A stretch of DNA of 64,000 nucleotides. It comes from Sulfurimonas sediminis (GTDB lineage Bacteria > Campylobacterota > Campylobacteria > Campylobacterales > Sulfurimonadaceae). The notes below the pieces were generated by a model that was not told the DNA's origin, did no database searches, and saw nothing but the letters and a program-made list of their open reading frames with translations. Positions 1 to 64,000 of the stretch are shown here, one piece after another. A program made the translations under genes and the position numbers. Position 1 is the stretch's first letter; the number at the start of each line of letters is the position of its first letter. Where the stretch lies: contig NZ_CP041235.1 of assembly GCF_014905115.1 (NCBI RefSeq), positions 1,364,001-1,428,000 of the forward strand, given 5' to 3'.

Positions 1-1174
1 TTCCAAAAAGCTCCTCACCGTTATAAAGTGACTGAGCATTCTTTATCACTTTTTTTTCTTTTGTATCAAAAAGAACAACGTTTGCCTTTTGTCCTGTTTC
101 TATCAAACCTGCCTGCATATTGATACATTTGGCAGGATTTTGTACGCACAATCGCACCAACTCAGGCATAGAAATCATGCCCGAGTGTACCAGTTTTGTA
201 TAGTAAAGAGGCAGTGCATCTTCTAGCGCTTCACATCCGTATGCCGCATCAAAAAATGCCACTTCTTTGTTTACAGGCGAGTTTGGCTGATGCAGGACAC
301 TCAAGAGATCTATATCGCCATTTTTCAAAGCTTCTTGCAAAAGAAGGACATCATCTTTGCTTGCCAGAGGAGGATTGAGTTTTGCCGTTGTATTAAAACC
401 TTCACAGGCTTCATCAGAACAAATCAAGTGATGCACGGAGACTTCACAGCTTACATGTACACCCTCTTTTTTTGCCTTGGAGATAAGCTCTATAGAACGC
501 GGTGAAGCAATGGACTTAAAGAGTATTTTTATATCAAAATATCTTGCTATTTCTATCATTCGTGATACATGTAACACTTCACTCAGCTCAGGAATTCCCG
601 CAAGTCCGAGTTTTGAGCTGACATCTCCTTCTAACATTACACCGGCATTAATGAGTGAGTTGTCTTCGGGCTTGCAAAAGAGTGTCACATCGTACATTTT
701 GACATACTCTGCTATTTTTATGGCGATATTATTTTTAGCTATGGTGCTCATATAGGGAGCGACTACCCCTTTTTTGAGTAAAATTGCAATGTTTGAGAGA
801 CTCATATCTTCTTTAAGGGCATTGAGCATAAAGTCAATTTTCACCTCACTTATATCTTTGACACCGTTTTGTGCAAACTCCAAAACGACTTCATTATCTA
901 TAGCAGGAGTAGAATCAGCATTTAATACAATATGCCCTACCCCGCCTTTTTTAGCCTCTTTTACAAGAGATTTGATATTTTTTGCATTTAAAGAGGAATC
1001 CAGCACTCTTACATTGGTATCTATAAGACTCGGCAGCAGATAGGCACCTTTGGCATCTATAACATTTTCATCCTGCAAATTTTCACCTATGGCGACAATC
1101 ACACCGTTTTGTATCTGTACATCGACATTTCTTTCTCCATTTACGTCACACACTACGGCATTTGATATAAGCAT
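1..1174 (-). CDS. Dihydroorotase-like protein, probably non-catalytic (3' end outside window)
   Basis: The reading frame starts at an ATG at 1174 and runs off the left edge, giving about 391 residues of an amidohydrolase-superfamily protein. The overall layout is that of dihydroorotase (N-terminal LPSLID, then CEVSVHHLICSDE, KLNPPL, and a C-terminal NVVLFD segment). The metal-binding motif after PSLID, normally DxHxH, reads DTNVRV, and the catalytic DHAPH-type motif reads LHQPN. Several ligands of the zinc site are therefore gone. I infer a pseudoenzyme like the PyrC'/PyrX subunits that support aspartate carbamoyltransferase, not an active dihydroorotase. It is divergent from lpxB with a 55-nt gap. 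Family is fairly sure; role is inferred. Confidence 0.85.
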   Translation of the reverse strand, partial: MLISNAVVCDVNGERNVDVQIQNGVIVAIGENLQDENVIDAKGAYLLPSLIDTNVRVLDSSLNAKNIKSLVKEAKKGGVGHIVLNADSTPAIDNEVVLEFAQNGVKDISEVKIDFMLNALKEDMSLSNIAILLKKGVVAPYMSTIAKNNIAIKIAEYVKMYDVTLFCKPEDNSLINAGVMLEGDVSSKLGLAGIPELSEVLHVSRMIEIARYFDIKILFKSIASPRSIELISKAKKEGVHVSCEVSVHHLICSDEACEGFNTTAKLNPPLASKDDVLLLQEALKNGDIDLLSVLHQPNSPVNKEVAFFDAAYGCEALEDALPLYYTKLVHSGMISMPELVRLCVQNPAKCINMQAGLIETGQKANVVLFDTKEKKVIKNAQSLYNGEELFG

Positions 1175-1229
1175 TTCAGACCACCTTTGATATAATGACG
1201 GTATTATAAATTATTAAGGCTTAAAACTC

Positions 1230-2276
1230 ATGAAAATTCTGGTATCAGCTCTCGAACACTCTGCAAATGTGCATCTTAAATCATTAAAAAAAGAGTTGGG
1301 AGATGATGTTGAGTTTATGGGTATTTTTGACAAAACACTCGGAAACCCTGTTGTAGATTTGAGAAGCCTTGCTATTATGGGTTTTGTGGATGCTTTGAAA
1401 AAATTGAGATTTTTTTTCAAACTTGCAGACGAAATGACAGAACTTGCAAAAGAGGCGGATAAAATACTGCTTATCGACTCTTCTGGCTTTAACCTGCCTC
1501 TTGCCAAAAAAATCAAAAAAAGATACCCGCAAAAAGAGATAATCTATTATATACTGCCCCAAGCCTGGGCGTGGAAGAAAAAACGCATTCCCGTTCTTGC
1601 CAAAACCATAGACAGGTTATGCTCTATTTTACCTTTTGAGCCGAGTTACTACCCAAAAGACGCTCCTATAGAATATGTCGGACATCCCTTGCTTGACCAG
1701 ATTACGCACTTTAAAGAATCCCTCAATGATGAAGTCCAAAATATCGTGTTTATGCCAGGCAGCCGAAAAGGTGAGATTACAAAACTCATGCCTGTTTTTA
1801 GAGAACTGACACAGCACTTACATGTAAAGGCTACACTGGTTATACCTGAGCATTTTTCCCAGACAGACATCAAGGCATTATATGGAGATATAAGTGATTT
1901 TGACATCACGCATGAACCGCATGAAGCCCTTTACAATGCGGATTTTGCTTTTATCTGCAGTGGAACGGCTACGCTTGAAGCGGCACTCATAGGTGTTCCT
2001 TTTGTTTTGAGTTACATTGCAAAACCGCTTGACTATTTTCTAGCAAGCAGACTTGTGAAGTTGGATTATCTTGGGCTTGGGAATATTATGTTTTCGCAGT
2101 ATAAAAAGGAAGCACTGCATCCGGAATTTATTCAAAAAGATGTGACGGTAAAAAATCTTTTAAATGCTTATAAAGAGTATGACAGAGAGAAATTTTTACA
2201 AAATTCAAAATCTTTACGAAGCTACTTAAAACATGGAAGTTCCAAAAGAGTAGCAGAGATTATTACACAGTACTAA
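1230..2276 (+). CDS. lpxB: Lipid-A-disaccharide synthase LpxB
   Basis: This 348-residue protein is a GT19 glycosyltransferase that joins UDP-2,3-diacylglucosamine and lipid X to form lipid A disaccharide at the inner face of the cytoplasmic membrane. Family hallmarks are the N-terminal ILVSALEHSANVH segment, QAWAWKKKR near residue 112, the LPGSR-like MPGSRKGEITKLMPV around 175-190, and CSGTATLEAALIGVPFVLSY around 243-262, which matches the UDP-sugar site. Its length is slightly shorter than the E. coli enzyme but full for the family. It converges on the helicase-remnant gene after a 63-nt gap with no obvious terminator. Confidence 0.95.
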   Translation: MKILVSALEHSANVHLKSLKKELGDDVEFMGIFDKTLGNPVVDLRSLAIMGFVDALKKLRFFFKLADEMTELAKEADKILLIDSSGFNLPLAKKIKKRYPQKEIIYYILPQAWAWKKKRIPVLAKTIDRLCSILPFEPSYYPKDAPIEYVGHPLLDQITHFKESLNDEVQNIVFMPGSRKGEITKLMPVFRELTQHLHVKATLVIPEHFSQTDIKALYGDISDFDITHEPHEALYNADFAFICSGTATLEAALIGVPFVLSYIAKPLDYFLASRLVKLDYLGLGNIMFSQYKKEALHPEFIQKDVTVKNLLNAYKEYDREKFLQNSKSLRSYLKHGSSKRVAEIITQY

Positions 2277-2339
2277 TTTTAATGTTCTCTCGGAAGCAAG
2301 GTTTTAACCTCGCCCTTAGTCTTTAATGTCGAAAAGTTT

Positions 2340-3077
2340 TTAAGTATCTTTTGGTTTTCTGGCTTTAATGCTTATTTTTTTTCCTGTTAATCTTTCTCTT
2401 GGTGTGCCGTCATAACGGTGATTTCTCTCGCCGCTTTTTCCTGAAAATTTTGCTTTGCCGTTTTCATCTTTGCCTAAAAATTTGTTGGGTGCTTTTTTCT
2501 TTTTTGCCCATTTGTCATCTTTTTCAGCATCTTTTGTAAAGTCACGTTTTGGCTTGTCAAACTTCGGTTTTTCCTGTGTAGAACTTTCATATCGTTTTTT
2601 GGCTACTTCTCTTATCTCATCTTTTGAGAGTTTTTTTCTTTTGGGTTCATCACTGTTTTTTGACTCTTTTTGCGGATATTCAAAACCCGGAAGTATCTCT
2701 TGTTTGATGGCACGACCCAGCAGTGTTTCTATGGCATGCAGGGCTTTTTGCTCACTCTCATCCAACAGCATTACAGCCTTGTGTGTCGCTTTTGTAACTC
2801 TTGCCATATAGACTATGGCTTTTATCGGCATATCATAACTGATCAAAAAACCACAAGTCAAATCTTTGTTTGTTACAAGCTCTTTGTCTTCTATAACCGA
2901 AATCTCTTTATTGTTCAGCTCTTCTTTAAGTGCTTGAGCATTGCTTGCACAAACCACCAAAATATCTTCATTTGTATTTTCTTCTATAATTTTATTTAAA
3001 AGTTCTGTTTTTTTATCATCCGGGCAGGGATAAATACGGTGGTTGTTTGGTTTAATGGCAATGGTATCAGCAGGCAT
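2340..3077 (-). CDS. Degenerate DEAD-box helicase C-terminal-domain protein with basic tail
   Basis: The 245-residue product is not a standard family I can name, but residues 10-130 line up by eye with the second RecA domain of the DEAD-box helicase encoded next door. RIYPCPDDKKTELLNKII matches the start of that domain, LISYDMPIKAIVYMARVTKA sits where [20 protein letters not shown] lies, and ETLLGRAIKQEILPGFE matches its end. The arginine-finger motif VI and motif V are destroyed and there is no N-terminal ATPase domain. Residues 140-245 are a low-complexity Lys/Arg-rich tail, likely to bind RNA. It is divergent from the helicase gene with about 109 nt between. I infer an RNA-binding or regulatory partner without helicase activity. 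Confidence 0.7.
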   Translation of the reverse strand: MPADTIAIKPNNHRIYPCPDDKKTELLNKIIEENTNEDILVVCASNAQALKEELNNKEISVIEDKELVTNKDLTCGFLISYDMPIKAIVYMARVTKATHKAVMLLDESEQKALHAIETLLGRAIKQEILPGFEYPQKESKNSDEPKRKKLSKDEIREVAKKRYESSTQEKPKFDKPKRDFTKDAEKDDKWAKKKKAPNKFLGKDENGKAKFSGKSGERNHRYDGTPRERLTGKKISIKARKPKDT

Positions 3078-3186
3078 TTGGTGTCCTATAAAAGTATTTT
3101 TGAAATTATACCCACAAATGCCATAAATTATGCTATTATAGAAGAATAAACAAAAGACTTGTTTAAGTCTTCATTAGGAAAAAACG

Positions 3187-4443
3187 ATTCAAAAAGAAAT
3201 TACATTTAATTCACTCGGTCTTTCAGCGCCGATTTTAAAAGCTGTCAAAGAACAGGGCTATGATACGCCTACACCCATTCAGGCAAAAGCGATTCCCGTC
3301 ATTTTACAAAAAAAAGATATTTTGGCAGGTGCTCAGACAGGTACTGGAAAGACTGCAGGTTTTACACTGCCGCTTTTAGAGTTGCTTTCACGCAAAAAGT
3401 CTTCAAAACAAAAACACAAAGTCCGTGCACTTATTTTGACACCGACACGCGAGCTTGCACTGCAGGTTGCCGAAAATGTGACACTCTATGCAAAACACAC
3501 CCCTTTTAAATCAACTGTTATTTTTGGCGGTGTAAAAATAAACCCGCAAATTGCACAGTTGCGAAAAGGCGTTGAGATTGTCATCGCAACACCGGGCCGT
3601 CTGCTTGATCACATCTCTCAAAAAACAATAGATTTACGCGAAATAGAGTTTTTGGTACTTGATGAAGCCGACAGAATGCTGGATATGGGTTTTGTAAACG
3701 ACATTAAAAAAATCGTCAACATCATCCCACAAGAGCGTCAGACTCTCCTTTTTTCGGCAACCTATTCCGATGCCATTAAAAAACTCTCAAATCAATTTTT
3801 AAAATCTCCGACACTCATCGAAGTTGCAAGAACCAATGAGTCAAACACCAGTGTAGCACAGAGTGTCTATCCTGTAGACAAAACGAGAAAAAGAGAGCTT
3901 CTGACACACCTTATAAACGAAGGGAAGTGGCAGCAGGTACTTGTTTTTACACGGACAAAACACGGTGCGAACAAACTCAGCGGACAGCTTGAAAATGAGG
4001 GCATCTCCTCTGTGGCAATCCATGGAAACAAAAGCCAAAATGCACGAACAAAAGCACTTGCTGACTTTAAAAAAGGCGATGTTCGGGTTTTGGTGGCAAC
4101 AGATATTGCAGCACGCGGCATTGACATAGACCAGCTCCCTCATGTTGTCAACTTTGAACTGCCAAATGTCAGTGAAGATTATGTGCATCGCATCGGGCGA
4201 ACAGGCCGTGCAGGAAACAAAGGAGAAGCTATATCACTTGTGTGTGTAGATGAAGATGAGTTTTTGCAAAATATAGAAAAATTGATAAAAAAAGATATAC
4301 AAAAAGTATGGCTTAAAGGGTTTAAACCAGATCCGAGCATCAAAGCAGAACCTATCAATATGGGTGGAAATCGTGGAGCTAGAAACAAGCCCAGAGGAAA
4401 CTCCCGCGGCTCAAATGCCAACAGAAGCAGAGGAAGAAGATAA
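3187..4443 (+). CDS. DEAD-box RNA helicase, RhlE-like, probable ATT start
   Basis: An ATP-dependent RNA helicase of about 418 residues. It has the Q motif ([11 protein letters not shown]), Walker A AQTGTGKT (49-56), [19 protein letters not shown] and [10 protein letters not shown], then an Arg/Gly/Asn-rich tail. The frame is open only from 3178, just after a TAG at 3175-3177. It has no ATG or GTG before the Q motif; the first usual alternative, TTG at 3322, lies inside motif I and would delete the Q motif. ATT at 3187 follows an AGGA at 3176-3179 by seven nucleotides and gives the family N-terminus ([13 protein letters not shown]), so I chose it. A sequencing error in the start codon is the alternative. 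Confidence 0.88.
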
Positions 4444-4448
4444 ACTTC

Positions 4449-5375
4449 TTACTCTGTTATATCTTTCAAAATAGATTCGAAATCTTTTTGTGCTTTTAAG
4501 AGTGTCGCTTTTGCCTCTTTGTCTTCAACTTTGGCAGAACTCAGCCAGTTATAGACAGCCGGAAAACCTACGACAACTTTATTTTCCCCTTTTTTCTTAT
4601 ACAACATTGTTGTACATGGTGCAAATGCTGATGCTTCAGGTCTGCTTTTTGAAACAGTGTAAATGACCGGCAGTTTACAGATAGAATAAGTGATATAAAA
4701 ATCAAACGGTGACTCTTTAGTTGCGTCTTGTGTAAGTACTTCGTTAAGATCCATAAATTGGGGAACAACAAATCCGTATGGTTTAAAAGCTCCTTCCAAA
4801 TTCATTTGGAGTTCATCCAGCACATCATCCGGGTCTTCATCCTCATCTACTTCCATTTCATAGACTGTTACTAAATTATGTGATGTTTTTAAACTGTCTT
4901 CACTGTAAGTATGTTTTGCTTTTGGAAAATTCTTTTTTATCACTGCAAGCACGTCTGTTTCTATCTTTTTTAGAAGAGACAAATCTTTAATCCCTAATAT
5001 TTTTCCTTGTGCTTCTGCGCTCAACACAGAAAGATGCAAGGTATTTTCATTTTTTGCCTGATAGATTCCCATACCCATCGGTGTAAAAACACCCGCTTTT
5101 GGATACTTAATCACCAAATCTCTTGTATATTTTTTACTCCAGAATGTCATCAAAGTAAACACCTTGTATTGTGTCTCTTTAAACTGCTTTTTAAACGGCC
5201 CTATCATGTTGCTGTTAAGCTCTACATGAAAACCACCATTGTTTAATGCCTCTTCTATCATGTACGGTGTAATTTTTCCATCTTTGTTGTCTACACTAAA
5301 AAGATGCAAATCACCCTTTGCCTGTAGTGAAACTGCACAAAAAAGTACAATTGCCAGTGTAATTAGTTTTTTCAT
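4449..5375 (-). CDS. Exported protein with two DUF302 domains
   Basis: A 308-residue protein with a clear signal peptide (about residues 1-19, ending LQAKG) followed by two DUF302-like halves, roughly 35-145 and 160-300. The second half contains the typical DFYITYSICKLPVIYTVSK and APCTTMLYKK segments. DUF302 proteins are small alpha/beta proteins of unsettled function, often found beside sulfur or redox genes. It is the last gene of the run after soxB (9-nt gap from the DsrE-like gene), so I infer a periplasmic role in sulfur metabolism. No catalytic residue can be named. Confidence 0.75.
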   Translation of the reverse strand: MKKLITLAIVLFCAVSLQAKGDLHLFSVDNKDGKITPYMIEEALNNGGFHVELNSNMIGPFKKQFKETQYKVFTLMTFWSKKYTRDLVIKYPKAGVFTPMGMGIYQAKNENTLHLSVLSAEAQGKILGIKDLSLLKKIETDVLAVIKKNFPKAKHTYSEDSLKTSHNLVTVYEMEVDEDEDPDDVLDELQMNLEGAFKPYGFVVPQFMDLNEVLTQDATKESPFDFYITYSICKLPVIYTVSKSRPEASAFAPCTTMLYKKKGENKVVVGFPAVYNWLSSAKVEDKEAKATLLKAQKDFESILKDITE

Positions 5376-5383
5376 TTTTTTTC

Positions 5384-5818
5384 CTATGGTTTAATATAAA
5401 TCCAACCTGCTTTGACACTCTCGAGTAGTTCAACCACACCTGCAGTTACTACAACAGAGCCCTCAACAAGGTCTTCTTCTTTTATATGGAGGGTTCGCAT
5501 TGTGTTACCACACGCAACAAACTCTACATCATACTGCATCAGAGCATCCACTCGCACAGCAGTCTCTTTCACGTGTCTGTCCAAAAGTTTTATTCCCTTG
5601 GAGTAGGCAACGATTTTCATTTCTACTTTTTCGGGTCCGTAAAACTTTAAAACATTGTTTGCGACACTGAGTATATGATCCAGTGCATGTGCAGAGTCTT
5701 CTGTGACTGAAAAGACAATTTGTCTCGGATTGTCTATAGAAGGTTTAGGCTCTGCATACTCTGTATCTGCAAACGAGAGAATACAAAAGCTTAGTAAAAT
5801 TAGTGTAAATTTTAGCAT
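5384..5818 (-). CDS. Exported DsrE-family protein
   Basis: 144 residues with an N-terminal signal peptide (about 1-17, LSFADTEY). The rest resembles DsrE/DsrF-like proteins: IVFSVTEDSAHALDHILSVA, a YGPEKVEMKIVAYSKGIKLL strand-helix unit, and a single conserved cysteine at residue 103 in VACGNTM, where DsrE-type proteins carry a persulfide-bearing cysteine. Cytoplasmic DsrE proteins relay sulfane sulfur; this one appears periplasmic. It lies between the thioredoxin-like and DUF302 genes downstream of soxXYZAB, so a sulfur-carrier role beside Sox is a reasonable inference. Confidence 0.75.
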   Translation of the reverse strand: MLKFTLILLSFCILSFADTEYAEPKPSIDNPRQIVFSVTEDSAHALDHILSVANNVLKFYGPEKVEMKIVAYSKGIKLLDRHVKETAVRVDALMQYDVEFVACGNTMRTLHIKEEDLVEGSVVVTAGVVELLESVKAGWIYIKP

Positions 5819-5828
5819 GAATGATCCT

Positions 5829-6203
5829 TTATTTTATATTTTTTGTTAAATCTTTAAAATCCTGAATATTCCATGAACCCGGAATCTGTTTAATTATTTT
5901 TTGATTTTTGTCCACAAAGAAAAAAGTCGGTGTAAAATATACATGTAATCCCAAAGGCAGTTCATCAAAGTCAAGGTTCAATTCTACAGGAATGAAACGC
6001 TCCTCTATCCATGCTGACATCTCAGGATTGTCAAATACCTCTTTTTTCATTTTTATGCAGTACTGACAATCCGAACGTATGACATCTATCATAATAATTT
6101 TATTGTTTTTCTTTTGAATTTTTAGCGCTTCTTCATAGGTATGAAATTCAAGACCCCATAAAGAGAGACTGCTCAATAACACCAAAAATATAAACTTATT
6201 CAT
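5829..6203 (-). CDS. Periplasmic thioredoxin-like protein (SoxW-like)
   Basis: 124 residues: a signal peptide (1-17), then a thioredoxin fold with the redox motif CQYC at 46-49 and a cis-proline segment FTPTFFFVD. It matches the DUF255/SoxW-type thioredoxins that reduce periplasmic partners with electrons from DsbD/CcdA. Its start overlaps the end of the metallo-hydrolase gene by 8 nt, so the two are co-transcribed. The context suggests it keeps Sox proteins, such as the SoxY cysteine or the SoxA heme ligand, reduced, fed by the DsbD encoded at 15.7-17.4 kb. Confidence 0.8.
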   Translation of the reverse strand: MNKFIFLVLLSSLSLWGLEFHTYEEALKIQKKNNKIIMIDVIRSDCQYCIKMKKEVFDNPEMSAWIEERFIPVELNLDFDELPLGLHVYFTPTFFFVDKNQKIIKQIPGSWNIQDFKDLTKNIK

Positions 6204-7104
6204 CTTCCCACTCCAACATTCTATAGGCTGTTTCTACATTCTGTCTGTGAATGGAATCATAAAAAGGATCATGCTTATACTTTTTCATCGTCACCTCATT
6301 CACTACATCAGCTATATCTTCACCAGCGTCAAGTCTTTTTTTTACTTCTTTTTTTAAAGTCTTCAAGTAGTTATAGGTAAAATCAACTGCTTTTTTATCT
6401 ATATTTTCTCCATGCCCGCCGACAATATACTCAACATCCATTGTTCTAATATCATCAAGAGCTTCTATCCAGCCACTAATATCTCCGTCTCGCAGGGAAG
6501 GAAGTCTTTGGTTAAAAACAAGATCCCCTACAAAAACTATCTTTTTACTTGGAATGTAAACGTAAAGATCACTGTTTGTGTGCGCTTTATGATTTACACT
6601 TTTTATATAAACTTTTGTCCCGTTAATATCTAGCACTTTTTCCTGATCAACAAAAACAGTTGGAAAAATTTGTTTTGTCTGTTTATATGCCTCGGGAGAG
6701 ATTCTTCTTTGCATACGTGTTTTTTCTAATTTAGGCAGTTCTTTAAAGACTGACGAACCTATAATTGTACTACCGAGTGTAGCATAATAACTGTTGCCTA
6801 ACCAATGATCATCATGAACATGGGTATCAATTACATAAGAAACAGGAAGATTTTTGATAGTTTTCATCTTTTGATATGCCTGCTGGGCATACTGATACGT
6901 GGGACCACTATCTATCACAAGATAGCTGTTCCCAAGGGTAACAAAACATGAATTAGACATGTTTCCATTGTTATGCTCGTCCATCACTTCTGGTAGTCCA
7001 AAAAAGCAGTGAGTGGTGATCTCATCTACTTTTTTAGGCTGAAGTTTGTAATCGAAAGAAAGGAGAGAATGAAATAATACAATACTCAACAAAAATGACT
7101 TCAA
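6196..7104 (-). CDS. Exported metallo-beta-lactamase-fold hydrolase (SoxH-like)
   Basis: 302 residues with a signal peptide (1-16). The metallo-beta-lactamase signature HVHDDHWLGN supplies the HxHxDH zinc ligands, followed by NHKAHTNSDLYVYIP, FVGDLVFNQRLPS with the bridging Asp, and a final YIVGGHG histidine. All ligands are present, so it should be an active zinc or di-metal hydrolase. SoxH-type proteins of this fold are often linked to sox clusters, with no agreed substrate. It sits 25 nt after the porin gene and overlaps the thioredoxin-like gene. Confidence 0.82.
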   Translation of the reverse strand: MKSFLLSIVLFHSLLSFDYKLQPKKVDEITTHCFFGLPEVMDEHNNGNMSNSCFVTLGNSYLVIDSGPTYQYAQQAYQKMKTIKNLPVSYVIDTHVHDDHWLGNSYYATLGSTIIGSSVFKELPKLEKTRMQRRISPEAYKQTKQIFPTVFVDQEKVLDINGTKVYIKSVNHKAHTNSDLYVYIPSKKIVFVGDLVFNQRLPSLRDGDISGWIEALDDIRTMDVEYIVGGHGENIDKKAVDFTYNYLKTLKKEVKKRLDAGEDIADVVNEVTMKKYKHDPFYDSIHRQNVETAYRMLEWEDE

Positions 7105-7129
7105 AGCATAATCCTTTTATATCCTATTT

Positions 7130-8635
7130 TTAGAACAAATAGTTTAATTCAAAACGATACTCGTTATATGAATCTTTTTCTATACCGCTTACACGACTAT
7201 CTGCTGAAACTAAACCAACTCGTATTTTTGCATAGAGTCCATTACCAAAATTTTCACGCAAATCTACATGTAATATATTGCTATCTGCTTGAACACCAGC
7301 AAGCTGTTTCGCCTCATCAAAATTTTGCATTGCGTAGCGAAATAATGTACTAAATCCAGGAACTAAACCAGCTTTATCAAAGTCATAATGAACTTCTGCA
7401 GCTGTGGTTTTAGTATTTGCATACCAGTTATACTGTGCCATTGCACGTGTATATCCACCAGTTGGAAATCCTCTCCATGGCGCTACAATATCTGCTGCAT
7501 CTTCCACAGCAGAGTAAGCAACTTGAGCCTTTAGTGCTCCTTTTTTCAATACTAAACGAGCCATCCAAAGTGAGCTGTCAAGTGTAAATCTATCTTTGTA
7601 ACCAAGGTTTGAAGTAGGTGTTTTATCAAGAGCTAAAGAGCCTTTTAAAGTAGCACCACCAACAGCTCCACCGCCATTGTCAAACTGCTTCATATATCTA
7701 GCACCCGGTGTTAAAGAATACCCTCCAGGAAGTGCAATTTTATAATTTAACTCTCCCGTCATCGATGAAACAACTCCAGGAACACTTCCGTAAGTAACAT
7801 CTATTTTAAGATTTTTAATTGATTTGTTTCTAAGGTCTATAACAATAAGTTCGTGATTTACATCTTCTCCAGCAGTAACAAAATTTTGATAACTTAAACC
7901 TTTATGTACAGCTGAATCATCATTATTTGCCCAACTGTTGCCTGATTCATCTTTAAATGTAATGACATCATGAAAAGTTGTATGATCACGTAATTTTTGT
8001 GCGGTAATATACGCACCTCGAATTCTTGTTTTAGACAACTCTTTTGTTTCTAGAACAACCGCTTCGAATGTATTTGGAATCATTTTTGTATCATTTGACT
8101 TTGTTAAAAAAGATTCAAAAATTTGACGACCGGCAATAACCTTTGTTTTAGAAATTTCATACTGAATATTTGCTTCTGCTAAAACTGCATATTCCCAAAC
8201 ACCAGTTGTACTAATTTGATAACGACTAAATGTATCTTTTCCGGCTTTTACATATTTAATATCCGCTTCATCTTCACGCAAAGATCTAATAGGACTACTA
8301 GTAAAGTAAAACCCTGCCATCGCACTCATACCATTATATGTTGCAGATTTATAAAGTAAACTTCCACCTAAACCAAATGCTTCATTGTCTTTATTTCCTG
8401 TGGTTGCTGTATCATCATTTTTCCAATCCCATTTAAAATAATTTGTTCTTAAACGGCCGTAAAACATACCTTCTGTAAACATATCTGCAAGATTATCCAC
8501 TTTACCAGGCACAATATTTGTTTTCACCATCATATTATTTTTCAATTCACGCTTTTGCGTACTTTCATCAGCCTCTACTGAGACTGAAAACACACATGCT
8601 AATGCCGCGATAGCACTTAATTTCAATATCTTCAT
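7130..8635 (-). CDS. Outer-membrane porin, Campylobacterota OprD/MOMP type
   Basis: 501 residues with a 22-residue signal peptide (ends VSVEADES), a repeating pattern of amphipathic beta strands, and a terminal aromatic residue (FELNYLF), the usual outer-membrane barrel signal. The FTEGMFYGRLRTNYF opening is typical of the Campylobacterota major-outer-membrane-protein family. It lies downstream of soxB, separated by 108 nt with a strong hairpin, so it may be expressed at a different level from the sox genes. Likely passes anions such as thiosulfate or sulfate; that substrate is inferred from position only. Confidence 0.85.
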   Translation of the reverse strand: MKILKLSAIAALACVFSVSVEADESTQKRELKNNMMVKTNIVPGKVDNLADMFTEGMFYGRLRTNYFKWDWKNDDTATTGNKDNEAFGLGGSLLYKSATYNGMSAMAGFYFTSSPIRSLREDEADIKYVKAGKDTFSRYQISTTGVWEYAVLAEANIQYEISKTKVIAGRQIFESFLTKSNDTKMIPNTFEAVVLETKELSKTRIRGAYITAQKLRDHTTFHDVITFKDESGNSWANNDDSAVHKGLSYQNFVTAGEDVNHELIVIDLRNKSIKNLKIDVTYGSVPGVVSSMTGELNYKIALPGGYSLTPGARYMKQFDNGGGAVGGATLKGSLALDKTPTSNLGYKDRFTLDSSLWMARLVLKKGALKAQVAYSAVEDAADIVAPWRGFPTGGYTRAMAQYNWYANTKTTAAEVHYDFDKAGLVPGFSTLFRYAMQNFDEAKQLAGVQADSNILHVDLRENFGNGLYAKIRVGLVSADSRVSGIEKDSYNEYRFELNYLF

Positions 8636-8711
8636 CTTTGTTTCCCTTTTATTTATTTAAAAAGTGTTATAACAACTCTATTTGATTATGTTCTTATTAA
8701 CACATTCAGAT

Positions 8712-8739
8712 ACAGGAGGCAGTTGCAGCTGCCTCCTGT
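8712..8739 (-). terminator. Strong hairpin just after soxB
   Basis: An 11-bp perfect stem (ACAGGAGGCAG / CTGCCTCCTGT) with a 6-nt loop lies five nucleotides past the soxB stop codon. On the minus strand no U-run follows, so it does not look like a full intrinsic terminator. It may be an RNA-stabilising or attenuating hairpin that separates soxB from porin expression. Confidence 0.55.
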
Positions 8740-8743
8740 TCCT

Positions 8744-10504
8744 TTAGCAGCCCCTTGACCCCTTAGTCGGACAGCCACAACTGTAATCTAGTATCGTAAC
8801 ATTACCTTTGTTACTCACATCGACCACTTTTTTCTTTTTAATATAATCACGTACAACATCATAAACCGGACGAATTTTGTCAGTTTGCAAGTTGGCACCC
8901 GCTTTTTGCAGGTTCCCACCCCATGATGAGACTATATAAGTTTTCTTCAAGTCTATAGGTTTACCTCCTATTTTAAGATTTGATATTCTCTCACCTGCTT
9001 TGTTGGAAACAGCGATAGAATACGTTACACCACCAAGACGGCTCATATCACCACCCTGCTGATATAAAGGATTTGCATTAAAAACATTATCTGCGATATC
9101 TTCTAAAAGTGTCGCAATCTTTTCACCTTTTAATTCAAATGTATAAACATCCGGATAGGTAATCCCACACATCTCATAGACATTGTCCATTAAAATATTG
9201 TCACCTGCTAAGACTGTTGTTCCCCATCTGTACCCTGGAGTAAAAGAGACATCACACTTCATCTCATCCATAATTGCATCATTGATGAGTTGATCAAATG
9301 TTGAGAAGAATGTATCACGCTTATACAGCATTCCTTTTGTTCGACCCAACACTTCATTAAATTCTTTATCAAAAGGAGCGTACAACTCATTGACAAGTTT
9401 TACACCCTCCGGATCTGCCGGAATGATATGTGAAGCAATAGGAATAAGTTTGTACTCATATCCGTTCACTTTTCCGTTTTTTGCATCAATATCCAAACGA
9501 CCGATATATTTTCCGTGACTTCCTGCAATAACAATAACAGTACCGTTAATTACAATAGGCTCCGGTGAAGGGTCATGTGTGTGACCGCTTAAAATAAAGT
9601 CGATACCTTTAACTTTACGCGCCACTTCCTGATCAACGCTAAATCCGTCGTGCGAAAGTACAACAACGCAGTCCACTTTTTTCTCATTTCTCAACTCATC
9701 TACATATTCTTGAAGTGTTTCAAGTCTTAAACCAAAACTCCAACCCTCTGTAAACTCTTTTGGGTTTGCAGTAGATGTAAATGGAAAAGATTGACCAATA
9801 ATTCCGATTTTTGCACCACCACGCTCTTCTATAGTATATGGTTCAAAAATTAACTCTTCATACTCATCAGCAAAAGGATCATCACCTACAATATTTTGAG
9901 AAATAAACTTCGCATCAAGCATTTCGATAAGCTCTTTTACTCTCTCTTTTCCATAAGTAAATTCCCAGTGCCCGACCATAGTGTCAATACCAAGGTAATT
10001 CTGAGCTTTTACAATAGCTTCACCGGCAGTTTTCAGTGCCACGCCTGTCCCTTGCCATGTATCACCGGAATCCAGGAAAAGAACATTCTCTTTTCCACGC
10101 TCTTTTATAATGTGATTTGTCAAAGTTTTAATGTGGGCGATACCACCCATTTTTCCAAACTTTTTAGCCAATTTGCTAAAGTCTATATAGGTATCAAAAT
10201 ATGCATCCAAAGAACTTGGCTCTAAACCGTAATGCTTTGCAAATGCTTCCCCACACAAAAATCCCGGTGTTCCCACAAGATTTGGAGCAGAGATCAATGT
10301 TGAGGGCTCTCTCCAATAGAGTGGTTTTATATGTGCATGCAAATCACATATATGCATCAGTGTGAAATTACCCATTGAATTAAACTGGTATATGTCTTTT
10401 AAACCAATCTGCTCTATTTTTTGTGAACTTGCAAAACTACTTGTAGCCGCAGTCAGTCCAAATATCGCTGCAATGTGCATAAAATCTCTTCTAGAAATTT
10501 CCAT
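8744..10504 (-). CDS. soxB: Thiosulfohydrolase SoxB
   Basis: 586 residues. SoxB is the dinuclear manganese enzyme that removes sulfate from the sulfur carrier SoxY during thiosulfate oxidation. The N-terminus carries a Tat signal (SRRDFMHIAAIFG). The calcineurin-like metallophosphatase core shows ICDLHAHIKPLYWREP, FLDSGDTWQGTGVAL, VVVLSHDGFSVDQEVA and FILSGHTHDPSPEPI. The 5'-nucleotidase C-terminal domain follows from about residue 380, and the protein ends with a cysteine-bearing tail (YSCGCPTKGSRGC). It follows soxA by 11 nt, in the order X-Y-Z-A-B. Confidence 0.97.
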   Translation of the reverse strand: MEISRRDFMHIAAIFGLTAATSSFASSQKIEQIGLKDIYQFNSMGNFTLMHICDLHAHIKPLYWREPSTLISAPNLVGTPGFLCGEAFAKHYGLEPSSLDAYFDTYIDFSKLAKKFGKMGGIAHIKTLTNHIIKERGKENVLFLDSGDTWQGTGVALKTAGEAIVKAQNYLGIDTMVGHWEFTYGKERVKELIEMLDAKFISQNIVGDDPFADEYEELIFEPYTIEERGGAKIGIIGQSFPFTSTANPKEFTEGWSFGLRLETLQEYVDELRNEKKVDCVVVLSHDGFSVDQEVARKVKGIDFILSGHTHDPSPEPIVINGTVIVIAGSHGKYIGRLDIDAKNGKVNGYEYKLIPIASHIIPADPEGVKLVNELYAPFDKEFNEVLGRTKGMLYKRDTFFSTFDQLINDAIMDEMKCDVSFTPGYRWGTTVLAGDNILMDNVYEMCGITYPDVYTFELKGEKIATLLEDIADNVFNANPLYQQGGDMSRLGGVTYSIAVSNKAGERISNLKIGGKPIDLKKTYIVSSWGGNLQKAGANLQTDKIRPVYDVVRDYIKKKKVVDVSNKGNVTILDYSCGCPTKGSRGC

Positions 10505-10515
10505 TAATTAACCTT

Positions 10516-11286
10516 CTATCTTTTTAAACCAGGGATTGAAATTTCAGCGCCCTTTGCTTTATTTGTTAAATACACTTCAAGTGCTACCATCTGTTTTGAA
10601 CCGAGCGGTATAACTTTTAAAAGTGCATTTTTCATACATCCCTGAAAACGACGTTGCAGTGTTCTTAAAGATGATTTTGTCATTCTGTATGCCGGCCAGG
10701 TTGCAGCAGCCTTAGCTCCGTTTGCACCTAAATCCGGCAGCGGCTGTGTTCTTAAAATACGACCGACTACAGCAGGAGCATGACAAGAGTTACATGAAAG
10801 TCCGCGACCACCGCGTTTTGTCATATATGTCTTCAAACCCAGTGCATAAGCTTCTTTCATCTGCTTGTTTGCTGTTACGTCTATGTTTATCTTTTCACCG
10901 TTTGCAATAGATTTCACATATGCCACCATTGCAAACATATTTCCGCTTTTAAGCTTGAGTGGTTTGTGCCCACCGTCTGCCATCATTGCCTGTAGAACCT
11001 GGTCAATACCTACAACCATGTCAAACTTTTTGATATAGCGGGGAAAACCTGCTATATATGCCGGCAGTTCATCTTCAGTCACACCAAGGTATTTTGCAAG
11101 ACCTTCGTCTCCACCCATATAACCTAGTAATTCTTCACCGTCAGCCACCATAATGTCTGCAGGATTGTTTTCTGACATCTCTGCGTACATTGCACGGTCT
11201 GCGTCGCTCATTGCAAATTGCTCACCACCATAAGATAATGAAGCAAGCATTGCAACTGATAGAGCTATTTTAATACCTGTTTTCAT
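10516..11286 (-). CDS. soxA: c-type cytochrome SoxA
   Basis: 256 residues with a signal peptide (cleavage near SYGGEQ, residue 20). SoxA joins SoxX to couple thiosulfate to the SoxY cysteine oxidatively. One heme motif, CNSCH (165-169), is present, and the active-site cysteine ligand is visible in RRFQGCMKN (C217). Only one CxxCH is present, so this is a mono-heme SoxA rather than the di-heme type known from Paracoccus. It lies 4 nt from soxZ. Confidence 0.96.
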   Translation of the reverse strand: MKTGIKIALSVAMLASLSYGGEQFAMSDADRAMYAEMSENNPADIMVADGEELLGYMGGDEGLAKYLGVTEDELPAYIAGFPRYIKKFDMVVGIDQVLQAMMADGGHKPLKLKSGNMFAMVAYVKSIANGEKINIDVTANKQMKEAYALGLKTYMTKRGGRGLSCNSCHAPAVVGRILRTQPLPDLGANGAKAAATWPAYRMTKSSLRTLQRRFQGCMKNALLKVIPLGSKQMVALEVYLTNKAKGAEISIPGLKR

Positions 11287-11290
11287 TTGA

Positions 11291-11632
11291 TTATCCTTTT
11301 GGTTTAATCTTTTTGGTTTTTTCGTGCGCTTCGCCAGTATTATCCGTATATTTAACAGTCAGTTTCCCTTTGCCGTTAATTTTCATGTATGTAGTAAATA
11401 CAGGATTTACAGATAATGACTCCCAGACTTTCATGCTTGTAATCTCTTTTCCGTTATAAATAAACTTTACACTGTTTATATATTTTGCCGGAATAATTTT
11501 TTTCGTTTTTTTATCTTTAGCCATACCAGTATGCATTGGGTGCATAACCATAAAACTAACTTTAACTATCTCGCCATTTTTGTATCTTTTTGGCTTGATT
11601 TTAATCAGTGACTTTCTTTCTTGCATTTTCAA
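11291..11632 (-). CDS. soxZ: Sulfur-carrier complex subunit SoxZ
   Basis: 113 residues of immunoglobulin-like fold. SoxZ pairs with SoxY as the sulfur-substrate carrier. Recognisable segments are KIKPKRYKNGEIVKVSFMVM, HPMHTGMAKDKKTKKIIPAK and SVNPVFTTYMKINGKGKLTV, all family-typical. As expected for SoxZ it has no signal peptide and is exported with the Tat-targeted SoxY. A 45-nt AT-rich gap separates it from soxY. Confidence 0.96.
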   Translation of the reverse strand: MKMQERKSLIKIKPKRYKNGEIVKVSFMVMHPMHTGMAKDKKTKKIIPAKYINSVKFIYNGKEITSMKVWESLSVNPVFTTYMKINGKGKLTVKYTDNTGEAHEKTKKIKPKG

Positions 11633-11677
11633 TTCCTCTATTTTATATTTTTCTTGACTTTAAATGTTTGGTTAGAA

Positions 11678-12145
11678 TCAACCACAACCACCAATAGTTA
11701 CTTTAACACTTTGAGAAGCTGTTAAAAACTCACCATTACTTAACTCTACCAAAGCAACTACTTTTTGCGTGCCACCAAGTTTAATACGTGTTGAAAACAT
11801 TGCTTTGCCGTTAGCAGGAGTCAAATAAACATCAATTGTACGAGCGTTTGAATTTTTTCCTGTTAAAATATGAATAGCTTTCACATAGTTACTCTCAGTC
11901 ATTGGAGAATCAACTGTTACAGTTACCGGAACAACTGCACCGTTTTCCGCAATTTCCGGAACTTTTAATTTCACTTTTTTTGAAGGTTTAGGAGTTTTCC
12001 CGCCTGTTATCGTCTTTACAGCAGTATTGTAGTCCATTTTATTTGGACTGACAGGTTTCGAACCACCGGCAAAACTCATTGCTGGCATAACAGCTGATAC
12101 CGCAGCTACTGTTCCTAATTTTTTGAAAAAATCTCTTCTTTGCAT
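11678..12145 (-). CDS. soxY: Sulfur-carrier protein SoxY
   Basis: 155 residues. A Tat signal is visible (QRRDFFKKLGTVAAVSAV, cleavage near SFAGG). The C-terminus is GGCG with the carrier cysteine at residue 154, where thiosulfate intermediates are bound. The tail is one Gly shorter than the common GGCGG. It directly follows soxX (18 nt). No soxCD is in this window, so a second soxYZ-soxCD set, common in this group, would have to lie elsewhere. Confidence 0.96.
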   Translation of the reverse strand: MQRRDFFKKLGTVAAVSAVMPAMSFAGGSKPVSPNKMDYNTAVKTITGGKTPKPSKKVKLKVPEIAENGAVVPVTVTVDSPMTESNYVKAIHILTGKNSNARTIDVYLTPANGKAMFSTRIKLGGTQKVVALVELSNGEFLTASQSVKVTIGGCG

Positions 12146-12163
12146 AGTTTAAATTCCTTATAA

Positions 12164-12688
12164 TTATTTTGGAGCAACAATATATGAAGTAATATCACAT
12201 ATTTCTCTTGGAGTGAATAACTTGGTTGTCAAGTTAATTGTCATATGAGTATCCGGATTGTCAATACGAGCATCTGCTATTTTTTGAAAAACAAACTGGT
12301 TGTCTCTTGCACCACTGTTAATAAAGTTTTCTCTATAGTCAGTTAAATCAGGACCTATATTACCGGCACCTTTTGCACCTTCTATATTATGACATGCAAC
12401 ACAGTTTCCGTATTGCTTGACTTTTCCGTCCTTTGTTTTTCTAGACAAACCTTTTGGCGGGTTTTTCTTTGCCTTTTTTCCGTTTAGGTTATGGAAAATA
12501 TATGCACCTCTTGCTATCGCATCAGGGTCAGTTGTTACACAACCGGCTGGCATACTATATACTTTGGGTGGTGCTAACAAATCTTTTTCTATCATCTTAC
12601 TCGCATCCGGATGCGTTATTACTTTGCTATAATCAGTAGCAAATAATGAAACACCCACAAGTAATGACATCATAACAGTTTTCTTCAT
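12164..12688 (-). CDS. soxX: c-type cytochrome SoxX
   Basis: 174 residues with a signal peptide (1-18, SLFATDY). It carries one heme motif, CVACH (96-100), preceded by the SoxX-typical ARGAYIFHNLNGKKAK segment, and a likely distal Met in THMTINLTTK. SoxX accepts electrons from the SoxA active site and passes them to a small cytochrome c. The start has an exceptionally good ribosome-binding site (AGGAGG a few nucleotides upstream), consistent with the first gene of a highly expressed operon. Confidence 0.95.
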   Translation of the reverse strand: MKKTVMMSLLVGVSLFATDYSKVITHPDASKMIEKDLLAPPKVYSMPAGCVTTDPDAIARGAYIFHNLNGKKAKKNPPKGLSRKTKDGKVKQYGNCVACHNIEGAKGAGNIGPDLTDYRENFINSGARDNQFVFQKIADARIDNPDTHMTINLTTKLFTPREICDITSYIVAPK

Positions 12689-12732
12689 TCTCGTTCCTCC
12701 TATTTGTTTTATGGAGTAAGTGTAACTACTAA

Positions 12733-12751
12733 ATGTAAAATTTATGTAAAA
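12733..12751 (-). promoter_or_regulatory. Direct repeats upstream of soxX, candidate response-regulator site
   Basis: Read on the minus strand, the 8-mer TTTTACAT occurs twice with an 11-nt period (copies at 12733-12740 and 12744-12751), 45-63 nt upstream of the soxX start. OmpR-family regulators bind direct repeats with about this spacing, and such a regulator is encoded 1.2 kb away (13915-14568). The link is inferred from spacing and proximity. Confidence 0.45.
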
Positions 12752-12767
12752 TCAGTTTTATTTATAT

Positions 12768-13925
12768 TTAATTTGTCTTTTTTTGAGGAAATGTGTAGAT
12801 AAATAGACTTCCCTGCTTCGGCAGTGACTCTATTTTGAGTTCTATATTCTCTTTATCTATAATCGCTTTTACTATATTGAGCCCTATTCCAAAACCGCCT
12901 TTGCTGCTGTCTTCTCTATAGTATCGGCTAAATATCTTTTCAACCTTTTCAATGCCTACACCATAGTCTTTAAAACTCAAACAGCATTTTTCGTTTTCTT
13001 TATACAGCGTAATGTCAATATTTGAATTTTCATACGAGTACTTTATGGCATTGGAAATGTTGTTGTCAATGAGACGCTGCAGTTCTTTGTCATTCATATA
13101 CACCGTTTTGCACTCCTGTACTGATGCATTTATCTGAATATTTTTCATTTTGGCAACTTCATTAAAATACTCTATGCGTTCTTTGAGGAACTCGGCAAGA
13201 TCTATATCTTTTTTTTCATGATGCAAGCGTTCGTATTTTATAAGATAGTCCATATCATTGTAGATATTTGAAAGTACTTTTGCGGCAGCTTTCATTCTCT
13301 GCATATATTTGTTTTGTTCATGTTTTCTGTTGTAAAGATCAATATTTACATTAATGATAGACAGAGGTGTATTAATCTCATGCATGGAGTCTTTTATAAA
13401 ATTGTCCAACTGTTTGTTAATTCTTTGAAAAGGTTTGGCAAAACTGCCCAGAAAAAAGAGACTCAGTATAAAAACAAAGACAACAATGGTAAAAAGGATA
13501 ATAAATACTTTTTCATACACAGGCGCAAAGGAGATTTCATTTTTCAGTACAAGATATCTTGCACCGAAATATCTCTCTTTTGGCAAGGTTACAATGAGAT
13601 AGGCGTTGTTGCCTTCTAAATAATATCCCTCTTTAAAATAATTGATCGGAGTGTCAATCAAAGTAAAAATCGGATGGAAACCTTCGTCATAAAGACCTGA
13701 TTGAAATGTTTTAAATCTCGGATACTCAAAATATTCATCATCCTGATTAAACTCTTCCATCGCTTTTACCACCAAAAGAGACTTTTCTTTCAAAAAAAGC
13801 TCATTTTGAATGGAGTGTATATTTTTCATATAGACTAAATAAAAAAACAGAGGCGTCAGCAAAATGCCTGATACCAAAAAAGTATAAATAAGTGCATATT
13901 TTGCCGAATATTTATTATCTTTCAA
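12768..13925 (-). CDS. Sensor histidine kinase of a Sox-linked two-component system
   Basis: 385 residues. Membrane segments lie at about 12-32 and 139-161 with a periplasmic sensor of about 105 residues between. The dimerisation/phosphoacceptor site is SMHEINTPLSI (His182). The ATPase domain has the N box NNISNAIKYS, G1 DYGVGI and G2 GGFGIGLNIV, so it should be active. It overlaps the response regulator gene by 11 nt and ends 79 nt before soxX, so the three-gene signalling set is probably dedicated to the sox operon. The ligand is unknown; thiosulfate or another sulfur species is a guess from context. Confidence 0.88.
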   Translation of the reverse strand: MKDNKYSAKYALIYTFLVSGILLTPLFFYLVYMKNIHSIQNELFLKEKSLLVVKAMEEFNQDDEYFEYPRFKTFQSGLYDEGFHPIFTLIDTPINYFKEGYYLEGNNAYLIVTLPKERYFGARYLVLKNEISFAPVYEKVFIILFTIVVFVFILSLFFLGSFAKPFQRINKQLDNFIKDSMHEINTPLSIINVNIDLYNRKHEQNKYMQRMKAAAKVLSNIYNDMDYLIKYERLHHEKKDIDLAEFLKERIEYFNEVAKMKNIQINASVQECKTVYMNDKELQRLIDNNISNAIKYSYENSNIDITLYKENEKCCLSFKDYGVGIEKVEKIFSRYYREDSSKGGFGIGLNIVKAIIDKENIELKIESLPKQGSLFIYTFPQKKTN

Positions 13926-14568
13926 TAATGTACCCTAAACCACGTCTGTTTTGTATGACTGCCTGTGGAAGTTTCTTTTTAAGATTGTTAAGCTGAACCC
14001 GTATTGTAGCCGGTTCCACATACTCTCCCCAGACTTCATCTTGAAACATTTCTGTAGAAACTATAGAGTTTTTATGCTTGATAAGCACTTCAAGCAAATC
14101 TTTTTCTGTTTTTCGCAGTACAATCTCTTCATCATCTTTCGTCAGTTTGCTTTTTTTCAAATCATACACCAGACCACAGCCGAGTTCCACACTGTTCCCG
14201 TCATTTTGCAAATGACTTGCAATTGCCTGATCTATACGCAGTTCAAGCTCTTCGAGATCAAACGGCTTGCGGATATAGTCACAACATCCTCTTTTGTAGC
14301 CCTCTTTTAAATCATCAACATCCGTCATGGATGTTAAGAATATAGCAGGTGTTGTAATTTCATCTGCACGCAGTTTTTTTAAAAGTTCAAAACCGTTGAG
14401 AGAAGGAACATTTACATCCAAAAGGAGCAGGTCATAGCTTTTATCATAAACAGCATCATATGCTTCAAGTCCGTCCGTAATCCCGTCTACTTCATATCCA
14501 AGATCACTCAAAAATTCTTCTACACTGATACGCAAAGAGTATTCATCTTCCAAAAGTAAAATTCTCAT
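13915..14568 (-). CDS. OmpR-family response regulator
   Basis: 217 residues. The receiver domain (1-115) has the acidic pair E7/D8, the phosphoacceptor Asp51 in LLLDVNVPS and Lys101 in YIRKPF. The C-terminal winged helix (about 125-217) ends PQAVIQNRRGLGYIIER, typical of the OmpR/PhoB DNA-binding domain. The start overlaps the end of the Cache-type gene by 4 nt and its end overlaps the kinase. Likely regulates the sox operon through the repeats at 12733-12751. Confidence 0.92.
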   Translation of the reverse strand: MRILLLEDEYSLRISVEEFLSDLGYEVDGITDGLEAYDAVYDKSYDLLLLDVNVPSLNGFELLKKLRADEITTPAIFLTSMTDVDDLKEGYKRGCCDYIRKPFDLEELELRIDQAIASHLQNDGNSVELGCGLVYDLKKSKLTKDDEEIVLRKTEKDLLEVLIKHKNSIVSTEMFQDEVWGEYVEPATIRVQLNNLKKKLPQAVIQNRRGLGYIIER

Positions 14569-15659
14569 TTAATTTTCCCGTCTATTTTTTTTACTATTTT
14601 TCTGTTAAGCATCATTTGAATCAACTCGTCTTTGGAATATTTGTCAAATTTTTCATAGGCTTCATCAAAAAACAACTGCCTCTCTTCTTTGTCTATTACA
14701 TCCTGTAAATAGACCATTGATTTGGCACTGTAATCTTTATATATATTGTTTTCATACTTTTCTTCTTTGACAACATCATACAGTCCGCTTCTTGTAACAT
14801 TGATTAAAAAAGAGATATCGTCTTCGGGATTTCTAAAATAATCCAAATACCTTTTTGGCAGTACAAAAACAAAAGCTCCTATTATTGTACCACTTCCGTC
14901 TTTCATATTTTCATAAAAAATATATTTTTCATCTGCATAAACAACACCGTTAAGCTTCAGTTCTTTAAAATCAATATGGTTGAGAGTTTGAATATGTGCA
15001 TAATTATAGTTTCTGTTTGCCAGAACATAATTGTCAACCGTCAGGTTTTGCATCATCAAAACTGCAGTATCTGTGTGCTTTACATCAAGTAACACATACA
15101 AATCAACACCCATGGAACTGAAAAAATCTGTCATAGATTTAAAAAAAGAGATAACTTCCACAAAGCCTAAAAAGTTACCGTTTTTATATACAGGCACTGT
15201 TGCCTTTATACCCAGACGGCGTCCTATTTCTACAGAAGTACGGGGGTTTGTATGTGTATAAAAATATTGCAGATCCAGTCTGTAGTCACCTATAGGCATA
15301 CCGGCATAGATGTCATCCCAGCTTCTTGCAAAAATATTCAGCTCTTTTGTAATGACCTGGGCACGTATCCGCATACCGGTGTTTTTTTCAATATCCTGTG
15401 TAATGTCTTCTAAAATTTTATAGCCTAAATCTTCATCATCATTTTCCAAAGCATTGACAAGCGCTTCATTCTTTGAAAGAAGCAAGGCAATTTTCAGGTC
15501 ATCCATTTCATGAGATTTAAGCTGGGAATCAAGTGTCAGCCGCATTTGATCCATAATATGGTAAATTTTTTCTTCTTTGACTTCATTTTTAAAGTATAAA
15601 GTAAGAAGCAGGACAATAACTATGATTCCCCCAAAAAAGATTACTATTTTTTTTAACAA
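14565..15659 (-). CDS. Membrane-anchored periplasmic Cache-type sensor without output domain
   Basis: 364 residues. One N-terminal membrane helix (about 4-23) is followed by a large extracytoplasmic region resembling Cache sensors of chemoreceptors (helix at 30-100, then RSWDDIYAGMPIGDYRLDLQ, GIKATVPVYKNGNFLGFVEV, and YIFYENMKDGSGTIIGAFVF). No second membrane helix and no kinase, HAMP, GGDEF or MCP domain follow; residues 285-364 are soluble. It is translationally coupled to the response regulator (4-nt overlap), so I infer an accessory ligand-binding protein that signals through the neighbouring kinase. Confidence 0.75.
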   Translation of the reverse strand: MLKKIVIFFGGIIVIVLLLTLYFKNEVKEEKIYHIMDQMRLTLDSQLKSHEMDDLKIALLLSKNEALVNALENDDEDLGYKILEDITQDIEKNTGMRIRAQVITKELNIFARSWDDIYAGMPIGDYRLDLQYFYTHTNPRTSVEIGRRLGIKATVPVYKNGNFLGFVEVISFFKSMTDFFSSMGVDLYVLLDVKHTDTAVLMMQNLTVDNYVLANRNYNYAHIQTLNHIDFKELKLNGVVYADEKYIFYENMKDGSGTIIGAFVFVLPKRYLDYFRNPEDDISFLINVTRSGLYDVVKEEKYENNIYKDYSAKSMVYLQDVIDKEERQLFFDEAYEKFDKYSKDELIQMMLNRKIVKKIDGKIK

Positions 15660-15689
15660 ATAAACTCCGCCTCTGTTCTTTAGTCCAAA

Positions 15690-17426
15690 TTACTGAAGAT
15701 GTTTTAAAAACGCTTCCGGTTCTATAAACCCTACAATTGTTTTGGATTTCTCTACATGTAAATCTTTGTCAAAAAAGATCATTACAGGAGGACCAAAAAC
15801 ACCATATGCCTTGCTGAGTGCCTTTTCTTTTGCACCGTTTGCCGTAACATCTGCGCGAATCAGGACATACTCACGTAGTTTTTCTTTTACTCTCGGGTCT
15901 GCAAAAGTCACCTCTTCAAGTTCTTTACAGGCTGTACACCAGTCAGCTGCAAAATCAAGCATTATTTTTTTACCTCTGTTTTTTTCTAACAAAGTATTGA
16001 GCTCATCCAATGAGGTTACTTCTGTAAATGTCAGCTTTTTCTCATTTGAAGGAAGTACTGTGCCCGCTGCCTGTGATTTTAAAAATCCAAGTGGCTGTTT
16101 TATACTTGGTGCGCCCGCCAAAACACTCATAAAAAGTGTCGAAGAGTAGATAAACAACAGTAAGGACAGACTCCGCTTGAAACTGTGTCCCTCTTTGTCA
16201 AAGGCTCCAAAATGGACACTGAATCCTATTCCGACAATTGCATACATCAGAGTGGTAACAGAAGATGGCAGTACTTTTTCAAGCATCCAAATAGCAACAC
16301 CCAACATTAATGCGCCAAAAATTTCATTGACCATAACCATCCACGGACCAGGCTTAGGCATAAACTTACCGGCACTTACACCGACCAGAATAAGTAAAAC
16401 CCCCATTCCTATACTCATACTGAAAAGTGCAGCTCCGCCTAAAAGTGCATCACCCGTTTGTCCTATGTATACCAAAGCACCTGCCAAAGGAGCAGCAACA
16501 CAGGGACCGACAATAAGTGCTGAGAGAAATCCCATAATGGCTACACCTATAAAACCGTTACGATTTGTATTTGTACTGACTTTGGTTACAAGTGCATCAG
16601 GAAGTTTCAATTCATAAAAACCAAACATACTTGCAGCAAGAGCAACAAAGATACCTGCAAAAGAGTAGACAACCCATGGATTTTGCAGTGCGGCTTGCAA
16701 ATTAGCTCCAAAGACTCCTGCTAAAATACCTGCGATTGTATAGGCAACAGCCATTGCAAGTACATACACCAAAGAGAGGGCAAAAGCTTTTTTTGTCGTA
16801 AGTCCTTCTCCCTGCGAAATTATTACACCGGAGATTATAGGAATCATTGGAAAAACACAGGGAGTCAGAGAGAGTAAAACGCCAAACCCGAAGAATGTTG
16901 CCAAAATAACGAAGAAACTGCTTGATTTTATTGTATCTGCTATAGAGTCAGTCTCTGACTTTTCTTCTGCCTTTACATGTAAAGCATTATTTTCAGCAGA
17001 GAGCTTGTCTGCATCTATTTGAAGAGTAAACTCTTTTGTACTGGGTTCATAACACAGTCCCTGCTCCGAACATCCCTGGAAAGAGATTTTCAATTTTATT
17101 GTTTGCATCCCTTTCAAAGAAGCATCTTTTTTCAATGTAACAATAAAATTCGGTGACTTGATATAAACTTTGTCACCCTGATGCTCGGATGTAGCAGGCT
17201 TTGTGATGTTTTGTATTGACAAACCTTTTGCATCAATCAGTTCAATTTTTAATTTATCAGCATACAGATAAATATCTTTGGCGATTTTCACACCTGTTTC
17301 TATCTGCATTGACTCATTGACTTTGGCATAAGGTTTAAATGCCTCATCAGGCATTAAAAAAGCAGCTGCATTTACAAAAGAAAAAACCAGAGTCAAGATA
17401 AAAAATATTTTTGCCAATAGTCTCAT
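15690..17426 (-). CDS. dsbD: Thiol:disulfide interchange protein DsbD
   Basis: 578 residues from the ATG at 17426, which has an AAAAAGGA site upstream and opens a signal peptide (MRLLAKIFFILTLVFSFVNA); a longer in-frame start would extend into the upstream repeat. The N-terminal domain has the redox cysteine pair (GCSEQGLCYEP), then eight membrane segments with TPCVFPMIPI and GPCVAAPLAG, then a thioredoxin domain with CTAC. DsbD moves electrons from cytoplasmic thioredoxin to periplasmic acceptors. Here it would feed cytochrome c maturation for SoxA/X and the CQYC protein. A 30-nt gap links it to the sensor gene, and a structured element lies upstream. Confidence 0.93.
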   Translation of the reverse strand: MRLLAKIFFILTLVFSFVNAAAFLMPDEAFKPYAKVNESMQIETGVKIAKDIYLYADKLKIELIDAKGLSIQNITKPATSEHQGDKVYIKSPNFIVTLKKDASLKGMQTIKLKISFQGCSEQGLCYEPSTKEFTLQIDADKLSAENNALHVKAEEKSETDSIADTIKSSSFFVILATFFGFGVLLSLTPCVFPMIPIISGVIISQGEGLTTKKAFALSLVYVLAMAVAYTIAGILAGVFGANLQAALQNPWVVYSFAGIFVALAASMFGFYELKLPDALVTKVSTNTNRNGFIGVAIMGFLSALIVGPCVAAPLAGALVYIGQTGDALLGGAALFSMSIGMGVLLILVGVSAGKFMPKPGPWMVMVNEIFGALMLGVAIWMLEKVLPSSVTTLMYAIVGIGFSVHFGAFDKEGHSFKRSLSLLLFIYSSTLFMSVLAGAPSIKQPLGFLKSQAAGTVLPSNEKKLTFTEVTSLDELNTLLEKNRGKKIMLDFAADWCTACKELEEVTFADPRVKEKLREYVLIRADVTANGAKEKALSKAYGVFGPPVMIFFDKDLHVEKSKTIVGFIEPEAFLKHLQ

Positions 17427-17445
17427 ATAATTGTCCTTTTTAAAA

Positions 17446-17737
17446 AATAAGTGCCTAGCCAGCATAAATGACATATTTAACAACATACAAAGGATTTAGT
17501 TTCAAGGCGAACTTTTGTTGGCGATACGAGTATCGTTAACGAAGTTCAACGCAGAAAATGAATCCTTTGTGTGTTGCCCTTCGGGTGAAGAAAAAAAATA
17601 CAATCTAACTTCGTTGAAAACCCTTGTACCCAAAGGGCATAGCAAAAGCTACTAGTAGCTCCTACGGATTTTCGCCTTGTATCTTGCATTTTCTCTCTTC
17701 ATTAAATTATGTCATTTATGCTGGCTAGGCACTTATT
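17446..17737 (-). repeat. Structured interspersed element, copy 1 (leader of dsbD)
   Basis: A 287-bp element bounded by about 30-bp inverted termini (AAGTGCCTAGCCAGCATAAA at the left; its complement at the right). Inside are nested inverted repeats: ACATACAAAGGATT with AATCCTTTGTGTGT, CGATAC with GTATCG, a small CCCTTCGGG hairpin, the palindrome GCTACTAGTAGC, and CAAGGCGAA with TTCGCCTTG, giving alternative folds. It is about 95% identical to copy 2 at 21420-21708 in reverse orientation. Its inner edge lies exactly 22 nt before the dsbD ATG. No open reading frame is carried, so it is not an insertion sequence by itself; a MITE/REP-type or RNA-leader element is likely. Confidence 0.9.
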
Positions 17738-17763
17738 ACATTTTTGTGTGTATTCTCTGTGTA

Positions 17764-17769
17764 ATTGTA
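17764..17769 (-). promoter_or_regulatory. Possible -10 box for the dsbD leader
   Basis: On the minus strand TACAAT (preceded by GAGA) lies about 27 nt upstream of the element's outer end. Transcription from it would place the whole 287-bp element in the dsbD 5' leader. This is only a sequence match in an AT-rich region. Confidence 0.3.
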
Positions 17770-17806
17770 TCTCATAAATATAAAATTTGTGTTAATAAAA
17801 ATATAT

Positions 17807-17812
17807 TATAAT
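17807..17812 (+). promoter_or_regulatory. -10 box for the BFD-like gene
   Basis: A consensus TATAAT lies 31 nt before the ATG at 17843, with an AAAAAGG ribosome-binding site between. The surrounding 100 nt are strongly AT-rich, as is usual for housekeeping promoters in Campylobacterota, which often lack a -35 box. Confidence 0.5.
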
Positions 17813-17842
17813 TCCATATAAAAGAAAAAGGTTTATAAAAAC

Positions 17843-18064
17843 ATGATAGATTTAGATACTGAGATATGTGTATGCAATTCACTGACTCTAAAAGATATAG
17901 CTGAGTGTATAAAAGAAAATAACTTTACCACCCTTGAGGAACTCCTGGAAAATGACATATGCCCTATGGGTGATAAATGTGAATCATGCAGAGATGAAGG
18001 GTATCATAACGACGGACTCAACCTCCCGATGGTTTTGGCAATGGTAAAAAGAAAACAAATCTAA
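17843..18064 (+). CDS. Small BFD-like [2Fe-2S]-binding protein
   Basis: 73 residues. The CVC motif at 9-11 and CPMGDKCESC at 40-49 resemble the cysteine pattern of bacterioferritin-associated-ferredoxin domains (CxC ... CxxC), with the helical KDIAECIKENNFTTLEELL between. Such domains bind a [2Fe-2S] cluster and serve in iron mobilisation or as modules of larger redox enzymes. Its partner is not obvious here. A TATAAT box and good ribosome-binding site support expression. It is followed at once by a hairpin repeat that may act as its terminator. Confidence 0.75.
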   Translation: MIDLDTEICVCNSLTLKDIAECIKENNFTTLEELLENDICPMGDKCESCRDEGYHNDGLNLPMVLAMVKRKQI

Positions 18065-18065
18065 A

Positions 18066-18220
18066 GAGCACCTCCAATGCCATTAAGTTAAAAAAATTAA
18101 TGCTTTCTCGGAACCGGTACTTCAGTGCCGGCTGTTGCAATAGTCTTGCCACTCTCAGCCGGCACTGAAGTACCGGTTCCAAATAAATGCTTAACTTAAA
18201 TGGCATTGAAGGGCACTTCT
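18066..18220. repeat. Long hairpin repeat, intact copy
   Basis: The core is a perfect 24-bp inverted repeat (18110-18133 and 18157-18180, starting GGAACCGGTACTTCAGTGCC) around a 23-nt loop, much more GC-rich than its surroundings. Outside it a second imperfect inverted repeat continues (CCAATGCCATTAAGTTAA at the left; its near complement at the right). Degenerate relatives of stem and loop occur at 28052-28256. It lies between convergent genes, where a REP/BIME-like or MITE-like element could also work as a two-way terminator. Confidence 0.88.
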
Positions 18221-18225
18221 CAATA

Positions 18226-20817
18226 TTATTTTTGCACATCTTTTGGTATGACTATGGTAAAAGTTGTACCAAACATAGAGGTTTTCACACTGATACTCCC
18301 ACCAAACTGTTTTTCTATAATCATTTTGGACATATAAAGCCCAAGTCCTGTGCCATTTTTGCCTTTCGTAGAAAAATAGGGTTCAAACAACTTGGACAAG
18401 TATTCTTTTCTTATCCCTCCGGCTCTGTCAGTCACATCAATCTGAATATTTGGACCGTTTTGTTTACATGTAACCTTTATGATTTTATCTTCTGTTTTCT
18501 TGTTTTCGTAGGCTTCAATGGCATTGTTTAACAGATTCAGTAAAACCTGTATCAGTTCATTTGCATATACATTTGCATGCAACTCAGAATCACATTCTGT
18601 TTGGAGTTCAATTTTATTTGACTTGAGTCTTGGCTCAACAAATTTTATCGCTTTTTTGAGCAATCCTCTCATGTCACTCTCTTGAGCAGCTTTGTTTGGG
18701 CGAAAATATGTCTTAAAATCCTCAATAGTATCGGAAAGATACACAACAGAATCGCTGATATCTTCCAAAGTCTGCATAATATCCTCTTTGGAAATTTGTT
18801 GCCCCATAAGATATTTTAACTGTAAATTTGAGATTTGAAGCGTAATTGTATTTAAGGGCTGGCGCCACTGATGGGCAATCATGCTAATCATTTCTCCCAT
18901 TACAGCCTGTTTTGACTGTGCCGTCAGAATTTCATCTTTTTTAATCAGTTCTTTTGCTTTTTCCTGTACTTTGTGTTTTAAAATTTCATTTGTTTCTTGC
19001 AGTTCTTTTGTTTTTTGCTGCACTCTTTGTTCAAGCGCTACATTGAAGTTTTTCAATTTCTTTTGATAATAAATCATAATAAAAAAAATGATTGCAACAA
19101 CCCCTAAAACCATCCATAAAAGAAAATAATCAACCCTTTCATGGTACCGTGTGAGTCTCCAGCTGTTTTTTATTGCCTCTATCTTCTCTTTAGAAAGACT
19201 TTTTAAAGCTTTTTGCATAATTGAGTACAAAACCGGTTCATCCTTTTGTACACCGATACTTCCATGCAGCAGCCTCTCTTTTGCCAGGAACCCATTGATT
19301 TTCAGCTTGCCGTATCCATACTTGTCTATAAAATAGTCAGCCTGTTCGTCTATAGATGCTATAGCATAGGCTCTGCCGTCAAGCACTTTTTTCACCATTG
19401 TATTTTTATTCTCTTCCACTTCAATGTTTAAATAGGGATACAGATAATTTAAATAATTTTTAAATGAGTTTTTTTGCACCAGTAACAACTTTCCTTTTAA
19501 AAACAGAGGATTTTCAACGAAAGATTTGTCAAGTCTGCTTAACAATGTAAAATGGGTACTGCTGAGAGGTTTTGTCGGTCTGATAGTAGTAAAGTGTCTG
19601 TTGTTTGTTGCCATAATGGCAAGAAGTTTGCACTTTTTTTCTTGCAGTTTTTGAAACAACTCTTCTTCTGAGTGTGATTCTACAGGAATAAATTCAAAAC
19701 CTGTTTTATTGGCAATCATTGTAAACACATCAGCCATAATGCCAATGTGCTTACCGTCTTTATATCCGTCAATCGGAAAAAAATCATAATTTATACACAA
19801 AGGTATTTTTTTATGCACCTCTATATATCTTTGTTCCTCATCTGTCAATGTAAGTCCGTTTATCCCGGGCTTTACAATAAAATTATCCAGTGTTTTTCCC
19901 GCACCCACATGAAAATCATTTTTAAAAAGCTGCATCTGTTTATGCAGGAAGTTTTTGTCTATGGAACCTATGTCATATATAAAAGGCAGTACCAGTTTGT
20001 TGATTGTTTCTGCCTCATATTCCAATGTCTCTTTGTCAAGCTGTGGCGCATATTTTTCATGAATGATTTTGGCAATCTCTTTTCTGTGCGAAAGAGCATA
20101 CTCCCAGCCTTTTATGGAAGCTTTTTTAAAAGCATGCACCCGGTATGGATGGTTTTTCAGTTCAGCAGCGGAGGTAAAGAGTTCCTCCTGCAAAACAAAC
20201 AGATTGTCATTTGAGGGATCCAGAATATTATATTTTACACCGAGTTTGTCAAGCTTGTGAGGCTGATCGGAAATAAAGGCAGTCATAGCATCGACTTCAC
20301 CCTTTGCAAATTCATCTACACGGTATGTTTGCGGAACCATTTTAAGATCACTTATCTTTACACCGTATCCGTCAAGATAAGGTTTGAAATTGAGCCTGAA
20401 ATCATCAACAAGCGAAGACATGACTGTTTTACCGATCAGATCTTTGGGAGAATGAATAGAAGGCTGCGTAATAAGCACAAGTGCGGAGCGTTTAAAAAAA
20501 GATGCCAGCAAAACCAGGGGTTTCCCCTGCAGATACTCCAGTAAAATAGAAGAGTTGTAAATACCGTAATTTGCTCTTTGTGAGAGAACCTCATCAACAA
20601 CATTCATCCCAGTCTGGTACTCTTTGATCTTAACATCCAGACCGGCATCCCGGTAAAATCCCTTCTCTTTGGCGGCAATAAATCCCGCAAACTCAAACTG
20701 GTATTTCCAGTGGAGCTGTAAAGAGACTTTTTCCAGGGCATCTGCAGCATGTCCGCGGTTTGTATCGGCTTGTGCGAAACCGCATAAAAAGAAGAGTATC
20801 AATATGAAAAATCTCAT
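18226..20817 (-). CDS. Hybrid sensor histidine kinase with two periplasmic binding domains
   Basis: 863 residues. After a signal peptide (1-17) comes an NMT1/THI5-like solute-binding domain (about 30-290; LQLHWKYQFEFAGFIAAKEK), then a second SBP family-3-like domain (about 310-540; LTDEEQRYIEVHKKIPLCIN). A membrane helix follows at about 562-582, then a coiled coil (590-640), the phosphoacceptor segment IAHQWRQPLNTITLQ (His near 650) and an ATPase domain (NNAIEAYEN, DRAGGI, GTGLGLYMSKMI). NMT1-type domains bind pyrimidine or thiamine-like ligands or other small molecules. No cognate response regulator is adjacent. It overlaps the start region of the next gene by 4 nt. Confidence 0.9.
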   Translation of the reverse strand: MRFFILILFFLCGFAQADTNRGHAADALEKVSLQLHWKYQFEFAGFIAAKEKGFYRDAGLDVKIKEYQTGMNVVDEVLSQRANYGIYNSSILLEYLQGKPLVLLASFFKRSALVLITQPSIHSPKDLIGKTVMSSLVDDFRLNFKPYLDGYGVKISDLKMVPQTYRVDEFAKGEVDAMTAFISDQPHKLDKLGVKYNILDPSNDNLFVLQEELFTSAAELKNHPYRVHAFKKASIKGWEYALSHRKEIAKIIHEKYAPQLDKETLEYEAETINKLVLPFIYDIGSIDKNFLHKQMQLFKNDFHVGAGKTLDNFIVKPGINGLTLTDEEQRYIEVHKKIPLCINYDFFPIDGYKDGKHIGIMADVFTMIANKTGFEFIPVESHSEEELFQKLQEKKCKLLAIMATNNRHFTTIRPTKPLSSTHFTLLSRLDKSFVENPLFLKGKLLLVQKNSFKNYLNYLYPYLNIEVEENKNTMVKKVLDGRAYAIASIDEQADYFIDKYGYGKLKINGFLAKERLLHGSIGVQKDEPVLYSIMQKALKSLSKEKIEAIKNSWRLTRYHERVDYFLLWMVLGVVAIIFFIMIYYQKKLKNFNVALEQRVQQKTKELQETNEILKHKVQEKAKELIKKDEILTAQSKQAVMGEMISMIAHQWRQPLNTITLQISNLQLKYLMGQQISKEDIMQTLEDISDSVVYLSDTIEDFKTYFRPNKAAQESDMRGLLKKAIKFVEPRLKSNKIELQTECDSELHANVYANELIQVLLNLLNNAIEAYENKKTEDKIIKVTCKQNGPNIQIDVTDRAGGIRKEYLSKLFEPYFSTKGKNGTGLGLYMSKMIIEKQFGGSISVKTSMFGTTFTIVIPKDVQK

Positions 20818-21314
20818 TCTCTGCCTTTTAAAAATTTTAAAACTGATTCAAAATCACCTTCTATAATTTTTGTAGAACAGGAGAGCATTAGATTCAGCGG
20901 ATAATCAAAATCTTCTATCACTCTTGCATCCAGATCATAAAAAGATCCCTCTTTGGCAAATCTTTCATCTTCTGCAAACCTGTCGATATAATGAGAAGAA
21001 TCACTTAAATACCCGTATACTTCTTTGTTCAGTCCATAGGCATATCCACACTCAAAAACAGTTCCGCTGTCAGGCTCTTTTCCTCGAAAAGGATTTAAAT
21101 TGGCTATCACTGTGTCAGCCTCTTGTATCATCTTTATATTTGCATCAAATATATCCTGTGCTATCTTATGTTTTGTTTGTGAAAAATCGACAACATTATC
21201 CAAAGGATAAAGGCCCTGGTAGCCATACTTTTCACATAATTTGACCAGGTTTTTACCGATCTCTATAGAATTAACTTCAAATACATCAGGTCCGGCTATA
21301 TAGATTTTTTTCAT
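20814..21314 (-). CDS. Nucleoside 2-deoxyribosyltransferase
   Basis: 166 residues. The N-terminal KKIYIAGPDVF, the QEADTVIANLNPFRG segment, and PDSGTVFECGYAYGLNKEVYG with the catalytic Glu are characteristic of the family that exchanges bases between deoxynucleosides or hydrolyses damaged deoxynucleotides. It is upstream of and overlaps the hybrid kinase gene, so the two share a transcript; linking a nucleobase-related enzyme with a kinase carrying an NMT1 (pyrimidine-type) domain is suggestive but unproven. Both sit in the segment bracketed by the 287-bp repeats. Confidence 0.9.
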   Translation of the reverse strand: MKKIYIAGPDVFEVNSIEIGKNLVKLCEKYGYQGLYPLDNVVDFSQTKHKIAQDIFDANIKMIQEADTVIANLNPFRGKEPDSGTVFECGYAYGLNKEVYGYLSDSSHYIDRFAEDERFAKEGSFYDLDARVIEDFDYPLNLMLSCSTKIIEGDFESVLKFLKGRE

Positions 21315-21419
21315 ACAATACTCTGTTCACTAAATTCAACACTATTGTATCATGTTTTTATATAAGTTGTGTAAATTTCATGCTTAAGCAAAGCATCAGC
21401 CCTTTTTTCATACCCTACA

Positions 21420-21708
21420 TAAGTGCCTGACCAGAATAAATGACATAATTTAATGAAGAGAGAAAATGCAAGATACAAGGCGAAAATCCGTAGGAGCTAC
21501 TAGTAGCTTTTGCTATGCCCTTTGGGTACAAGGATTTTCAACGAAGTTAGATTGTATTTTCTCTCTTCACCCGAAGGGCAACATACAAAGGATTCATTTC
21601 CTGCGTTGAACTTTCGTTAACGATACCAGTATCGCCAACAAAAGTTCGCCTTGAAACTAAATCCTTTGTATGTTGTTAAATATGTCATTTATTCTGGTCA
21701 GGCACTTA
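21420..21708 (+). repeat. Structured interspersed element, copy 2 (leader of the YyaL-like gene)
   Basis: An inverted copy of the element at 17446-17737, about 95% identical. Its termini read AAGTGCCTGACCAGAATAAA and the complement. Three positions differ from copy 1 at the left end, and the matching three differ at the right end, so the terminal stem is still perfect. The element ends 22 nt before the ATG at 21730, the same distance and orientation as copy 1 has toward dsbD. With copy 1 it brackets a 3.7-kb segment. The remaining 21315-21419 stretch is AT-rich and holds only the promoter region of the deoxyribosyltransferase gene, with nothing else recognised. Confidence 0.9.
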
Positions 21709-21729
21709 AAATAAAGAAGGTTATATATT

Positions 21730-23661
21730 ATGTCAAACAGATTAGCAAACGAAGATTCTCCATACCTGCAGCAGCATAAAGACAATCCCGTGGACTGGTG
21801 GCCGTGGTGTGAGGAGGCTTTTGTTCAGGCAGAAGCCCAAAACAAGGCAATTTTTATCAGCATAGGCTACAGTTCCTGTCACTGGTGCCATGTTATGGAA
21901 GAAAAAGTATTTGAAAACAAAGAGTGTGCTCAGATTTTAAATGAGAACTTTATTTCCATAAAAGTGGACAGAGAAGAGCGTCCGGATATAGACAAGTATT
22001 ATCAGGAAGTTTATATGCTTTTAAACCGCCGTGCCGGTGGATGGCCGACGAGTATATTTTGTACACCACAGAACAAACCCTTTTTTGCAGCCACTTACAT
22101 ACCGCCTGAATCAAATTCTGGCAGTATAGAAGGTATGGGTTTTAAAGAGATTACACAGCTTATAGCAACAAAAGTAAAAGAGAAAGATCCCAAACTCTTT
22201 GAAAATGCCAATGAAATAGAAGGCTTTTTGGGTCAAAAAGAGCATCCAAAAGAGGCGACTGTATTAAAAGAGGAATTTTATAAAAATTTTCTGCTCCAAG
22301 CCAAAAACAATTATGACGCACAAAACGGCGGTTTTTCAGATAAACCAAAATTTCCACGTGCTTCAACTCTTGATGCTCTACTCGTTGTTGCAAGACTCTA
22401 CAATGATACCGATGCGAAAACAATGCTGACCAATACACTCAATAACATGATAAAAGGCGGTATGTATGATCTTGTAGACGGAGGATTCTGCCGTTACAGT
22501 GTAGATGAAAAATGGCTGGTACCGCATTTTGAAAAGATGCTCTATGACAATGCCCTGCTCTGTGGCATCTACACAAAAGCCTATTTGTTATATGAAGATG
22601 AAACATATTTGCATATTGCAAAAGAGACAGCAGACTTCTGGTACAACTTTATGAGTGAAGATGGACTTTTTTACAGTGCAAGTGATGCTGACAGTGAAGA
22701 GGGAGAGGGAAGCTACTTTGTTTATACCTATGATGAAGTGTACACGCTTCTTGTTCAAAGTGGATATGAAAATGCAAAAGAGATGTGTGAGACGATGCAT
22801 GTTACGCATCACGGAAATTTTGAAGGCAAAAATATCATTCGTTTTGAGGAAGAGATTCCTGCATGGTTCAGTGATGTAAAACCACTTCTACAAAAAATTC
22901 GACAAAAAAGAGACTACCCCTTTACAGACAAAAAAGTACAGACATCATGGTCGGGTATGATGATAAACGCTCTGTTTTTGCTTGGAACTGTAGATAACAA
23001 GTACAAAGAAAAAGCCATAAAAAGCCTTGATAAGCTTCTTGAAACACTCTTTATTGATGAAAAGCTGTATCATACGACACTTATACACAAAAAGCCAAAA
23101 GTCGAAGCTTTTTTGGAAGACTATGCATTTCTTTCACAGGCACTTCTGAGCGCTTTTCAATACACACAAAATGAAATCTATCTCATACATGCCCAACGGT
23201 TTGTCAACAAAGCATTAGAAGAGTTTTATGACAAAGGAGTGTGGAACTTCAGTAGCGGCGAATTTGCTGTCAAAGCCGAAATAACCGATACAACATATAC
23301 AAGTTCCGTCAGTATTATGATAGATGTTCTACAAACACTGGGAACACTTCTTGAAGATGAAAAATATACTCATTTTGCCTTTAAAACAATGGAATACAAC
23401 TCTTATGAACTCGGGCGTAAGCCAATTTACTACCCCTCTATGCTTATACAGGCTTTACGATATCTCAAAGGGGACAGAGTTATAAAAACAAGCGAACAAA
23501 ACATTGACAACTACGCGTACAAACTGGCAAAAATAAAATATCCGTTCATACTGTTAAAAAGAAGTGAAAGGGATGATTTTATGATATGCGGAGACAAAAG
23601 CTGTTTTGCAAATACACAGGATGTGGATAAGATTAATCAACTTGTTGAGCAATCTCTCTAA
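21730..23661 (+). CDS. YyaL/SSP411-family thioredoxin-fold protein
   Basis: 643 residues. The N-terminal domain shows the family signature [22 protein letters not shown], the thioredoxin-like motif SSCHWCHVM (C50, C53), and [13 protein letters not shown]. The rest is an (alpha/alpha)6-barrel resembling glucosidases or cellobiose epimerases ([21 protein letters not shown]-type segment; [17 protein letters not shown]). The family is widespread in bacteria and eukaryotes but its reaction is unsettled; a redox role is suspected. An AAGAAGG ribosome-binding site precedes the ATG immediately after the repeat. Its 3' end overlaps the convergent CHAD gene by 29 bp. Confidence 0.9.
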
Positions 23662-24502
23662 ACTCTTTCCACTTGAGAAAAAAAGCTTCTTTAAGCTTTT
23701 TTTTCCTCTTCATATTCTCTGCTTCAAGTTGTTTTATACAGGTAAAAAGTTTTTTGTCTTTTTGGGACTGCAGAAAAACTTTGTGCAACTCTTTTGTTAC
23801 ATATATATCATGAAGCTTTCCTAAAATATCCTGCAGTTCTTTGAGTGTGTTTCTGAGAGTATCTTTCTTTTGCAGATAAGAGGAAAACAGGTCTGTGGCA
23901 TATCGCAGTTTTTTTAATTTAATTCGTAATTTGTGTGCCTGCTCATCTTCCAAGACAGTCCCTATTGTAGAACCGTATAAAATTATTTCATTTGTATAGC
24001 TTTTTAAAAAATTTTCGGCAAAAGGGATAATGTTTTCTTTCAGGGCAGACAACTCATTTTTTTTAAGCTTTTTTCGCCATTTTTTTGTTTCTATCCATCT
24101 TCTTAGTTTTCTTATAAGTTTTTTATATTTATGAGACTTTAAATACTTTTGAATCTTTTTATACTCTTTTTCTCTGTAGTGGACAACAATTTTGTAAAGC
24201 AGCAATTCAGTAGAAGAGAATGTCTCTTTTTTCAAGTATGTTTCTATGTAAACATCAATATCACGGGCTCTGTTGCAATAAGAAGCCACGGTTGCAATTT
24301 TGATGTCAATTTTTTTTGTAATTTTTTTTGGTATTACGGATTGAAAAGTAAATAATACTGAACGCATTCTTCTCAAAGAGACACGCATTTGATGCAGGGG
24401 CTCAGTCTCTTTTTTTACAAGCACAGCTTTTTTGTATTTTTGTATTTTTTTAAAATCAATTTCCAAAAAATTTTTAAATGCTGATTCAATACTTACATCC
24501 AT
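23633..24502 (-). CDS. CHAD-domain protein
   Basis: 289 residues from the ATG at 24502, preceded by AAGAAGG. The CHAD domain is all-helical and Lys/Arg/His-rich, with conserved histidines in [15 protein letters not shown] and [17 protein letters not shown], and it binds inorganic polyphosphate. Here it stands alone with no CYTH domain. It is divergent from the ppk2 gene 86 nt away, a pairing that points to polyphosphate metabolism or polyphosphate-granule association. The 3' end overlaps the convergent YyaL-like gene. Confidence 0.85.
23678..23703. terminator. Weak palindromic terminator after the YyaL-like gene
   Basis: An 11-bp inverted repeat (AAAAAAAGCTT / AAGCTTTTTTT, 4-nt loop) with a T-run continuing past it lies 17 nt downstream of the YyaL-like stop. 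It is inside the CHAD reading frame, and its stem is mostly A:T, so its strength is doubtful. Confidence 0.4.
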
Positions 24503-24588
24503 TTTTTCATACCTTCTTGTAGCATTATAACATAGAACAAAATTTATGTTAAGGTAAAAGTGATTATAATAAATCAAAGGATAAAAAG

Positions 24589-25530
24589 ATGGGACATGAA
24601 AGAACTATGCTCGAAGATGAGATAAAAGAAGGTACTGATTTAAAAGATATTGTACATGAAGACAGAAGAAAAAATAAAACGAAAGAGAAAGACATTGAGG
24701 ACAAAAGAGGCAAAGACCCTCATAAAAAACGTGTTGCCGTCTGGGTAAAAGATGAAGTCCTGCGATATGAAAGCGAACTCAAAGATTTACAGATAGAACT
24801 CTTAAAAATGCAAAATCATGTCAAAGAAACAGGACAAAAAGTTTTAATGATTTTTGAAGGTCGTGATGCTGCGGGAAAAGGCGGTACAATCAAACGCATA
24901 ACAGAACATCTCAATCCTCGTGGTGCAAGAGTGGTGGCCCTTGACAAGCCCAGTGACAAAGAGAGAACACAGTGGTATTTTCAAAGATATGTCCAACACC
25001 TGCCATCAGCCGGAGAGATAGTCCTTTTTGACAGAAGTTACTATAACCGTGCAGGTGTTGAACCTGTTATGGGATTTTGTACACAAGAAGAGCATAAAGA
25101 GTTTTTACATGAAGTTCCCGAATTTGAAAAGATGCTTGTCAATTCCAATATAAAAATTTTTAAATTCTATTTTTCCGTTTCAAAAGCCGAACAGAAAAGA
25201 CGTTTTGAAAAGAGAAAAACAGACCCGCTCAAACAGTACAAACTCTCACCGGTGGATGAAAAATCACAAGATTTATGGGACAAATACACCATAGCAAAAT
25301 ATTCTATGCTCTTAGCATCCCATACAGACTATGCACCCTGGACAATCATTCGCTCCGATAACAAGAAAAAAGCCCGTATAAACACCATCAAACATATATT
25401 GAACCATTTTGACTATCCACAAAAAATTGACAAACAAAAGCTCAAAGCAGATGATGACATTCGCATTTCTGCCAATGATGAAATCAGAATCATGGAAACA
25501 GAGATGACCTTAAAAAAAGACAATGCCTAA
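24589..25530 (+). CDS. ppk2: Polyphosphate kinase 2
   Basis: 313 residues. PPK2 transfers phosphate between polyphosphate and nucleotides. Walker A is FEGRDAAGKGG (about 88-98), followed by TIKRITEHLNPRGARVVAL, the lid-type QWYFQRYVQHLP and Walker B IVLFDRSYYNRAGVEPVMG. The family-typical WDKYTIAKYSMLLASHT and WTIIRSDNKKKAR follow. The first 45 residues are a charged extension. Class cannot be set by eye, so whether it makes ATP, GTP or ADP is open. Adjacent to the CHAD gene; 64 nt before plsC. Confidence 0.93.
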   Translation: MGHERTMLEDEIKEGTDLKDIVHEDRRKNKTKEKDIEDKRGKDPHKKRVAVWVKDEVLRYESELKDLQIELLKMQNHVKETGQKVLMIFEGRDAAGKGGTIKRITEHLNPRGARVVALDKPSDKERTQWYFQRYVQHLPSAGEIVLFDRSYYNRAGVEPVMGFCTQEEHKEFLHEVPEFEKMLVNSNIKIFKFYFSVSKAEQKRRFEKRKTDPLKQYKLSPVDEKSQDLWDKYTIAKYSMLLASHTDYAPWTIIRSDNKKKARINTIKHILNHFDYPQKIDKQKLKADDDIRISANDEIRIMETEMTLKKDNA

Positions 25531-25594
25531 GCGTGTTACAAAAGAGTTGTATATTTTTAGCTATAATTTTCTTTTTTAATAAAGAAGGTTACTC

Positions 25595-26311
25595 ATGCTA
25601 AAAGATTTAGGAAAATTTATTTTTATGATTGAGCTTGGCTTCAAATACATAAAGATTTTCAAACAAACCTATTTTCATCCGTTTATCACACAAAAATATG
25701 CCTATCAGGAACTCTCAAAAGCAAGGCAGGAGTATTCAAACAAGGTTTTGGATTTTTTAAATATCAAAGTAAAACTTGTAGGGGAACTTCCAAAAAAAGA
25801 CAAAATTCTTTATGCGATCAACCACCGTTCTCTGCTTGATATTCTCGTGATGGAAAATATTTTTTCAAGATACAACAAAAGTGGTACCTGGATAGCGAAA
25901 CAGGAACTTTTTGAAGACCCGATATATGGCAAGTTTTTTCAATACAGCGGATGTATTCCGGTTGATTTGGAAAACAAAAAAGGACTCGTACGCTTTTTTA
26001 AGACCATCAAAAGAACACTTGCCAAAGTTGATGACTTAAATATTTACATCTTTCCCGAAGGTGAGAGATACAATGGAGAAGGCATTAAACAATTTCAAAG
26101 CGGTGCTTCAAAAATAGCCAAAGCAAACAATCTTGACATAGTTCCCGTATATATCAACGACAAACTTGAAAAGGTGTTTAAAAATGCCCCTTACAATGAA
26201 CCTTACACTGTTGAAGTTCATGTAGGCGGAATCATCAACTATGAAAATTTGGAAGAGAAGTATCTCGAATTTTATAAATCAGTCAAAGAAAAAACAAAAG
26301 GAAACAAATGA
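25595..26311 (+). CDS. 1-acyl-glycerol-3-phosphate acyltransferase (PlsC family)
   Basis: 238 residues. The acyltransferase motifs are visible: NHRSLLDI (HxxxxD catalytic pair) near residue 75, WIAKQELFEDPIYGKFF, and FPEGERYNG, which binds the glycerol phosphate. No strong membrane helix beyond the N-terminal hydrophobic stretch. It acylates lysophosphatidate in phospholipid synthesis. Its stop overlaps the pdxJ ATG by 4 nt, so they are co-translated. Confidence 0.88.
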   Translation: MLKDLGKFIFMIELGFKYIKIFKQTYFHPFITQKYAYQELSKARQEYSNKVLDFLNIKVKLVGELPKKDKILYAINHRSLLDILVMENIFSRYNKSGTWIAKQELFEDPIYGKFFQYSGCIPVDLENKKGLVRFFKTIKRTLAKVDDLNIYIFPEGERYNGEGIKQFQSGASKIAKANNLDIVPVYINDKLEKVFKNAPYNEPYTVEVHVGGIINYENLEEKYLEFYKSVKEKTKGNK

Positions 26312-27090
26312 AACTCGGTGTAAACATTGATCATGTGGCAGTTTTACGAGAAGCCAGACAGGTAAATGACCCTGATATTTTACAGGCACTTTATGTCGCC
26401 TGCCAAAGCGGTGCTGATCAGATTACTATACACTTACGAGAAGACAGAAGGCATATTCAAGACAATGATGTTACAAATATTTTGCAGTTTTCAAAGGTGC
26501 CTGTTAATTTGGAATGTTCTATCAACAAAAAAATACTCGACATTGTCAGTAAGGCCAGACCTCATCGGGCAACCTTGGTTCCTGAAAAAAGAGAAGAAGT
26601 TACCACAGAAGGCGGACTTGATGTTTTTGCCTATGAAAATGAAATATCCTATGCAATAGAGCAACTTCATGACGCCATCATTCCTGTTTCACTGTTTATT
26701 GACCCCTCTACAGATGCTATAGAACAGTCAAAAAAGCTCGGAGCCGAGATGGTTGAACTCCACACCGGACTTTTTGCAAATCTTTTTGCAATGCTTCACT
26801 CCTCTTTGCCAAAATCAAATCACTCTGTAAAAGAACTTGAATTTCCAAGATACGAACTCAGTGACAGGCTTGAAACTGCCCTTGAAGAGTTAAAACTCTC
26901 TGCAAGATATGCAAAAGAACTTGGTCTCGAAGTAGCAGCAGGCCATGGACTCAATTATCATAATGTAGATGAAATCATGCAGATTCAAGAGATTACAGAG
27001 TTGAACATTGGACAAAGCATTATTGCCCGCAGTGTTTTTACCGGATTGCGTGAAGCGATACAAGAGATGAAAAGAGTCACAAGGCGATGA
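26308..27090 (+). CDS. pdxJ: Pyridoxine 5'-phosphate synthase PdxJ
   Basis: 260 residues. A TIM barrel that condenses 3-amino-2-oxopropyl phosphate with deoxyxylulose 5-phosphate to make pyridoxine 5'-phosphate. The signature KLGVNIDHVAVLREARQ opens the protein; REDRRHIQ, NLECSIN, TLVPEKREEVTTEGG and the C-terminal GLEVAAGHGLNYHNV, NIGQSIIARSVF follow. It overlaps both plsC and pdxA by 4 nt, so three genes are tightly coupled. Confidence 0.96.
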   Translation: MKLGVNIDHVAVLREARQVNDPDILQALYVACQSGADQITIHLREDRRHIQDNDVTNILQFSKVPVNLECSINKKILDIVSKARPHRATLVPEKREEVTTEGGLDVFAYENEISYAIEQLHDAIIPVSLFIDPSTDAIEQSKKLGAEMVELHTGLFANLFAMLHSSLPKSNHSVKELEFPRYELSDRLETALEELKLSARYAKELGLEVAAGHGLNYHNVDEIMQIQEITELNIGQSIIARSVFTGLREAIQEMKRVTRR

Positions 27091-28028
27091 GTCAGCCAAC
27101 AATAGCCGTAAGTGTCGGTGATGTAAACGGCGTCGGAGTAGAGATAGCACTCAAAGCACATGAAGAGATTGCTGAAATTTGCCATCCGGTTTACTGCATT
27201 AATAAAAATATCCTGCAAAAAGCCTCTGCCCTTTTACATGTAAGCATCCCTGATGATTTCACACTTTATGAAGTTGCGGGAGATTTTGCTGTACAGCCGG
27301 GAAAAGTAGATGCCAAAAGCGGTTTGTATGCCTATGATTCTTTTATGGCTGCCGTGCATTTGTGTGAAGAAAAAAAAACCAAAGCCGTTGTAACCTTACC
27401 GATACATAAAGAAGCCTGGATGCAGGCAGGACTTGAGTACAAAGGCCATACAGACCTCTTACGCAAACACTTTGACAAAGAAGCCATTATGATGCTAGGA
27501 TGCCATAAAATGTATGTGGCACTTTTTACAGAGCACATTCCTCTCAAAGATGTTGCAAAAAATATAAAATACAAAAAACTCAAACAGTTCTTTTTGGATA
27601 TGCACAATGCAATTCCAAAAGCCCCTGTAGCCGTGCTCGGTCTCAATCCGCATGCTGGAGACAACGGTGTTTTGGGGCATGAAGAGCTTATAATCACAAA
27701 GGCAATAAAAAGTGCCAACAAAAAAATAGGCTTTGAGCGGTTTGTAGGTCCAATCGTGCCTGATGTGGCCTTTGCACCTTATTGTCGCAACAACTACAAC
27801 TATTTTGTAGCAATGTATCACGACCAGGGACTTGCTCCGCTCAAAGCACTCTATTTTGACGAAAGTGTGAATATTTCACTTAACCTGCCCATCATACGCA
27901 CATCAGTCGATCATGGAACTGCTTTTGACATCGCCTACAAAAATGAAGCAAAAACACTGAGTTATATCAATGCTGTACAAGCAGCATTAGAATTCATTAA
28001 AGCTGAAGAATCAATTCCGTCAAATTAA
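27087..28028 (+). CDS. pdxA: 4-hydroxythreonine-4-phosphate dehydrogenase PdxA
   Basis: 313 residues. It oxidises 4-phosphohydroxy-L-threonine to the substrate used by PdxJ, with NAD and a divalent metal bound by histidines in KGHTDLLRKHF, NPHAGDNGVLGHEE and MYHDQGLAPLK. All are present. The two vitamin B6 genes together form a complete ring-closing pair. The stop is followed by the hairpin-repeat region. Confidence 0.96.
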   Translation: MSQPTIAVSVGDVNGVGVEIALKAHEEIAEICHPVYCINKNILQKASALLHVSIPDDFTLYEVAGDFAVQPGKVDAKSGLYAYDSFMAAVHLCEEKKTKAVVTLPIHKEAWMQAGLEYKGHTDLLRKHFDKEAIMMLGCHKMYVALFTEHIPLKDVAKNIKYKKLKQFFLDMHNAIPKAPVAVLGLNPHAGDNGVLGHEELIITKAIKSANKKIGFERFVGPIVPDVAFAPYCRNNYNYFVAMYHDQGLAPLKALYFDESVNISLNLPIIRTSVDHGTAFDIAYKNEAKTLSYINAVQAALEFIKAEESIPSN

Positions 28029-28051
28029 AAAAGGGGATTTACTCTTTTAAT

Positions 28052-28256
28052 ACCCAAAGCCCGCACTGAAGTACGGGTTCCGAACAACATTCTTTTTCTG
28101 CCATACCACTCTCAGCCCGCACTACAGAAAAAAATTTAGTTTTTCTAAGTCATGCTTTAGTATTAAAAGCACTGGTTCCGAACGATATCCTGTTCTTGGA
28201 ATCGGTACTTTAGTGCCGACTGTTGCTGCTTTTTGCCACTCTCAGCCCAGCTTGAA
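28052..28256. repeat. Degenerate hairpin-repeat copies between pdxA and the peroxidase gene
   Basis: The 322-nt gap 28029-28350 holds no gene. It contains broken relatives of the hairpin at 18066-18220: AGCCCGCACTGAAGTACGGG at 28059, a loop-plus-arm CACTCTCAGCCCGCACT near 28107, and from 28197 TGGAATCGGTACTTTAGTGC followed by the loop TTGCCACTCTCAGCC. Arms and loop are recognisable but no longer perfectly paired, as if at least two insertions had decayed. Confidence 0.8.
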
Positions 28257-28283
28257 AGATAAATTCCATAAACTTTTTTAAAT

Positions 28284-28297
28284 GATAATTATTTTCC
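28284..28297 (+). promoter_or_regulatory. Fur/PerR-like operator before the cytochrome c peroxidase gene
   Basis: TGATAATTATTTTC, 54-67 nt upstream of the start codon, resembles one half plus core of the Fur box (GATAAT repeats) and also the AT-rich PerR box. A TATACA -10-like box follows at 28316-28321 and an AAGGAAG ribosome-binding site at 28338-28344. Peroxide-defence genes are PerR or Fur targets in Campylobacter, so this is plausible. Confidence 0.4.
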
Positions 28298-28350
28298 TTT
28301 AAGATTAGTTCTGTTATACTACACCTATAAATATTTAGAAGGAAGACAAA

Positions 28351-29364
28351 ATGAAAAAAATCGCAGTACTAGCATTAACAGCCGCTTCGTTAATGGCATC
28401 TTCGTTAGTTCAAGATGCAAAAAACGCAGGCCTTATGCCAATTCCGAGTTCACAAACTGAGCTTTTAAAACTGATAGACAATCCGAAAAACCCTATCACA
28501 AAAGCAAAAGTAAAACTCGGTGAAAAGCTTTATATGGATCCGCGTCTTTCACGCAGTGGTCTTATTTCATGTAACACATGTCATAATTTAATGGAAGGTG
28601 GAGATGACGGCGTAGGTCCTTCAACAGGACATATGTGGAGACACAACCCGCATCACTTAAATGCACCGACAGTTTACAATGCAGTGTTTTTCGGCTCTCA
28701 GTTTTGGGACGGACGAGCAAAAGATTTGGAAGAGCAGGCACAGGGACCGGCACTTGCCCATCCTGAAATGGCAGCAACAAAAGAACACATAGAAGAAGTA
28801 GTCAAATCTATGCCACAATATGTAAAAGCATTTAAAAAAGCATACGGTGACAATGTAAAAATCACTTTTGAAAAAATTACGGACACTATTGCAAATTTTG
28901 AACGTACACTTGTAACACCGGCACCGTTTGATGCATTTATGAATGGTTACAAAGAAGCAATGACGCCAAAACAAAAAGAGGGTCTGAAAACTTTCATTCA
29001 AGTCGGTTGTGCATCTTGTCATAACGGTGTAGCGCTTGGTGGTGAAATGAATGTATTGAATGTGGCAGCAACATACAAATACATGAATGTAGGTGACTTT
29101 AAAGGTGACAAAAACGGCATGGTAAAAGTACCGACGCTTAGAAACATTACTGAGACTGCACCTTACTTTCACAATGGTATGATTTGGAACTTAAAAGATG
29201 CTATCAAAGAGATGGGACGCATTCAACTTGGGATGAAAATTACGGACAACCAGGCTGAGTCTATTGAAGCGTTCCTGGGTTCACTGACAGGGAAAAAACC
29301 GCATATGATGATGCCTATGCTTCCTGCTTCAACAAATAAAACTCCTAAACCGAACTTAAACTAG
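28351..29364 (+). CDS. Di-heme cytochrome c peroxidase
   Basis: 337 residues with a signal peptide (1-17). It has two heme motifs, CNTCH (74-78) and CASCH (220-224), with the family segments KLGEKLYMDPRLS, WDGRAKDLEEQAQGP, HPEMA, FERTL and KVPTLRNITETAPYFHNG. It reduces hydrogen peroxide in the periplasm with electrons from cytochrome c. Preceded by a Fur/PerR-like site and ended by a clean bidirectional hairpin terminator. Confidence 0.94.
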   Translation: MKKIAVLALTAASLMASSLVQDAKNAGLMPIPSSQTELLKLIDNPKNPITKAKVKLGEKLYMDPRLSRSGLISCNTCHNLMEGGDDGVGPSTGHMWRHNPHHLNAPTVYNAVFFGSQFWDGRAKDLEEQAQGPALAHPEMAATKEHIEEVVKSMPQYVKAFKKAYGDNVKITFEKITDTIANFERTLVTPAPFDAFMNGYKEAMTPKQKEGLKTFIQVGCASCHNGVALGGEMNVLNVAATYKYMNVGDFKGDKNGMVKVPTLRNITETAPYFHNGMIWNLKDAIKEMGRIQLGMKITDNQAESIEAFLGSLTGKKPHMMMPMLPASTNKTPKPNLN

Positions 29365-29393
29365 TTTTATAGCAACATAATGTTGCTATAAAA
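29365..29393. terminator. Bidirectional intrinsic terminator
   Basis: A perfect 14-bp inverted repeat (TTTTATAGCAACAT / ATGTTGCTATAAAA, 1-nt centre) with A/T tails on both sides begins right after the peroxidase stop codon and covers the stop codon of the convergent batD gene (29386-29388). It serves both genes. Confidence 0.8.
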
Positions 29394-30762
29394 TATCTTC
29401 TTCACAAATATATCTGATTATCTCTTTTTTCAATTGCTTAAATTCAGAATTTTCTACATTTTCAAGAGTATACACTAATCTGTCCAATGATCTGTTTTTT
29501 CCCAAATAAGGTACGACTTTTTTCAAAAACTTCTCTTTATCCCCAATACTCTGCAACTCTTTTTTGATTCTTTTTTGTTTGTCTGTTTTTCTAGTATTTT
29601 TCAGTACCTGATACATGTAAACTAAAAACAGTGTTACAAATACGCCCGACAAAAAATAAACTGCTTTTTCCATCATAGTTGTCCTTTGCTTCTTTTTTGT
29701 TCTCTCTTCAAGCACAGCATCTTCCACATGTATCGCAAAAGCCTGTGTTGTTATCTCTTTTACTCTTTGCTCCTTGATATCAAAATATTCTAAAGAAACA
29801 GAGGGAATTGTAAAGTTTTTATCCGAAACAATTTCAAAACTTTTTTGATAAATTTCTTCTTCTCCCCGGTGCAGTTTTTTTGTACTTTTTTCATATACGG
29901 TTGCACCTTCTATGCTTATGTTTATATCATCAAAATTATTGATATTGCCCTCGCCCTGCAGAGAGAGTGTGAGTTGTACCGGCTGATTTTTTTGGACATG
30001 TTTGACATTCACACTTGCATTAAGCTTATAAGAGCCCATAACAGTAAGATTATTTGGAATTTTTTTCACTTCCAAGCGCAGAGCATTAGAATAAATATTT
30101 CGTTTTGCATATTTTGGGGTTGAGAGTTCTATTGCAGCTTTTATGGGATTCAAAACAAAAGGACCGCTTTTTTGGGCTATGATTTCATAGCTAAGCTCTT
30201 CGACCCATTCGCCTTTGTTGTTTTCATACTCTTTGTCACTGATTTCTTGCAGTGCAAAGTCATTGAAACGGGGTGTCTCAACAGTATAATCTTCCACATT
30301 TTTAGAGACAAGCATTACATGTAACAGAAATTTTTCACCTACCATCGGCGTTGTATTGCTGATGTTCATACTGAGTTTATAATCCGGTGAATGTGTCTGT
30401 GTGCGTTTTTTCACCTTTACATGTAAAGGCTGTGTCTTTTCAACCTTGCCGTCAACTTTGATACTAAAAGCAGGTAATGTAACATCTTCGGTCGGTGTCA
30501 AAGAGTAAATTTTAGTCACTTTGTCTGCTTTTTTCGCATGAATCAGCGTTGCCTCATGGAGAGTTTTCACATTTTGCACGACATACCCGTCTATATACTC
30601 TATCATCGGAAATGTAACATGAAAGCCTTTTGCAACCACGCGAAATTCCAAAGTTTCTGTTTTGACAATCTCTTTTGGTGCAGTTGTCTGTACCCATGCA
30701 TAGAGTTCCAAAGGAATACAAAAGAGTAGAAAAATCATACTACCGGGGTTTTTTACTGTCAC
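29386..30762 (-). CDS. batD: BatD-like membrane-anchored protein
   Basis: 458 residues. A signal peptide (about 1-22), a large periplasmic region with immunoglobulin-like repeats (segments such as TPMVGEKFLLHVMLVSK and KNQPVQLTLSLQGEGNINNF), a membrane helix at about 370-390 and a basic cytoplasmic tail. This is the layout of BatD proteins of the aerotolerance (Bat) operon. It is the last gene and overlaps the batB/C gene by 23 nt. Function is not known biochemically; the Bat system is thought to protect the envelope or assemble complexes. Confidence 0.82.
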   Translation of the reverse strand: MTVKNPGSMIFLLFCIPLELYAWVQTTAPKEIVKTETLEFRVVAKGFHVTFPMIEYIDGYVVQNVKTLHEATLIHAKKADKVTKIYSLTPTEDVTLPAFSIKVDGKVEKTQPLHVKVKKRTQTHSPDYKLSMNISNTTPMVGEKFLLHVMLVSKNVEDYTVETPRFNDFALQEISDKEYENNKGEWVEELSYEIIAQKSGPFVLNPIKAAIELSTPKYAKRNIYSNALRLEVKKIPNNLTVMGSYKLNASVNVKHVQKNQPVQLTLSLQGEGNINNFDDINISIEGATVYEKSTKKLHRGEEEIYQKSFEIVSDKNFTIPSVSLEYFDIKEQRVKEITTQAFAIHVEDAVLEERTKKKQRTTMMEKAVYFLSGVFVTLFLVYMYQVLKNTRKTDKQKRIKKELQSIGDKEKFLKKVVPYLGKNRSLDRLVYTLENVENSEFKQLKKEIIRYICEEDIL

Positions 30763-32287
30763 TACTACTCCTTTTTGTTCGGATTTTTTGCAAGAAAACA
30801 GGAGTTTTTTGTTTTTGTATTATTTTTATCCATTTTTCTTCCTCTGACAAAACCAGTTTTTGCAGTTTTATCTTGTATTTTGAACTGACTTTGTAATCAT
30901 TATTCATTTGTTCAAGCCTGTTTTTAAAACATACTTTTGCCGTGCCTCTGCTGAAAATCTTTTTGAGTTTTTTTCTTTTTTTAAGCTCCTGTGTAGTTAT
31001 CTGTAAATTCTTTTTTGTCTCATCAAAAGCATGCAGTTGCAAAGAGTGCTCAAACTGAGACTTTGCCCGTTCCAGTTTACCAATTTGTACATAACAGTTG
31101 CCGATATTGTGATAAATTTTTGCATTGAACAGTTTGTCTTTGCCAAGTGCTTTTTTATAATACTTTATTGCCTGCAGATATTCACGTTTTTTATACAAAG
31201 CATTGGCGATATTGTAATTCACTTCATTTGTCGGCTTGAGCTTTTTATAATATTCTATCGCTTGTTCATACTGCTTTTGTGCATAAAAAGACTCTGCTTT
31301 TTGCAGGGTTATAAAATCGAAAACACCTGCATTTGCAGGCGCGTTCAAAGAGGTCAGCTGTATCAGACCAAACAGCACAGCCCGTGTAACTGTATGCTTT
31401 TTTTTCAAACCCGCTATAAAAACAAAATAGAGAATTAACAATGCAAGCCCCAGAGGATACATAAACAGTTCCTGATACTGTTTCATATCATAGGCATTGG
31501 CAATTATCTTTTGCGAACTCTTTTGTATGGCATTGAGAATTTTTTCTATGTCGCCCTCTCCCCATTGATATTTTGTATAATATCCATGACTCTTTTGCAC
31601 CATACTTTTCAAACCATTATTTGACTTTGATGCAAAATCGATGACATACAGCCTCAGGTGATTTTTTCTTATATATGCAGTTTCATCCACTCTTGTGACA
31701 TCTTCACCGCCGTCACTCAGCAAAATTATATTTTTTGTTTTTTCCGTACGCAGCATTTTATTACTTGCCTCAAATACGCCAAAGAGATTGGTGTTTGGTT
31801 CAAATTTTTGCTTTATCTGAGCGTTTTTAAGCATATATACAAGAGCCTGTGTATCTTCACTCAGAGGATAAAGCATATAGCTGTTTTTAGCAAACAAGAG
31901 TACTCCTACATGTAAATGCTCTGCTTTTTCGATGAGTTTTACAAGTTTTTCTTTGGCTAAGACCAAGCGGCTCGGATAAATATCTGATGCGTTCATAGAT
32001 TTTGAAACATCAAGTGCAATAACAGCCGAACTGCTCATCTGTTGTATCAGCGCATTTTGTTTCAAATATACAGGACGGGCAAGTGCGATTATCATCAAAG
32101 ATATGACAAGTAAAAAATATCTGTAGCGCAGAGAAGCCTGTAGCCACTGAGGATGTAATGTGAGTTCTCTGATCACTGCCTGAGAAAAAACATTTTCAAG
32201 AGTATTTTTTCCCTTTTTAAAAGAGAAAACAAAGAGCAAGGCGGGAATAACCAAGAGGTAAAGTACATCATCATATAAAAAAAACAT
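30740..32287 (-). CDS. BatB/BatC fusion: VWA domain plus TPR repeats
   Basis: 515 residues. Membrane helices flank a von Willebrand factor A domain (about 90-280) with the metal-site motif ALDVSKSMNAS (DxSxS) and LLSDGGEDV. After another helix near 277-297, a cytoplasmic-facing or periplasmic stretch with TPR repeats (about 330-430; NIANALYKKREYLQAIKYYK, NIGNCYVQIGKLERAKSQF) and a basic tail follow. In many bacteria BatB and BatC are separate; here they are one protein. It abuts batA without a gap. Confidence 0.85.
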   Translation of the reverse strand: MFFLYDDVLYLLVIPALLFVFSFKKGKNTLENVFSQAVIRELTLHPQWLQASLRYRYFLLVISLMIIALARPVYLKQNALIQQMSSSAVIALDVSKSMNASDIYPSRLVLAKEKLVKLIEKAEHLHVGVLLFAKNSYMLYPLSEDTQALVYMLKNAQIKQKFEPNTNLFGVFEASNKMLRTEKTKNIILLSDGGEDVTRVDETAYIRKNHLRLYVIDFASKSNNGLKSMVQKSHGYYTKYQWGEGDIEKILNAIQKSSQKIIANAYDMKQYQELFMYPLGLALLILYFVFIAGLKKKHTVTRAVLFGLIQLTSLNAPANAGVFDFITLQKAESFYAQKQYEQAIEYYKKLKPTNEVNYNIANALYKKREYLQAIKYYKKALGKDKLFNAKIYHNIGNCYVQIGKLERAKSQFEHSLQLHAFDETKKNLQITTQELKKRKKLKKIFSRGTAKVCFKNRLEQMNNDYKVSSKYKIKLQKLVLSEEEKWIKIIQKQKTPVFLQKIRTKRSSSDSKKPR

Positions 32288-33202
32288 TTACAACACCCCT
32301 TTGTTTTTTACATGCGGTAAAAGCAAGATTGCACACAACAACGAGAGCAGAAGAAAATAAAAATATATATGTTCTTCTACATCTAAAGTATTGTACTCGA
32401 GTTCACTTTTTTGCAGCATATCAATGCGTTTGTAAACTTTGAGCAAATCTTTTTTATTTTGCACTTCAAAGTTTTGTGCACCGTTTTTATTGGCAATAAC
32501 CTTCATCATATTACTGTAACTTTTGTCTATGGTTATCGTATAAATTATTATGCCGTATTTTTTTGCCAGTTTCAGCGCAAATGCAAGCGGAATTTTACTT
32601 GCAGAGTCTTCTCCGTCGCTCAGCAGTATAATGATTTTTGACTTACTTTTTGAATTTCTCAAAAGTTCTGCAGCAGAGACGACAGCATCAATCAAAGCTG
32701 TGCTTTTTCCAAGAACCCCCACTTCAATCTTGCCCACGATATTTTTTTGTGCCTCTTTGTCAAAACTCAAAGGAGAGGCTACAGCGGCCGTTGTCCCAAA
32801 AATGACCAGACCTATTCTGTCTCTCTTTCTCATATCTATAAAACTTTGCACGACCTCTTTCACCACATCAAGTCTGCTTTGTTTGTAATTTTTTGCATTA
32901 AAACCATAGGTACTCATAGAACCGCTGGTATCAAGTGCCAACACAATATCAACAGCATTGCTCTTGAGTGCTTTTATTTTTTTTACTACAACAGGATCGC
33001 TTAATGCAACAGTCATACATGTAAGCATAAACCATTTTAAAATTTCTCTTACATAGTGTCTCTTCTTAACATGCGAGAACAGTTGCAAAAAATGCGGCAT
33101 ATAGAAAGATTCTTTTTCCCGTTTGAACAACAAAGCACTCAAAGCGAACAAAGGAAGCAGCAGCAAAAAAAACGGATATGTAAAATGAAAGGAACTAAGC
33201 AT
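32288..33202 (-). CDS. batA: BatA-like VWA membrane protein
   Basis: 304 residues: helices near 7-24 and about 57-75, a VWA domain (about 85-260) with the MIDAS motif LALDTSGSMSTYG and IILLSDGEDSAS, and a C-terminal helix (about 278-297). The MIDAS residues are intact. It overlaps the upstream small membrane protein gene by 8 nt. With MoxR and DUF58 partners it belongs to the MoxR-AAA/VWA class of chaperone-like systems that mature or insert metal enzymes or membrane complexes. Confidence 0.87.
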   Translation of the reverse strand: MLSSFHFTYPFFLLLLPLFALSALLFKREKESFYMPHFLQLFSHVKKRHYVREILKWFMLTCMTVALSDPVVVKKIKALKSNAVDIVLALDTSGSMSTYGFNAKNYKQSRLDVVKEVVQSFIDMRKRDRIGLVIFGTTAAVASPLSFDKEAQKNIVGKIEVGVLGKSTALIDAVVSAAELLRNSKSKSKIIILLSDGEDSASKIPLAFALKLAKKYGIIIYTITIDKSYSNMMKVIANKNGAQNFEVQNKKDLLKVYKRIDMLQKSELEYNTLDVEEHIYFYFLLLSLLCAILLLPHVKNKGVL

Positions 33203-33581
33203 AGAATTCTCTTAGCCTGTCTAAAAACTTCTCTATTTCCTTGTGCAGCTTTTGCGGTATCTGTAGAGGTTTTTGCTGGTATTTATAGAGAAAAAGCTGT
33301 GAAATTATATGCTCAAGCTCTTTTTTCTGCTCCTGTGTTTTGGCCAGCTTTCTTCCATAATAGGTAAAAAGATACGCACTTTGTTTGGCATTATAAAAAT
33401 TTGAATGCAGCAGTATATTTAAGTAATATTTTTCGTCTCTTTTGTTTTTTTGCACTCTTTTTTTATAAAAATAAAAGAGTGCAAAAAGCAGTATAAGAAA
33501 AAGCAGTATAAAAAACACCAATAGATACAAAGAGTTGTCCGGTACTGTTACAGGAGCAAAAATGTCATTTATTTCATTCAT
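33195..33581 (-). CDS. Small single-helix protein of the Bat operon (DUF4381-like)
   Basis: 128 residues with one membrane helix (about 18-39) followed by a basic cytoplasmic region with helical segments. It occupies the place where DUF4381 proteins sit in MoxR-DUF58-VWA operons, but the sequence is short and weakly conserved, so the family call is by context. It overlaps DUF58 by 4 nt and batA by 8 nt. Confidence 0.6.
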   Translation of the reverse strand: MNEINDIFAPVTVPDNSLYLLVFFILLFLILLFALFYFYKKRVQKNKRDEKYYLNILLHSNFYNAKQSAYLFTYYGRKLAKTQEQKKELEHIISQLFLYKYQQKPLQIPQKLHKEIEKFLDRLREFYA

Positions 33582-34438
33582 GCTTTTTCCATAAGAGCGA
33601 TAATTTTTTCAGCCGGGTCTTCATCTGTGTAAATTTTCACAAAACGAACCCCTGCTGTTTGCAGTTTTTTATACAACATCTCATCATTTTGTACTATTTT
33701 TTTTCTATACGAATGAAGCGTGTTTTTGTTTAGGCTTATCTCTGCACTCATACCCAAAGCCGGGTCGGTAATATTCAACTCTCCAAGTTCTGCAGGATTT
33801 TCTTCAAAACGGTCACGGACAATAATAAGTACAATCTCATGTTTCAGACTCAATGCCATTAAATTTAAATCATGCGTATCAAAAAAATCTCCGATTAAGA
33901 ACAGCATACTCTTTCTTTGAATTTGTCTGTAAAGAGCCTGCGTACTGTACGAATAATCCAAAGTTTTTCCAAGAACATCGAAACTCTCAACCTTTTCTGC
34001 CAGTCTTCTCACACCAAAGAGCTGTTTTGTCTTTTGCGTACACAAAAAGAGTGTATCACTGCAGATATAGCTCTCAAAGGGATTGTTTTGCTTGACACAG
34101 CTGTAACTGAGTAATACACAAATCTGAGTCAGTAAATCTTTTTTCAGTGTCCGAGTTCCAAAATGAAGCGAACCGCATAAAAACGGAACAATCACCACAT
34201 TGAGTTCTTTTTGCTGATGAAAAACTTTCACATAGGGTTTTGTAGTTTTTGCACTTATGATCCAGTCAATATGCCTTATATCATCTCCGGTTTCATACTC
34301 TCTGAGTTCTTGAAAATCATATCCCTCACCTCTTTTTTTTGAAATATTTTCCCCTGCAATTTTACTAAAGACTTCCCTTTGTGTTTTGATAAGGATAAGT
34401 GCAAGTTTTTTATTGGACTCCAAAAGTGTTTTTAGCAT
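33578..34438 (-). CDS. DUF58-domain protein
   Basis: 286 residues, soluble. The DUF58 signature is clear: GEGYDFQELREYETGDDIRH followed by IDWIISAKTTKPYVKVF near residues 40-75. The rest is a VWA-like fold without the MIDAS triad. DUF58 proteins accompany MoxR ATPases and may link them to the VWA partners. It lies 4 nt after moxR. Confidence 0.9.
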   Translation of the reverse strand: MLKTLLESNKKLALILIKTQREVFSKIAGENISKKRGEGYDFQELREYETGDDIRHIDWIISAKTTKPYVKVFHQQKELNVVIVPFLCGSLHFGTRTLKKDLLTQICVLLSYSCVKQNNPFESYICSDTLFLCTQKTKQLFGVRRLAEKVESFDVLGKTLDYSYSTQALYRQIQRKSMLFLIGDFFDTHDLNLMALSLKHEIVLIIVRDRFEENPAELGELNITDPALGMSAEISLNKNTLHSYRKKIVQNDEMLYKKLQTAGVRFVKIYTDEDPAEKIIALMEKA

Positions 34439-34442
34439 GCTG

Positions 34443-35390
34443 TTACGGTATTTCTATAGATTCTAAGATTGTTTGGATAATATCATCGCTGCTCAACCCT
34501 TCTGCAATAGCGTCATAACTTAAAATGATACGGTGTCGCAATACATCTTTGATACTCAGAGCAATATCTATGGGAGAGACAAAATCATTTCCTCTTAAAT
34601 AGGCTCTTGCTTTGACGGCTTTGAGCATATTTATAGTGGCTCGCGGACTTGCCCCAAAAGCGATATAGCGTTGCAACTCTTCAAGACCGTATTTTTTCGG
34701 ATCTCTTGTTGCAAAGATCAGTCTTACTATATAGGCACTCAGCTCTTCTTCGATATGAACAGCTTTTACCTCTTCTTTCATCTCTTCGAGTTCACTGGCC
34801 AAAAGAACCGGTTCAATGGACTCAAAAGTCTCATTTGCAGCTTTTTGTGCTATTAGATACTCTTCATCTTCTGTGTTATAACCGACAATTACTTTAAACA
34901 TAAAGCGGTCTAACTGCGCTTCGGGTAAAGTATAGGCACCCTCCTGCTCAATCGGATTTTGCGTTGCAAGCACCAAAAAAGGAGGTTCGATTTTAAAACT
35001 TTCATCACCAATAGTAACCTGTCTCTCCTGCATCACTTCCAAGAGTGCCGATTGTACTTTTGCAGGCGCTCTGTTTATTTCATCGGCCAAAAGTAAATTT
35101 GTAAAAACCGGACCGTGTTTGATTTTAAACTCTCCGGATTTGACATCATAAATTTCTGCTCCGATAATGTCTGATGGCAGTAAATCAGGAGTAAACTGCA
35201 CACGTTTGAAATCCAGACTCAATGCTTTTGACAAGGCATTGACAGCCGTTGTTTTTGCAAGACCGGGCACTCCTTCAAGCAGTATATGTCCGTTTGTAAT
35301 AAGTCCTATAAGCAGAGCATCAATCATGTTTTCATGACCGATGACCCCTTTTGCAATTTCTTGTTTTAGTAATTTTATCTTGTTTTTCAT
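34443..35390 (-). CDS. MoxR-family AAA+ ATPase
   Basis: 315 residues. Walker A GVPGLAKTT (about 41-49), sensor and Walker B segment LLLADEINRAPAKVQSALLEVMQE, the VATQNPIEQEGAYTLPEAQLDRF motif (split here as ATQNPIEQEG and LPEAQLDRFMFK), and the sensor-2 GASPRATINMLKAVKA are all present. It is the first gene of the Bat operon and should power conformational work on its VWA partners. Confidence 0.94.
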   Translation of the reverse strand: MKNKIKLLKQEIAKGVIGHENMIDALLIGLITNGHILLEGVPGLAKTTAVNALSKALSLDFKRVQFTPDLLPSDIIGAEIYDVKSGEFKIKHGPVFTNLLLADEINRAPAKVQSALLEVMQERQVTIGDESFKIEPPFLVLATQNPIEQEGAYTLPEAQLDRFMFKVIVGYNTEDEEYLIAQKAANETFESIEPVLLASELEEMKEEVKAVHIEEELSAYIVRLIFATRDPKKYGLEELQRYIAFGASPRATINMLKAVKARAYLRGNDFVSPIDIALSIKDVLRHRIILSYDAIAEGLSSDDIIQTILESIEIP

Positions 35391-35452
35391 ATATAAAGTG
35401 TAGTATTAGTTTGTAAAAGATATGTAAAATATATTTGCAAAGGAGTTTTATT

Positions 35453-36007
35453 ATGGACACAGATGAGTTTTACCTCACAGACGAAGAAAAAAAAGCACTC
35501 AAAGAGATAGCAAAAGCAGCGCTTTATGAAGCTGTTATACATAACCGAAAAATTGCTCTTGATGAAGAGAAAGTACCTCCAAAATTCAAACTGCATTTGG
35601 GAGCTTTTGTCACGCTCAAAGAAAACGGCAGACTTAGAGGCTGTATAGGACGATTTGAACCGGATGAACCTCTTTATCAAGTCATTATAGATATGGCAAT
35701 TTCCGCTTCACGGTATGACACCCGTTTTACCCCTGTCACAAAAGAAGAACTTGACAATATAGAGATTGAAATTTCAGTCCTCACACCCAGAAAAAAAGTC
35801 AACTCTGTTGATGATGTCATTGTCGGCAAACATGGAATATATATTGAATACGGCAATAAAAACGGTACCTATTTACCGCAGGTTGCAACAGATATGGGAT
35901 GGGATAAAGAACAGTTTATCAGAAGCTGTTGTGTGGAAAAAGCGGGAATTGCACCCGAGCATTGCAAAGATGCAACGCTCTATGTATATGAAGCGATAGT
36001 CTTTTAA
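35453..36007 (+). CDS. AMMECR1-domain protein
   Basis: 184 residues from the ATG at 35453, which has an AGGAG ribosome-binding site 8 nt upstream; an in-frame TTG at 35435 has none. The AMMECR1 domain is recognised by FKLHLGAFVTLKENGRLRGC, IGRFEPDEPL and MGWDKEQFIRSCCVEKAGI. The RGCIG motif is intact. These proteins are widespread and unassigned; in several bacteria they occur with radical-SAM and MEMO-like genes, which are not present here. Confidence 0.88.
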   Translation: MDTDEFYLTDEEKKALKEIAKAALYEAVIHNRKIALDEEKVPPKFKLHLGAFVTLKENGRLRGCIGRFEPDEPLYQVIIDMAISASRYDTRFTPVTKEELDNIEIEISVLTPRKKVNSVDDVIVGKHGIYIEYGNKNGTYLPQVATDMGWDKEQFIRSCCVEKAGIAPEHCKDATLYVYEAIVF

Positions 36008-36026
36008 CCTTCATACTCTTTGAGAC

Positions 36027-36683
36027 CTATTTGATTTCAAGCAGTCTTGAAAAATATTCCTGTGGATGTTTGCACACAGGACATTTTTTCGGTGGTTTTT
36101 TTCCATAATGAACATGCCCGCACACTTCACATATCCATGCTTCTTCTTCATCACTCTCAAATTCATGTCCGGATGTGAGTCTGTCTAAAAGCATTTTATA
36201 CATTTTCTCATGTTCCACTTCTACTTTTCCTATGGCGCTAAAGAGTGCAGCGGCTTCTTTATCACCCTCTTCTTTGGCAATTTTTGCAAAATCCGGATAC
36301 ATATCAGAATTTTCATAATGCTCACCGTTAATGGCATCCTGAAGGTTTTCCATTGTCTTGCCAAAACTCTCTTCACTGTTGTTTTTGAGTCTGTTATGCA
36401 GGGCAAATTCTAATTTTGCATGCTCTTTTTCATTGTTTGCCGCTCTTTGAAAGTGGGCAGCTATATCTCGGTATCCTTCTTTTTGTGCTACTTTTGCATA
36501 AAATTCATATTTGTTTCGGGCTTGAGATTCTCCGGCAAACGCTTTCATAAGATTGACTAAAGTAAGATTTTGCGTAATCATTTCCATTGCCTCACCACAA
36601 CAATGTAGTTCTCCTCCTCCGACTGCCTGCAGTTCTACAATATTTCCACATTTATTACATCTATATGTTTCATACTTTCTCAT
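36027..36683 (-). CDS. Desulforubrerythrin (desulforedoxin-rubrerythrin-rubredoxin)
   Basis: 218 residues with three domains. The N-terminal desulforedoxin-like iron site has Cys at 9, 12, 28 and 29. A ferritin-like di-iron domain (about 42-170) carries the E/ExxH ligands (FAGESQARNKYEFYAK, NEKEHAKLE, EGDKEAAALF, KVEVEHEKMY). A C-terminal rubredoxin-type site is CEVCGHVHYGKKPPKKCPVC. This three-domain form is known from Campylobacter jejuni as a peroxide reductase. It likely defends against hydrogen peroxide with electrons from NADH-dependent reductases. The divergent 150-nt gap to glyA is AT-rich. Confidence 0.93.
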   Translation of the reverse strand: MRKYETYRCNKCGNIVELQAVGGGELHCCGEAMEMITQNLTLVNLMKAFAGESQARNKYEFYAKVAQKEGYRDIAAHFQRAANNEKEHAKLEFALHNRLKNNSEESFGKTMENLQDAINGEHYENSDMYPDFAKIAKEEGDKEAAALFSAIGKVEVEHEKMYKMLLDRLTSGHEFESDEEEAWICEVCGHVHYGKKPPKKCPVCKHPQEYFSRLLEIK

Positions 36684-36833
36684 ATTAACACCTTTATATT
36701 GAAATCTTTCATCATTATTGCACAGACAAACTTAAAGTTTATCTTTAGTGCGTAAGCTCAGTGATTCAGAACAATATTATTATATTTTCAGTACAATAAA
36801 TATATTTTTAATTTTTACAAGGATTTTGACACC

Positions 36834-38081
36834 ATGAGTTTTTTAAAAGAGTACGATGAAGAAGTTTATAACTTGTGCGAAAAAGAGTTAGAGAGACAGA
36901 CTAACCATCTGGAAATGATAGCAAGTGAAAACTTCACACTTCCGGCAGTAATGGAAGCTATGGGTTCGGTATTTACAAACAAATATGCTGAAGGGTATCC
37001 GGCAAAACGCTACTATGGCGGATGCGAATATGCTGACAGCGTAGAACAACTGGCGATAGACAGAGCCTGTAAACTTTTTGGGTGCAAATATGCAAATGTG
37101 CAGCCACATTCAGGATCACAGGCAAACGGAGCTGTTTATGCGGCACTTTTAAAAGCAGGTGACAAACTTTTAGGTATGGATTTAAGCCATGGCGGACACT
37201 TGACACATGGTTCCAAACCAAGTTTTTCAGGGAAAAACTACTCCAGTTTCACCTATGGTGTTGAACTTGACGGACGCATCAACTATGACAGAGTTTTAGA
37301 TATCGCTAAAATTGTACAGCCTAAAATAATCGTTTGTGGTGCTTCTGCGTATGCTCGTGAAATCGACTTTAAAAAATTTCGTGAAATTGCAGATGAAGTA
37401 GGTGCAATTCTTTTTGCCGACATTGCACACATTGCAGGTTTGGTAGCCGCAGGTGAGCATCCTAGTCCATTCCCTCACGCGCATGTAGTAACAACAACCA
37501 CACACAAAACACTTGCAGGACCTCGCGGCGGTATGATTATGACGAACGATGAGGATATAGCAAAGAAGATAAACTCTGCTATTTTCCCGGCGCTTCAAGG
37601 CGGACCGCTTGTACATGTAATCGCTGCAAAAGCAGTTGGTTTTAAACACAACCTTGCACCAGAGTGGAAAGACTATGCGAAACAGGTAAAGAAAAATGCT
37701 TCTGTATTGGCTGATGTACTTATGAAACGCGGCTATGATGTTGTAAGTGGCGGAACAGACAACCACTTAGTGCTTGTCAGTTTTGTAGGCAAAGAGATTT
37801 CCGGAAAAGATGCTGATGCTGCACTGGGAAATGCAGGGATTACTGTCAATAAAAACACTGTTCCCGGAGAGACACGAAGCCCTTTCGTAACATCAGGTAT
37901 TCGCATTGGTTCACCGGCACTGACATCTCGCGGTATGAAAGAAAAAGAGTTTGAACTCATCGCAAATAAAATGGCAGATGTTTTGGATGATATCAACAAT
38001 ACTGAACTTCAGGCAAAAATAAAAGAAGAACTCAAAGAACTTGCACAAAATTTTGTAATATACAACCAACCAACATATTAA
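36834..38081 (+). CDS. glyA: Serine hydroxymethyltransferase GlyA
   Basis: 415 residues, full length. It interconverts serine and glycine with tetrahydrofolate using pyridoxal phosphate. [20 protein letters not shown], the [12 protein letters not shown] region, and the PLP-lysine motif [16 protein letters not shown] are all family-perfect. It opens a block (DUF1882, SPOR, trpE, aroE) seen in this order in related Campylobacterota. It needs PLP, which pdxA/pdxJ in this window supply. Confidence 0.97.
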
Positions 38082-38090
38082 GGTTCCTAC

Positions 38091-38633
38091 ATGACTGCCA
38101 TGGATTTAAAACTTATAAAAATGGTAAGTGACCACTACTGGATCAAAAGAGATACGGTAGTGAACAAAATCACTTTTAAAGGGCGTACTTTTTACAATAA
38201 ATTTGAAAAAGTCAATGCACCTTTAAACCAGTCTGTGATCAACAAACATATAAAAGGTGAAATAACTGTCGCCCATTCGATTGTGGACAAAAAAGGGATT
38301 GTTGAGAATATAGTGATTGATTATAACGGCAGAGATCCTGAAAGATTTTATCACAAAGCACAGCTCCTTTTACGAGAAGAGGGTTTTATCAACTTTACAG
38401 CCTATGAAACGAAGACCAAAGGGCATTTGCATCTCTATATCCACAAAGGGCATACAACACTGCAAGAAGCTATACAGCTTGGCAAAATGATCAGTATGAA
38501 GCTGGCTGCCAAACAGCCAAAACAGTGGAGAATGTTTCCGACAAATGATTTGCCTGATGAATACAACATTTTGACACTTCCTTATGAAGTCTATGCAAAA
38601 GAGAGAGGCGCTTCGTGGTCGAAGCATATGTGA
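38091..38633 (+). CDS. DUF1882 protein
   Basis: 180 residues. I recognise it as the Campylobacterota-specific DUF1882 family by position directly after glyA and by content ([38 protein letters not shown]). A stretch [18 protein letters not shown] with two strands and several His residues recalls nucleic-acid polymerase or primase palm motifs, but this is only a resemblance. No membrane segment or signal peptide. Function unknown. Confidence 0.75.
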
Positions 38634-38694
38634 TTTTGTTCTTTAGGTTATTTTTGGTATCATAGAACAAATAAAAAACTGAGGGTATAATAGT

Positions 38695-39327
38695 ATGAAT
38701 GATAAGAATGAACTAAGTGATATTGTCCTGAATAAAAACGGCTCATCCAGCTCAAATAAAAAAATAATTCTCGCTGTTGCTACACTGGGAATTATTCTCA
38801 TTGTAGTTGTTATGCTTATGAATTCACTTAATTCCAAGGGTACAGACAATTTACCTCAGGCTATACTGCCGCCGGAACCTCAAGCCAAAACTCTTACACA
38901 GGAAACACCTGAAGAACCTCTTTTTGAAGAAGTGGATGTCATACAGGAAAATAATTCTGTTGATGAAGATTTGGACAAAATCGCACAAAAACTCAAACAA
39001 GAGAGTAAACAAGAACACAAAACAGTTGCTGCACCACAGAAAAAAGTAGTGACTCAAACCAAAAAAGTGACACAAAAACCTCATGAAACATCAAAGGTAA
39101 AGTATTATATACAGGTGGGATCTTTTTCAAAATATGAACCAAATAAAAAATTCCTAAAATCTATTACGAATTTAGGCTATAAATATAGATATCATAAAGT
39201 TACAGTCAATTCAAAAACGCTTAACAAAGTATTGATTGGACCATTTAAAACACAAAAAGAAGCAAATAATGCTAAACGTGTTATTCGTGCCAAAATTGAG
39301 CCGGGTGCATTTTTAGTAAAATTATAA
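38695..39327 (+). CDS. SPOR-domain membrane protein
   Basis: 210 residues. One membrane helix (about 22-42; KKIILAVATLGIILIVVVML) anchors it with the C-terminus in the periplasm. Residues 60-130 are a flexible acidic/basic linker, and 135-210 form a SPOR domain (YYIQVGSFSKYEPNKKFLKS, YRYHKVTVN, LIGPFKTQKEANNAKRVI), which binds denuded septal peptidoglycan. A role at the division site is likely. It lies 17 nt before trpE. Confidence 0.88.
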   Translation: MNDKNELSDIVLNKNGSSSSNKKIILAVATLGIILIVVVMLMNSLNSKGTDNLPQAILPPEPQAKTLTQETPEEPLFEEVDVIQENNSVDEDLDKIAQKLKQESKQEHKTVAAPQKKVVTQTKKVTQKPHETSKVKYYIQVGSFSKYEPNKKFLKSITNLGYKYRYHKVTVNSKTLNKVLIGPFKTQKEANNAKRVIRAKIEPGAFLVKL

Positions 39328-39343
39328 TTTTACAAGGGTAATC

Positions 39344-40768
39344 TTGATATATTCTAAACAATTTACACAAGATCAGCTGGCACCTATTGCCGTTTATTCA
39401 AAACTCAAAGAATTTTTCAAGGAGGAAGTATCCTACCTTTTTGAAAGTGCCGGACAGAGTGAAGGGAACTACAGTTTTATCTGTATAGGCGCAAGAGAAC
39501 GCTTACAGTATATAGACGACAAAACAGTCTATACAGACAAAAACGGTACAAAACACATTAAAAAAGAAAATCCTTTTTCCTTTTTAAAAGAGTATTATAA
39601 AAATATAGATATCAATGAATATAAAAATGCCACAAAAGAACTAAATGTCGGCTATGTGGATGGGTTTATAGGCTATATCGGTTATGATATGGTGAAAGTT
39701 TTTGAGCCAAAACTTCGGTCATTCATGGACAAGCTCAAAGATGAATTAAACACTCCGGACTTAGACCTGATTTTGCCAAAACTTGTCCTTGTCTATTCGC
39801 ATAAAAATCATCAGATTACACTTATTTCAACACTCAAAGAGTACAGTGAGAAATTTCAGGCCATTGAAGATGATTTAAAAGGCACATATACTTACAAACA
39901 CAGAGTTTTTAACATTGGAAAGGACAAAGGAAGCTTTGCCCATACAAAAGAAAAATTCTTTGCCATGATAGACAAATCAAAAGAGATGATTAAGAGCGGT
40001 GATGTTTTTCAAATTTTGATGACAAATCGTTTTACAAGACATATAAAAGTACACCCTTTTAGTTTTTATCGTATTCTTCGTACAAAAAACCCCTCCCCTT
40101 ATATGTTTTTAATGGAGTATGAAAATTTCAGTATCGTCGGCTCATCGCCTGAAGTTATGGTGAGACTCACCGATACACAACTCCTGCTTCGCCCAATTGC
40201 CGGTACAAGAAAACGCGGAACTACAAAACAAAAAGACAAAGAACTTGAAAAAGAACTGCTCGCAGACCCAAAAGAGTTGGCTGAACATTTAATGCTTATA
40301 GACCTTGGCAGAAACGATGTCGGTCGGGTTGCCAAAACAGGAACAGTCAAAGTGGAAGACATTATGCATATAGAGCGTTTTTCCCATGTAATGCATATTG
40401 TTTCTGATGTGGTGGCAACACTCGATGATGACAAAGATATGTTTGATCTGTTTATGGCAACATTTACAGCAGGGACTATGACCGGTGCGCCCAAAATTCG
40501 CGCTATGGAACTTATAGCCGAGTATGAAGGCTTAAAACGCGGTTTTTACAGCGGCAGTGTCGGATATTTCGGGTTTGACGGGAATATGGACAGTGCAATC
40601 GCCATACGAACAGCCCTTGTAAAAGAAGACAAGGTAGTCCTCCAGGCAGGTGCAGGCATAGTTGCGGACAGCATAAAAGAGCTTGAGTATCTTGAAGTAA
40701 ACAATAAACTGGGTGCGCTCATTCACTCACTTGAAGATTTAGATATGGAAGAAAAAAATTATGAATAA
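39344..40768 (+). CDS. trpE: Anthranilate synthase component I (TrpE-like), TTG start
   Basis: 474 residues. Chorismate-binding enzyme motifs are complete: SPEVMVRLTDTQLLLRPIAG, TRKRGTTKQKDKELEKELLA, HLMLIDLGRNDVGRVAKTG, MTGAPKIRAMELIAEYE, and YSGSVGYFGFDGNMDSAIAI. The GRNDVGR and SGSVGYFG segments favour TrpE over PabB or isochorismate synthase. The start is TTG at 39344 after a weak AAGGG; no ATG upstream in frame. It overlaps aroE by 8 nt, joining two aromatic-pathway genes. Confidence 0.92.
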   Translation: MIYSKQFTQDQLAPIAVYSKLKEFFKEEVSYLFESAGQSEGNYSFICIGARERLQYIDDKTVYTDKNGTKHIKKENPFSFLKEYYKNIDINEYKNATKELNVGYVDGFIGYIGYDMVKVFEPKLRSFMDKLKDELNTPDLDLILPKLVLVYSHKNHQITLISTLKEYSEKFQAIEDDLKGTYTYKHRVFNIGKDKGSFAHTKEKFFAMIDKSKEMIKSGDVFQILMTNRFTRHIKVHPFSFYRILRTKNPSPYMFLMEYENFSIVGSSPEVMVRLTDTQLLLRPIAGTRKRGTTKQKDKELEKELLADPKELAEHLMLIDLGRNDVGRVAKTGTVKVEDIMHIERFSHVMHIVSDVVATLDDDKDMFDLFMATFTAGTMTGAPKIRAMELIAEYEGLKRGFYSGSVGYFGFDGNMDSAIAIRTALVKEDKVVLQAGAGIVADSIKELEYLEVNNKLGALIHSLEDLDMEEKNYE

Positions 40769-41555
40769 AATTTTTTCTATCTTTGGTAATCCTGTTGCAC
40801 ACTCTCGTAGCCCTCTTATGCATAACAGTGTTTTTAAAAACCTTAACTATAAAGCTTGTTATACGCGTACATTACTCCAAAATGGTGCAAAATTGAAAGA
40901 AACTTTTTTTTCTCTAGGTCTAAGTGGTGCCAATGTCACAGTGCCGCACAAAGAGAGTGCCTATGCTGCCTGTGATGAAGTTCGGGGTTTTGCAAAAAAA
41001 ATCGGAGTTGTCAATACACTTATAAATGAAAACGGAAAACTTATCGGCTACAACACAGATGCCGATGGATTTATGTATGCCATAAATGAGTTTCAAAATA
41101 TACAAAATATTTTGGTACTTGGTGCAGGTGGCACAGCAAAAGCTCTTGTACAAAAATTCTTAGAAGAAGGATTACATGTAAGCATACTCAACAGAAGCAA
41201 AGCACGCCTTACATACTTTGAAAAACTTGACTGTGAATGTTATACATGGGATAACTTTCAGCCCAGTCAGTATGACTTGGTTATCAATACAACAAGTGCC
41301 GGTCTCAAAGATGAAAATCTACCTGCACCAAAAGAGATAATTGAAATTGCTTTGCAAAACACTCGTTATGTTGCAGATGCCATATATGGTAGAACTACTC
41401 CCTTCTTGCAACTTGCCAAAGAAAAAGGCCTTACATGTAAAGACGGTGCAGACATGCTGTTGGGACAGGGAGTATTGGCAAATGAGCTTTTTTGCAACTT
41501 TGAACTAGACAAAGAAGCTATAAAAAAGGAGATGCAAAAAAGCTTTTTTTACTAA
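40761..41555 (+). CDS. aroE: Shikimate dehydrogenase AroE
   Basis: 264 residues. It reduces 3-dehydroshikimate with NADPH. The N-terminal substrate site IFGNPVAHSRSPLMHN with the catalytic NVTVPHKE, the NTDADGF segment, and the dinucleotide fold VLGAGGTAKALVQ are all visible, and the end QGVLANELF is typical. The stop is 2 nt from the convergent pldA gene, with an A6GCT6-type palindrome at the end that may help termination. Confidence 0.95.
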   Translation: MNKIFSIFGNPVAHSRSPLMHNSVFKNLNYKACYTRTLLQNGAKLKETFFSLGLSGANVTVPHKESAYAACDEVRGFAKKIGVVNTLINENGKLIGYNTDADGFMYAINEFQNIQNILVLGAGGTAKALVQKFLEEGLHVSILNRSKARLTYFEKLDCECYTWDNFQPSQYDLVINTTSAGLKDENLPAPKEIIEIALQNTRYVADAIYGRTTPFLQLAKEKGLTCKDGADMLLGQGVLANELFCNFELDKEAIKKEMQKSFFY

Positions 41556-41557
41556 AT

Positions 41558-42457
41558 TTATCGAGAGAAACTAAAACCTATGGAGAGTTTTGTAATATTT
41601 TGATTATAATCTATTAAAGATTCCATATAGCCGCTAAAAAACTTAATATACAAATATGATTTATCCCTTCGTAAAGGATAAGAATAAGTTGCCAAAAATG
41701 TTCCTCTAAGGCTATCTATATTTCCACGCAACATGAGACTCAACATATGCTTATGGTAGAAATAGGTAAATTTTACTTTTGTATATCCCAGATATTTCAT
41801 GATATCAGGATTATCACTTAAGTTGGCACTTCCTGGTAAAGGAGCTAAAAAAGTAAGATCTGTAATCAATGTTGTATGCTGAAGGCGTAATGTTGTGTAA
41901 AAATAATTGATACTTTTTGAAAGATTAAAACCATTAAATTCTTGTATATCTCCTGTATCTGGCAATCCATTTGATTTATGAGCCAAGGCAAATTTCACTG
42001 AACGCATTTGAAATATTGATGTTTTATCACTGATAGGAAAAACAACAAAAGCTTCAGGATTGTAGAGATTTTCCCGAAACGGAGATGATGTTACATACAA
42101 TTGCCAAAAAGCCTGTTGTGTATAGGCTAACGAATATTTTTCACCAAGTCCAAAAAGATTTTTATACACTTCAAGCTGCAAACTTACTTGAAGTTCAGCT
42201 TCATATTTCTTATATTTTACAAGTTCTAATTTCCGGTTTATATATGTTTTATTTGCAATTCCAAAAGGTAAGATGTAATTTGCTTTATAGGGATGAAGTC
42301 CAAAAGAGTTGTCTAACCATTTTTGCATATTCTCTTTTGAAGTATCATTTGTAATATTCTCAATATTAATTTTACTTTTTGTTGCATCTATTTCTTCTGA
42401 TGCCTGTAGATAGCCTAAACCTAACACTATATACAAAAATATAAAAACTTTCATCAT
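41558..42457 (-). CDS. pldA: Outer-membrane phospholipase A (PldA-like)
   Basis: 299 residues with a signal peptide (1-19). The core is an outer-membrane beta barrel, with the OMPLA active-site segment ALAHKSNGLPDTG (His and Ser as in HxSNG), NYILPFGIANKTY, and GEKYSLAYTQQAFWQLY. It hydrolyses phospholipids that reach the outer leaflet. The terminal FSFSR ends with a charged residue after the aromatic. The start overlaps recR by 4 nt. Confidence 0.88.
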   Translation of the reverse strand: MMKVFIFLYIVLGLGYLQASEEIDATKSKINIENITNDTSKENMQKWLDNSFGLHPYKANYILPFGIANKTYINRKLELVKYKKYEAELQVSLQLEVYKNLFGLGEKYSLAYTQQAFWQLYVTSSPFRENLYNPEAFVVFPISDKTSIFQMRSVKFALAHKSNGLPDTGDIQEFNGFNLSKSINYFYTTLRLQHTTLITDLTFLAPLPGSANLSDNPDIMKYLGYTKVKFTYFYHKHMLSLMLRGNIDSLRGTFLATYSYPLRRDKSYLYIKFFSGYMESLIDYNQNITKLSIGFSFSR

Positions 42458-43023
42458 ACTCTCACCCTGTCTTCCAAAGCCCTTGTCAGTGACAACAAAT
42501 CTATATTTTCCAAACTGACTCCTGTCGGAACACCCTGTGCTATTTTAGAAAAATTCAAATCATATATGCCAAGTTTGTCTTCTATATACAGAATGACGGC
42601 ATCATTTGCTATTGAGGGTGTAAGCGCAAACAACACTTCTCTTATTCCATTTTGTACAATAGTTTCAAGATGTGCCATACTTAACTCTTCGAGTGATTCC
42701 AGAACAAAATATTTTCCGTCAAACAGACCATTTTCTTCCAAAAGCAAAATATCTTTAGCATTTTCAACTATGCACAATAAGGAGGTGTCGCGTGTCTCGT
42801 CACAGCAGATATGACACAGTTCATCTTCGCTCATGCCACCACACTCTTTGCATTTTTTCAGACTCCCCAGGGCATCTTCAATAGCATGTGCTATTTTCAT
42901 GCCTACAAAGGTATCATTCATAATCATGTGATACGCCAGTCTTGTCGCCGACTTTTTTCCTATACTCGGCAACTCACCGAGTGCCTCAACAAGTCTGTTA
43001 AACTTTTCCAATGAATTGTTCAT
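42454..43023 (-). CDS. recR: Recombination protein RecR
   Basis: 189 residues. The N-terminal helix-hairpin-helix (LVEALGELPSIGKKSATRLA), a zinc site (CKECGGMSEDELCHICCDE) and a Toprim domain (LCIVENAKDILLLEE, then ALTPSIANDAVILYIED) make a complete RecR. It works with RecO (or the local equivalent) to load RecA on gapped DNA. It overlaps mltA by 4 nt. Confidence 0.95.
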   Translation of the reverse strand: MNNSLEKFNRLVEALGELPSIGKKSATRLAYHMIMNDTFVGMKIAHAIEDALGSLKKCKECGGMSEDELCHICCDETRDTSLLCIVENAKDILLLEENGLFDGKYFVLESLEELSMAHLETIVQNGIREVLFALTPSIANDAVILYIEDKLGIYDLNFSKIAQGVPTGVSLENIDLLSLTRALEDRVRV

Positions 43024-44132
43024 TTATCCACTTCTTTTCTTTTTGGCACAAACAACCATAGTTGTAACGGTGATTGCAGTTGTCCGGCAATTTTCAATGC
43101 ATCTTCTTCACTGCCCAAAAACAAATCAGCTCTCAGCGGACCTTTAATAGCGCCACCTGTGTCTTGTGCAAAAACAATTTTATTAAATTTTTCTTTTCCT
43201 AAATTTGATGATAAGTATAGCATATTTCCTAACGGAATATATTTTTTATCAACTGCAAGAGAACTTTTCTCTCGAAGTTGTAACCCTAATGCACCTGTTG
43301 CCCCTTTGTCTCTTTTTACAAAAAAGATTAAAGAGGGATTATAATCAAGTATCTCATCGACCTGAGAGGGATGCTCCTCCAGCCATTTACGGATACTCTG
43401 CAAAGAGATGTTTTGCAAAGAAATTTCTCCTTTTTGCACCAAATACTTTCCTATTGACTTATATTTATAGCCATTTTGGTTTTCATATCCTATATACATT
43501 GTCGAATTATCGTCCAAGATTACCTTTCCTGAGCCCTGTACCTGTAGAAAAAATCTGTCTATTTTGGAATCACAGTAGCAAATGACCGAGGCATTTAAAT
43601 CATTCAGTTTTGCTTCTTTGCGGCTGTAATAAGGAACCAGTCTGTTGTTGTGTATCTTCCCTCGAAGCCTGTAGTTTTTGAGTTCTGGATATACAGCACT
43701 CAAATCTACAACAACCAGATCCTTCGGTGTTGCATAAATCGGGTATTTGTAGGTATCACTCTTATAAAGAGAACCGTATATCCGTGCTTCATAGTAGCCG
43801 GTTAACAATCCCTCTTTGTTTCCGCTTTTGTCAGCTATGGAGTAAGGTGTGAAGTTATTGAGCAAAAACTGTTTTGCATCTGTTACATGTAAGGCTTTTT
43901 GACATAAATTTTTATAGATTTTTTGTCCCTGTCTGCTTTTACAGTTGTTTATAAAATTATTTAAAAATTCATCATAATCTTGTTCTTGAAATCCGGGAAG
44001 TTTTGCAAAGGATGTTTTGGTAAAATTTACATTTTTTATTTTACTTGGCTGTAGTGACTGTGTATGTTTGCTACACCCTAAAAAAAGTGTCATCATCAGG
44101 AAAAAAAGAGTTGTTTGTTTCATAAACAGCAT
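43020..44132 (-). CDS. mltA: Membrane-bound lytic transglycosylase A (MltA-like lipoprotein)
   Basis: 370 residues. A lipoprotein signal ends LFLGCSKHT, giving a Cys acylation site at residue 20. The MltA domain shows GLLTGYYEARIYGSL, CYCDSKIDRFFLQVQGSGKV, PLGNMLYLSSNLG, and the catalytic-Asp 3D region IVFAQDTGGAIKGPLRADLF. It cleaves peptidoglycan, releasing 1,6-anhydromuropeptides. A second in-frame ATG three codons in (44123) is an equally good start; neither has a strong ribosome-binding site. Confidence 0.88.
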   Translation of the reverse strand: MLFMKQTTLFFLMMTLFLGCSKHTQSLQPSKIKNVNFTKTSFAKLPGFQEQDYDEFLNNFINNCKSRQGQKIYKNLCQKALHVTDAKQFLLNNFTPYSIADKSGNKEGLLTGYYEARIYGSLYKSDTYKYPIYATPKDLVVVDLSAVYPELKNYRLRGKIHNNRLVPYYSRKEAKLNDLNASVICYCDSKIDRFFLQVQGSGKVILDDNSTMYIGYENQNGYKYKSIGKYLVQKGEISLQNISLQSIRKWLEEHPSQVDEILDYNPSLIFFVKRDKGATGALGLQLREKSSLAVDKKYIPLGNMLYLSSNLGKEKFNKIVFAQDTGGAIKGPLRADLFLGSEEDALKIAGQLQSPLQLWLFVPKRKEVDK

Positions 44133-44210
44133 TATATCATCTAATTATTTTTTTTTAAACTACAAAATGGGTATAATTTCAAAAAAATATTTAAATAGGA
44201 TTTTATTATA

Positions 44211-45332
44211 ATGGAACATTTAAGCTATTATGAGATTTTAGAAGTATCACAAAATGCAGATAAGGCAACTATCAAAAAAGCTTACCGGACTTTGGCAAAA
44301 AAATATCATCCGGATAAAAACTCTGGAGATAAAGAGGCAGAACATAAATTTAAGCTTATTAATGAAGCCTATCAGTGTTTGAGCAATGACCAGCAACGCA
44401 GTATTTATGACCGTTACGGCAAAGAGGGTCTGCAGGGAATGGGTGGAGGCAGCCGTTCTTCTTCAAGTTTTGATGATTTGGGATCTATGTTTGAAGAGAT
44501 GTTCAGCGGATTTGGCGGCGGACGCGCAAGACGTCAGAATCCTGCCGATATGGACAAATATCCGCTTGACATGAATGTTGATATTGTCATTGATTTTAAT
44601 GAGGCTGTATTTGGCTGTGAGAAAGAGATAAAATATACCTACAAAAAAGCCTGTGAAGCATGTAAAGGTACAGGAGCAAAAGACGGCAAACTCTCAACAT
44701 GTCCGCAATGTAAAGGACAGGGGCAAATCTATATGAAACAGGGCTTTATGACCTTTTCTCAAACCTGTCCGGTATGTAACGGAACAGGCAGTTCAGCTGC
44801 AGACAAATGTAGAAAATGCCATGGCAAGGGTTATGAAGAGGTAAAAGAGACTATTACCATCTCTGTGCCAAAAGGTATTGACAGCGGGAACCGCTTACGC
44901 GTTTCAGGAAAAGGAAATATTGGAAAAAAAGGAAACCGTGGCGACCTTTATGTAACATTTGAAGTCAAACCAGACAAACATTTTATAAGAGACGACAACG
45001 ATGTATATATTGAAATTCCGGTATTTTTCACTCAAGCCGTTAAAGGGGATACCCTGACAATACCTTCTTTAACAGGTGAACTTGAGCTAAAACTTGACAT
45101 CGGAACAAAAGACAAACAACGGTATGTATTTAGAGGTGAAGGGATAGAAGATGTCCACGGACACGGAAAAGGTGATTTAATCGCTGTGATCAACATTCAG
45201 TATCCTAAAAAACTGACTGATGAACAAAAAGAACTTTTGGACAAAATTCAAGACTCTTTTGGCATAGAATCAAAACCTCATGAAGGCATTTTGGATTCAG
45301 TGATAGACAAAATGAAAAACTGGTTTAAGTAA
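44211..45332 (+). CDS. dnaJ: Chaperone DnaJ
   Basis: 373 residues, full canonical architecture. J domain (1-70) with HPDKN, a Gly/Phe-rich linker (75-105), a zinc-finger region with four CxxCxGxG repeats (CEACKGTG, CPQCKGQG, CPVCNGTG, CRKCHGKG), and the C-terminal client-binding domain. It stimulates DnaK and prevents aggregation. It is divergent from mltA with a 78-nt gap; the next gene follows in 5 nt. No CIRCE-type inverted repeat was seen upstream. Confidence 0.97.
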   Translation: MEHLSYYEILEVSQNADKATIKKAYRTLAKKYHPDKNSGDKEAEHKFKLINEAYQCLSNDQQRSIYDRYGKEGLQGMGGGSRSSSSFDDLGSMFEEMFSGFGGGRARRQNPADMDKYPLDMNVDIVIDFNEAVFGCEKEIKYTYKKACEACKGTGAKDGKLSTCPQCKGQGQIYMKQGFMTFSQTCPVCNGTGSSAADKCRKCHGKGYEEVKETITISVPKGIDSGNRLRVSGKGNIGKKGNRGDLYVTFEVKPDKHFIRDDNDVYIEIPVFFTQAVKGDTLTIPSLTGELELKLDIGTKDKQRYVFRGEGIEDVHGHGKGDLIAVINIQYPKKLTDEQKELLDKIQDSFGIESKPHEGILDSVIDKMKNWFK

Positions 45333-45337
45333 CCCTT

Positions 45338-45928
45338 ATGAATAAAACACGCCTGAAAAATCAACTCTCATCACTGGCTCTTTCCATGTTTAGAAAAGAT
45401 TTTTTTGGCATATATCACGGTTCAATATCTTCCAAAACAGACAAAAGCCGCTTTATCATCAACACAAAAGAGGCTATATTTGACAACATCAACGAAGAAA
45501 GTCTTATAGAGTTGTCTTTCAAACAGGACTACAGATGGAAACAGGCAAGTATAGACGCCAATATTCATCAGGGTATCTATTCGCATATTTCAGAAGCAAA
45601 ATTTATATGCTTCAGTATGCCACAATTTACTACAGCCTATTCGCTTGAACATAACATTATCATCCCAAAAGATTATTTTGGATATACAGAGATAGGCTTG
45701 GTGGAAATAATTGATCCCAAACAATTTGAAGACTGGTATGAAAGAGCACAAAGTGAAATTATCTTGTATTTTCAAACAAAAAAGACAAATCTAATGGTGA
45801 TTCGCGGATATGGGGTTTATGCATACAGCAGAGATATGCATGAAATGGCAAAAAAACTTGCCATTTTGGAAAAGAGCTGTCGACTGCTTATGTTAGGTGA
45901 GTCACAGACTCTTTGCGATTATAATTAA
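45338..45928 (+). CDS. Class II aldolase/adducin-like protein with a missing metal site
   Basis: 196 residues. The fold is recognised by FFGIYHGSISSKTDKSRFII (the N-terminal GxxSxR-like region), IIPKDYFGYTEIGLVEI, MVIRGYGVYAYSRDMHEM and the closing KKLAILEKSCRLLM helix. The zinc ligands usually found as HTHS are not there; the equivalent place reads ICFSMP. It is therefore probably not an aldolase. It follows dnaJ by 5 nt, an arrangement seen in related organisms. Function unknown. Confidence 0.7.
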   Translation: MNKTRLKNQLSSLALSMFRKDFFGIYHGSISSKTDKSRFIINTKEAIFDNINEESLIELSFKQDYRWKQASIDANIHQGIYSHISEAKFICFSMPQFTTAYSLEHNIIIPKDYFGYTEIGLVEIIDPKQFEDWYERAQSEIILYFQTKKTNLMVIRGYGVYAYSRDMHEMAKKLAILEKSCRLLMLGESQTLCDYN

Positions 45929-47220
45929 AGATTTTTTATAGCTTCGTATGCCGTATCCATCATAATATCTATCTCTTCTTTTGTGATGACATAAGGCGGC
46001 ATAAAATAGACTATATGTCCAAGCGGGCGCAGTAAAACACCATGTTGCAATCCATACTCATATACCTTCAGCCCTATTCTCTCTTTCGCATCATACCCTT
46101 GTAACTCTACCACACACACCATACCTGTCTGTCTGATTTGCGATACGTTTGGTAATTGTAAAAATTTCTGCAGTTTTTGTGACATATACTCTGCAAGCTC
46201 TTTGTTTTTTGCAATAATATTGTTATTTTCAAAAATATCAAGCGTTGCATTTGCAGCGGCACAGGCTAAGGCATTCCCTGTATAGGAGTGAGAGTGTAAA
46301 AAAGCTTTGTGTTCATTGTAGTCACAGTAGAATTTTGCATATATGTTATTGGAAGTCAGCACCACAGAAAGCGGTAAATATCCACCCGTCAAGCCTTTTG
46401 AAAGAATAAGAAAGTCCGGTGAAATTCCTGCTTTTTCACAGGCAAAAAGTTCTCCTGTTCTTCCAAAACCAACCATTACCTCATCGGCTATAAGATGAAT
46501 ATCATATTTTGTACATATTTCCCGAACAAGCACCAGATACTTTGCATGGTACATATGCATATAGCCTGCACCCTGTATAAGAGGTTCTAATATCAAAGCA
46601 CTGATTTGCGATGCTTTTTCCTGACACAGTTCTTCAAACTTCTGCGCTGCTTCTACAGCTGCCGTCTCACTCATGTCAACCGGAACCGGTGTCTGAACTG
46701 TTTTAATCAAAAGAGGCTCATAGGTCTCTTTGTAAAGTTTCACATCTCCGACACTCAAAGCACCTATGGTTTCTCCATGGTATGAGTTGCTCAATGAGAC
46801 AAAAAGAGATTTTTTCTTTCCGTCATTATAATGTGCATGATAACTCATCTTCAAAGCAAGCTCAACAGCAGAAGAACCGTTATCTGAGTAAAAACACTTA
46901 TCCAGGTTAGCCGGTGTTAGTTTTACAAGACGTTCTGAGAGTCTTATAACCGGCTCATGTGTAAAACCTGCCAGGATAACATGTTCTAAAGTATCAAGCT
47001 GTTCTTTTATTTTTGAATTAATATATTCATTCGTATGTCCAAACATGTTTACCCACCAGGAACTGATAGCATCTATATACCTGTTCCCCTCAAAATCTTC
47101 CAGGTAAATGCCGTGTGCTTTTTTAATCGGAATAAGCGGCAGCGTTTCGTGGTCTTTCATCTGTGTACACGGATGCCAAAGGACATCCAGGTCTCTGTTT
47201 TTCAATTCATTGTTTTTCAT
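45925..47220 (-). CDS. bioA: Adenosylmethionine-8-amino-7-oxononanoate aminotransferase BioA
   Basis: 431 residues from the ATG at 47220; an in-frame TTG at 47256 is less likely. A class-III PLP aminotransferase making 7,8-diaminononanoate in biotin synthesis. Characteristic are LWHPCTQMKDHETLP, ISSWWVNMFGHTNEYIN, ADEVMVGFGRTGELFACE, the PLP-lysine segment ILSKGLTGGYLPLSVVL, and the LRPLGHIVYFMPPYV C-terminus. Divergent from the ppiD-like gene. Confidence 0.94.
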   Translation of the reverse strand: MKNNELKNRDLDVLWHPCTQMKDHETLPLIPIKKAHGIYLEDFEGNRYIDAISSWWVNMFGHTNEYINSKIKEQLDTLEHVILAGFTHEPVIRLSERLVKLTPANLDKCFYSDNGSSAVELALKMSYHAHYNDGKKKSLFVSLSNSYHGETIGALSVGDVKLYKETYEPLLIKTVQTPVPVDMSETAAVEAAQKFEELCQEKASQISALILEPLIQGAGYMHMYHAKYLVLVREICTKYDIHLIADEVMVGFGRTGELFACEKAGISPDFLILSKGLTGGYLPLSVVLTSNNIYAKFYCDYNEHKAFLHSHSYTGNALACAAANATLDIFENNNIIAKNKELAEYMSQKLQKFLQLPNVSQIRQTGMVCVVELQGYDAKERIGLKVYEYGLQHGVLLRPLGHIVYFMPPYVITKEEIDIMMDTAYEAIKNL

Positions 47221-47314
47221 AGGCAAATTATACCTTTTATTTTCTCTCTTTATCAAGTTTTAATACGAATTTACATAGAATATCAAACAATATCACAAAC
47301 AAGGTTTTTATTAT

Positions 47315-48781
47315 ATGATTACATGGATGCAAAGACATAAGAAATGGCTTATTATAACTATATGGATTTCAACAATAGCATTTGTTGGAGCAGGCTTTGT
47401 CGGCTGGGGGCAATACAGCTATGGCAACAAAGCAGGTGCTGTTGCAAAAGTGGGAAATGTTGAAATTACAAACGGTGAACTGCAAAAAACCTATTCTCGT
47501 CTTTATGCACAGTATAATCAAATGTTTCAGGGAAACTTTGATGAAGAAAAAGCAAAACAGTTCGGATTGGACAAACAGGCACTCCAACAGTTGATACAGC
47601 AGGCACTGCTTATCAATCTTGCACAGTCATATGATCTTATTGTAAGTGATGAAGAGATGATTGAAGCACTCAAACAGCAAAAAGCTTTTTATAAAAACGG
47701 AGCATTCGACAAAGAGACATACAAACTTGTTCTTTCCCAAAACAGACTGAGTATCAAAGAGTATGAAACCGAGTTGCGAAAAGAACTTCTTATACAAAAA
47801 ACCCTGAAACTTCTTCCTGTAAAAACATCAAAAAATGAAGAAAATATTTTAAACACGATTTTTAATATCGCAGACAAAATAAACTATAAAGTCCTTACAC
47901 TTGACGACATTCAGGTTTCCGTAGACAATGAAGCATTAAAAAAGTTTTGGCAAAAACAGAAAAACAATTTTATGAATGATGTTGTTTACGAGGTTAATTT
48001 TATCAAGGTAGCCCCTGTAACAAAAGAATTCAGTGATACAGAGATTGCGACATACTACAAAGAAAACAGAACACATTTCAAAGGCAGTGACGGTAAAATT
48101 TTACCTCTTGAGGCAGCTAAAGAAAAAGTTCTCAGTGAGCTCAATGCAAAAGCGATGAAAGACAAAGCCTTACGAACATATATAGCATTTAAAAAGAACA
48201 AGCTTCAAGAAAGTATAAAACCGCAAAGTGCGCAAATCTCAAAATCAAACAATCCGTTCAATGTGCAGACACTCGATACAATTTCCAAACTGGCACTGAC
48301 GAAACCATATACAAAACCGATAAATATCAACGGAACATACTATATTTTTGAGTTAACAAAAATAATACCTGCAAAACCAAAATCATTTGAAGAAGCAAAA
48401 GCAGAAATTTTACCACTCTATATAACACAAATGAAAAAAGAAAAGCTAATGAAACTTGTCAATGATTCTGTAAATACTTTTATAGGCAAAACTTCTGATT
48501 TTCTTACTGTGACTTCTGTAGACAAGTTGGCACCTCTGAGCAAACAAGAAGCTGCTGATTTCTTACAAAAACTGTTTGTGAGTGATAAAAAAAGATCTTC
48601 TATCGCTCTGAATAACGGAAAAGTTGTTTTATACAACATTTTGGAACAAAAACTGCTTACAAATAAAAACAACGATGTTAGCGACACTGTCGCAAAATTA
48701 AAAAATACTCTGTTTAACGAAGGGCTTATAAAAACGCTTCAAAACAAGTACCAAACTGAGATTTATATTCAAGGACTCTAA
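47315..48781 (+). CDS. PpiD/SurA-like periplasmic chaperone, membrane anchored
   Basis: 488 residues. An N-terminal membrane helix (about 11-29) is followed by a SurA-N-like chaperone region (VAKVGNVEITNGELQKTYSR, EEMIEALKQQKAFYKNGAFD) and a C-terminal part. The parvulin catalytic core is not obvious by eye; the segment KPININGTYYIFELTKI resembles the end of such domains. It probably assists outer-membrane or periplasmic folding. It sits 1 nt from ftsA, possibly tying expression to division genes. Confidence 0.8.
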   Translation: MITWMQRHKKWLIITIWISTIAFVGAGFVGWGQYSYGNKAGAVAKVGNVEITNGELQKTYSRLYAQYNQMFQGNFDEEKAKQFGLDKQALQQLIQQALLINLAQSYDLIVSDEEMIEALKQQKAFYKNGAFDKETYKLVLSQNRLSIKEYETELRKELLIQKTLKLLPVKTSKNEENILNTIFNIADKINYKVLTLDDIQVSVDNEALKKFWQKQKNNFMNDVVYEVNFIKVAPVTKEFSDTEIATYYKENRTHFKGSDGKILPLEAAKEKVLSELNAKAMKDKALRTYIAFKKNKLQESIKPQSAQISKSNNPFNVQTLDTISKLALTKPYTKPININGTYYIFELTKIIPAKPKSFEEAKAEILPLYITQMKKEKLMKLVNDSVNTFIGKTSDFLTVTSVDKLAPLSKQEAADFLQKLFVSDKKRSSIALNNGKVVLYNILEQKLLTNKNNDVSDTVAKLKNTLFNEGLIKTLQNKYQTEIYIQGL

Positions 48782-48782
48782 A

Positions 48783-50147
48783 TTGAGTAGAACTGTTTTA
48801 GCCATAGATATAGGTTCAACAAAAATTTGTGCAATCATTGCAGAAATCGACAATAATCATACAATCTCAATAACCGGTGCAGGCACAACAAAAGCACAGG
48901 GTTTAAAAAAGGGAAGCATAACAAACATTGAACTTGCTTCAAGAAGTATAAAAACAGCAGTTGAAGATGCAAAACGGGTATCAGGCAGTAACATTAACAC
49001 TGCAATTGTTTCCATATCCGGAGCCTACACAAAAAGCCTTAACTCAAACGGTATTGTAAACATTCAATCAAAGGAGATCTCCTTTGAAGAGATAAAACGT
49101 GTTATGCATACTTCTTTGTATAACGCCAATATACCAAACGAATACGAAGTTCTGCATGCCCTGCCTTTTAACTTTAAAGTAGATGATCAGGATTACATAG
49201 AAGACCCGCTTGGAATGAATGCTTCACGACTTGAGGTTGAAACACACATTATAACGACACAAAAATCAAACCTGAACAACCTTAAAAAAGCTGTCAGAGG
49301 AGCTGGTGTCGAGGTGGAAAATGTAGTCCTTAACAGTTATGCTTCAGCCATCGCAACACTCAATGAAGATGAAAGAGAGTTAGGTGCCGCAGTTATAGAT
49401 ATGGGTGGCAACACAAGCAACATTGCAATTCACTCAGGCAATTCAATTCGCTACAATGAATTTTTGGGTGTTGGTTCAAACCATGTCACAAGTGACCTTT
49501 CCATGGCACTGCATACACCGCTTAATGTTGCGGACAAAGTAAAACTGACCTACGGTTCACTGCTCACACCAAGCAATGATTTAATAGAGCTTCCTATTAT
49601 CGGAGATGAGAACTCTACACATGAAGTCTCTTTGGAAGTTGTCCACAATGTTATATTTGCAAGAGTTGAAGAGACATTAATGATACTTGCGCAGTTTATA
49701 GAAAACAGTGGGCTTAAAGAGCAGATTGGAGCAGGTATAGTCCTCACAGGCGGTTTTTCAAAAATGGACGGCATACGGGACCTGGCAGTAGCAACCTTTG
49801 GTTCTGTCCCTGTTCGTTTGGCAAAACCTATTGAGATGAACGGTCTTTTTGACTCACTGCGCGGTCCGGAATATGCAAGTGCAGTCGGGCTGGTTATCTA
49901 CTCTGCTTCTCCTTATACCCCTTATGAGATTGATGTCAATAAAAGAGTCCGTCATACTAATGAAGAACCGACAGTAACAAACAGTATTGATCTGTCCAAT
50001 GAACCTGTTATACCTATAGTCCCATCAGAAGAACAAACAGTTAGTGATAAGGATAAAATGGTAAACTTAGAAACAGTGAAAGAGAAAAAGAGTGAGGAAG
50101 CTGGAAGTTTCAGTAAATTTTGGAACTGGGCAACCCAGTTATTTTAA
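48783..50147 (+). CDS. ftsA: Cell division protein FtsA, TTG start
   Basis: 454 residues. Actin-like ATPase with IDIGSTKICAIIAE, the 1C-domain insert, AAVIDMGGNTSNIAI, and GAGIVLTGGFSKMDG. It tethers FtsZ to the membrane through a C-terminal amphipathic helix, here SFSKFWNWATQLF. The TTG start at 48783 follows an AAGGA. A 12-nt gap separates it from ftsZ. Confidence 0.95.
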   Translation: MSRTVLAIDIGSTKICAIIAEIDNNHTISITGAGTTKAQGLKKGSITNIELASRSIKTAVEDAKRVSGSNINTAIVSISGAYTKSLNSNGIVNIQSKEISFEEIKRVMHTSLYNANIPNEYEVLHALPFNFKVDDQDYIEDPLGMNASRLEVETHIITTQKSNLNNLKKAVRGAGVEVENVVLNSYASAIATLNEDERELGAAVIDMGGNTSNIAIHSGNSIRYNEFLGVGSNHVTSDLSMALHTPLNVADKVKLTYGSLLTPSNDLIELPIIGDENSTHEVSLEVVHNVIFARVEETLMILAQFIENSGLKEQIGAGIVLTGGFSKMDGIRDLAVATFGSVPVRLAKPIEMNGLFDSLRGPEYASAVGLVIYSASPYTPYEIDVNKRVRHTNEEPTVTNSIDLSNEPVIPIVPSEEQTVSDKDKMVNLETVKEKKSEEAGSFSKFWNWATQLF

Positions 50148-50159
50148 AGGAGTGAAAGA

Positions 50160-51275
50160 ATGGAACCATTTGTAATAGAAGAAGCACAAAGCCCTACCGG
50201 TGCAAGAATTATAGCTGTCGGTGTCGGTGGCGGCGGTGGAAATATGATAGGACATATGATTAATGAAGGTGTTACGGGTATTGAAATGATGCTTATCAAT
50301 ACCGATGCACAGGTTCTCAATGAAACAAATGCCGCTTCAAAGATTCAAATAGGTGCAAAACTTACAAAAGGTTTGGGTGCCGGAATGAAGCCAAGTATAG
50401 GCAAAGATTCTGCACTGGAGAATTATGATGAAATCAGAGCGGCACTTGAAGGGGCTGACATTGTTTTTATCTCTGCAGGTCTTGGTGGCGGGACAGGAAC
50501 AGGTGCTGCACCTGTAGTTGCCCAGATAGCCAAAGAAGTCGGAGCCCTTACTATTTCAATCGTTACCAAACCTTTTATGTTTGAAGGGAAAAAACGTTTA
50601 AAATTGGCAGAAGAAGGATTGGAAGAACTCAAAAAAGAGAGTGATTCTATAGTAGTCATTCCAAATGACAAACTTTTATCAATCATCGACCGAAGACTGG
50701 GGCTCAAAGAGAGCTTTAAAATAGTAGACAGTGTATTGGCGCAGGCTGTAAGCGGAACATCAGGTGTTATTCTCTCAAGCGGGGACAATGATATCAACCT
50801 TGACTTTGCCGACTTGCAAACTGTTATGAGTCACAAAGGTATGGCACTGATGGGTGTGGGTGAACATGAAGGTGAAAATGCAGCCTATGAAGCGATTAAA
50901 GCGGCAATAGAGTCTCCGCTCTTAGACAACATGTCCATTAACGGTGCAATGGGTGTTTTGGTACATTTCAGTATGCATCCTGATTTTCCAATGATGGAAC
51001 TTGCAGAAGCTATGGAAGTTGTCCATGAAAGTGCACATGATGATGCAGAAGTTATCTGGGGAACATCTACAAGCGAGAAAATACCTGAAAACTATATCAA
51101 GATTACTATTGTTGCAACAGGTTTTGAAAAAGAACTGACAAACAATGAAGATTTTGTCAGTGAAACACCTGCTCCTCCTGTTCGTGCCAAAGTAAGACCG
51201 AGACTTGTCGTAGGCGGTGAGCTTGACGGTGACTATCTCGATATTCCTGCTTACATGAGACAACAACAAGACTAA
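50160..51275 (+). CDS. ftsZ: Cell division protein FtsZ
   Basis: 371 residues. Tubulin-like GTPase, with VGVGGGGGNMIGHMI, the GTP-binding GLGGGTGTGAAPVVA, NDKLLSIIDRRLGLKESF, DFADLQTVMSHKG for the T7 loop, and a C-terminal tail ending LDIPAYMRQQQD, where FtsA binds. It forms the Z ring. The ribosome-binding site AAAGGAG is strong. Confidence 0.97.
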   Translation: MEPFVIEEAQSPTGARIIAVGVGGGGGNMIGHMINEGVTGIEMMLINTDAQVLNETNAASKIQIGAKLTKGLGAGMKPSIGKDSALENYDEIRAALEGADIVFISAGLGGGTGTGAAPVVAQIAKEVGALTISIVTKPFMFEGKKRLKLAEEGLEELKKESDSIVVIPNDKLLSIIDRRLGLKESFKIVDSVLAQAVSGTSGVILSSGDNDINLDFADLQTVMSHKGMALMGVGEHEGENAAYEAIKAAIESPLLDNMSINGAMGVLVHFSMHPDFPMMELAEAMEVVHESAHDDAEVIWGTSTSEKIPENYIKITIVATGFEKELTNNEDFVSETPAPPVRAKVRPRLVVGGELDGDYLDIPAYMRQQQD

Positions 51276-51280
51276 CTCCA

Positions 51281-51583
51281 TTGCACTCTTTTGAAAAAAT
51301 AATGAAGGCCAAATCACTCCTTGGTCTTCGCGAAAAAGCTTCTCTCAAAGAAATAAAAAACAAATACAAAAACCTTATGAAAAAATGGCATCCTGACAAG
51401 CATAAAGACAACTATGAGCAGGCAACACAGATGAGTATGCAAATAAATGAAGCATACCAAATTATACTTGACTACTGCAGTGCTTATGAATACCCGCTTG
51501 ATGAGGAGAGTGTTAAAAAATCAACCTACACACCTCAAGAGTGGTGGAACAGTAAATTTGGAGACAACCAGCATAACATCTGA
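51281..51583 (+). CDS. Small J-domain protein downstream of ftsZ
   Basis: 100 residues with one J domain: LLGLREKASLKEIKNKYKNL, the HPD motif in KKWHPDKHKD, and MSMQINEAYQIILDY. There is no Gly/Phe or zinc region, so this is a class III J protein that would direct DnaK to a special client. The start may be TTG at 51281 or ATG at 51302; neither has a strong ribosome-binding site. Its place 5 nt after ftsZ suggests a link to division or to the same transcript. Confidence 0.8.
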   Translation: MHSFEKIMKAKSLLGLREKASLKEIKNKYKNLMKKWHPDKHKDNYEQATQMSMQINEAYQIILDYCSAYEYPLDEESVKKSTYTPQEWWNSKFGDNQHNI

Positions 51584-51587
51584 TTTT

Positions 51588-52547
51588 TTACAGCCAAACA
51601 CCATTTTTTATATAATATGCCAGCGGGTAGTAACTTACAGCTACAACATACAAAGTTGTAAAAAAAAGTGATATCTTATATTTTGCATTTTCATCTTCTT
51701 TCCCAAAAGGCACAAGTCCGAGAACAATACCAAAAAAAGTACCGATAAATAAAAATATATATAACAAATATCCTACATAGTTATAATCCTTTTGCAGCAG
51801 ACAAAACGGGCAGTGATGTGTTGGCAGTTCGTATATATACGTTCCAAAAAAACCTATGAGTGAAACCAAGGCTGCAATAACAAACAGTAGATTCATAAGA
51901 GAAAACAGATATCTGTTTTTTATTTTATATGCAAATACAATAAACGCAAACAGAGCATAAAAACTTCCAAGAAGCATGATCGGATTTATACTTAGCAAAT
52001 ATGCCATATAGGTACCGTCTGTTGTAGAAAAAATAGCACCGCAACAGTCTACAACACTCTTTGTATCTATAGAAAGAAACATCAGACTCTCCAGCCCTGT
52101 TTCGAGGATGAGTAAAAAATATGCAAACAAATATACTTTTAACTTCAATTGTAGATATATCTGCTGTTCTGATTTCATATCTTCACTGTTGAGTACCAGC
52201 CAGTAGGCAAAAATATACAAATTGATGACTTTAAGTATCAGAAGATAGGTACCGTATTGTGTTGCATTGACGACACCGGCTCCACACATTGCCCCGGGTA
52301 AAATATTTGAAATATCATCAAGCGTAAAAATAAAAAATATAAACAATACAACCTTGGTGTAAAAAATAAATTTTATAACTACACTTACCAGATAGCTTTG
52401 TTTTTCCAGATTATACTGTAAGAGAGTTGTAGCATTAGGGTCATACCGATAGAGTATTTTCACACTGTAATAGAATGCAAGAGTGGCAAAAACAACAAAG
52501 AGCAGATTGAGTATATCAATTGTCAATACTTCAGGCGTCAGGAGCAT
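51588..52547 (-). CDS. Polytopic membrane protein with VKOR-like cysteines
   Basis: 319 residues with about eight membrane helices. Two cysteine regions stand out: DCCGAIFSTTDGTYMAYLL (C168, C169) and THHCPFCLLQKDY (C246, C249). This layout, a cysteine loop followed by a helix bundle and then CPxCLL at the start of a helix, resembles vitamin K epoxide reductase (VKOR) and DsbB-type proteins that form disulfides with quinones. It has a free extra cysteine, C88. It is the last gene of the NosL-ABC operon and overlaps the ATPase by 10 nt. Family is inferred from pattern only. Confidence 0.6.
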   Translation of the reverse strand: MLLTPEVLTIDILNLLFVVFATLAFYYSVKILYRYDPNATTLLQYNLEKQSYLVSVVIKFIFYTKVVLFIFFIFTLDDISNILPGAMCGAGVVNATQYGTYLLILKVINLYIFAYWLVLNSEDMKSEQQIYLQLKLKVYLFAYFLLILETGLESLMFLSIDTKSVVDCCGAIFSTTDGTYMAYLLSINPIMLLGSFYALFAFIVFAYKIKNRYLFSLMNLLFVIAALVSLIGFFGTYIYELPTHHCPFCLLQKDYNYVGYLLYIFLFIGTFFGIVLGLVPFGKEDENAKYKISLFFTTLYVVAVSYYPLAYYIKNGVWL

Positions 52548-53197
52548 AGCAGTTTACCATTATGTATCTCTACAACACGATCCACAAAATCCAAATCAAA
52601 AAAAAGAGGGTCATGCGTTGCAACGATGACAGTTTTGTTCATAGACTTTAATTCTTTAAGGATTTGTATAAATTCACAAGAGAGCTTTTCATCCAGATTT
52701 GCAGTCGGTTCATCTGCCAGAATTATTTTCGGATTATTGACATTTGCCCTGGCTATTGCAACTCTTTGCTGTTCACCACCCGAAAGACTCTTTACCCTCA
52801 CATCTTTTTTATGTTCAATATCAAACATCTTCATTACAGAATGAAGCTTTACATGTAAAGCTTTTTCATCCAGGTTTAACGGTACCAATGGCAGTAAAAT
52901 ATTATCACGAACATTCAGCGTCGGAATCAAATTATATTTTTGAAATATAAACCCGATATTGTCTCTTCTGTATCTCGAGCAAAAATGATCGGGCAGTTTT
53001 GAGATATGTTTATTTTCAACCAAAACATCTCCGCTTGTCGGTTTGAGCAGTCCGGCAATCAATGAAAGTATGGTACTTTTTCCACTGCCACTGACACCTT
53101 TTAATATGACAAGTTCGCCTTCGCCAATTTCCAAATCAATAGTATCCAAAGCTTTTATATCATCATATATTTTGCTTACATGTAGCAGTTTTATCAT
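52538..53197 (-). CDS. ABC transporter ATP-binding protein, MacB/LolD type
   Basis: 219 residues. Walker [12 protein letters not shown] (about 36-46), Q loop FIFQKYNL, the signature [15 protein letters not shown], Walker [14 protein letters not shown] and switch ATHDPLF are all intact. The type is that of LolD/MacB/FtsE, which power conformational change in FtsX-like permeases rather than solute passage. It overlaps the permease gene by 4 nt. Confidence 0.94.
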
Positions 53198-54366
53198 CGT
53201 ATTACCTCATCAGCATCAAGCGTAGCAATTCTCCATGACGGAATGACTGTTGCAAACATATATACAGGAACACTGAGCAAAAAGAGTAAAAGCAGTATCT
53301 TATAGTCAAGCACAAAGGGAAGTGTAAAACTGTTTGCAATATCATTATAGTCTATAAATATATTTTTAATGATTGGAGCATTTAAAATATATACAAAAAA
53401 GAGCGTCAGAATTATTCCCATACAATAAGCAATAAAAGAGATGATAAGCCCTTCATACATACGCGCGGTAAGAACATCCTCTATGGTCCAGCCTATTGCC
53501 TTGAGTATGCCTATTTCTTTTTTCTCTTCACTGCTGAGTCCGCTTGATTTGTCATAAACAATCATAAAAAATGTAAAAAGAGTAATGGTAAACAGGATTA
53601 AAAAAACAGTGCTGAGAAAATTAAACTGATTTTCAAGTGCTGTTTTCAAATCCTTTCTTGCAACGACTTTAAAAGTCGGAAACATATTTTGAATCTTCGA
53701 CACTATGGAAGATAGTTCCAGAGGGTTATTGACACGAACAGCCAAATCTGTAGCCTCACTGTTTTTGTAAGCAAATATTTCTCTTAGCGTATCTTTACTC
53801 ATAACGATCATATCATTTGATTCCAACTGTGTTGCGGCTTTGAATGTCCCTGCTATATAAATTTTTTTTACTGATAAATCAGGAGTGATAAAGTTGAAAT
53901 ATTCTTTGTAATAACTTGCATCCAATATGCGTTTGACCCCCTCTCCTACAAGCATAGAAGAAGCATTCAGTTCGCTGTTTTTTATTATATTTTCAAAAGT
54001 AGTGTTGTATTGGTTTTCAAATTCATCTATACCCACTACAATAAATCTGGCATGCATATGTTTAAAATCATAATATCCCCATACCCGTCCGGTTACATCA
54101 GAAACACCTTTTATATTTACAATGCTGTCTATAACATGCTCATCCAGTGTGGTGTCTCTGCCCGCCTTCTGATTTGTCACTATAATTTGCGGCTGCGTAT
54201 CAAGAGTAGATTCCAGCTCATACTTCAGCGAGTTTTGCACAAAAAAGAATGACGCCAACAGAGCAATGAGCAGTGTCAGTATTATGAGAATAAATATGTT
54301 CTTTGCTTTATATCGCAAGATATAATTAACAGCATATTCAAGAAGATGAAAATTAATCTTCTTCAC
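53194..54366 (-). CDS. FtsX/MacB-type ABC permease, GTG start
   Basis: 390 residues. The family layout is one N-terminal helix (about 22-43), a large extracytoplasmic domain (45-250), and three helices at the C-terminus (about 252-272, 305-330, 355-377), with the coupling segment [20 protein letters not shown]. The GTG at 54366 overlaps the TGA of the preceding small gene (GTGA). Such permeases do mechanical transport of lipoproteins or peptides, or transmit signals to periplasmic partners. Confidence 0.9.
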
Positions 54367-54560
54367 GGCATTGTCTTTATAGAGTTGTTTTTCAGTGCCA
54401 AAACAAAATTAGAAACAGTTGTTGTTTTGACAAATGCTCTCTTGGTCTCAAGCTCTTTTCTTGTCAGTGTATTATTCTTCTGCAAATACAGTATCTCCCC
54501 TATTGCTACAACTATCAAAACACTACATGTAAAGAGACAAAAGCGGCTTTTTTTATTCAT
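54363..54560 (-). CDS. Small single-helix membrane protein between nosL-like and permease
   Basis: 65 residues from the ATG at 54560, which overlaps the stop region of the NosL-like gene. One membrane helix (about 8-27) follows a basic start, and the remainder is polar and probably extracytoplasmic. Coupling by overlap to both neighbours suggests a real gene and perhaps a small subunit of the transporter. No family recognised. Confidence 0.65.
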
Positions 54561-55221
54561 CCAGTTTATACACATCTTCAGGCGTTATATCATCAAACTT
54601 GAGTATCTTTTTGCCTTTATGGTCAAGATAAAACCGTTTGGCAGATGCTTCATCCTTAAAAGCTATCAACTCATTTCCCATGGGTCCGTACACATCACTC
54701 CACATAACAAAATAGGCTTTTTTTGCATCAATAACCTGCTGCGTATAATACTCTTGCACCAACATATGTTTTATCTTCTTCGGATGTTCAAAATAGTACT
54801 TCATCATATCTTTAATTCCGTCAAAAGATACATTTTTGTCATCATACTCTATACGTGAAATCCAACTCGGATATTTATACAAAAGCATACCGCATACAGG
54901 ACATTTTTCATCCTTTGTTACAGTAAGTTTAGTAAAATGTCTGTGTTTGCCTGAAACTCTTTTAACCTCCCACAGATAAAGTGCCAAAGCCTCCAGATAT
55001 TTTTTATTGAGTGTTGCACAACTCTTTTTTGCAAGCAAAGCATTTGAGAGTTCTTCATAACTTTTGTATCTCTTTACATCTATATCAGAACATTTTTTCT
55101 TATAAATTTTTTCACCCATAGGATAAAGCTTCTTCTCTTTAAAGGCCTGTGAATAATTCGGATAAGACAAAAGAAGTGTTGAAAAAAGAGCAACAAGAAT
55201 GAAAAGTTTAAAAATTGACAT
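54553..55221 (-). CDS. NosL-like exported protein with a degenerate cytochrome-like N-domain
   Basis: 222 residues with a signal peptide (1-20). Residues 30-95 (MGEKIYKKKCSDI, LAKKSCATLNKKYLEALALYL) look like a c-type cytochrome that has lost its CxxCH. From 100 the NosL copper-binding domain begins, with CPVCGM at 107-112, AYFVMWSDVYGPMGNELIAF and KDEASAKRFYLDH. NosL proteins deliver copper to nitrous oxide reductase; no nosZ is in this window, so its client here is unknown. First gene of the operon. Confidence 0.82.
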   Translation of the reverse strand: MSIFKLFILVALFSTLLLSYPNYSQAFKEKKLYPMGEKIYKKKCSDIDVKRYKSYEELSNALLAKKSCATLNKKYLEALALYLWEVKRVSGKHRHFTKLTVTKDEKCPVCGMLLYKYPSWISRIEYDDKNVSFDGIKDMMKYYFEHPKKIKHMLVQEYYTQQVIDAKKAYFVMWSDVYGPMGNELIAFKDEASAKRFYLDHKGKKILKFDDITPEDVYKLDE

Positions 55222-55283
55222 AAAACCACCTAATACAAAAAATTTGTTTAGGTAAATCTTATCAAAATAGTGTTAATTTAGCG

Positions 55284-55775
55284 TTAAAGTGACTTCGAAG
55301 GGACTCTTAAAAGCATCAATCTTCTGACAAACAGGACCAAAAGAGCAAATGCCAGTATTTTAAAATCTATCTCACTTGCAATATGAAGATGTTCAAAGGT
55401 GTCACTTTGCGTAGCTTCTGCTCCCAGTGCCTGCATGGAAAGGATTTTTGGAACATACACTGCAGAAAACATCAAAGATGCAAATATCACTGTGACAGCT
55501 GCTGCAAAACTGATAGCATCACGCTGACCCATTTTATAAGCCTTGGCCTCATACAAAGCGACAAAAGTGGCTACAAAATAGGTCCAATATGAAAACCTGT
55601 GAAAAATCTCTCCCATTATAATACCCGCATTATAATGGTCTATCAGCAAGTTGACTGTGATCTTGTCTGTATGAAAAATAACAGGCGCAACAATGGCACC
55701 TAAAACCAAAACAGCCCCAAAAGTAGCTGCTAAAACAATAAAATATGTAAAATCCAGATAAATATTTTTTTTCAT
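55284..55775 (-). CDS. DUF4149 membrane protein
   Basis: 163 residues with four membrane helices (about 10-32, 62-80, 88-108, 135-155) and a conserved extracytoplasmic or cytoplasmic loop with FHRFSYWTYFVAT. This is the DUF4149/TMEM205-like family, function unknown. It is 14 nt downstream of prmC and probably belongs to the same operon. Confidence 0.75.
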   Translation of the reverse strand: MKKNIYLDFTYFIVLAATFGAVLVLGAIVAPVIFHTDKITVNLLIDHYNAGIIMGEIFHRFSYWTYFVATFVALYEAKAYKMGQRDAISFAAAVTVIFASLMFSAVYVPKILSMQALGAEATQSDTFEHLHIASEIDFKILAFALLVLFVRRLMLLRVPSKSL

Positions 55776-55789
55776 TTTGTAAAACCTTG

Positions 55790-56620
55790 TTATATTTGTA
55801 ATGTAAATCCGCGATCGAACGAGCTGTAGTCTTTGTAGAAAGTTATAGATTTAAAATCTTTTCCTTGCATATAATCCCGTATTTTATCTTGTTGGTCATA
55901 ACCAATCTCACAACTAAAAAATCTAATCTTTTGTCTTAAGACTTCATCAAGAAGTTTTTTAATAATTTCATCACCCACCCTTCCGCCAAAAAGTGCATTT
56001 TGCGGTTCATAGGAGAGATTTGATTCCAAAGCAATACCGTTTTCAATATACGGCGGATTGGAAACCAGATAGTCTATTTGTTCGCAAACCGGCTCTAGCA
56101 GTGAGCCCAATCGCAATTCAATTTGTTCCTGCAGTCCAAATTTTTCTATATTTTTTTGTGCTACATCCAAAGCTTTTTGAGAAATATCCACTGCTATGAT
56201 TTTAGAATTTTTAAAAGTCTTTGCAAGCATTATAGAGATAATACCACTCCCTACTCCGACCTCCACAAAAGTTAAAGCACTCTTTTTATCCGGCACATGT
56301 TTGATCACTTCATCTATGAGCAGTTCTGTTTCGGGACGGGGTATCAAGGCTCCCTCGTCTATGTAAAATTCTTCACTGTAAAAACTTACCTGCTTTGTGA
56401 TGTATTCAAAAGGTTCATTGTTTTGTCTTCTTTGTACCCATTGGAAAAACTGCTGAGAAATTTCTACAAAACTGTTTTGATGGGTAATGAGCCAGAGTTC
56501 ATCCACCCCAAGATATTTCATCAAAAGAAGCTGCGCTTCTCTTGGGGCTCTTTGTACACAGGGCTGCAAGTTCTGTGTAACCTCACGAAGTAAATCTTTG
56601 ACTATATATCTGCTTCGCAT
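55790..56620 (-). CDS. prmC: Release-factor glutamine methyltransferase PrmC
   Basis: 276 residues. An N-terminal helical domain (1-70) precedes a SAM-binding Rossmann fold (VEVGVGSGIISIMLAK, VDISQKALDVAQKN) and the catalytic NPPY motif in YLVSNPPYIENG. It methylates the GGQ glutamine of peptide release factors. The start overlaps the M48 gene by 19 nt. Confidence 0.94.
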   Translation of the reverse strand: MRSRYIVKDLLREVTQNLQPCVQRAPREAQLLLMKYLGVDELWLITHQNSFVEISQQFFQWVQRRQNNEPFEYITKQVSFYSEEFYIDEGALIPRPETELLIDEVIKHVPDKKSALTFVEVGVGSGIISIMLAKTFKNSKIIAVDISQKALDVAQKNIEKFGLQEQIELRLGSLLEPVCEQIDYLVSNPPYIENGIALESNLSYEPQNALFGGRVGDEIIKKLLDEVLRQKIRFFSCEIGYDQQDKIRDYMQGKDFKSITFYKDYSSFDRGFTLQI

Positions 56621-57861
56621 TTACCCTCAGTACCGCTTTTTTCTATGTATCCCACATCCATGCCGAGTTCCTTCAAGCGTTCTATTACCGGAGGATGTGT
56701 ATAATGAAAGAAAATATACAAAGGATGCGAAAGCGGAAAACTTTTGTTTTCATTGACCAGTTTTTTCAGTGCATTTGCAAGTTCAATTGCACCTGCGCTT
56801 CCGCCAAGTTCACTCCCCATCTTATCCGCTTCATATTCGTTATGACGACTCACAATGCCCATAACAGGCATCATAATAAAACCGAGTACCGGCATAAACA
56901 GCATCAGTAAAATCATAATGACATAGGGCTGTTTGGAAACACCTAGTTCCATATAAAGCGAATCCGGCAAATTACCAAAGATAGCGAACATTGCAAAAAG
57001 CATCACACCCACCAAAGCAATATTTTTATAAATATCCCCATGTGCAAAATGTCCGAGTTCATGCCCTAAAACGGCTAAAAGCTCCTTCGTTGTCAGTTTT
57101 TTGAGCAAAGTGTCAAACAAAACAACTTTTTTAGCTTTTCCGAATCCGCCAAAATAGGCATTGAGCCTGTTGTCCCGCTTACTCGCATCACTCACAAAAA
57201 CACCCGAACTTACAAAACCTGTTTTGTCCATAAGTCTTTTAATTTCACTGTCAAGTTCTGCATCTTCAAGCGGTGTCAGTTTATCAAAAAACATTGCACG
57301 AAAAGTAGGATAAAGCATATTTATCAAAATCACTATCGCAAAAATAAACAAAAAGCTCCACAGCCACCACAACTCAAAATTTACAATGATTTCATAAACA
57401 CCCCACACAACAAGGGAACCAAAAACAATTGTCAGGAAAAAAGAGATAAGCGTATCTTTTATCCACTGTCCAAGGGTTGAATTGTTAAAGCCGTATTTTG
57501 CATCAATCACAAATTTTTCATAATAAGAAAAAGGCAAAGAAACAATATAGTTAATCACTACAAAACTCATCACTATAGCCACATTCATCAATGCCTGGTT
57601 TGACATAGTATAGTACTGTTCGACAAGGTATTTCAATCCCACACCAATCCAGCCGATAAATACAAGATAGTCCACAAATGTATTCACAATGGAAAGCTTT
57701 TCTTTTTCGACAGCATAATTACCCGCTTTTAAGAAATCAGCGGCAGAGAGTAAAACCGGTGTTTTTCTCTTTATAAGATTGATATAGCCTATCTGCATTA
57801 CACTTGTGTATATCATTATCAATACATAAAAACTATATATTCCTACTATTGTCATTAACAT
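56602..57861 (-). CDS. M48 family membrane metalloprotease (Ste24-like)
   Basis: 419 residues. The zinc motif HELGHFAHGD (about 275-284) and the third ligand Glu in SRHNEYEADKMGSELGG are both present. Six or more membrane helices fill the N-terminal half, as in CAAX-prenyl endopeptidase Ste24 and its bacterial relatives. It probably degrades damaged membrane proteins; HtpX is the shorter relative and less likely given length. Confidence 0.92.
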   Translation of the reverse strand: MLMTIVGIYSFYVLIMIYTSVMQIGYINLIKRKTPVLLSAADFLKAGNYAVEKEKLSIVNTFVDYLVFIGWIGVGLKYLVEQYYTMSNQALMNVAIVMSFVVINYIVSLPFSYYEKFVIDAKYGFNNSTLGQWIKDTLISFFLTIVFGSLVVWGVYEIIVNFELWWLWSFLFIFAIVILINMLYPTFRAMFFDKLTPLEDAELDSEIKRLMDKTGFVSSGVFVSDASKRDNRLNAYFGGFGKAKKVVLFDTLLKKLTTKELLAVLGHELGHFAHGDIYKNIALVGVMLFAMFAIFGNLPDSLYMELGVSKQPYVIMILLMLFMPVLGFIMMPVMGIVSRHNEYEADKMGSELGGSAGAIELANALKKLVNENKSFPLSHPLYIFFHYTHPPVIERLKELGMDVGYIEKSGTEGKCEADI

Positions 57862-57903
57862 GCCGTCACCGCCTTATTTTAATTGAGAAATTATAGCCAA
57901 AAC

Positions 57904-58116
57904 TTATCTAATCGGAATACTTTTGCTTAAAGGAACCACTGTTATTTCATCTTTTACAGGAATCGCATCTTTTGTGTTGTCGTAGAGATTATAGGCTATT
58001 AGATAAACAACTCCCAAAAGCAGACCTGCAACGATAACGGCCCAGACAATTCTCTTTTTTTCACCTTTTAATGTGTTGTAATCACCTATATCTTCCAATC
58101 TTGGTTCTGATATCAT
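57904..58116 (-). CDS. Small single-helix protein
   Basis: 70 residues with one membrane helix at about 24-43 (IVWAVIVAGLLLGVVYLIAY) between a charged N-terminus and a polar tail. No family recognised. It stands alone upstream of the M48 gene with an AAGGATG ribosome-binding site. Confidence 0.6.
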   Translation of the reverse strand: MISEPRLEDIGDYNTLKGEKKRIVWAVIVAGLLLGVVYLIAYNLYDNTKDAIPVKDEITVVPLSKSIPIR

Positions 58117-58249
58117 CTTTTCATCCTTCTTAAATATTTTTGTGAGATTATATCAAAAAGAAATATAAGCTGATGTGATAAAAAAGAGCTAGTTTGACGA
58201 CTTAAGTCTATTTTTTATTTTGTTTTATCGTCATTTTAGAAAAATTCAC

Positions 58250-58543
58250 TTATTCAAGTATATAATCAACAACTTTTGACTCTATAGTAACTTCTTTGAT
58301 AAAAGAGACCACTTTGAGATGCTCTTCATGTGTTGCATAGATTTTAAGATCTTCCTCAGTTGCAAAAGTTGAGTAAAGAGAGAGGTCCATCGCTCTGTCT
58401 GATTCATTAAAGTTAATACCGACTTCAATAGATTTGAGGACATCAATACTTTTTTCCAGATTTTCAAGTTTCGCTTTTACCTTGGCTATATTGAAAGCTT
58501 TATTTTCCTCTTTAAATTTAAACATCACTATATGGACTATCAT
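58250..58543 (-). CDS. Dabb-domain (stress-responsive alpha/beta barrel) protein
   Basis: 97 residues from the ATG at 58543, which has a GAAGG site; a TTG at 58558 is in frame but poorer. The Dabb pattern is IVHIVMFKFKEENKAFNIAK, SIEVGINFNESDRAMDLSLY and the final AFLE-like strand VDYILE. These small dimeric proteins include stress-responsive and cyclase types; the exact function cannot be given. Confidence 0.82.
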   Translation of the reverse strand: MIVHIVMFKFKEENKAFNIAKVKAKLENLEKSIDVLKSIEVGINFNESDRAMDLSLYSTFATEEDLKIYATHEEHLKVVSFIKEVTIESKVVDYILE

Positions 58544-58620
58544 TGTTTCAACCTTCAAAAATTTATTATCTTCTTAAAATCTTAGCAAAAATTTTATAAC
58601 ATTTGGCTAAGATACTTCCT

Positions 58621-58806
58621 ATGAAAGAATTATACGGCGTAGGAATTTTATTTTTTTATTTTTTAAAATGGCCCATCGCCATTGCTTATCCCTATATGCT
58701 GACACATGGTCTGCAACATAACCCTGTTATAGATATTTTATGGATCTACTCTGTTTTTTTAATTATCAAAGACCTTTACATGTACATCAGAAAAAGAAAA
58801 TCATAG
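58621..58806 (+). CDS. Small two-helix membrane protein
   Basis: 61 residues from the ATG at 58621 with two hydrophobic segments (about 5-27 and 33-53) and a Lys/Arg end. There is no convincing ribosome-binding site, and it overlaps the end of the convergent anion-transporter gene by 6 nt. No family recognised; it may be a real small gene. Confidence 0.5.
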   Translation: MKELYGVGILFFYFLKWPIAIAYPYMLTHGLQHNPVIDILWIYSVFLIIKDLYMYIRKRKS

Positions 58807-60132
58807 AATATTTTTCCAGAAATATTCTGCAATGAAAACGATAAAAAATATTCCAAGCAAATTCAAAACTATTCCATATTTCATCATATCTTTTACCCCG
58901 ACAGCTCCGCTGCTCATTGCAATAGCATTAGGTGGTGTGGCGATTGGAAGCATAAAAGCATAACTCGCACACAGAGTGGCCACCATCATAAAAAGTGTTG
59001 TATTTATTCCTGAGTGTTCTGCTACAGAATAGATAACAGGCAGCATTATAGAAATCAGTGCCGTATTTGAGGTAATTTCAGTCGTAAAGGTTATCAACAC
59101 AGCAACACTCAACAGCAGCAGCAGTGGTGAAAGCTCGGTCATATGCAAGAGATATGATGCAAGTTCATCTGCCAGTCCGGTTTGTGCAAAAGCTTTTGCA
59201 ATGGAAAAACCCGCGCCAAACAAGAACATGATGGCATAAGGAATTTTTTTACTGTCTTCATTCCATTGCAGTATATTAAAAGGCGGCATAAACAGCGCCA
59301 ATCCAAAACCAAGCAGTATGCCACTCTCACTCATACCAAGACCATTCCAGTAGGGTCTTACAGGAGCATTGACAAACAAGAGTGCAACTAGGCCCAACAA
59401 TAAATACATCACTTTTTTTTGTGACGGCTCTAAAACTTTTTTTTCTATTTTTGTCTCTATCGGTATTGCATTGACACCATAACTCAACAGAAAACCGACA
59501 CTTGTCAACATAAAAAGAGAGAGCGGCGCAACCATAAATATCCACTGGAAAAACGGGATAAGCTGCATATTGTGTTCTTGCATAATACCGAGCAAAATCA
59601 AATTTGGAGGTGTGCCGATGGGTGTCAATATGCCTCCTATACTTGCACCATAAGTAATAGCAAGGGCAAAACGCATTTTTAATTTTATGTTATCTGTTAA
59701 AAAAACTGCAATACTGATAAGCAACAGGGTTGTTGTAGTATTGGACAAAATGGAACTTAAAAGTGCTGATGTCAGTGCAAGAGAAAATATCATTCCTCTT
59801 GGTGTTGCAGGAAACAGACCCAGAAGTTTATTGGCTACATGTAAATGCAGCTTAGTTTTTTCAACCGCTATTGCAAGTAAAAAACCGCCAAAAAAGAGAT
59901 AAATGATAGGATTGGCATAATTTGCGGCAGTCATTTTTGTATCTAAAATCCCAAAGGCAGGAAAAAGAACTATGGGTAAAAGAGAGACAACACCCAATGG
60001 CAGACCTTCATTTGTCCAAAGCGTTACAAAAAAGGCTATACACCCTATAAGGGAACTTTGCTGGAGTGTAAAAAAGACTCCGCTGAGAGCAAAAAAGAAA
60101 AGTCCTGTACTCAGTGCCATTGCTATTTTCAT
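58801..60132 (-). CDS. DASS/SLC13-family anion:sodium symporter
   Basis: 443 residues, about 11 membrane helices. Family motifs are SNTTTTLLLISIAVFLTDN, GGILTPIGTPPNLILLGIMQ, and the second-repeat TEITSNTALISIMLPVIYS with MLPIATPPNAIAMSSG. Both TPPN sodium-site motifs and both SNT motifs are present, so transport should be functional. Substrate could be dicarboxylates or sulfate; in a sulfur oxidiser either is possible. Confidence 0.9.
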   Translation of the reverse strand: MKIAMALSTGLFFFALSGVFFTLQQSSLIGCIAFFVTLWTNEGLPLGVVSLLPIVLFPAFGILDTKMTAANYANPIIYLFFGGFLLAIAVEKTKLHLHVANKLLGLFPATPRGMIFSLALTSALLSSILSNTTTTLLLISIAVFLTDNIKLKMRFALAITYGASIGGILTPIGTPPNLILLGIMQEHNMQLIPFFQWIFMVAPLSLFMLTSVGFLLSYGVNAIPIETKIEKKVLEPSQKKVMYLLLGLVALLFVNAPVRPYWNGLGMSESGILLGFGLALFMPPFNILQWNEDSKKIPYAIMFLFGAGFSIAKAFAQTGLADELASYLLHMTELSPLLLLLSVAVLITFTTEITSNTALISIMLPVIYSVAEHSGINTTLFMMVATLCASYAFMLPIATPPNAIAMSSGAVGVKDMMKYGIVLNLLGIFFIVFIAEYFWKNIL

Positions 60133-60147
60133 ATAAATCCTTACATC

Positions 60148-61035
60148 CTACTTTGTCAATAAATCTTTCAAACTCTCATGTGGATTTTTCCCCTCGAGTG
60201 TCAGATACACTTCTCTCGCAATAGGAAGATACAAATCTTGCTTTACAGAGATGTCATGCAGAGCATACGCAGTTCCTATTCCTTCTGCAACTTCGCCCAG
60301 TGCTTCAAGAATCTCTTTTTGAGTACGGCCTTTTGCAAGACCGATTCCCACTCTGAAGTTTCTGCTCATGGGAGAAGAAGCTGTTAAAAACAGATCACCT
60401 GCACCACTTAAACCTATAAAACTCTCCTCTTTTGCGCCGTATGCAATGCCAAAGCGCTGCATTTCAACCAAACCGCGAGATATCAACGCCGCAGCTGCAT
60501 TATTTCCTAATTCCAATCCATTGCATATACCCGCGGCAATCGCAATGACATTTTTGTATGCACCGCAAACTTCTGCGCCTATCACATCATCTGAAGTATA
60601 TGTTTTAATAAAAGAGGGAAACAAATCACCCAACTCTTGAGCAAGTTTTTCATTCGAAGAGTTTATAACCAAGGCAGTCGGCAGGGACTGCATCACTTCT
60701 GAAGCAAAAGAGGGACCAGATAAAAAGGCTATATTTTCATCGGGAACATACTTTTCATATATTTCATTTAAAAACTTTCCGCTTGTAGCCTCTATACCCT
60801 TGGATGCCACAAGAATTTTTTGGTTTTTAAATACAAAATTTTCTTCAAGCCAGTCTGCTATCTGCTGTGCCGGTACTGTAACCACAAGATACTCGCATGC
60901 AAGAATCTCATCAAGAGTGACAAAATTGTCTAAATCTCTCGGAGTTCTAGACGTAATAAAAACACTGTTTTTTTCACTCAGGGCAAATGCCAAAGCACTG
61001 CCCCACTTACCTGCTCCAATGACTCCAATTGACAT
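60148..61035 (-). CDS. gpsA: Glycerol-3-phosphate dehydrogenase GpsA
   Basis: 295 residues from the ATG at 61035, which is preceded by GGGAGT; a TTG at 61050 is in frame but lies ahead of that site. NAD(P) fold GVIGAGKWGSALAFALS, VASKGIEATSG, GPSFASEVMQSLPTALVI, and the catalytic Lys in GAYKNVIAIAAGICNGL. It makes glycerol 3-phosphate for phospholipids. It overlaps the following TrkA-type gene's 3' end by 29 nt. Confidence 0.95.
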   Translation of the reverse strand: MSIGVIGAGKWGSALAFALSEKNSVFITSRTPRDLDNFVTLDEILACEYLVVTVPAQQIADWLEENFVFKNQKILVASKGIEATSGKFLNEIYEKYVPDENIAFLSGPSFASEVMQSLPTALVINSSNEKLAQELGDLFPSFIKTYTSDDVIGAEVCGAYKNVIAIAAGICNGLELGNNAAAALISRGLVEMQRFGIAYGAKEESFIGLSGAGDLFLTASSPMSRNFRVGIGLAKGRTQKEILEALGEVAEGIGTAYALHDISVKQDLYLPIAREVYLTLEGKNPHESLKDLLTK

Positions 61036-61726
61036 ATCGCTTACTCCCAATCAAATTTTCAAATTCCTGTATATCTTTTTCATATCCTACTATTACTAGA
61101 ATATCACCGCTTTTTATAACATGCTCTTTTGCTTTGTTTGAATATATAAATTCACTCTGCATATCTTCATGCATCACAGATAATACCAGTATGCCATTAT
61201 ATCGTGTCCAGTCTATACTTTTAAGTTTTTCATCCTTAAAATGGCTTGTATCGTCAATTTTAATTTGTGCAATTTTGAGATCACTCTCTTCATATAAAAT
61301 ACTGTGCAGTACCTTGTTCGATACCGGTTTTTCCAGTACATTTGCAATAATATCCGATGTGGTCTCTACAATCGGAATGACTTTTGTGGCGCCTGCCATT
61401 TTCAGTTTATCTGAATTTTCTTTATTTGATGCAATCGTTATAATTGTCAGGTTTTCAAAACTTGAACGCAGTGATATCGTTAAAAATATATTTTCGGAAG
61501 GGTCTTCCAATGCACAAAAAGCTATTGAATTTTCAATATCTACATTGTTGTCTATCTCTTCCCACTCATCGCTTAAATCAAAAAGTTCCACATCATACAA
61601 ACCCTCTTTTTTATCACTCTCATCCAAAGAGTAAACTTTGATGCTGTTGTATTTGTCTTTTAGATTTTTTATGATTTCATAGGCGTATTTATTGTGTCCA
61701 AATATCAATGCTGTAGTTTTAGTCAT
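61007..61726 (-). CDS. Stand-alone TrkA-type (RCK) regulatory protein
   Basis: 239 residues from the ATG at 61726 (an adjacent ATG at 61729 is closer to the AAGAG site). An RCK_N-like Rossmann half (TALIFGHNKYAYEIIKNLK, SLDESDKKEG, ILVIVGYEKDIQEF at the end) and an RCK_C half. It overlaps the K+ channel gene by 8 nt at its 5' end. No membrane segments. I infer a cytoplasmic regulator that joins the channel's RCK domain. Confidence 0.8.
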   Translation of the reverse strand: MTKTTALIFGHNKYAYEIIKNLKDKYNSIKVYSLDESDKKEGLYDVELFDLSDEWEEIDNNVDIENSIAFCALEDPSENIFLTISLRSSFENLTIITIASNKENSDKLKMAGATKVIPIVETTSDIIANVLEKPVSNKVLHSILYEESDLKIAQIKIDDTSHFKDEKLKSIDWTRYNGILVLSVMHEDMQSEFIYSNKAKEHVIKSGDILVIVGYEKDIQEFENLIGSKRYVNWSHWSR

Positions 61727-63281
61727 CATGTACTCTTGTATGTAAATATTTTTCAAATTCTTTAATATACACCTGATATCCAATGACCAAAAGATAATCT
61801 CCGGCCTCCAGCAAAGTGCTGTCTAAAGGGTTAAAATAAAAGCGGTCTTTTTCATGTTTGTAAACACCGAGCAAAACGATACTGTAGTGTTTATTGTTCA
61901 AATCTCCGACTGTAGGGAAGTTTTCTACTATTCTTTTGGTGATGCCGATTTCATCGATAATTACATCAGAATCTTCACTCCTCAGCTCATGAATCACTTC
62001 AAAAGCGACAGGCTTTCCTACCAACTCTTTTGTTATAAGCCCCACAAGCTCCTGAGGATAGACTATTTTATTGATACCTACAAACTCCAGTTTGTTACGG
62101 TTTGCATCATTGTTTAACAAAGACAAAATCATAACATCTTTGTTTAAAGACCGTATAGTCAAAGCGGCATAGACATTGTCTACATCATTTTCACGCAGAC
62201 ACAGCACGCCTTTGAGTTGTTTTTGCATATCTATGTTGAGTTTTTCATAGCTTTCTTTGTTGCCGGGATTATAATTTAATGTAGTATACCCGTCCATTTT
62301 TGCATTTTCCACTCTTTGTGTATCTTCATCAAGAACGATAATATTATGCCCGCTTTTTGAAAGTTTTCTGGCAACTTCCCTGGCGACATTTTCATATCCG
62401 CATATCAGATAAAATTTTTTCAGTTTGGCAATATTTTCAATTGTTTTTATCTCTTTAATCTCTTCAAGTTTCTCGGTAAAAGCAGAAACAAACAAAGATG
62501 TGGTAAATGCCAAAACCGCAATACCTGCGATGATAACGATGACGGCTACAAAACGCCCTTCGCTCGTTACCGGAACTATGTCGCCGTATCCCACAGTCGA
62601 AATGGTCACTATAGCCCAGTACAGTGCTTCAAAAAGAGTATCAACAGGAGAGTCTGCCCTGTTGCCTTCCATAACATAAATCAAAACAGAAGAGATAAAA
62701 ATGACAACAAAGGCAAAAATACCAAGCGTAAAAAACTCAAACTTTTTTGTTGCAAGAACAGAACTTAAAATCTGCAGACTTTTGGCATATCGAAAAAGTT
62801 TAAAAACCCGAAAAAGAATAAATATACGCAACAGTCTCAATTCATGGAAAAACGGTAAAATTGCAAGAAGATCTATAATAGCTTTTGGTGATGCCATATA
62901 GCTGAGTTTTACTTTGAGTATCTTTTTAAAAGCTTTGTAAAGATTGACCTCGCGAAGCAGAAATGTATCATGTTCCGCGCGTTTGACAATGATTTCACTG
63001 ACACTGCTGTTTACCCACAAACGCAGCATATACTCTATAAAAAAGATGATAGAAATGACATAATTGCTAAAAAACATCAGGTAGTCATTTACATGATGTT
63101 TGACTTCCCGAATTAAAACACCTACACTTATAAAAATAAGTATAATCATAAAAATATCTATGTATTTCTTATATTTACACTTGTCATTCTCTAAAATATT
63201 GTAGAAAAAGTTTTTAAAAGACTGATACTTTTTTGAGGTATTTAAAAAATAGGCCGCATCAAGTATCAAACTTTTTATCAT
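61719..63281 (-). CDS. Voltage-gated-type K+ channel with RCK domain (Kch-like)
   Basis: 520 residues. Six membrane helices (about 43-270), the S4-like basic segment LRIFILFRVFKLFRYAKSLQ, and the selectivity filter TISTVGYGDIVP near 230. From about 290 an RCK/TrkA-N domain (YLICGYENVAREVARKLSKS, IVLDEDTQRVENAK) and TrkA-C follow. The TVGYGD filter is intact. An ion channel gated by a ligand, plus the separate TrkA-type protein downstream, could form a mixed RCK ring. Confidence 0.92.
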   Translation of the reverse strand: MIKSLILDAAYFLNTSKKYQSFKNFFYNILENDKCKYKKYIDIFMIILIFISVGVLIREVKHHVNDYLMFFSNYVISIIFFIEYMLRLWVNSSVSEIIVKRAEHDTFLLREVNLYKAFKKILKVKLSYMASPKAIIDLLAILPFFHELRLLRIFILFRVFKLFRYAKSLQILSSVLATKKFEFFTLGIFAFVVIFISSVLIYVMEGNRADSPVDTLFEALYWAIVTISTVGYGDIVPVTSEGRFVAVIVIIAGIAVLAFTTSLFVSAFTEKLEEIKEIKTIENIAKLKKFYLICGYENVAREVARKLSKSGHNIIVLDEDTQRVENAKMDGYTTLNYNPGNKESYEKLNIDMQKQLKGVLCLRENDVDNVYAALTIRSLNKDVMILSLLNNDANRNKLEFVGINKIVYPQELVGLITKELVGKPVAFEVIHELRSEDSDVIIDEIGITKRIVENFPTVGDLNNKHYSIVLLGVYKHEKDRFYFNPLDSTLLEAGDYLLVIGYQVYIKEFEKYLHTRVHDD

Positions 63282-63286
63282 AGAAA

Positions 63287-64000
63287 TTAGCCCAGTTTAG
63301 CTTTAAGAATTTCATTGACAACCTGCGGATTTGCACTTCCTTTGCTTGCTTTCATCACCTGACCGACAAAGAAACCGAAAAGTTTCTCTTTTCCGCCTTT
63401 GTACTGTGCAACTTTATCCTCATTTGCATTGATAATTTCATCACACATCGCCTCGATTGCTCCGGTATCTGTAACCTGTTTGAGTCCGAGTTTGTCAATT
63501 GCACTGTCAACATCTGTCGTTTCATTCTCCATTAAAAAATCCAAAACTTCTTTCGCCGCTTTGCCGCTGATGGTTTTATCATCTATTCTTTTGACCAAAA
63601 ACCCAAGCTTTTTTGCATCTACCGGAGAGTTCGTGATATTTATCTCCCCTTTGAAACGGGCAGGCAACTCTACAGTCAGCCATGTAGTAGCCGTTTTTGC
63701 ACTCACTCCTTCTTCTTGCAGCATTGTTTCAAAAAAGTTTGCTGTCTCCACAGCAGAAGTGATTACCATTGCGTTGTATTTATTCATACCGTATTCATTC
63801 ACAAAACGCTCTTTTTTTGCATCAGGCAGTTCAGGAATTTGTGTATATTTTTGCATCATTTCATCTGTGACCACACATTTGAGCAGATCAGGTTCCGGAA
63901 AATATCTGTAATCAGCCGCTTCTTCTTTTCCTCTCATAGAGCGTGTTTCCTGTTTTACAGGATCAAAAAGACGTGTCTCCTGACAAATTTCCTCTTCATA
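63287..64000 (-). CDS. gatB: Aspartyl/glutamyl-tRNA amidotransferase subunit B (5' end outside window)
   Basis: The C-terminal 237 residues of GatB; the reading frame continues off the right edge. The family segments [31 protein letters not shown], and the helical and YqeY-like tail ([35 protein letters not shown]) are present. It transfers ammonia to misacylated Glu-tRNA(Gln) or Asp-tRNA(Asn). An ATG at 63937 is internal, not the start. The end is 5 nt from the channel gene. Confidence 0.94.

Follow-up and report, generated by a model that had tools for sequence, protein, structure and literature searches.

The two nearly identical elements that precede dsbD and a DUF255 gene in Sulfurimonas sediminis very probably represent recent insertions of a non-autonomous miniature inverted-repeat transposable element (MITE) of the IS630 type. 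They are not a dedicated redox switch but mobile DNA. The combination of inverted ends, uninterrupted sites in a relative and insertion sequences with similar ends identifies their nature, and the comparison of copies across the genus reveals a placement bias towards start codons.

Structure and surroundings of the twin elements

The window, i.e. the whole analysed stretch of 64,000 nucleotides, contains both copies together with their adjoining genes. We refined the bounds of the copies from the inverted ends TAAGTGCC...GGCACTTA and named the end facing the gene end A. The features are as follows:

15690..17426, minus strand: dsbD (protein-disulfide reductase; NF001419, 512 bits), 21 nt from copy 1
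17448..17735, minus strand: MITE copy 1, 288 bp, end A (17448) towards dsbD, end B at 17735
17448..17475: terminal inverted repeat, copy 1 end A, 28 nt, 26 of 26 outer positions complementary
17577..17585: mini-hairpin CCCGAAGGG joining the two arms of copy 1
17708..17735: terminal inverted repeat, copy 1 end B, 28 nt
21420..21708, plus strand: MITE copy 2, 289 bp, end B at 21420, end A (21708) towards the DUF255 gene
21420..21447: terminal inverted repeat, copy 2 end B, 28 nt, resembling IS630-family element ends in genome G127
21449..21569 (approximate), plus strand: arm 1 hairpin of copy 2, core CAAGGCGAA...GGAGCTACTAGTAGC, predicted fold
21570..21578, plus strand: the same mini-hairpin, joining the two arms of copy 2
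21579..21678 (approximate), plus strand: arm 2 hairpin of copy 2, related to arm 1 in inverted orientation
21681..21708: terminal inverted repeat, copy 2 end A, 28 nt, resembling IS630-family element ends in G127
21730..23661, plus strand: DUF255/Thioredox_DsbH (YyaL-like) gene (PF03190, 221 bits), 21 nt from copy 2

A preliminary description of this DNA had reported twin elements with one orientation relative to their genes and native ribosome-binding sites in the gaps. Indeed, the copies are about 95% identical, both turn end A towards the gene, and apparent native ribosome-binding sites (AAAAAGGAC; AAGAAGG) lie inside the gaps. The equal spacing also holds, with the correction that the gap measures 21 nt at both genes and not 22 nt. 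The thioredoxin fold common to both products (the dsbD product carries DsbD_N, DsbD_TM and Thioredoxin_2 domains) had been advanced as a further argument against a chance landing. The shared fold is real, but it is not independent evidence because dsbD and the DUF255 gene are old divergent neighbours, as their synteny shows.

Within copy 2, arm-to-arm HMM matches on opposite strands reveal the kinship of the two arms, and the core of arm 1 is also present in two other classes of elements (II and III). Folded as DNA, copy 2, the one copy folded, reached -81 kcal/mol compared to -25.5 +/- 3.9 for shuffled sequences, and none of 200 shuffles equalled it. Neither copy wholly contains an open reading frame of at least 80 aa, so both are without a transposase gene of their own.

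Insertion sites and the link to IS630-family elements

The dsbD site is uninterrupted in G011, the nearest relative found, and carries a single TA. The same was observed for the site of another S. sediminis copy (L004), with identical bases flanking the join, and these two sites demonstrate that the TA target was duplicated on insertion. The copy at nadA (L003) is absent from G011, which has TG instead of TA there; of the four places other than dsbD, G011 is without the element at three, and the fifth copy (L005) lay outside the comparison across junctions. A different palindromic element occupies the region upstream of the DUF255 gene in G011, which therefore offers no clean empty site. Based on these uninterrupted or element-free sites, the insertions look recent.

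Five full-length copies were found in the S. sediminis genome. Across the genus, 62 of 135 genomes, including this one, had a match at E <= 0.001 in a search that scored five candidates per genome and in which part of the matches span the core alone. The copies are dispersed over non-orthologous sites. Although the end sequence varies, at least 20 of the 26 outer end positions are complementary in 79 of the 81 copies delimited for this count, two further copies being left out. An origin from plasmids or phages was considered and dropped, as neither collection gave a match to the element at blastn sensitivity.

The ends connect the elements to insertion sequences of the IS630 family. Eight copies read in genome G127 are insertion sequences of 1064-1070 bp with TAAGTGCCTAACCAAAATTAATG[A/T]CATA at both termini; L057 and L058, two of the eight, possibly represent a single insertion split over two contigs. 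Translated pieces of one copy matched the NCBIfam IS630 model, as pieces below the cut-off, and in the genus search the G127 copies exceeded it. The ends of window copy 2 are 86-90% identical to those of the G127 element over 28-30 nt. Similarly, the ends of the two class II copies in S. sediminis agree at up to 28 of 28 nt with those of three 1126-bp IS630-family copies in the same genome, and the ends of a class III element (L184) equal those of an IS630-family element in G019 (17 of 17 nt). Within the S. sediminis genome, a search with the end pattern, allowing up to three mismatches, gave no autonomous partner with window-class ends and matched only the ten ends of the five MITE copies; the three intact-looking IS630-family copies there bear ends of another class.

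The genus insertion sequences have ends in common with MITEs of classes I, II and III, but their interiors are unlike. In a comparison of four MITEs with five insertion sequences, similarity did not extend past the ends (at most about 50 bases including the ends) and the remaining matches of 11-21 nt were at chance level. A simple deletion derivative of an insertion sequence can therefore be ruled out for the compared pairs.

Taken together, the inverted ends, the TA target, the uninterrupted sites in a relative and the IS630-like ends bear out the MITE reading, which the preliminary description had offered as its second choice. An IS630-family transposase, presumably acting in trans, would recognise the 28-bp inverted ends and insert the element at TA, duplicating the TA. 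Both insertions appear to lie downstream of the promoter region and upstream of the native ribosome-binding site, in a short untranslated stretch where they would do little harm. Given this location, each element is probably part of the transcript, forming a structured 5′ leader with the native ribosome-binding site left intact, and would influence dsbD and the DUF255 gene little or not at all.

Similar small elements have been described in other bacteria. The repeat unit of pneumococcus (RUP), for which mobilisation by IS630-Spn1 has been proposed, is likewise described as small, palindromic and intergenic, with IS630-like ends and a TA target (PMC2229807, PMC3049150). RUP measures 107 bp in these accounts, whereas the Sulfurimonas elements mostly measure 258-272 bp (160 of 171, delimited by script) and 288 or 289 bp in the window. 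Membership in RUP, defined by about 107 bp of pneumococcal sequence, thus fails on length. Moreover, RUP is reported to be overrepresented between convergent genes, unlike the Sulfurimonas elements, which are enriched close before starts, and the recurrence of two inner arms and a core with several different ends sets the latter apart from RUP as described. The Correia or NEMIS repeats of Neisseria resemble our elements in being MITEs, and their transcribed hairpins have been proposed as RNase III targets; by description they come in forms of 107 and 155 bp, as opposed to 288 and 289 bp here. ERIC, another palindromic intergenic element, is described from other taxa and differs in length. Its length is about 127 bp. 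Transcript effects of ERIC are described as depending on orientation. MITEs have reportedly also been treated in a Thiomargarita paper. The open-licence PMC literature yielded no relevant report on Sulfurimonas MITEs or IS630 transposases.

Placement before start codons and effects on expression

Both window copies belong to subclass I-GTGCC, in which end A lies at most 30 nt from a start codon in 13 of 39 copies, at distances of 10, 13, 15, 15, 17, 17, 18, 19, 20, 21, 21, 21 and 26 nt; these 13 include the window copies. The identical distance at both genes, from which the preliminary description had argued against chance, is therefore real but less remarkable than it seemed, since 10-26 nt is usual among these 13 copies. 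Overall, 19 of the 39 copies lie 5-30 nt before a start compared to 8.4 expected from non-coding TA sites (p = 1.5e-4), and a further class I set shows the same tendency (14 of 37, with 7.9 expected). Given this enrichment, the elements may influence expression by giving the transcript a structured 5′ leader.

Exaptation of the MITE at dsbD and the DUF255 gene, whether for promoter activity, as a target of RNase III or for modulating translation, is unlikely. Both copies do lie in what is probably a 5′ untranslated region, effects on transcripts are described as precedents for ERIC, Correia/NEMIS and BIME, and a scan limited to the sigma-70 consensus gave four promoter-like sites around copy 2 compared to 1.9 +/- 1.2 in shuffled sequences. 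However, the same scan gave one site around copy 1, with 2.1 expected, and nothing clear as an outward promoter in the element ends. Furthermore, the insertions are missing in the nearest relative and are therefore probably young, and no long-term conservation was seen among the genus genomes examined.

That the MITE was placed by chance, without relation to gene starts, is quite unlikely as well. Genus insertions are found in either orientation, some of them between convergent genes. Among 125 elements with clear gene context, 48 were divergent, 63 tandem and 14 convergent, close to the 38%, 54% and 8% of the TA-site background. The class I excess at 5-30 nt speaks against chance placement, and so does an excess of class II at -1 to 4 nt before the start (19 of 39 compared to 3.3 expected from non-coding TA sites). 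Recurrent target genes (nadA/plsY, gap/nadD and others, named from a reading of protein starts) looked striking, yet by a rough estimate for 141 elements chance may give about as many.

It is highly improbable that the elements are cis-acting RNA leaders that govern the translation of thiol genes in the manner of a riboswitch or redox sensor. Such a leader would fit the same end and equal gap at both genes, the very stable fold of copy 2 and the enriched start-proximal placement. Moreover, a family element without arm 2 (L203) lies 18 nt upstream of dsbD in genome G079, in the same orientation. As read from the flanks, it sits at a different TA from copy 1 and is probably an independent insertion; strictly speaking, a shared ancestral insertion that was later lost in G011 is still conceivable. 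However, the element was found upstream of dsbD in only two of 20 genus genomes examined (S. sediminis and G079) and upstream of the DUF255 gene in one of 21 (S. sediminis), so that conservation upstream of orthologous genes or of one pathway fails. The neighbouring genes are also varied: when the 163 start-facing genes were clustered, 12 clusters had two or more members, and several of these join close relatives or the genes flanking a single intergenic region. About 97% of the base pairing in the elements is Watson-Crick. Among pairs predicted on both strands, departures were G-U or A-C at 81:63 in class I, 65:50 in class II, 20:17 in class III and 12:9 in class IV (178:139 over the four classes). 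G-U exceeds A-C only slightly, an argument against selection acting on an RNA leader. An initial G-U excess (312:80 in class I and 331:53 in class II) was discounted because the structure had been predicted on the counted strand, and it nearly vanished with both-strand pairs. The elements had no match in Rfam, even at E up to 1. Three Rfam hits at 18103-18188 lie outside the elements and far below gathering scores. The redox- or sulfur-sensing leader of the preliminary description thus gives way to a mobile element with varied neighbours, nearly balanced G-U and A-C pairs and a product type that follows from synteny.

A palindromic core with different ends

The two-arm core is found again with ends that differ markedly, and three kinds of ends match IS630-type elements. 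Class II ends, which are also represented in S. sediminis, carry a Shine-Dalgarno-like sequence, and 20 of 43 class II copies lie -1 to 4 nt before a start codon, with one orientation preferred. In contrast, none of 78 class I copies lies at this distance, and nearly all are without a Shine-Dalgarno-like sequence in their ends. In operons, a class II element in its preferred orientation would insert a few bases before the start codon, and at this position its own site would replace the native site that it separates from the gene. In the open-licence PMC literature, we found no relevant report of a MITE carrying a ribosome-binding site or Shine-Dalgarno sequence for a downstream gene. Tentatively, the persisting unit could be the inner palindromic core, which possibly rides successive IS630 lineages by means of their terminal repeats; class II would then be a portable ribosome-binding site that may act as a mobile structured leader.

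Overall, our results keep a mobile element from passing as a redox riboswitch. The family represents a natural experiment on the survival of mobile DNA in compact operons: elements bearing a Shine-Dalgarno-like sequence often lie between ribosome-binding site and start codon, a position where class I is not found in our sample. If true, a core that stays recognisable while its ends track IS630 lineages would let a non-autonomous element persist beyond its helpers by an unusual route.

An IS630-type MITE and its mobility

Both structured elements lie where the preliminary description placed them, with slightly tighter bounds refined from their terminal inverted ends:

17448-17735, minus strand: MITE copy 1, before dsbD
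21420-21708, plus strand: MITE copy 2, before the DUF255/Thioredox_DsbH (YyaL-like) gene

The two copies are about 95% identical, and the outer ends of each, which start with TAAGTGCC and finish with GGCACTTA, are perfectly complementary (26/26 positions). The downstream products, DsbD and a DUF255/Thioredox_DsbH protein, are of the thioredoxin type as proposed, and the gap to the start codon is indeed the same for both genes, although it measures 21 nt rather than 22 nt. Five full-length copies of this class are present in the genome. Copy 1 is less similar to the other three (88, 86 and 76% identity) than to copy 2, with which it has in common an insertion of about 19 nt (TTTGCTATGCCCTTTGGGT-like) at the tip of arm 1 (one of the two inner hairpins) that these three lack. 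A similar tip insertion was also observed in L152 and L153, two elements with other ends from genomes G118 and G054.

Matches were found in 62 of 135 genus genomes including our own, with five candidates scored per genome and some matches covering the core (within arm 1) alone. The inner-core pattern occurred in 66 stretches of the named genome collection, every title being Sulfurimonas, Sulfuricurvum, Helicobacteraceae or Campylobacterales, and no match to the elements was found in the plasmid and phage record collections searched. In genome G127, ends that resemble those of class I, to which the window copies belong, at 86-90% over 28-30 nt enclose insertion sequences of 1064-1070 bp; eight copies were read, two of which may represent a single insertion. 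Translated pieces of one of them match HTH and DDE_3 domains, with NCBIfam IS630 below its cut-off; in the genus search G127 copies exceed this cut-off. Moreover, in G011, the nearest relative found (DsbD 93%, DUF255 protein 97% identical), the dsbD site is uninterrupted with a single TA, as is the site matching our L004 copy, with the same bases on either side of the join. The copy upstream of nadA (L003) is likewise missing in G011, which has TG in place of TA, and the G011 intergenic region at the DUF255 gene holds a different palindromic element. The IS630-like ends, the single-TA sites, the five copies and the genus-wide matches bear out the MITE reading that the preliminary description had offered as its second choice, and by these comparisons the window elements are copies of an IS630-type MITE that look recently inserted.

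The plsY-nadA intergenic region carries elements in three genomes (our L003, L029 in G079 and L034 in G081); L003 seems to occupy a TA other than that of L029 and L034.

A wider family with differing ends

Of 20 isolated core matches fetched, most were elements of the same design (an end stem, an arm with CAAGGCGAA...core, a mini-hairpin and a second arm) with other ends.

Further classes, and class II and IS630-family copies in the S. sediminis genome (G000)
Class II: ends TAAGTACCTYTCC..., TAAGTCCTTAGTC...; by default also a few unclassed ends
Class III: ends TACCAAATGCAGC..., TACCAATCCCC...
Class IV: ends AAGGGCACCTCTAAAAACCC...
L249, C1 2025877-2026144: class II, ends the same as those of resident IS630-family copies
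L359, C1 598981-599252: class II, ends the same as those of resident IS630-family copies
L341-L343: three 1126-bp IS630-family copies

Further unclassed ends (TTGAACCCTATGAATAC, TATACACATCCCAC and similar) belong to L142, L173 and L178, which are counted in class II by default. Between the five subclasses, the ends have a mean identity of 0.44 and the core one of 0.72, the latter figure being favoured because the copies were found through the core. Class II and III representatives show 73% identity across about 160 nt; by BLAST, class I matches class II over only about 36 nt and class III over 32 nt, and HMM hits are longer. The comparison with insertion-sequence partners covered class I, our own class II copies and class III. 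Both class II copies of our own genome have the ends of the 1126-bp IS630-family element (up to 28/28 nt), and one class III end is the same as in an IS630-type element of G019 (17/17 nt). No shared interior was found between four elements and five insertion sequences compared. As far as the sources consulted describe them, the nearest precedents are RUP with IS630-Spn1, ERIC, Correia/NEMIS and BIME elements (PMC3049150, PMC2229807). The open-licence literature searched yielded no paper on the two-arm Sulfurimonas family.

Related structures were also observed. At window positions 18062-18222, another palindromic element resembling a MITE (ends ...CAATGCCATTAAGTTAA / TTAACTTAAATGGCATTG...) lies between genes for a BFD-like ferredoxin and a sensor kinase; G011 lacks it at that site and has a relative of it upstream of the DUF255 gene. 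A nested insertion is seen in L026 (G069:C24, match at 1501), where what seems to be a relative of this element interrupts one of class I. In G072, coreless pairs of class I ends that span just 47-60 nt (L071, L072, L131) may be minimal elements or excision remnants.

The RNA-leader proposal and the shared product type

For counting, 141 elements were delimited from 171 core hits, minus three with poor end pairing and with both-strand hits merged; they are only part of the matching places listed in the genus, and five copies having no core pattern (L090, L091, L123, L124, L127) are outside the set. Their pairing is almost wholly Watson-Crick, with 2999 of 3102 positions in agreement between the two 22-nt ends. 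If an RNA were maintained on one strand, it would be expected to tolerate G-U and lose A-C pairs. The suggestion that the elements are RNA leaders is not supported, as G-U and A-C departures among pairs predicted on both strands are near balance (81:63 in class I, 65:50 in II, 20:17 in III and 12:9 in IV), an Rfam search gave no match within the elements, and an element within 450 nt upstream was found at only 1 of 19 dsbD and 1 of 21 DUF255 loci of the genus, in both cases our own. This upstream test took in 20 (dsbD) and 21 (DUF255) of the 30 loci fetched per gene, those with at least 150 nt upstream, with the G035 dsbD locus excluded as too short. A stronger G-U bias from one-strand structure was set aside, since it came near balance once pairs were restricted to both-strand predictions; the small total excess (178:139) may leave room for a weak RNA effect.

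A class I model scan of all 60 loci matched only our own, G079 and G100 (about 1 kb from a paralogue). G079 provides a second dsbD case on another contig, the arm-2-deleted copy L203, whose end lies 18 nt from the start; this insertion is probably independent of copy 1, because its flanks read as another TA some 10 nt away. Furthermore, the common product type had been taken to argue against chance landing. However, many relatives have dsbD and the DUF255 gene side by side in divergent orientation, separated by about 100 bp in G087 and by up to roughly 2 kb in G024, G032, G062, G137, G139, G005 and G134 (elsewhere more, 42 kb in G001 and 19 kb in G020), and their products are therefore not independent evidence.

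Placement relative to start codons

Genes were called by a simple codon-usage caller with each element masked except for its terminal TA. Among 3877 non-coding TA sites in 508 kb, taken as the null, a start lies at -1 to 4 nt for 8.6% and at 5 to 30 nt for 21.5%. The context of 125 clear elements (48 divergent, 63 tandem, 14 convergent) has shares close to those of random TA sites.

Class II elements often adjoin start codons: of 39 callable copies, 19 have one at -1 to 4 nt, against 3.3 expected (p = 7e-11; all placement p-values assume independent copies, which is only roughly true). With no filter, the counts are 20/43 for class II and 0/78 for class I (Fisher 3e-11), and after hand removal of likely same-site orthologues 17/40 and 0/75 (Fisher 1e-9). 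Within 30 nt of a start, end A, which faces both window genes, was found 22 times and the opposite end B four times (p = 5e-4), and of 23 elements with tandem genes on either side 19 run from B towards A (p = 0.003), the orientation being set by the class I model, which scores only 48-81 bits there. Our own copy L249 has no adjoining start codon; L359, outside the counts, is separated by about 8 nt from an ATG that opens a long reading frame.

Shine-Dalgarno matches of 4 nt or more occur in 52 of 86 class II ends and 2 of 156 class I ends. In the 20 close class II insertions, the best match reaches at least 4 nt in 15 and is AGG alone in five, with a spacing of 5-11 nt to the start codon. Survival offers the simplest explanation, in that an element landing between the ribosome-binding site and the start would be tolerated only if its end replaces the site. 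Against it, 18 of 20 class IV ends have a 4-nt match, yet 0 of 7 callable copies are close insertions (0.6 expected), many class I-GTGCC ends (the window copies' subclass) contain a bare AGG, and the class II orientation preference calls for an internal feature of the element, given the near identity of its two ends. The parts of the open-licence literature covered by our search held no paper linking IS630-type MITEs with ribosome-binding sites.

Class I-GTGCC elements lie somewhat farther out, 19 of 39 at 5-30 nt from a start (8.4 expected, p = 1.5e-4), and no copy comes as close as 4 nt; for other class I elements the count at 5-30 nt is 14 of 37 (7.9 expected, p = 0.017). Class I-GTGCC shows no significant orientation preference (within 30 nt of a start, end A in 13 cases and end B in 6; p = 0.17). 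The matching distance of the window copies had been read as a sign of non-chance placement; the start-proximal excess stands, but 21 nt is not special and is an ordinary member of the class I cluster. Such a distance would spare both the promoter and the ribosome-binding site, being near enough to the start for the one and far enough from it for the other.
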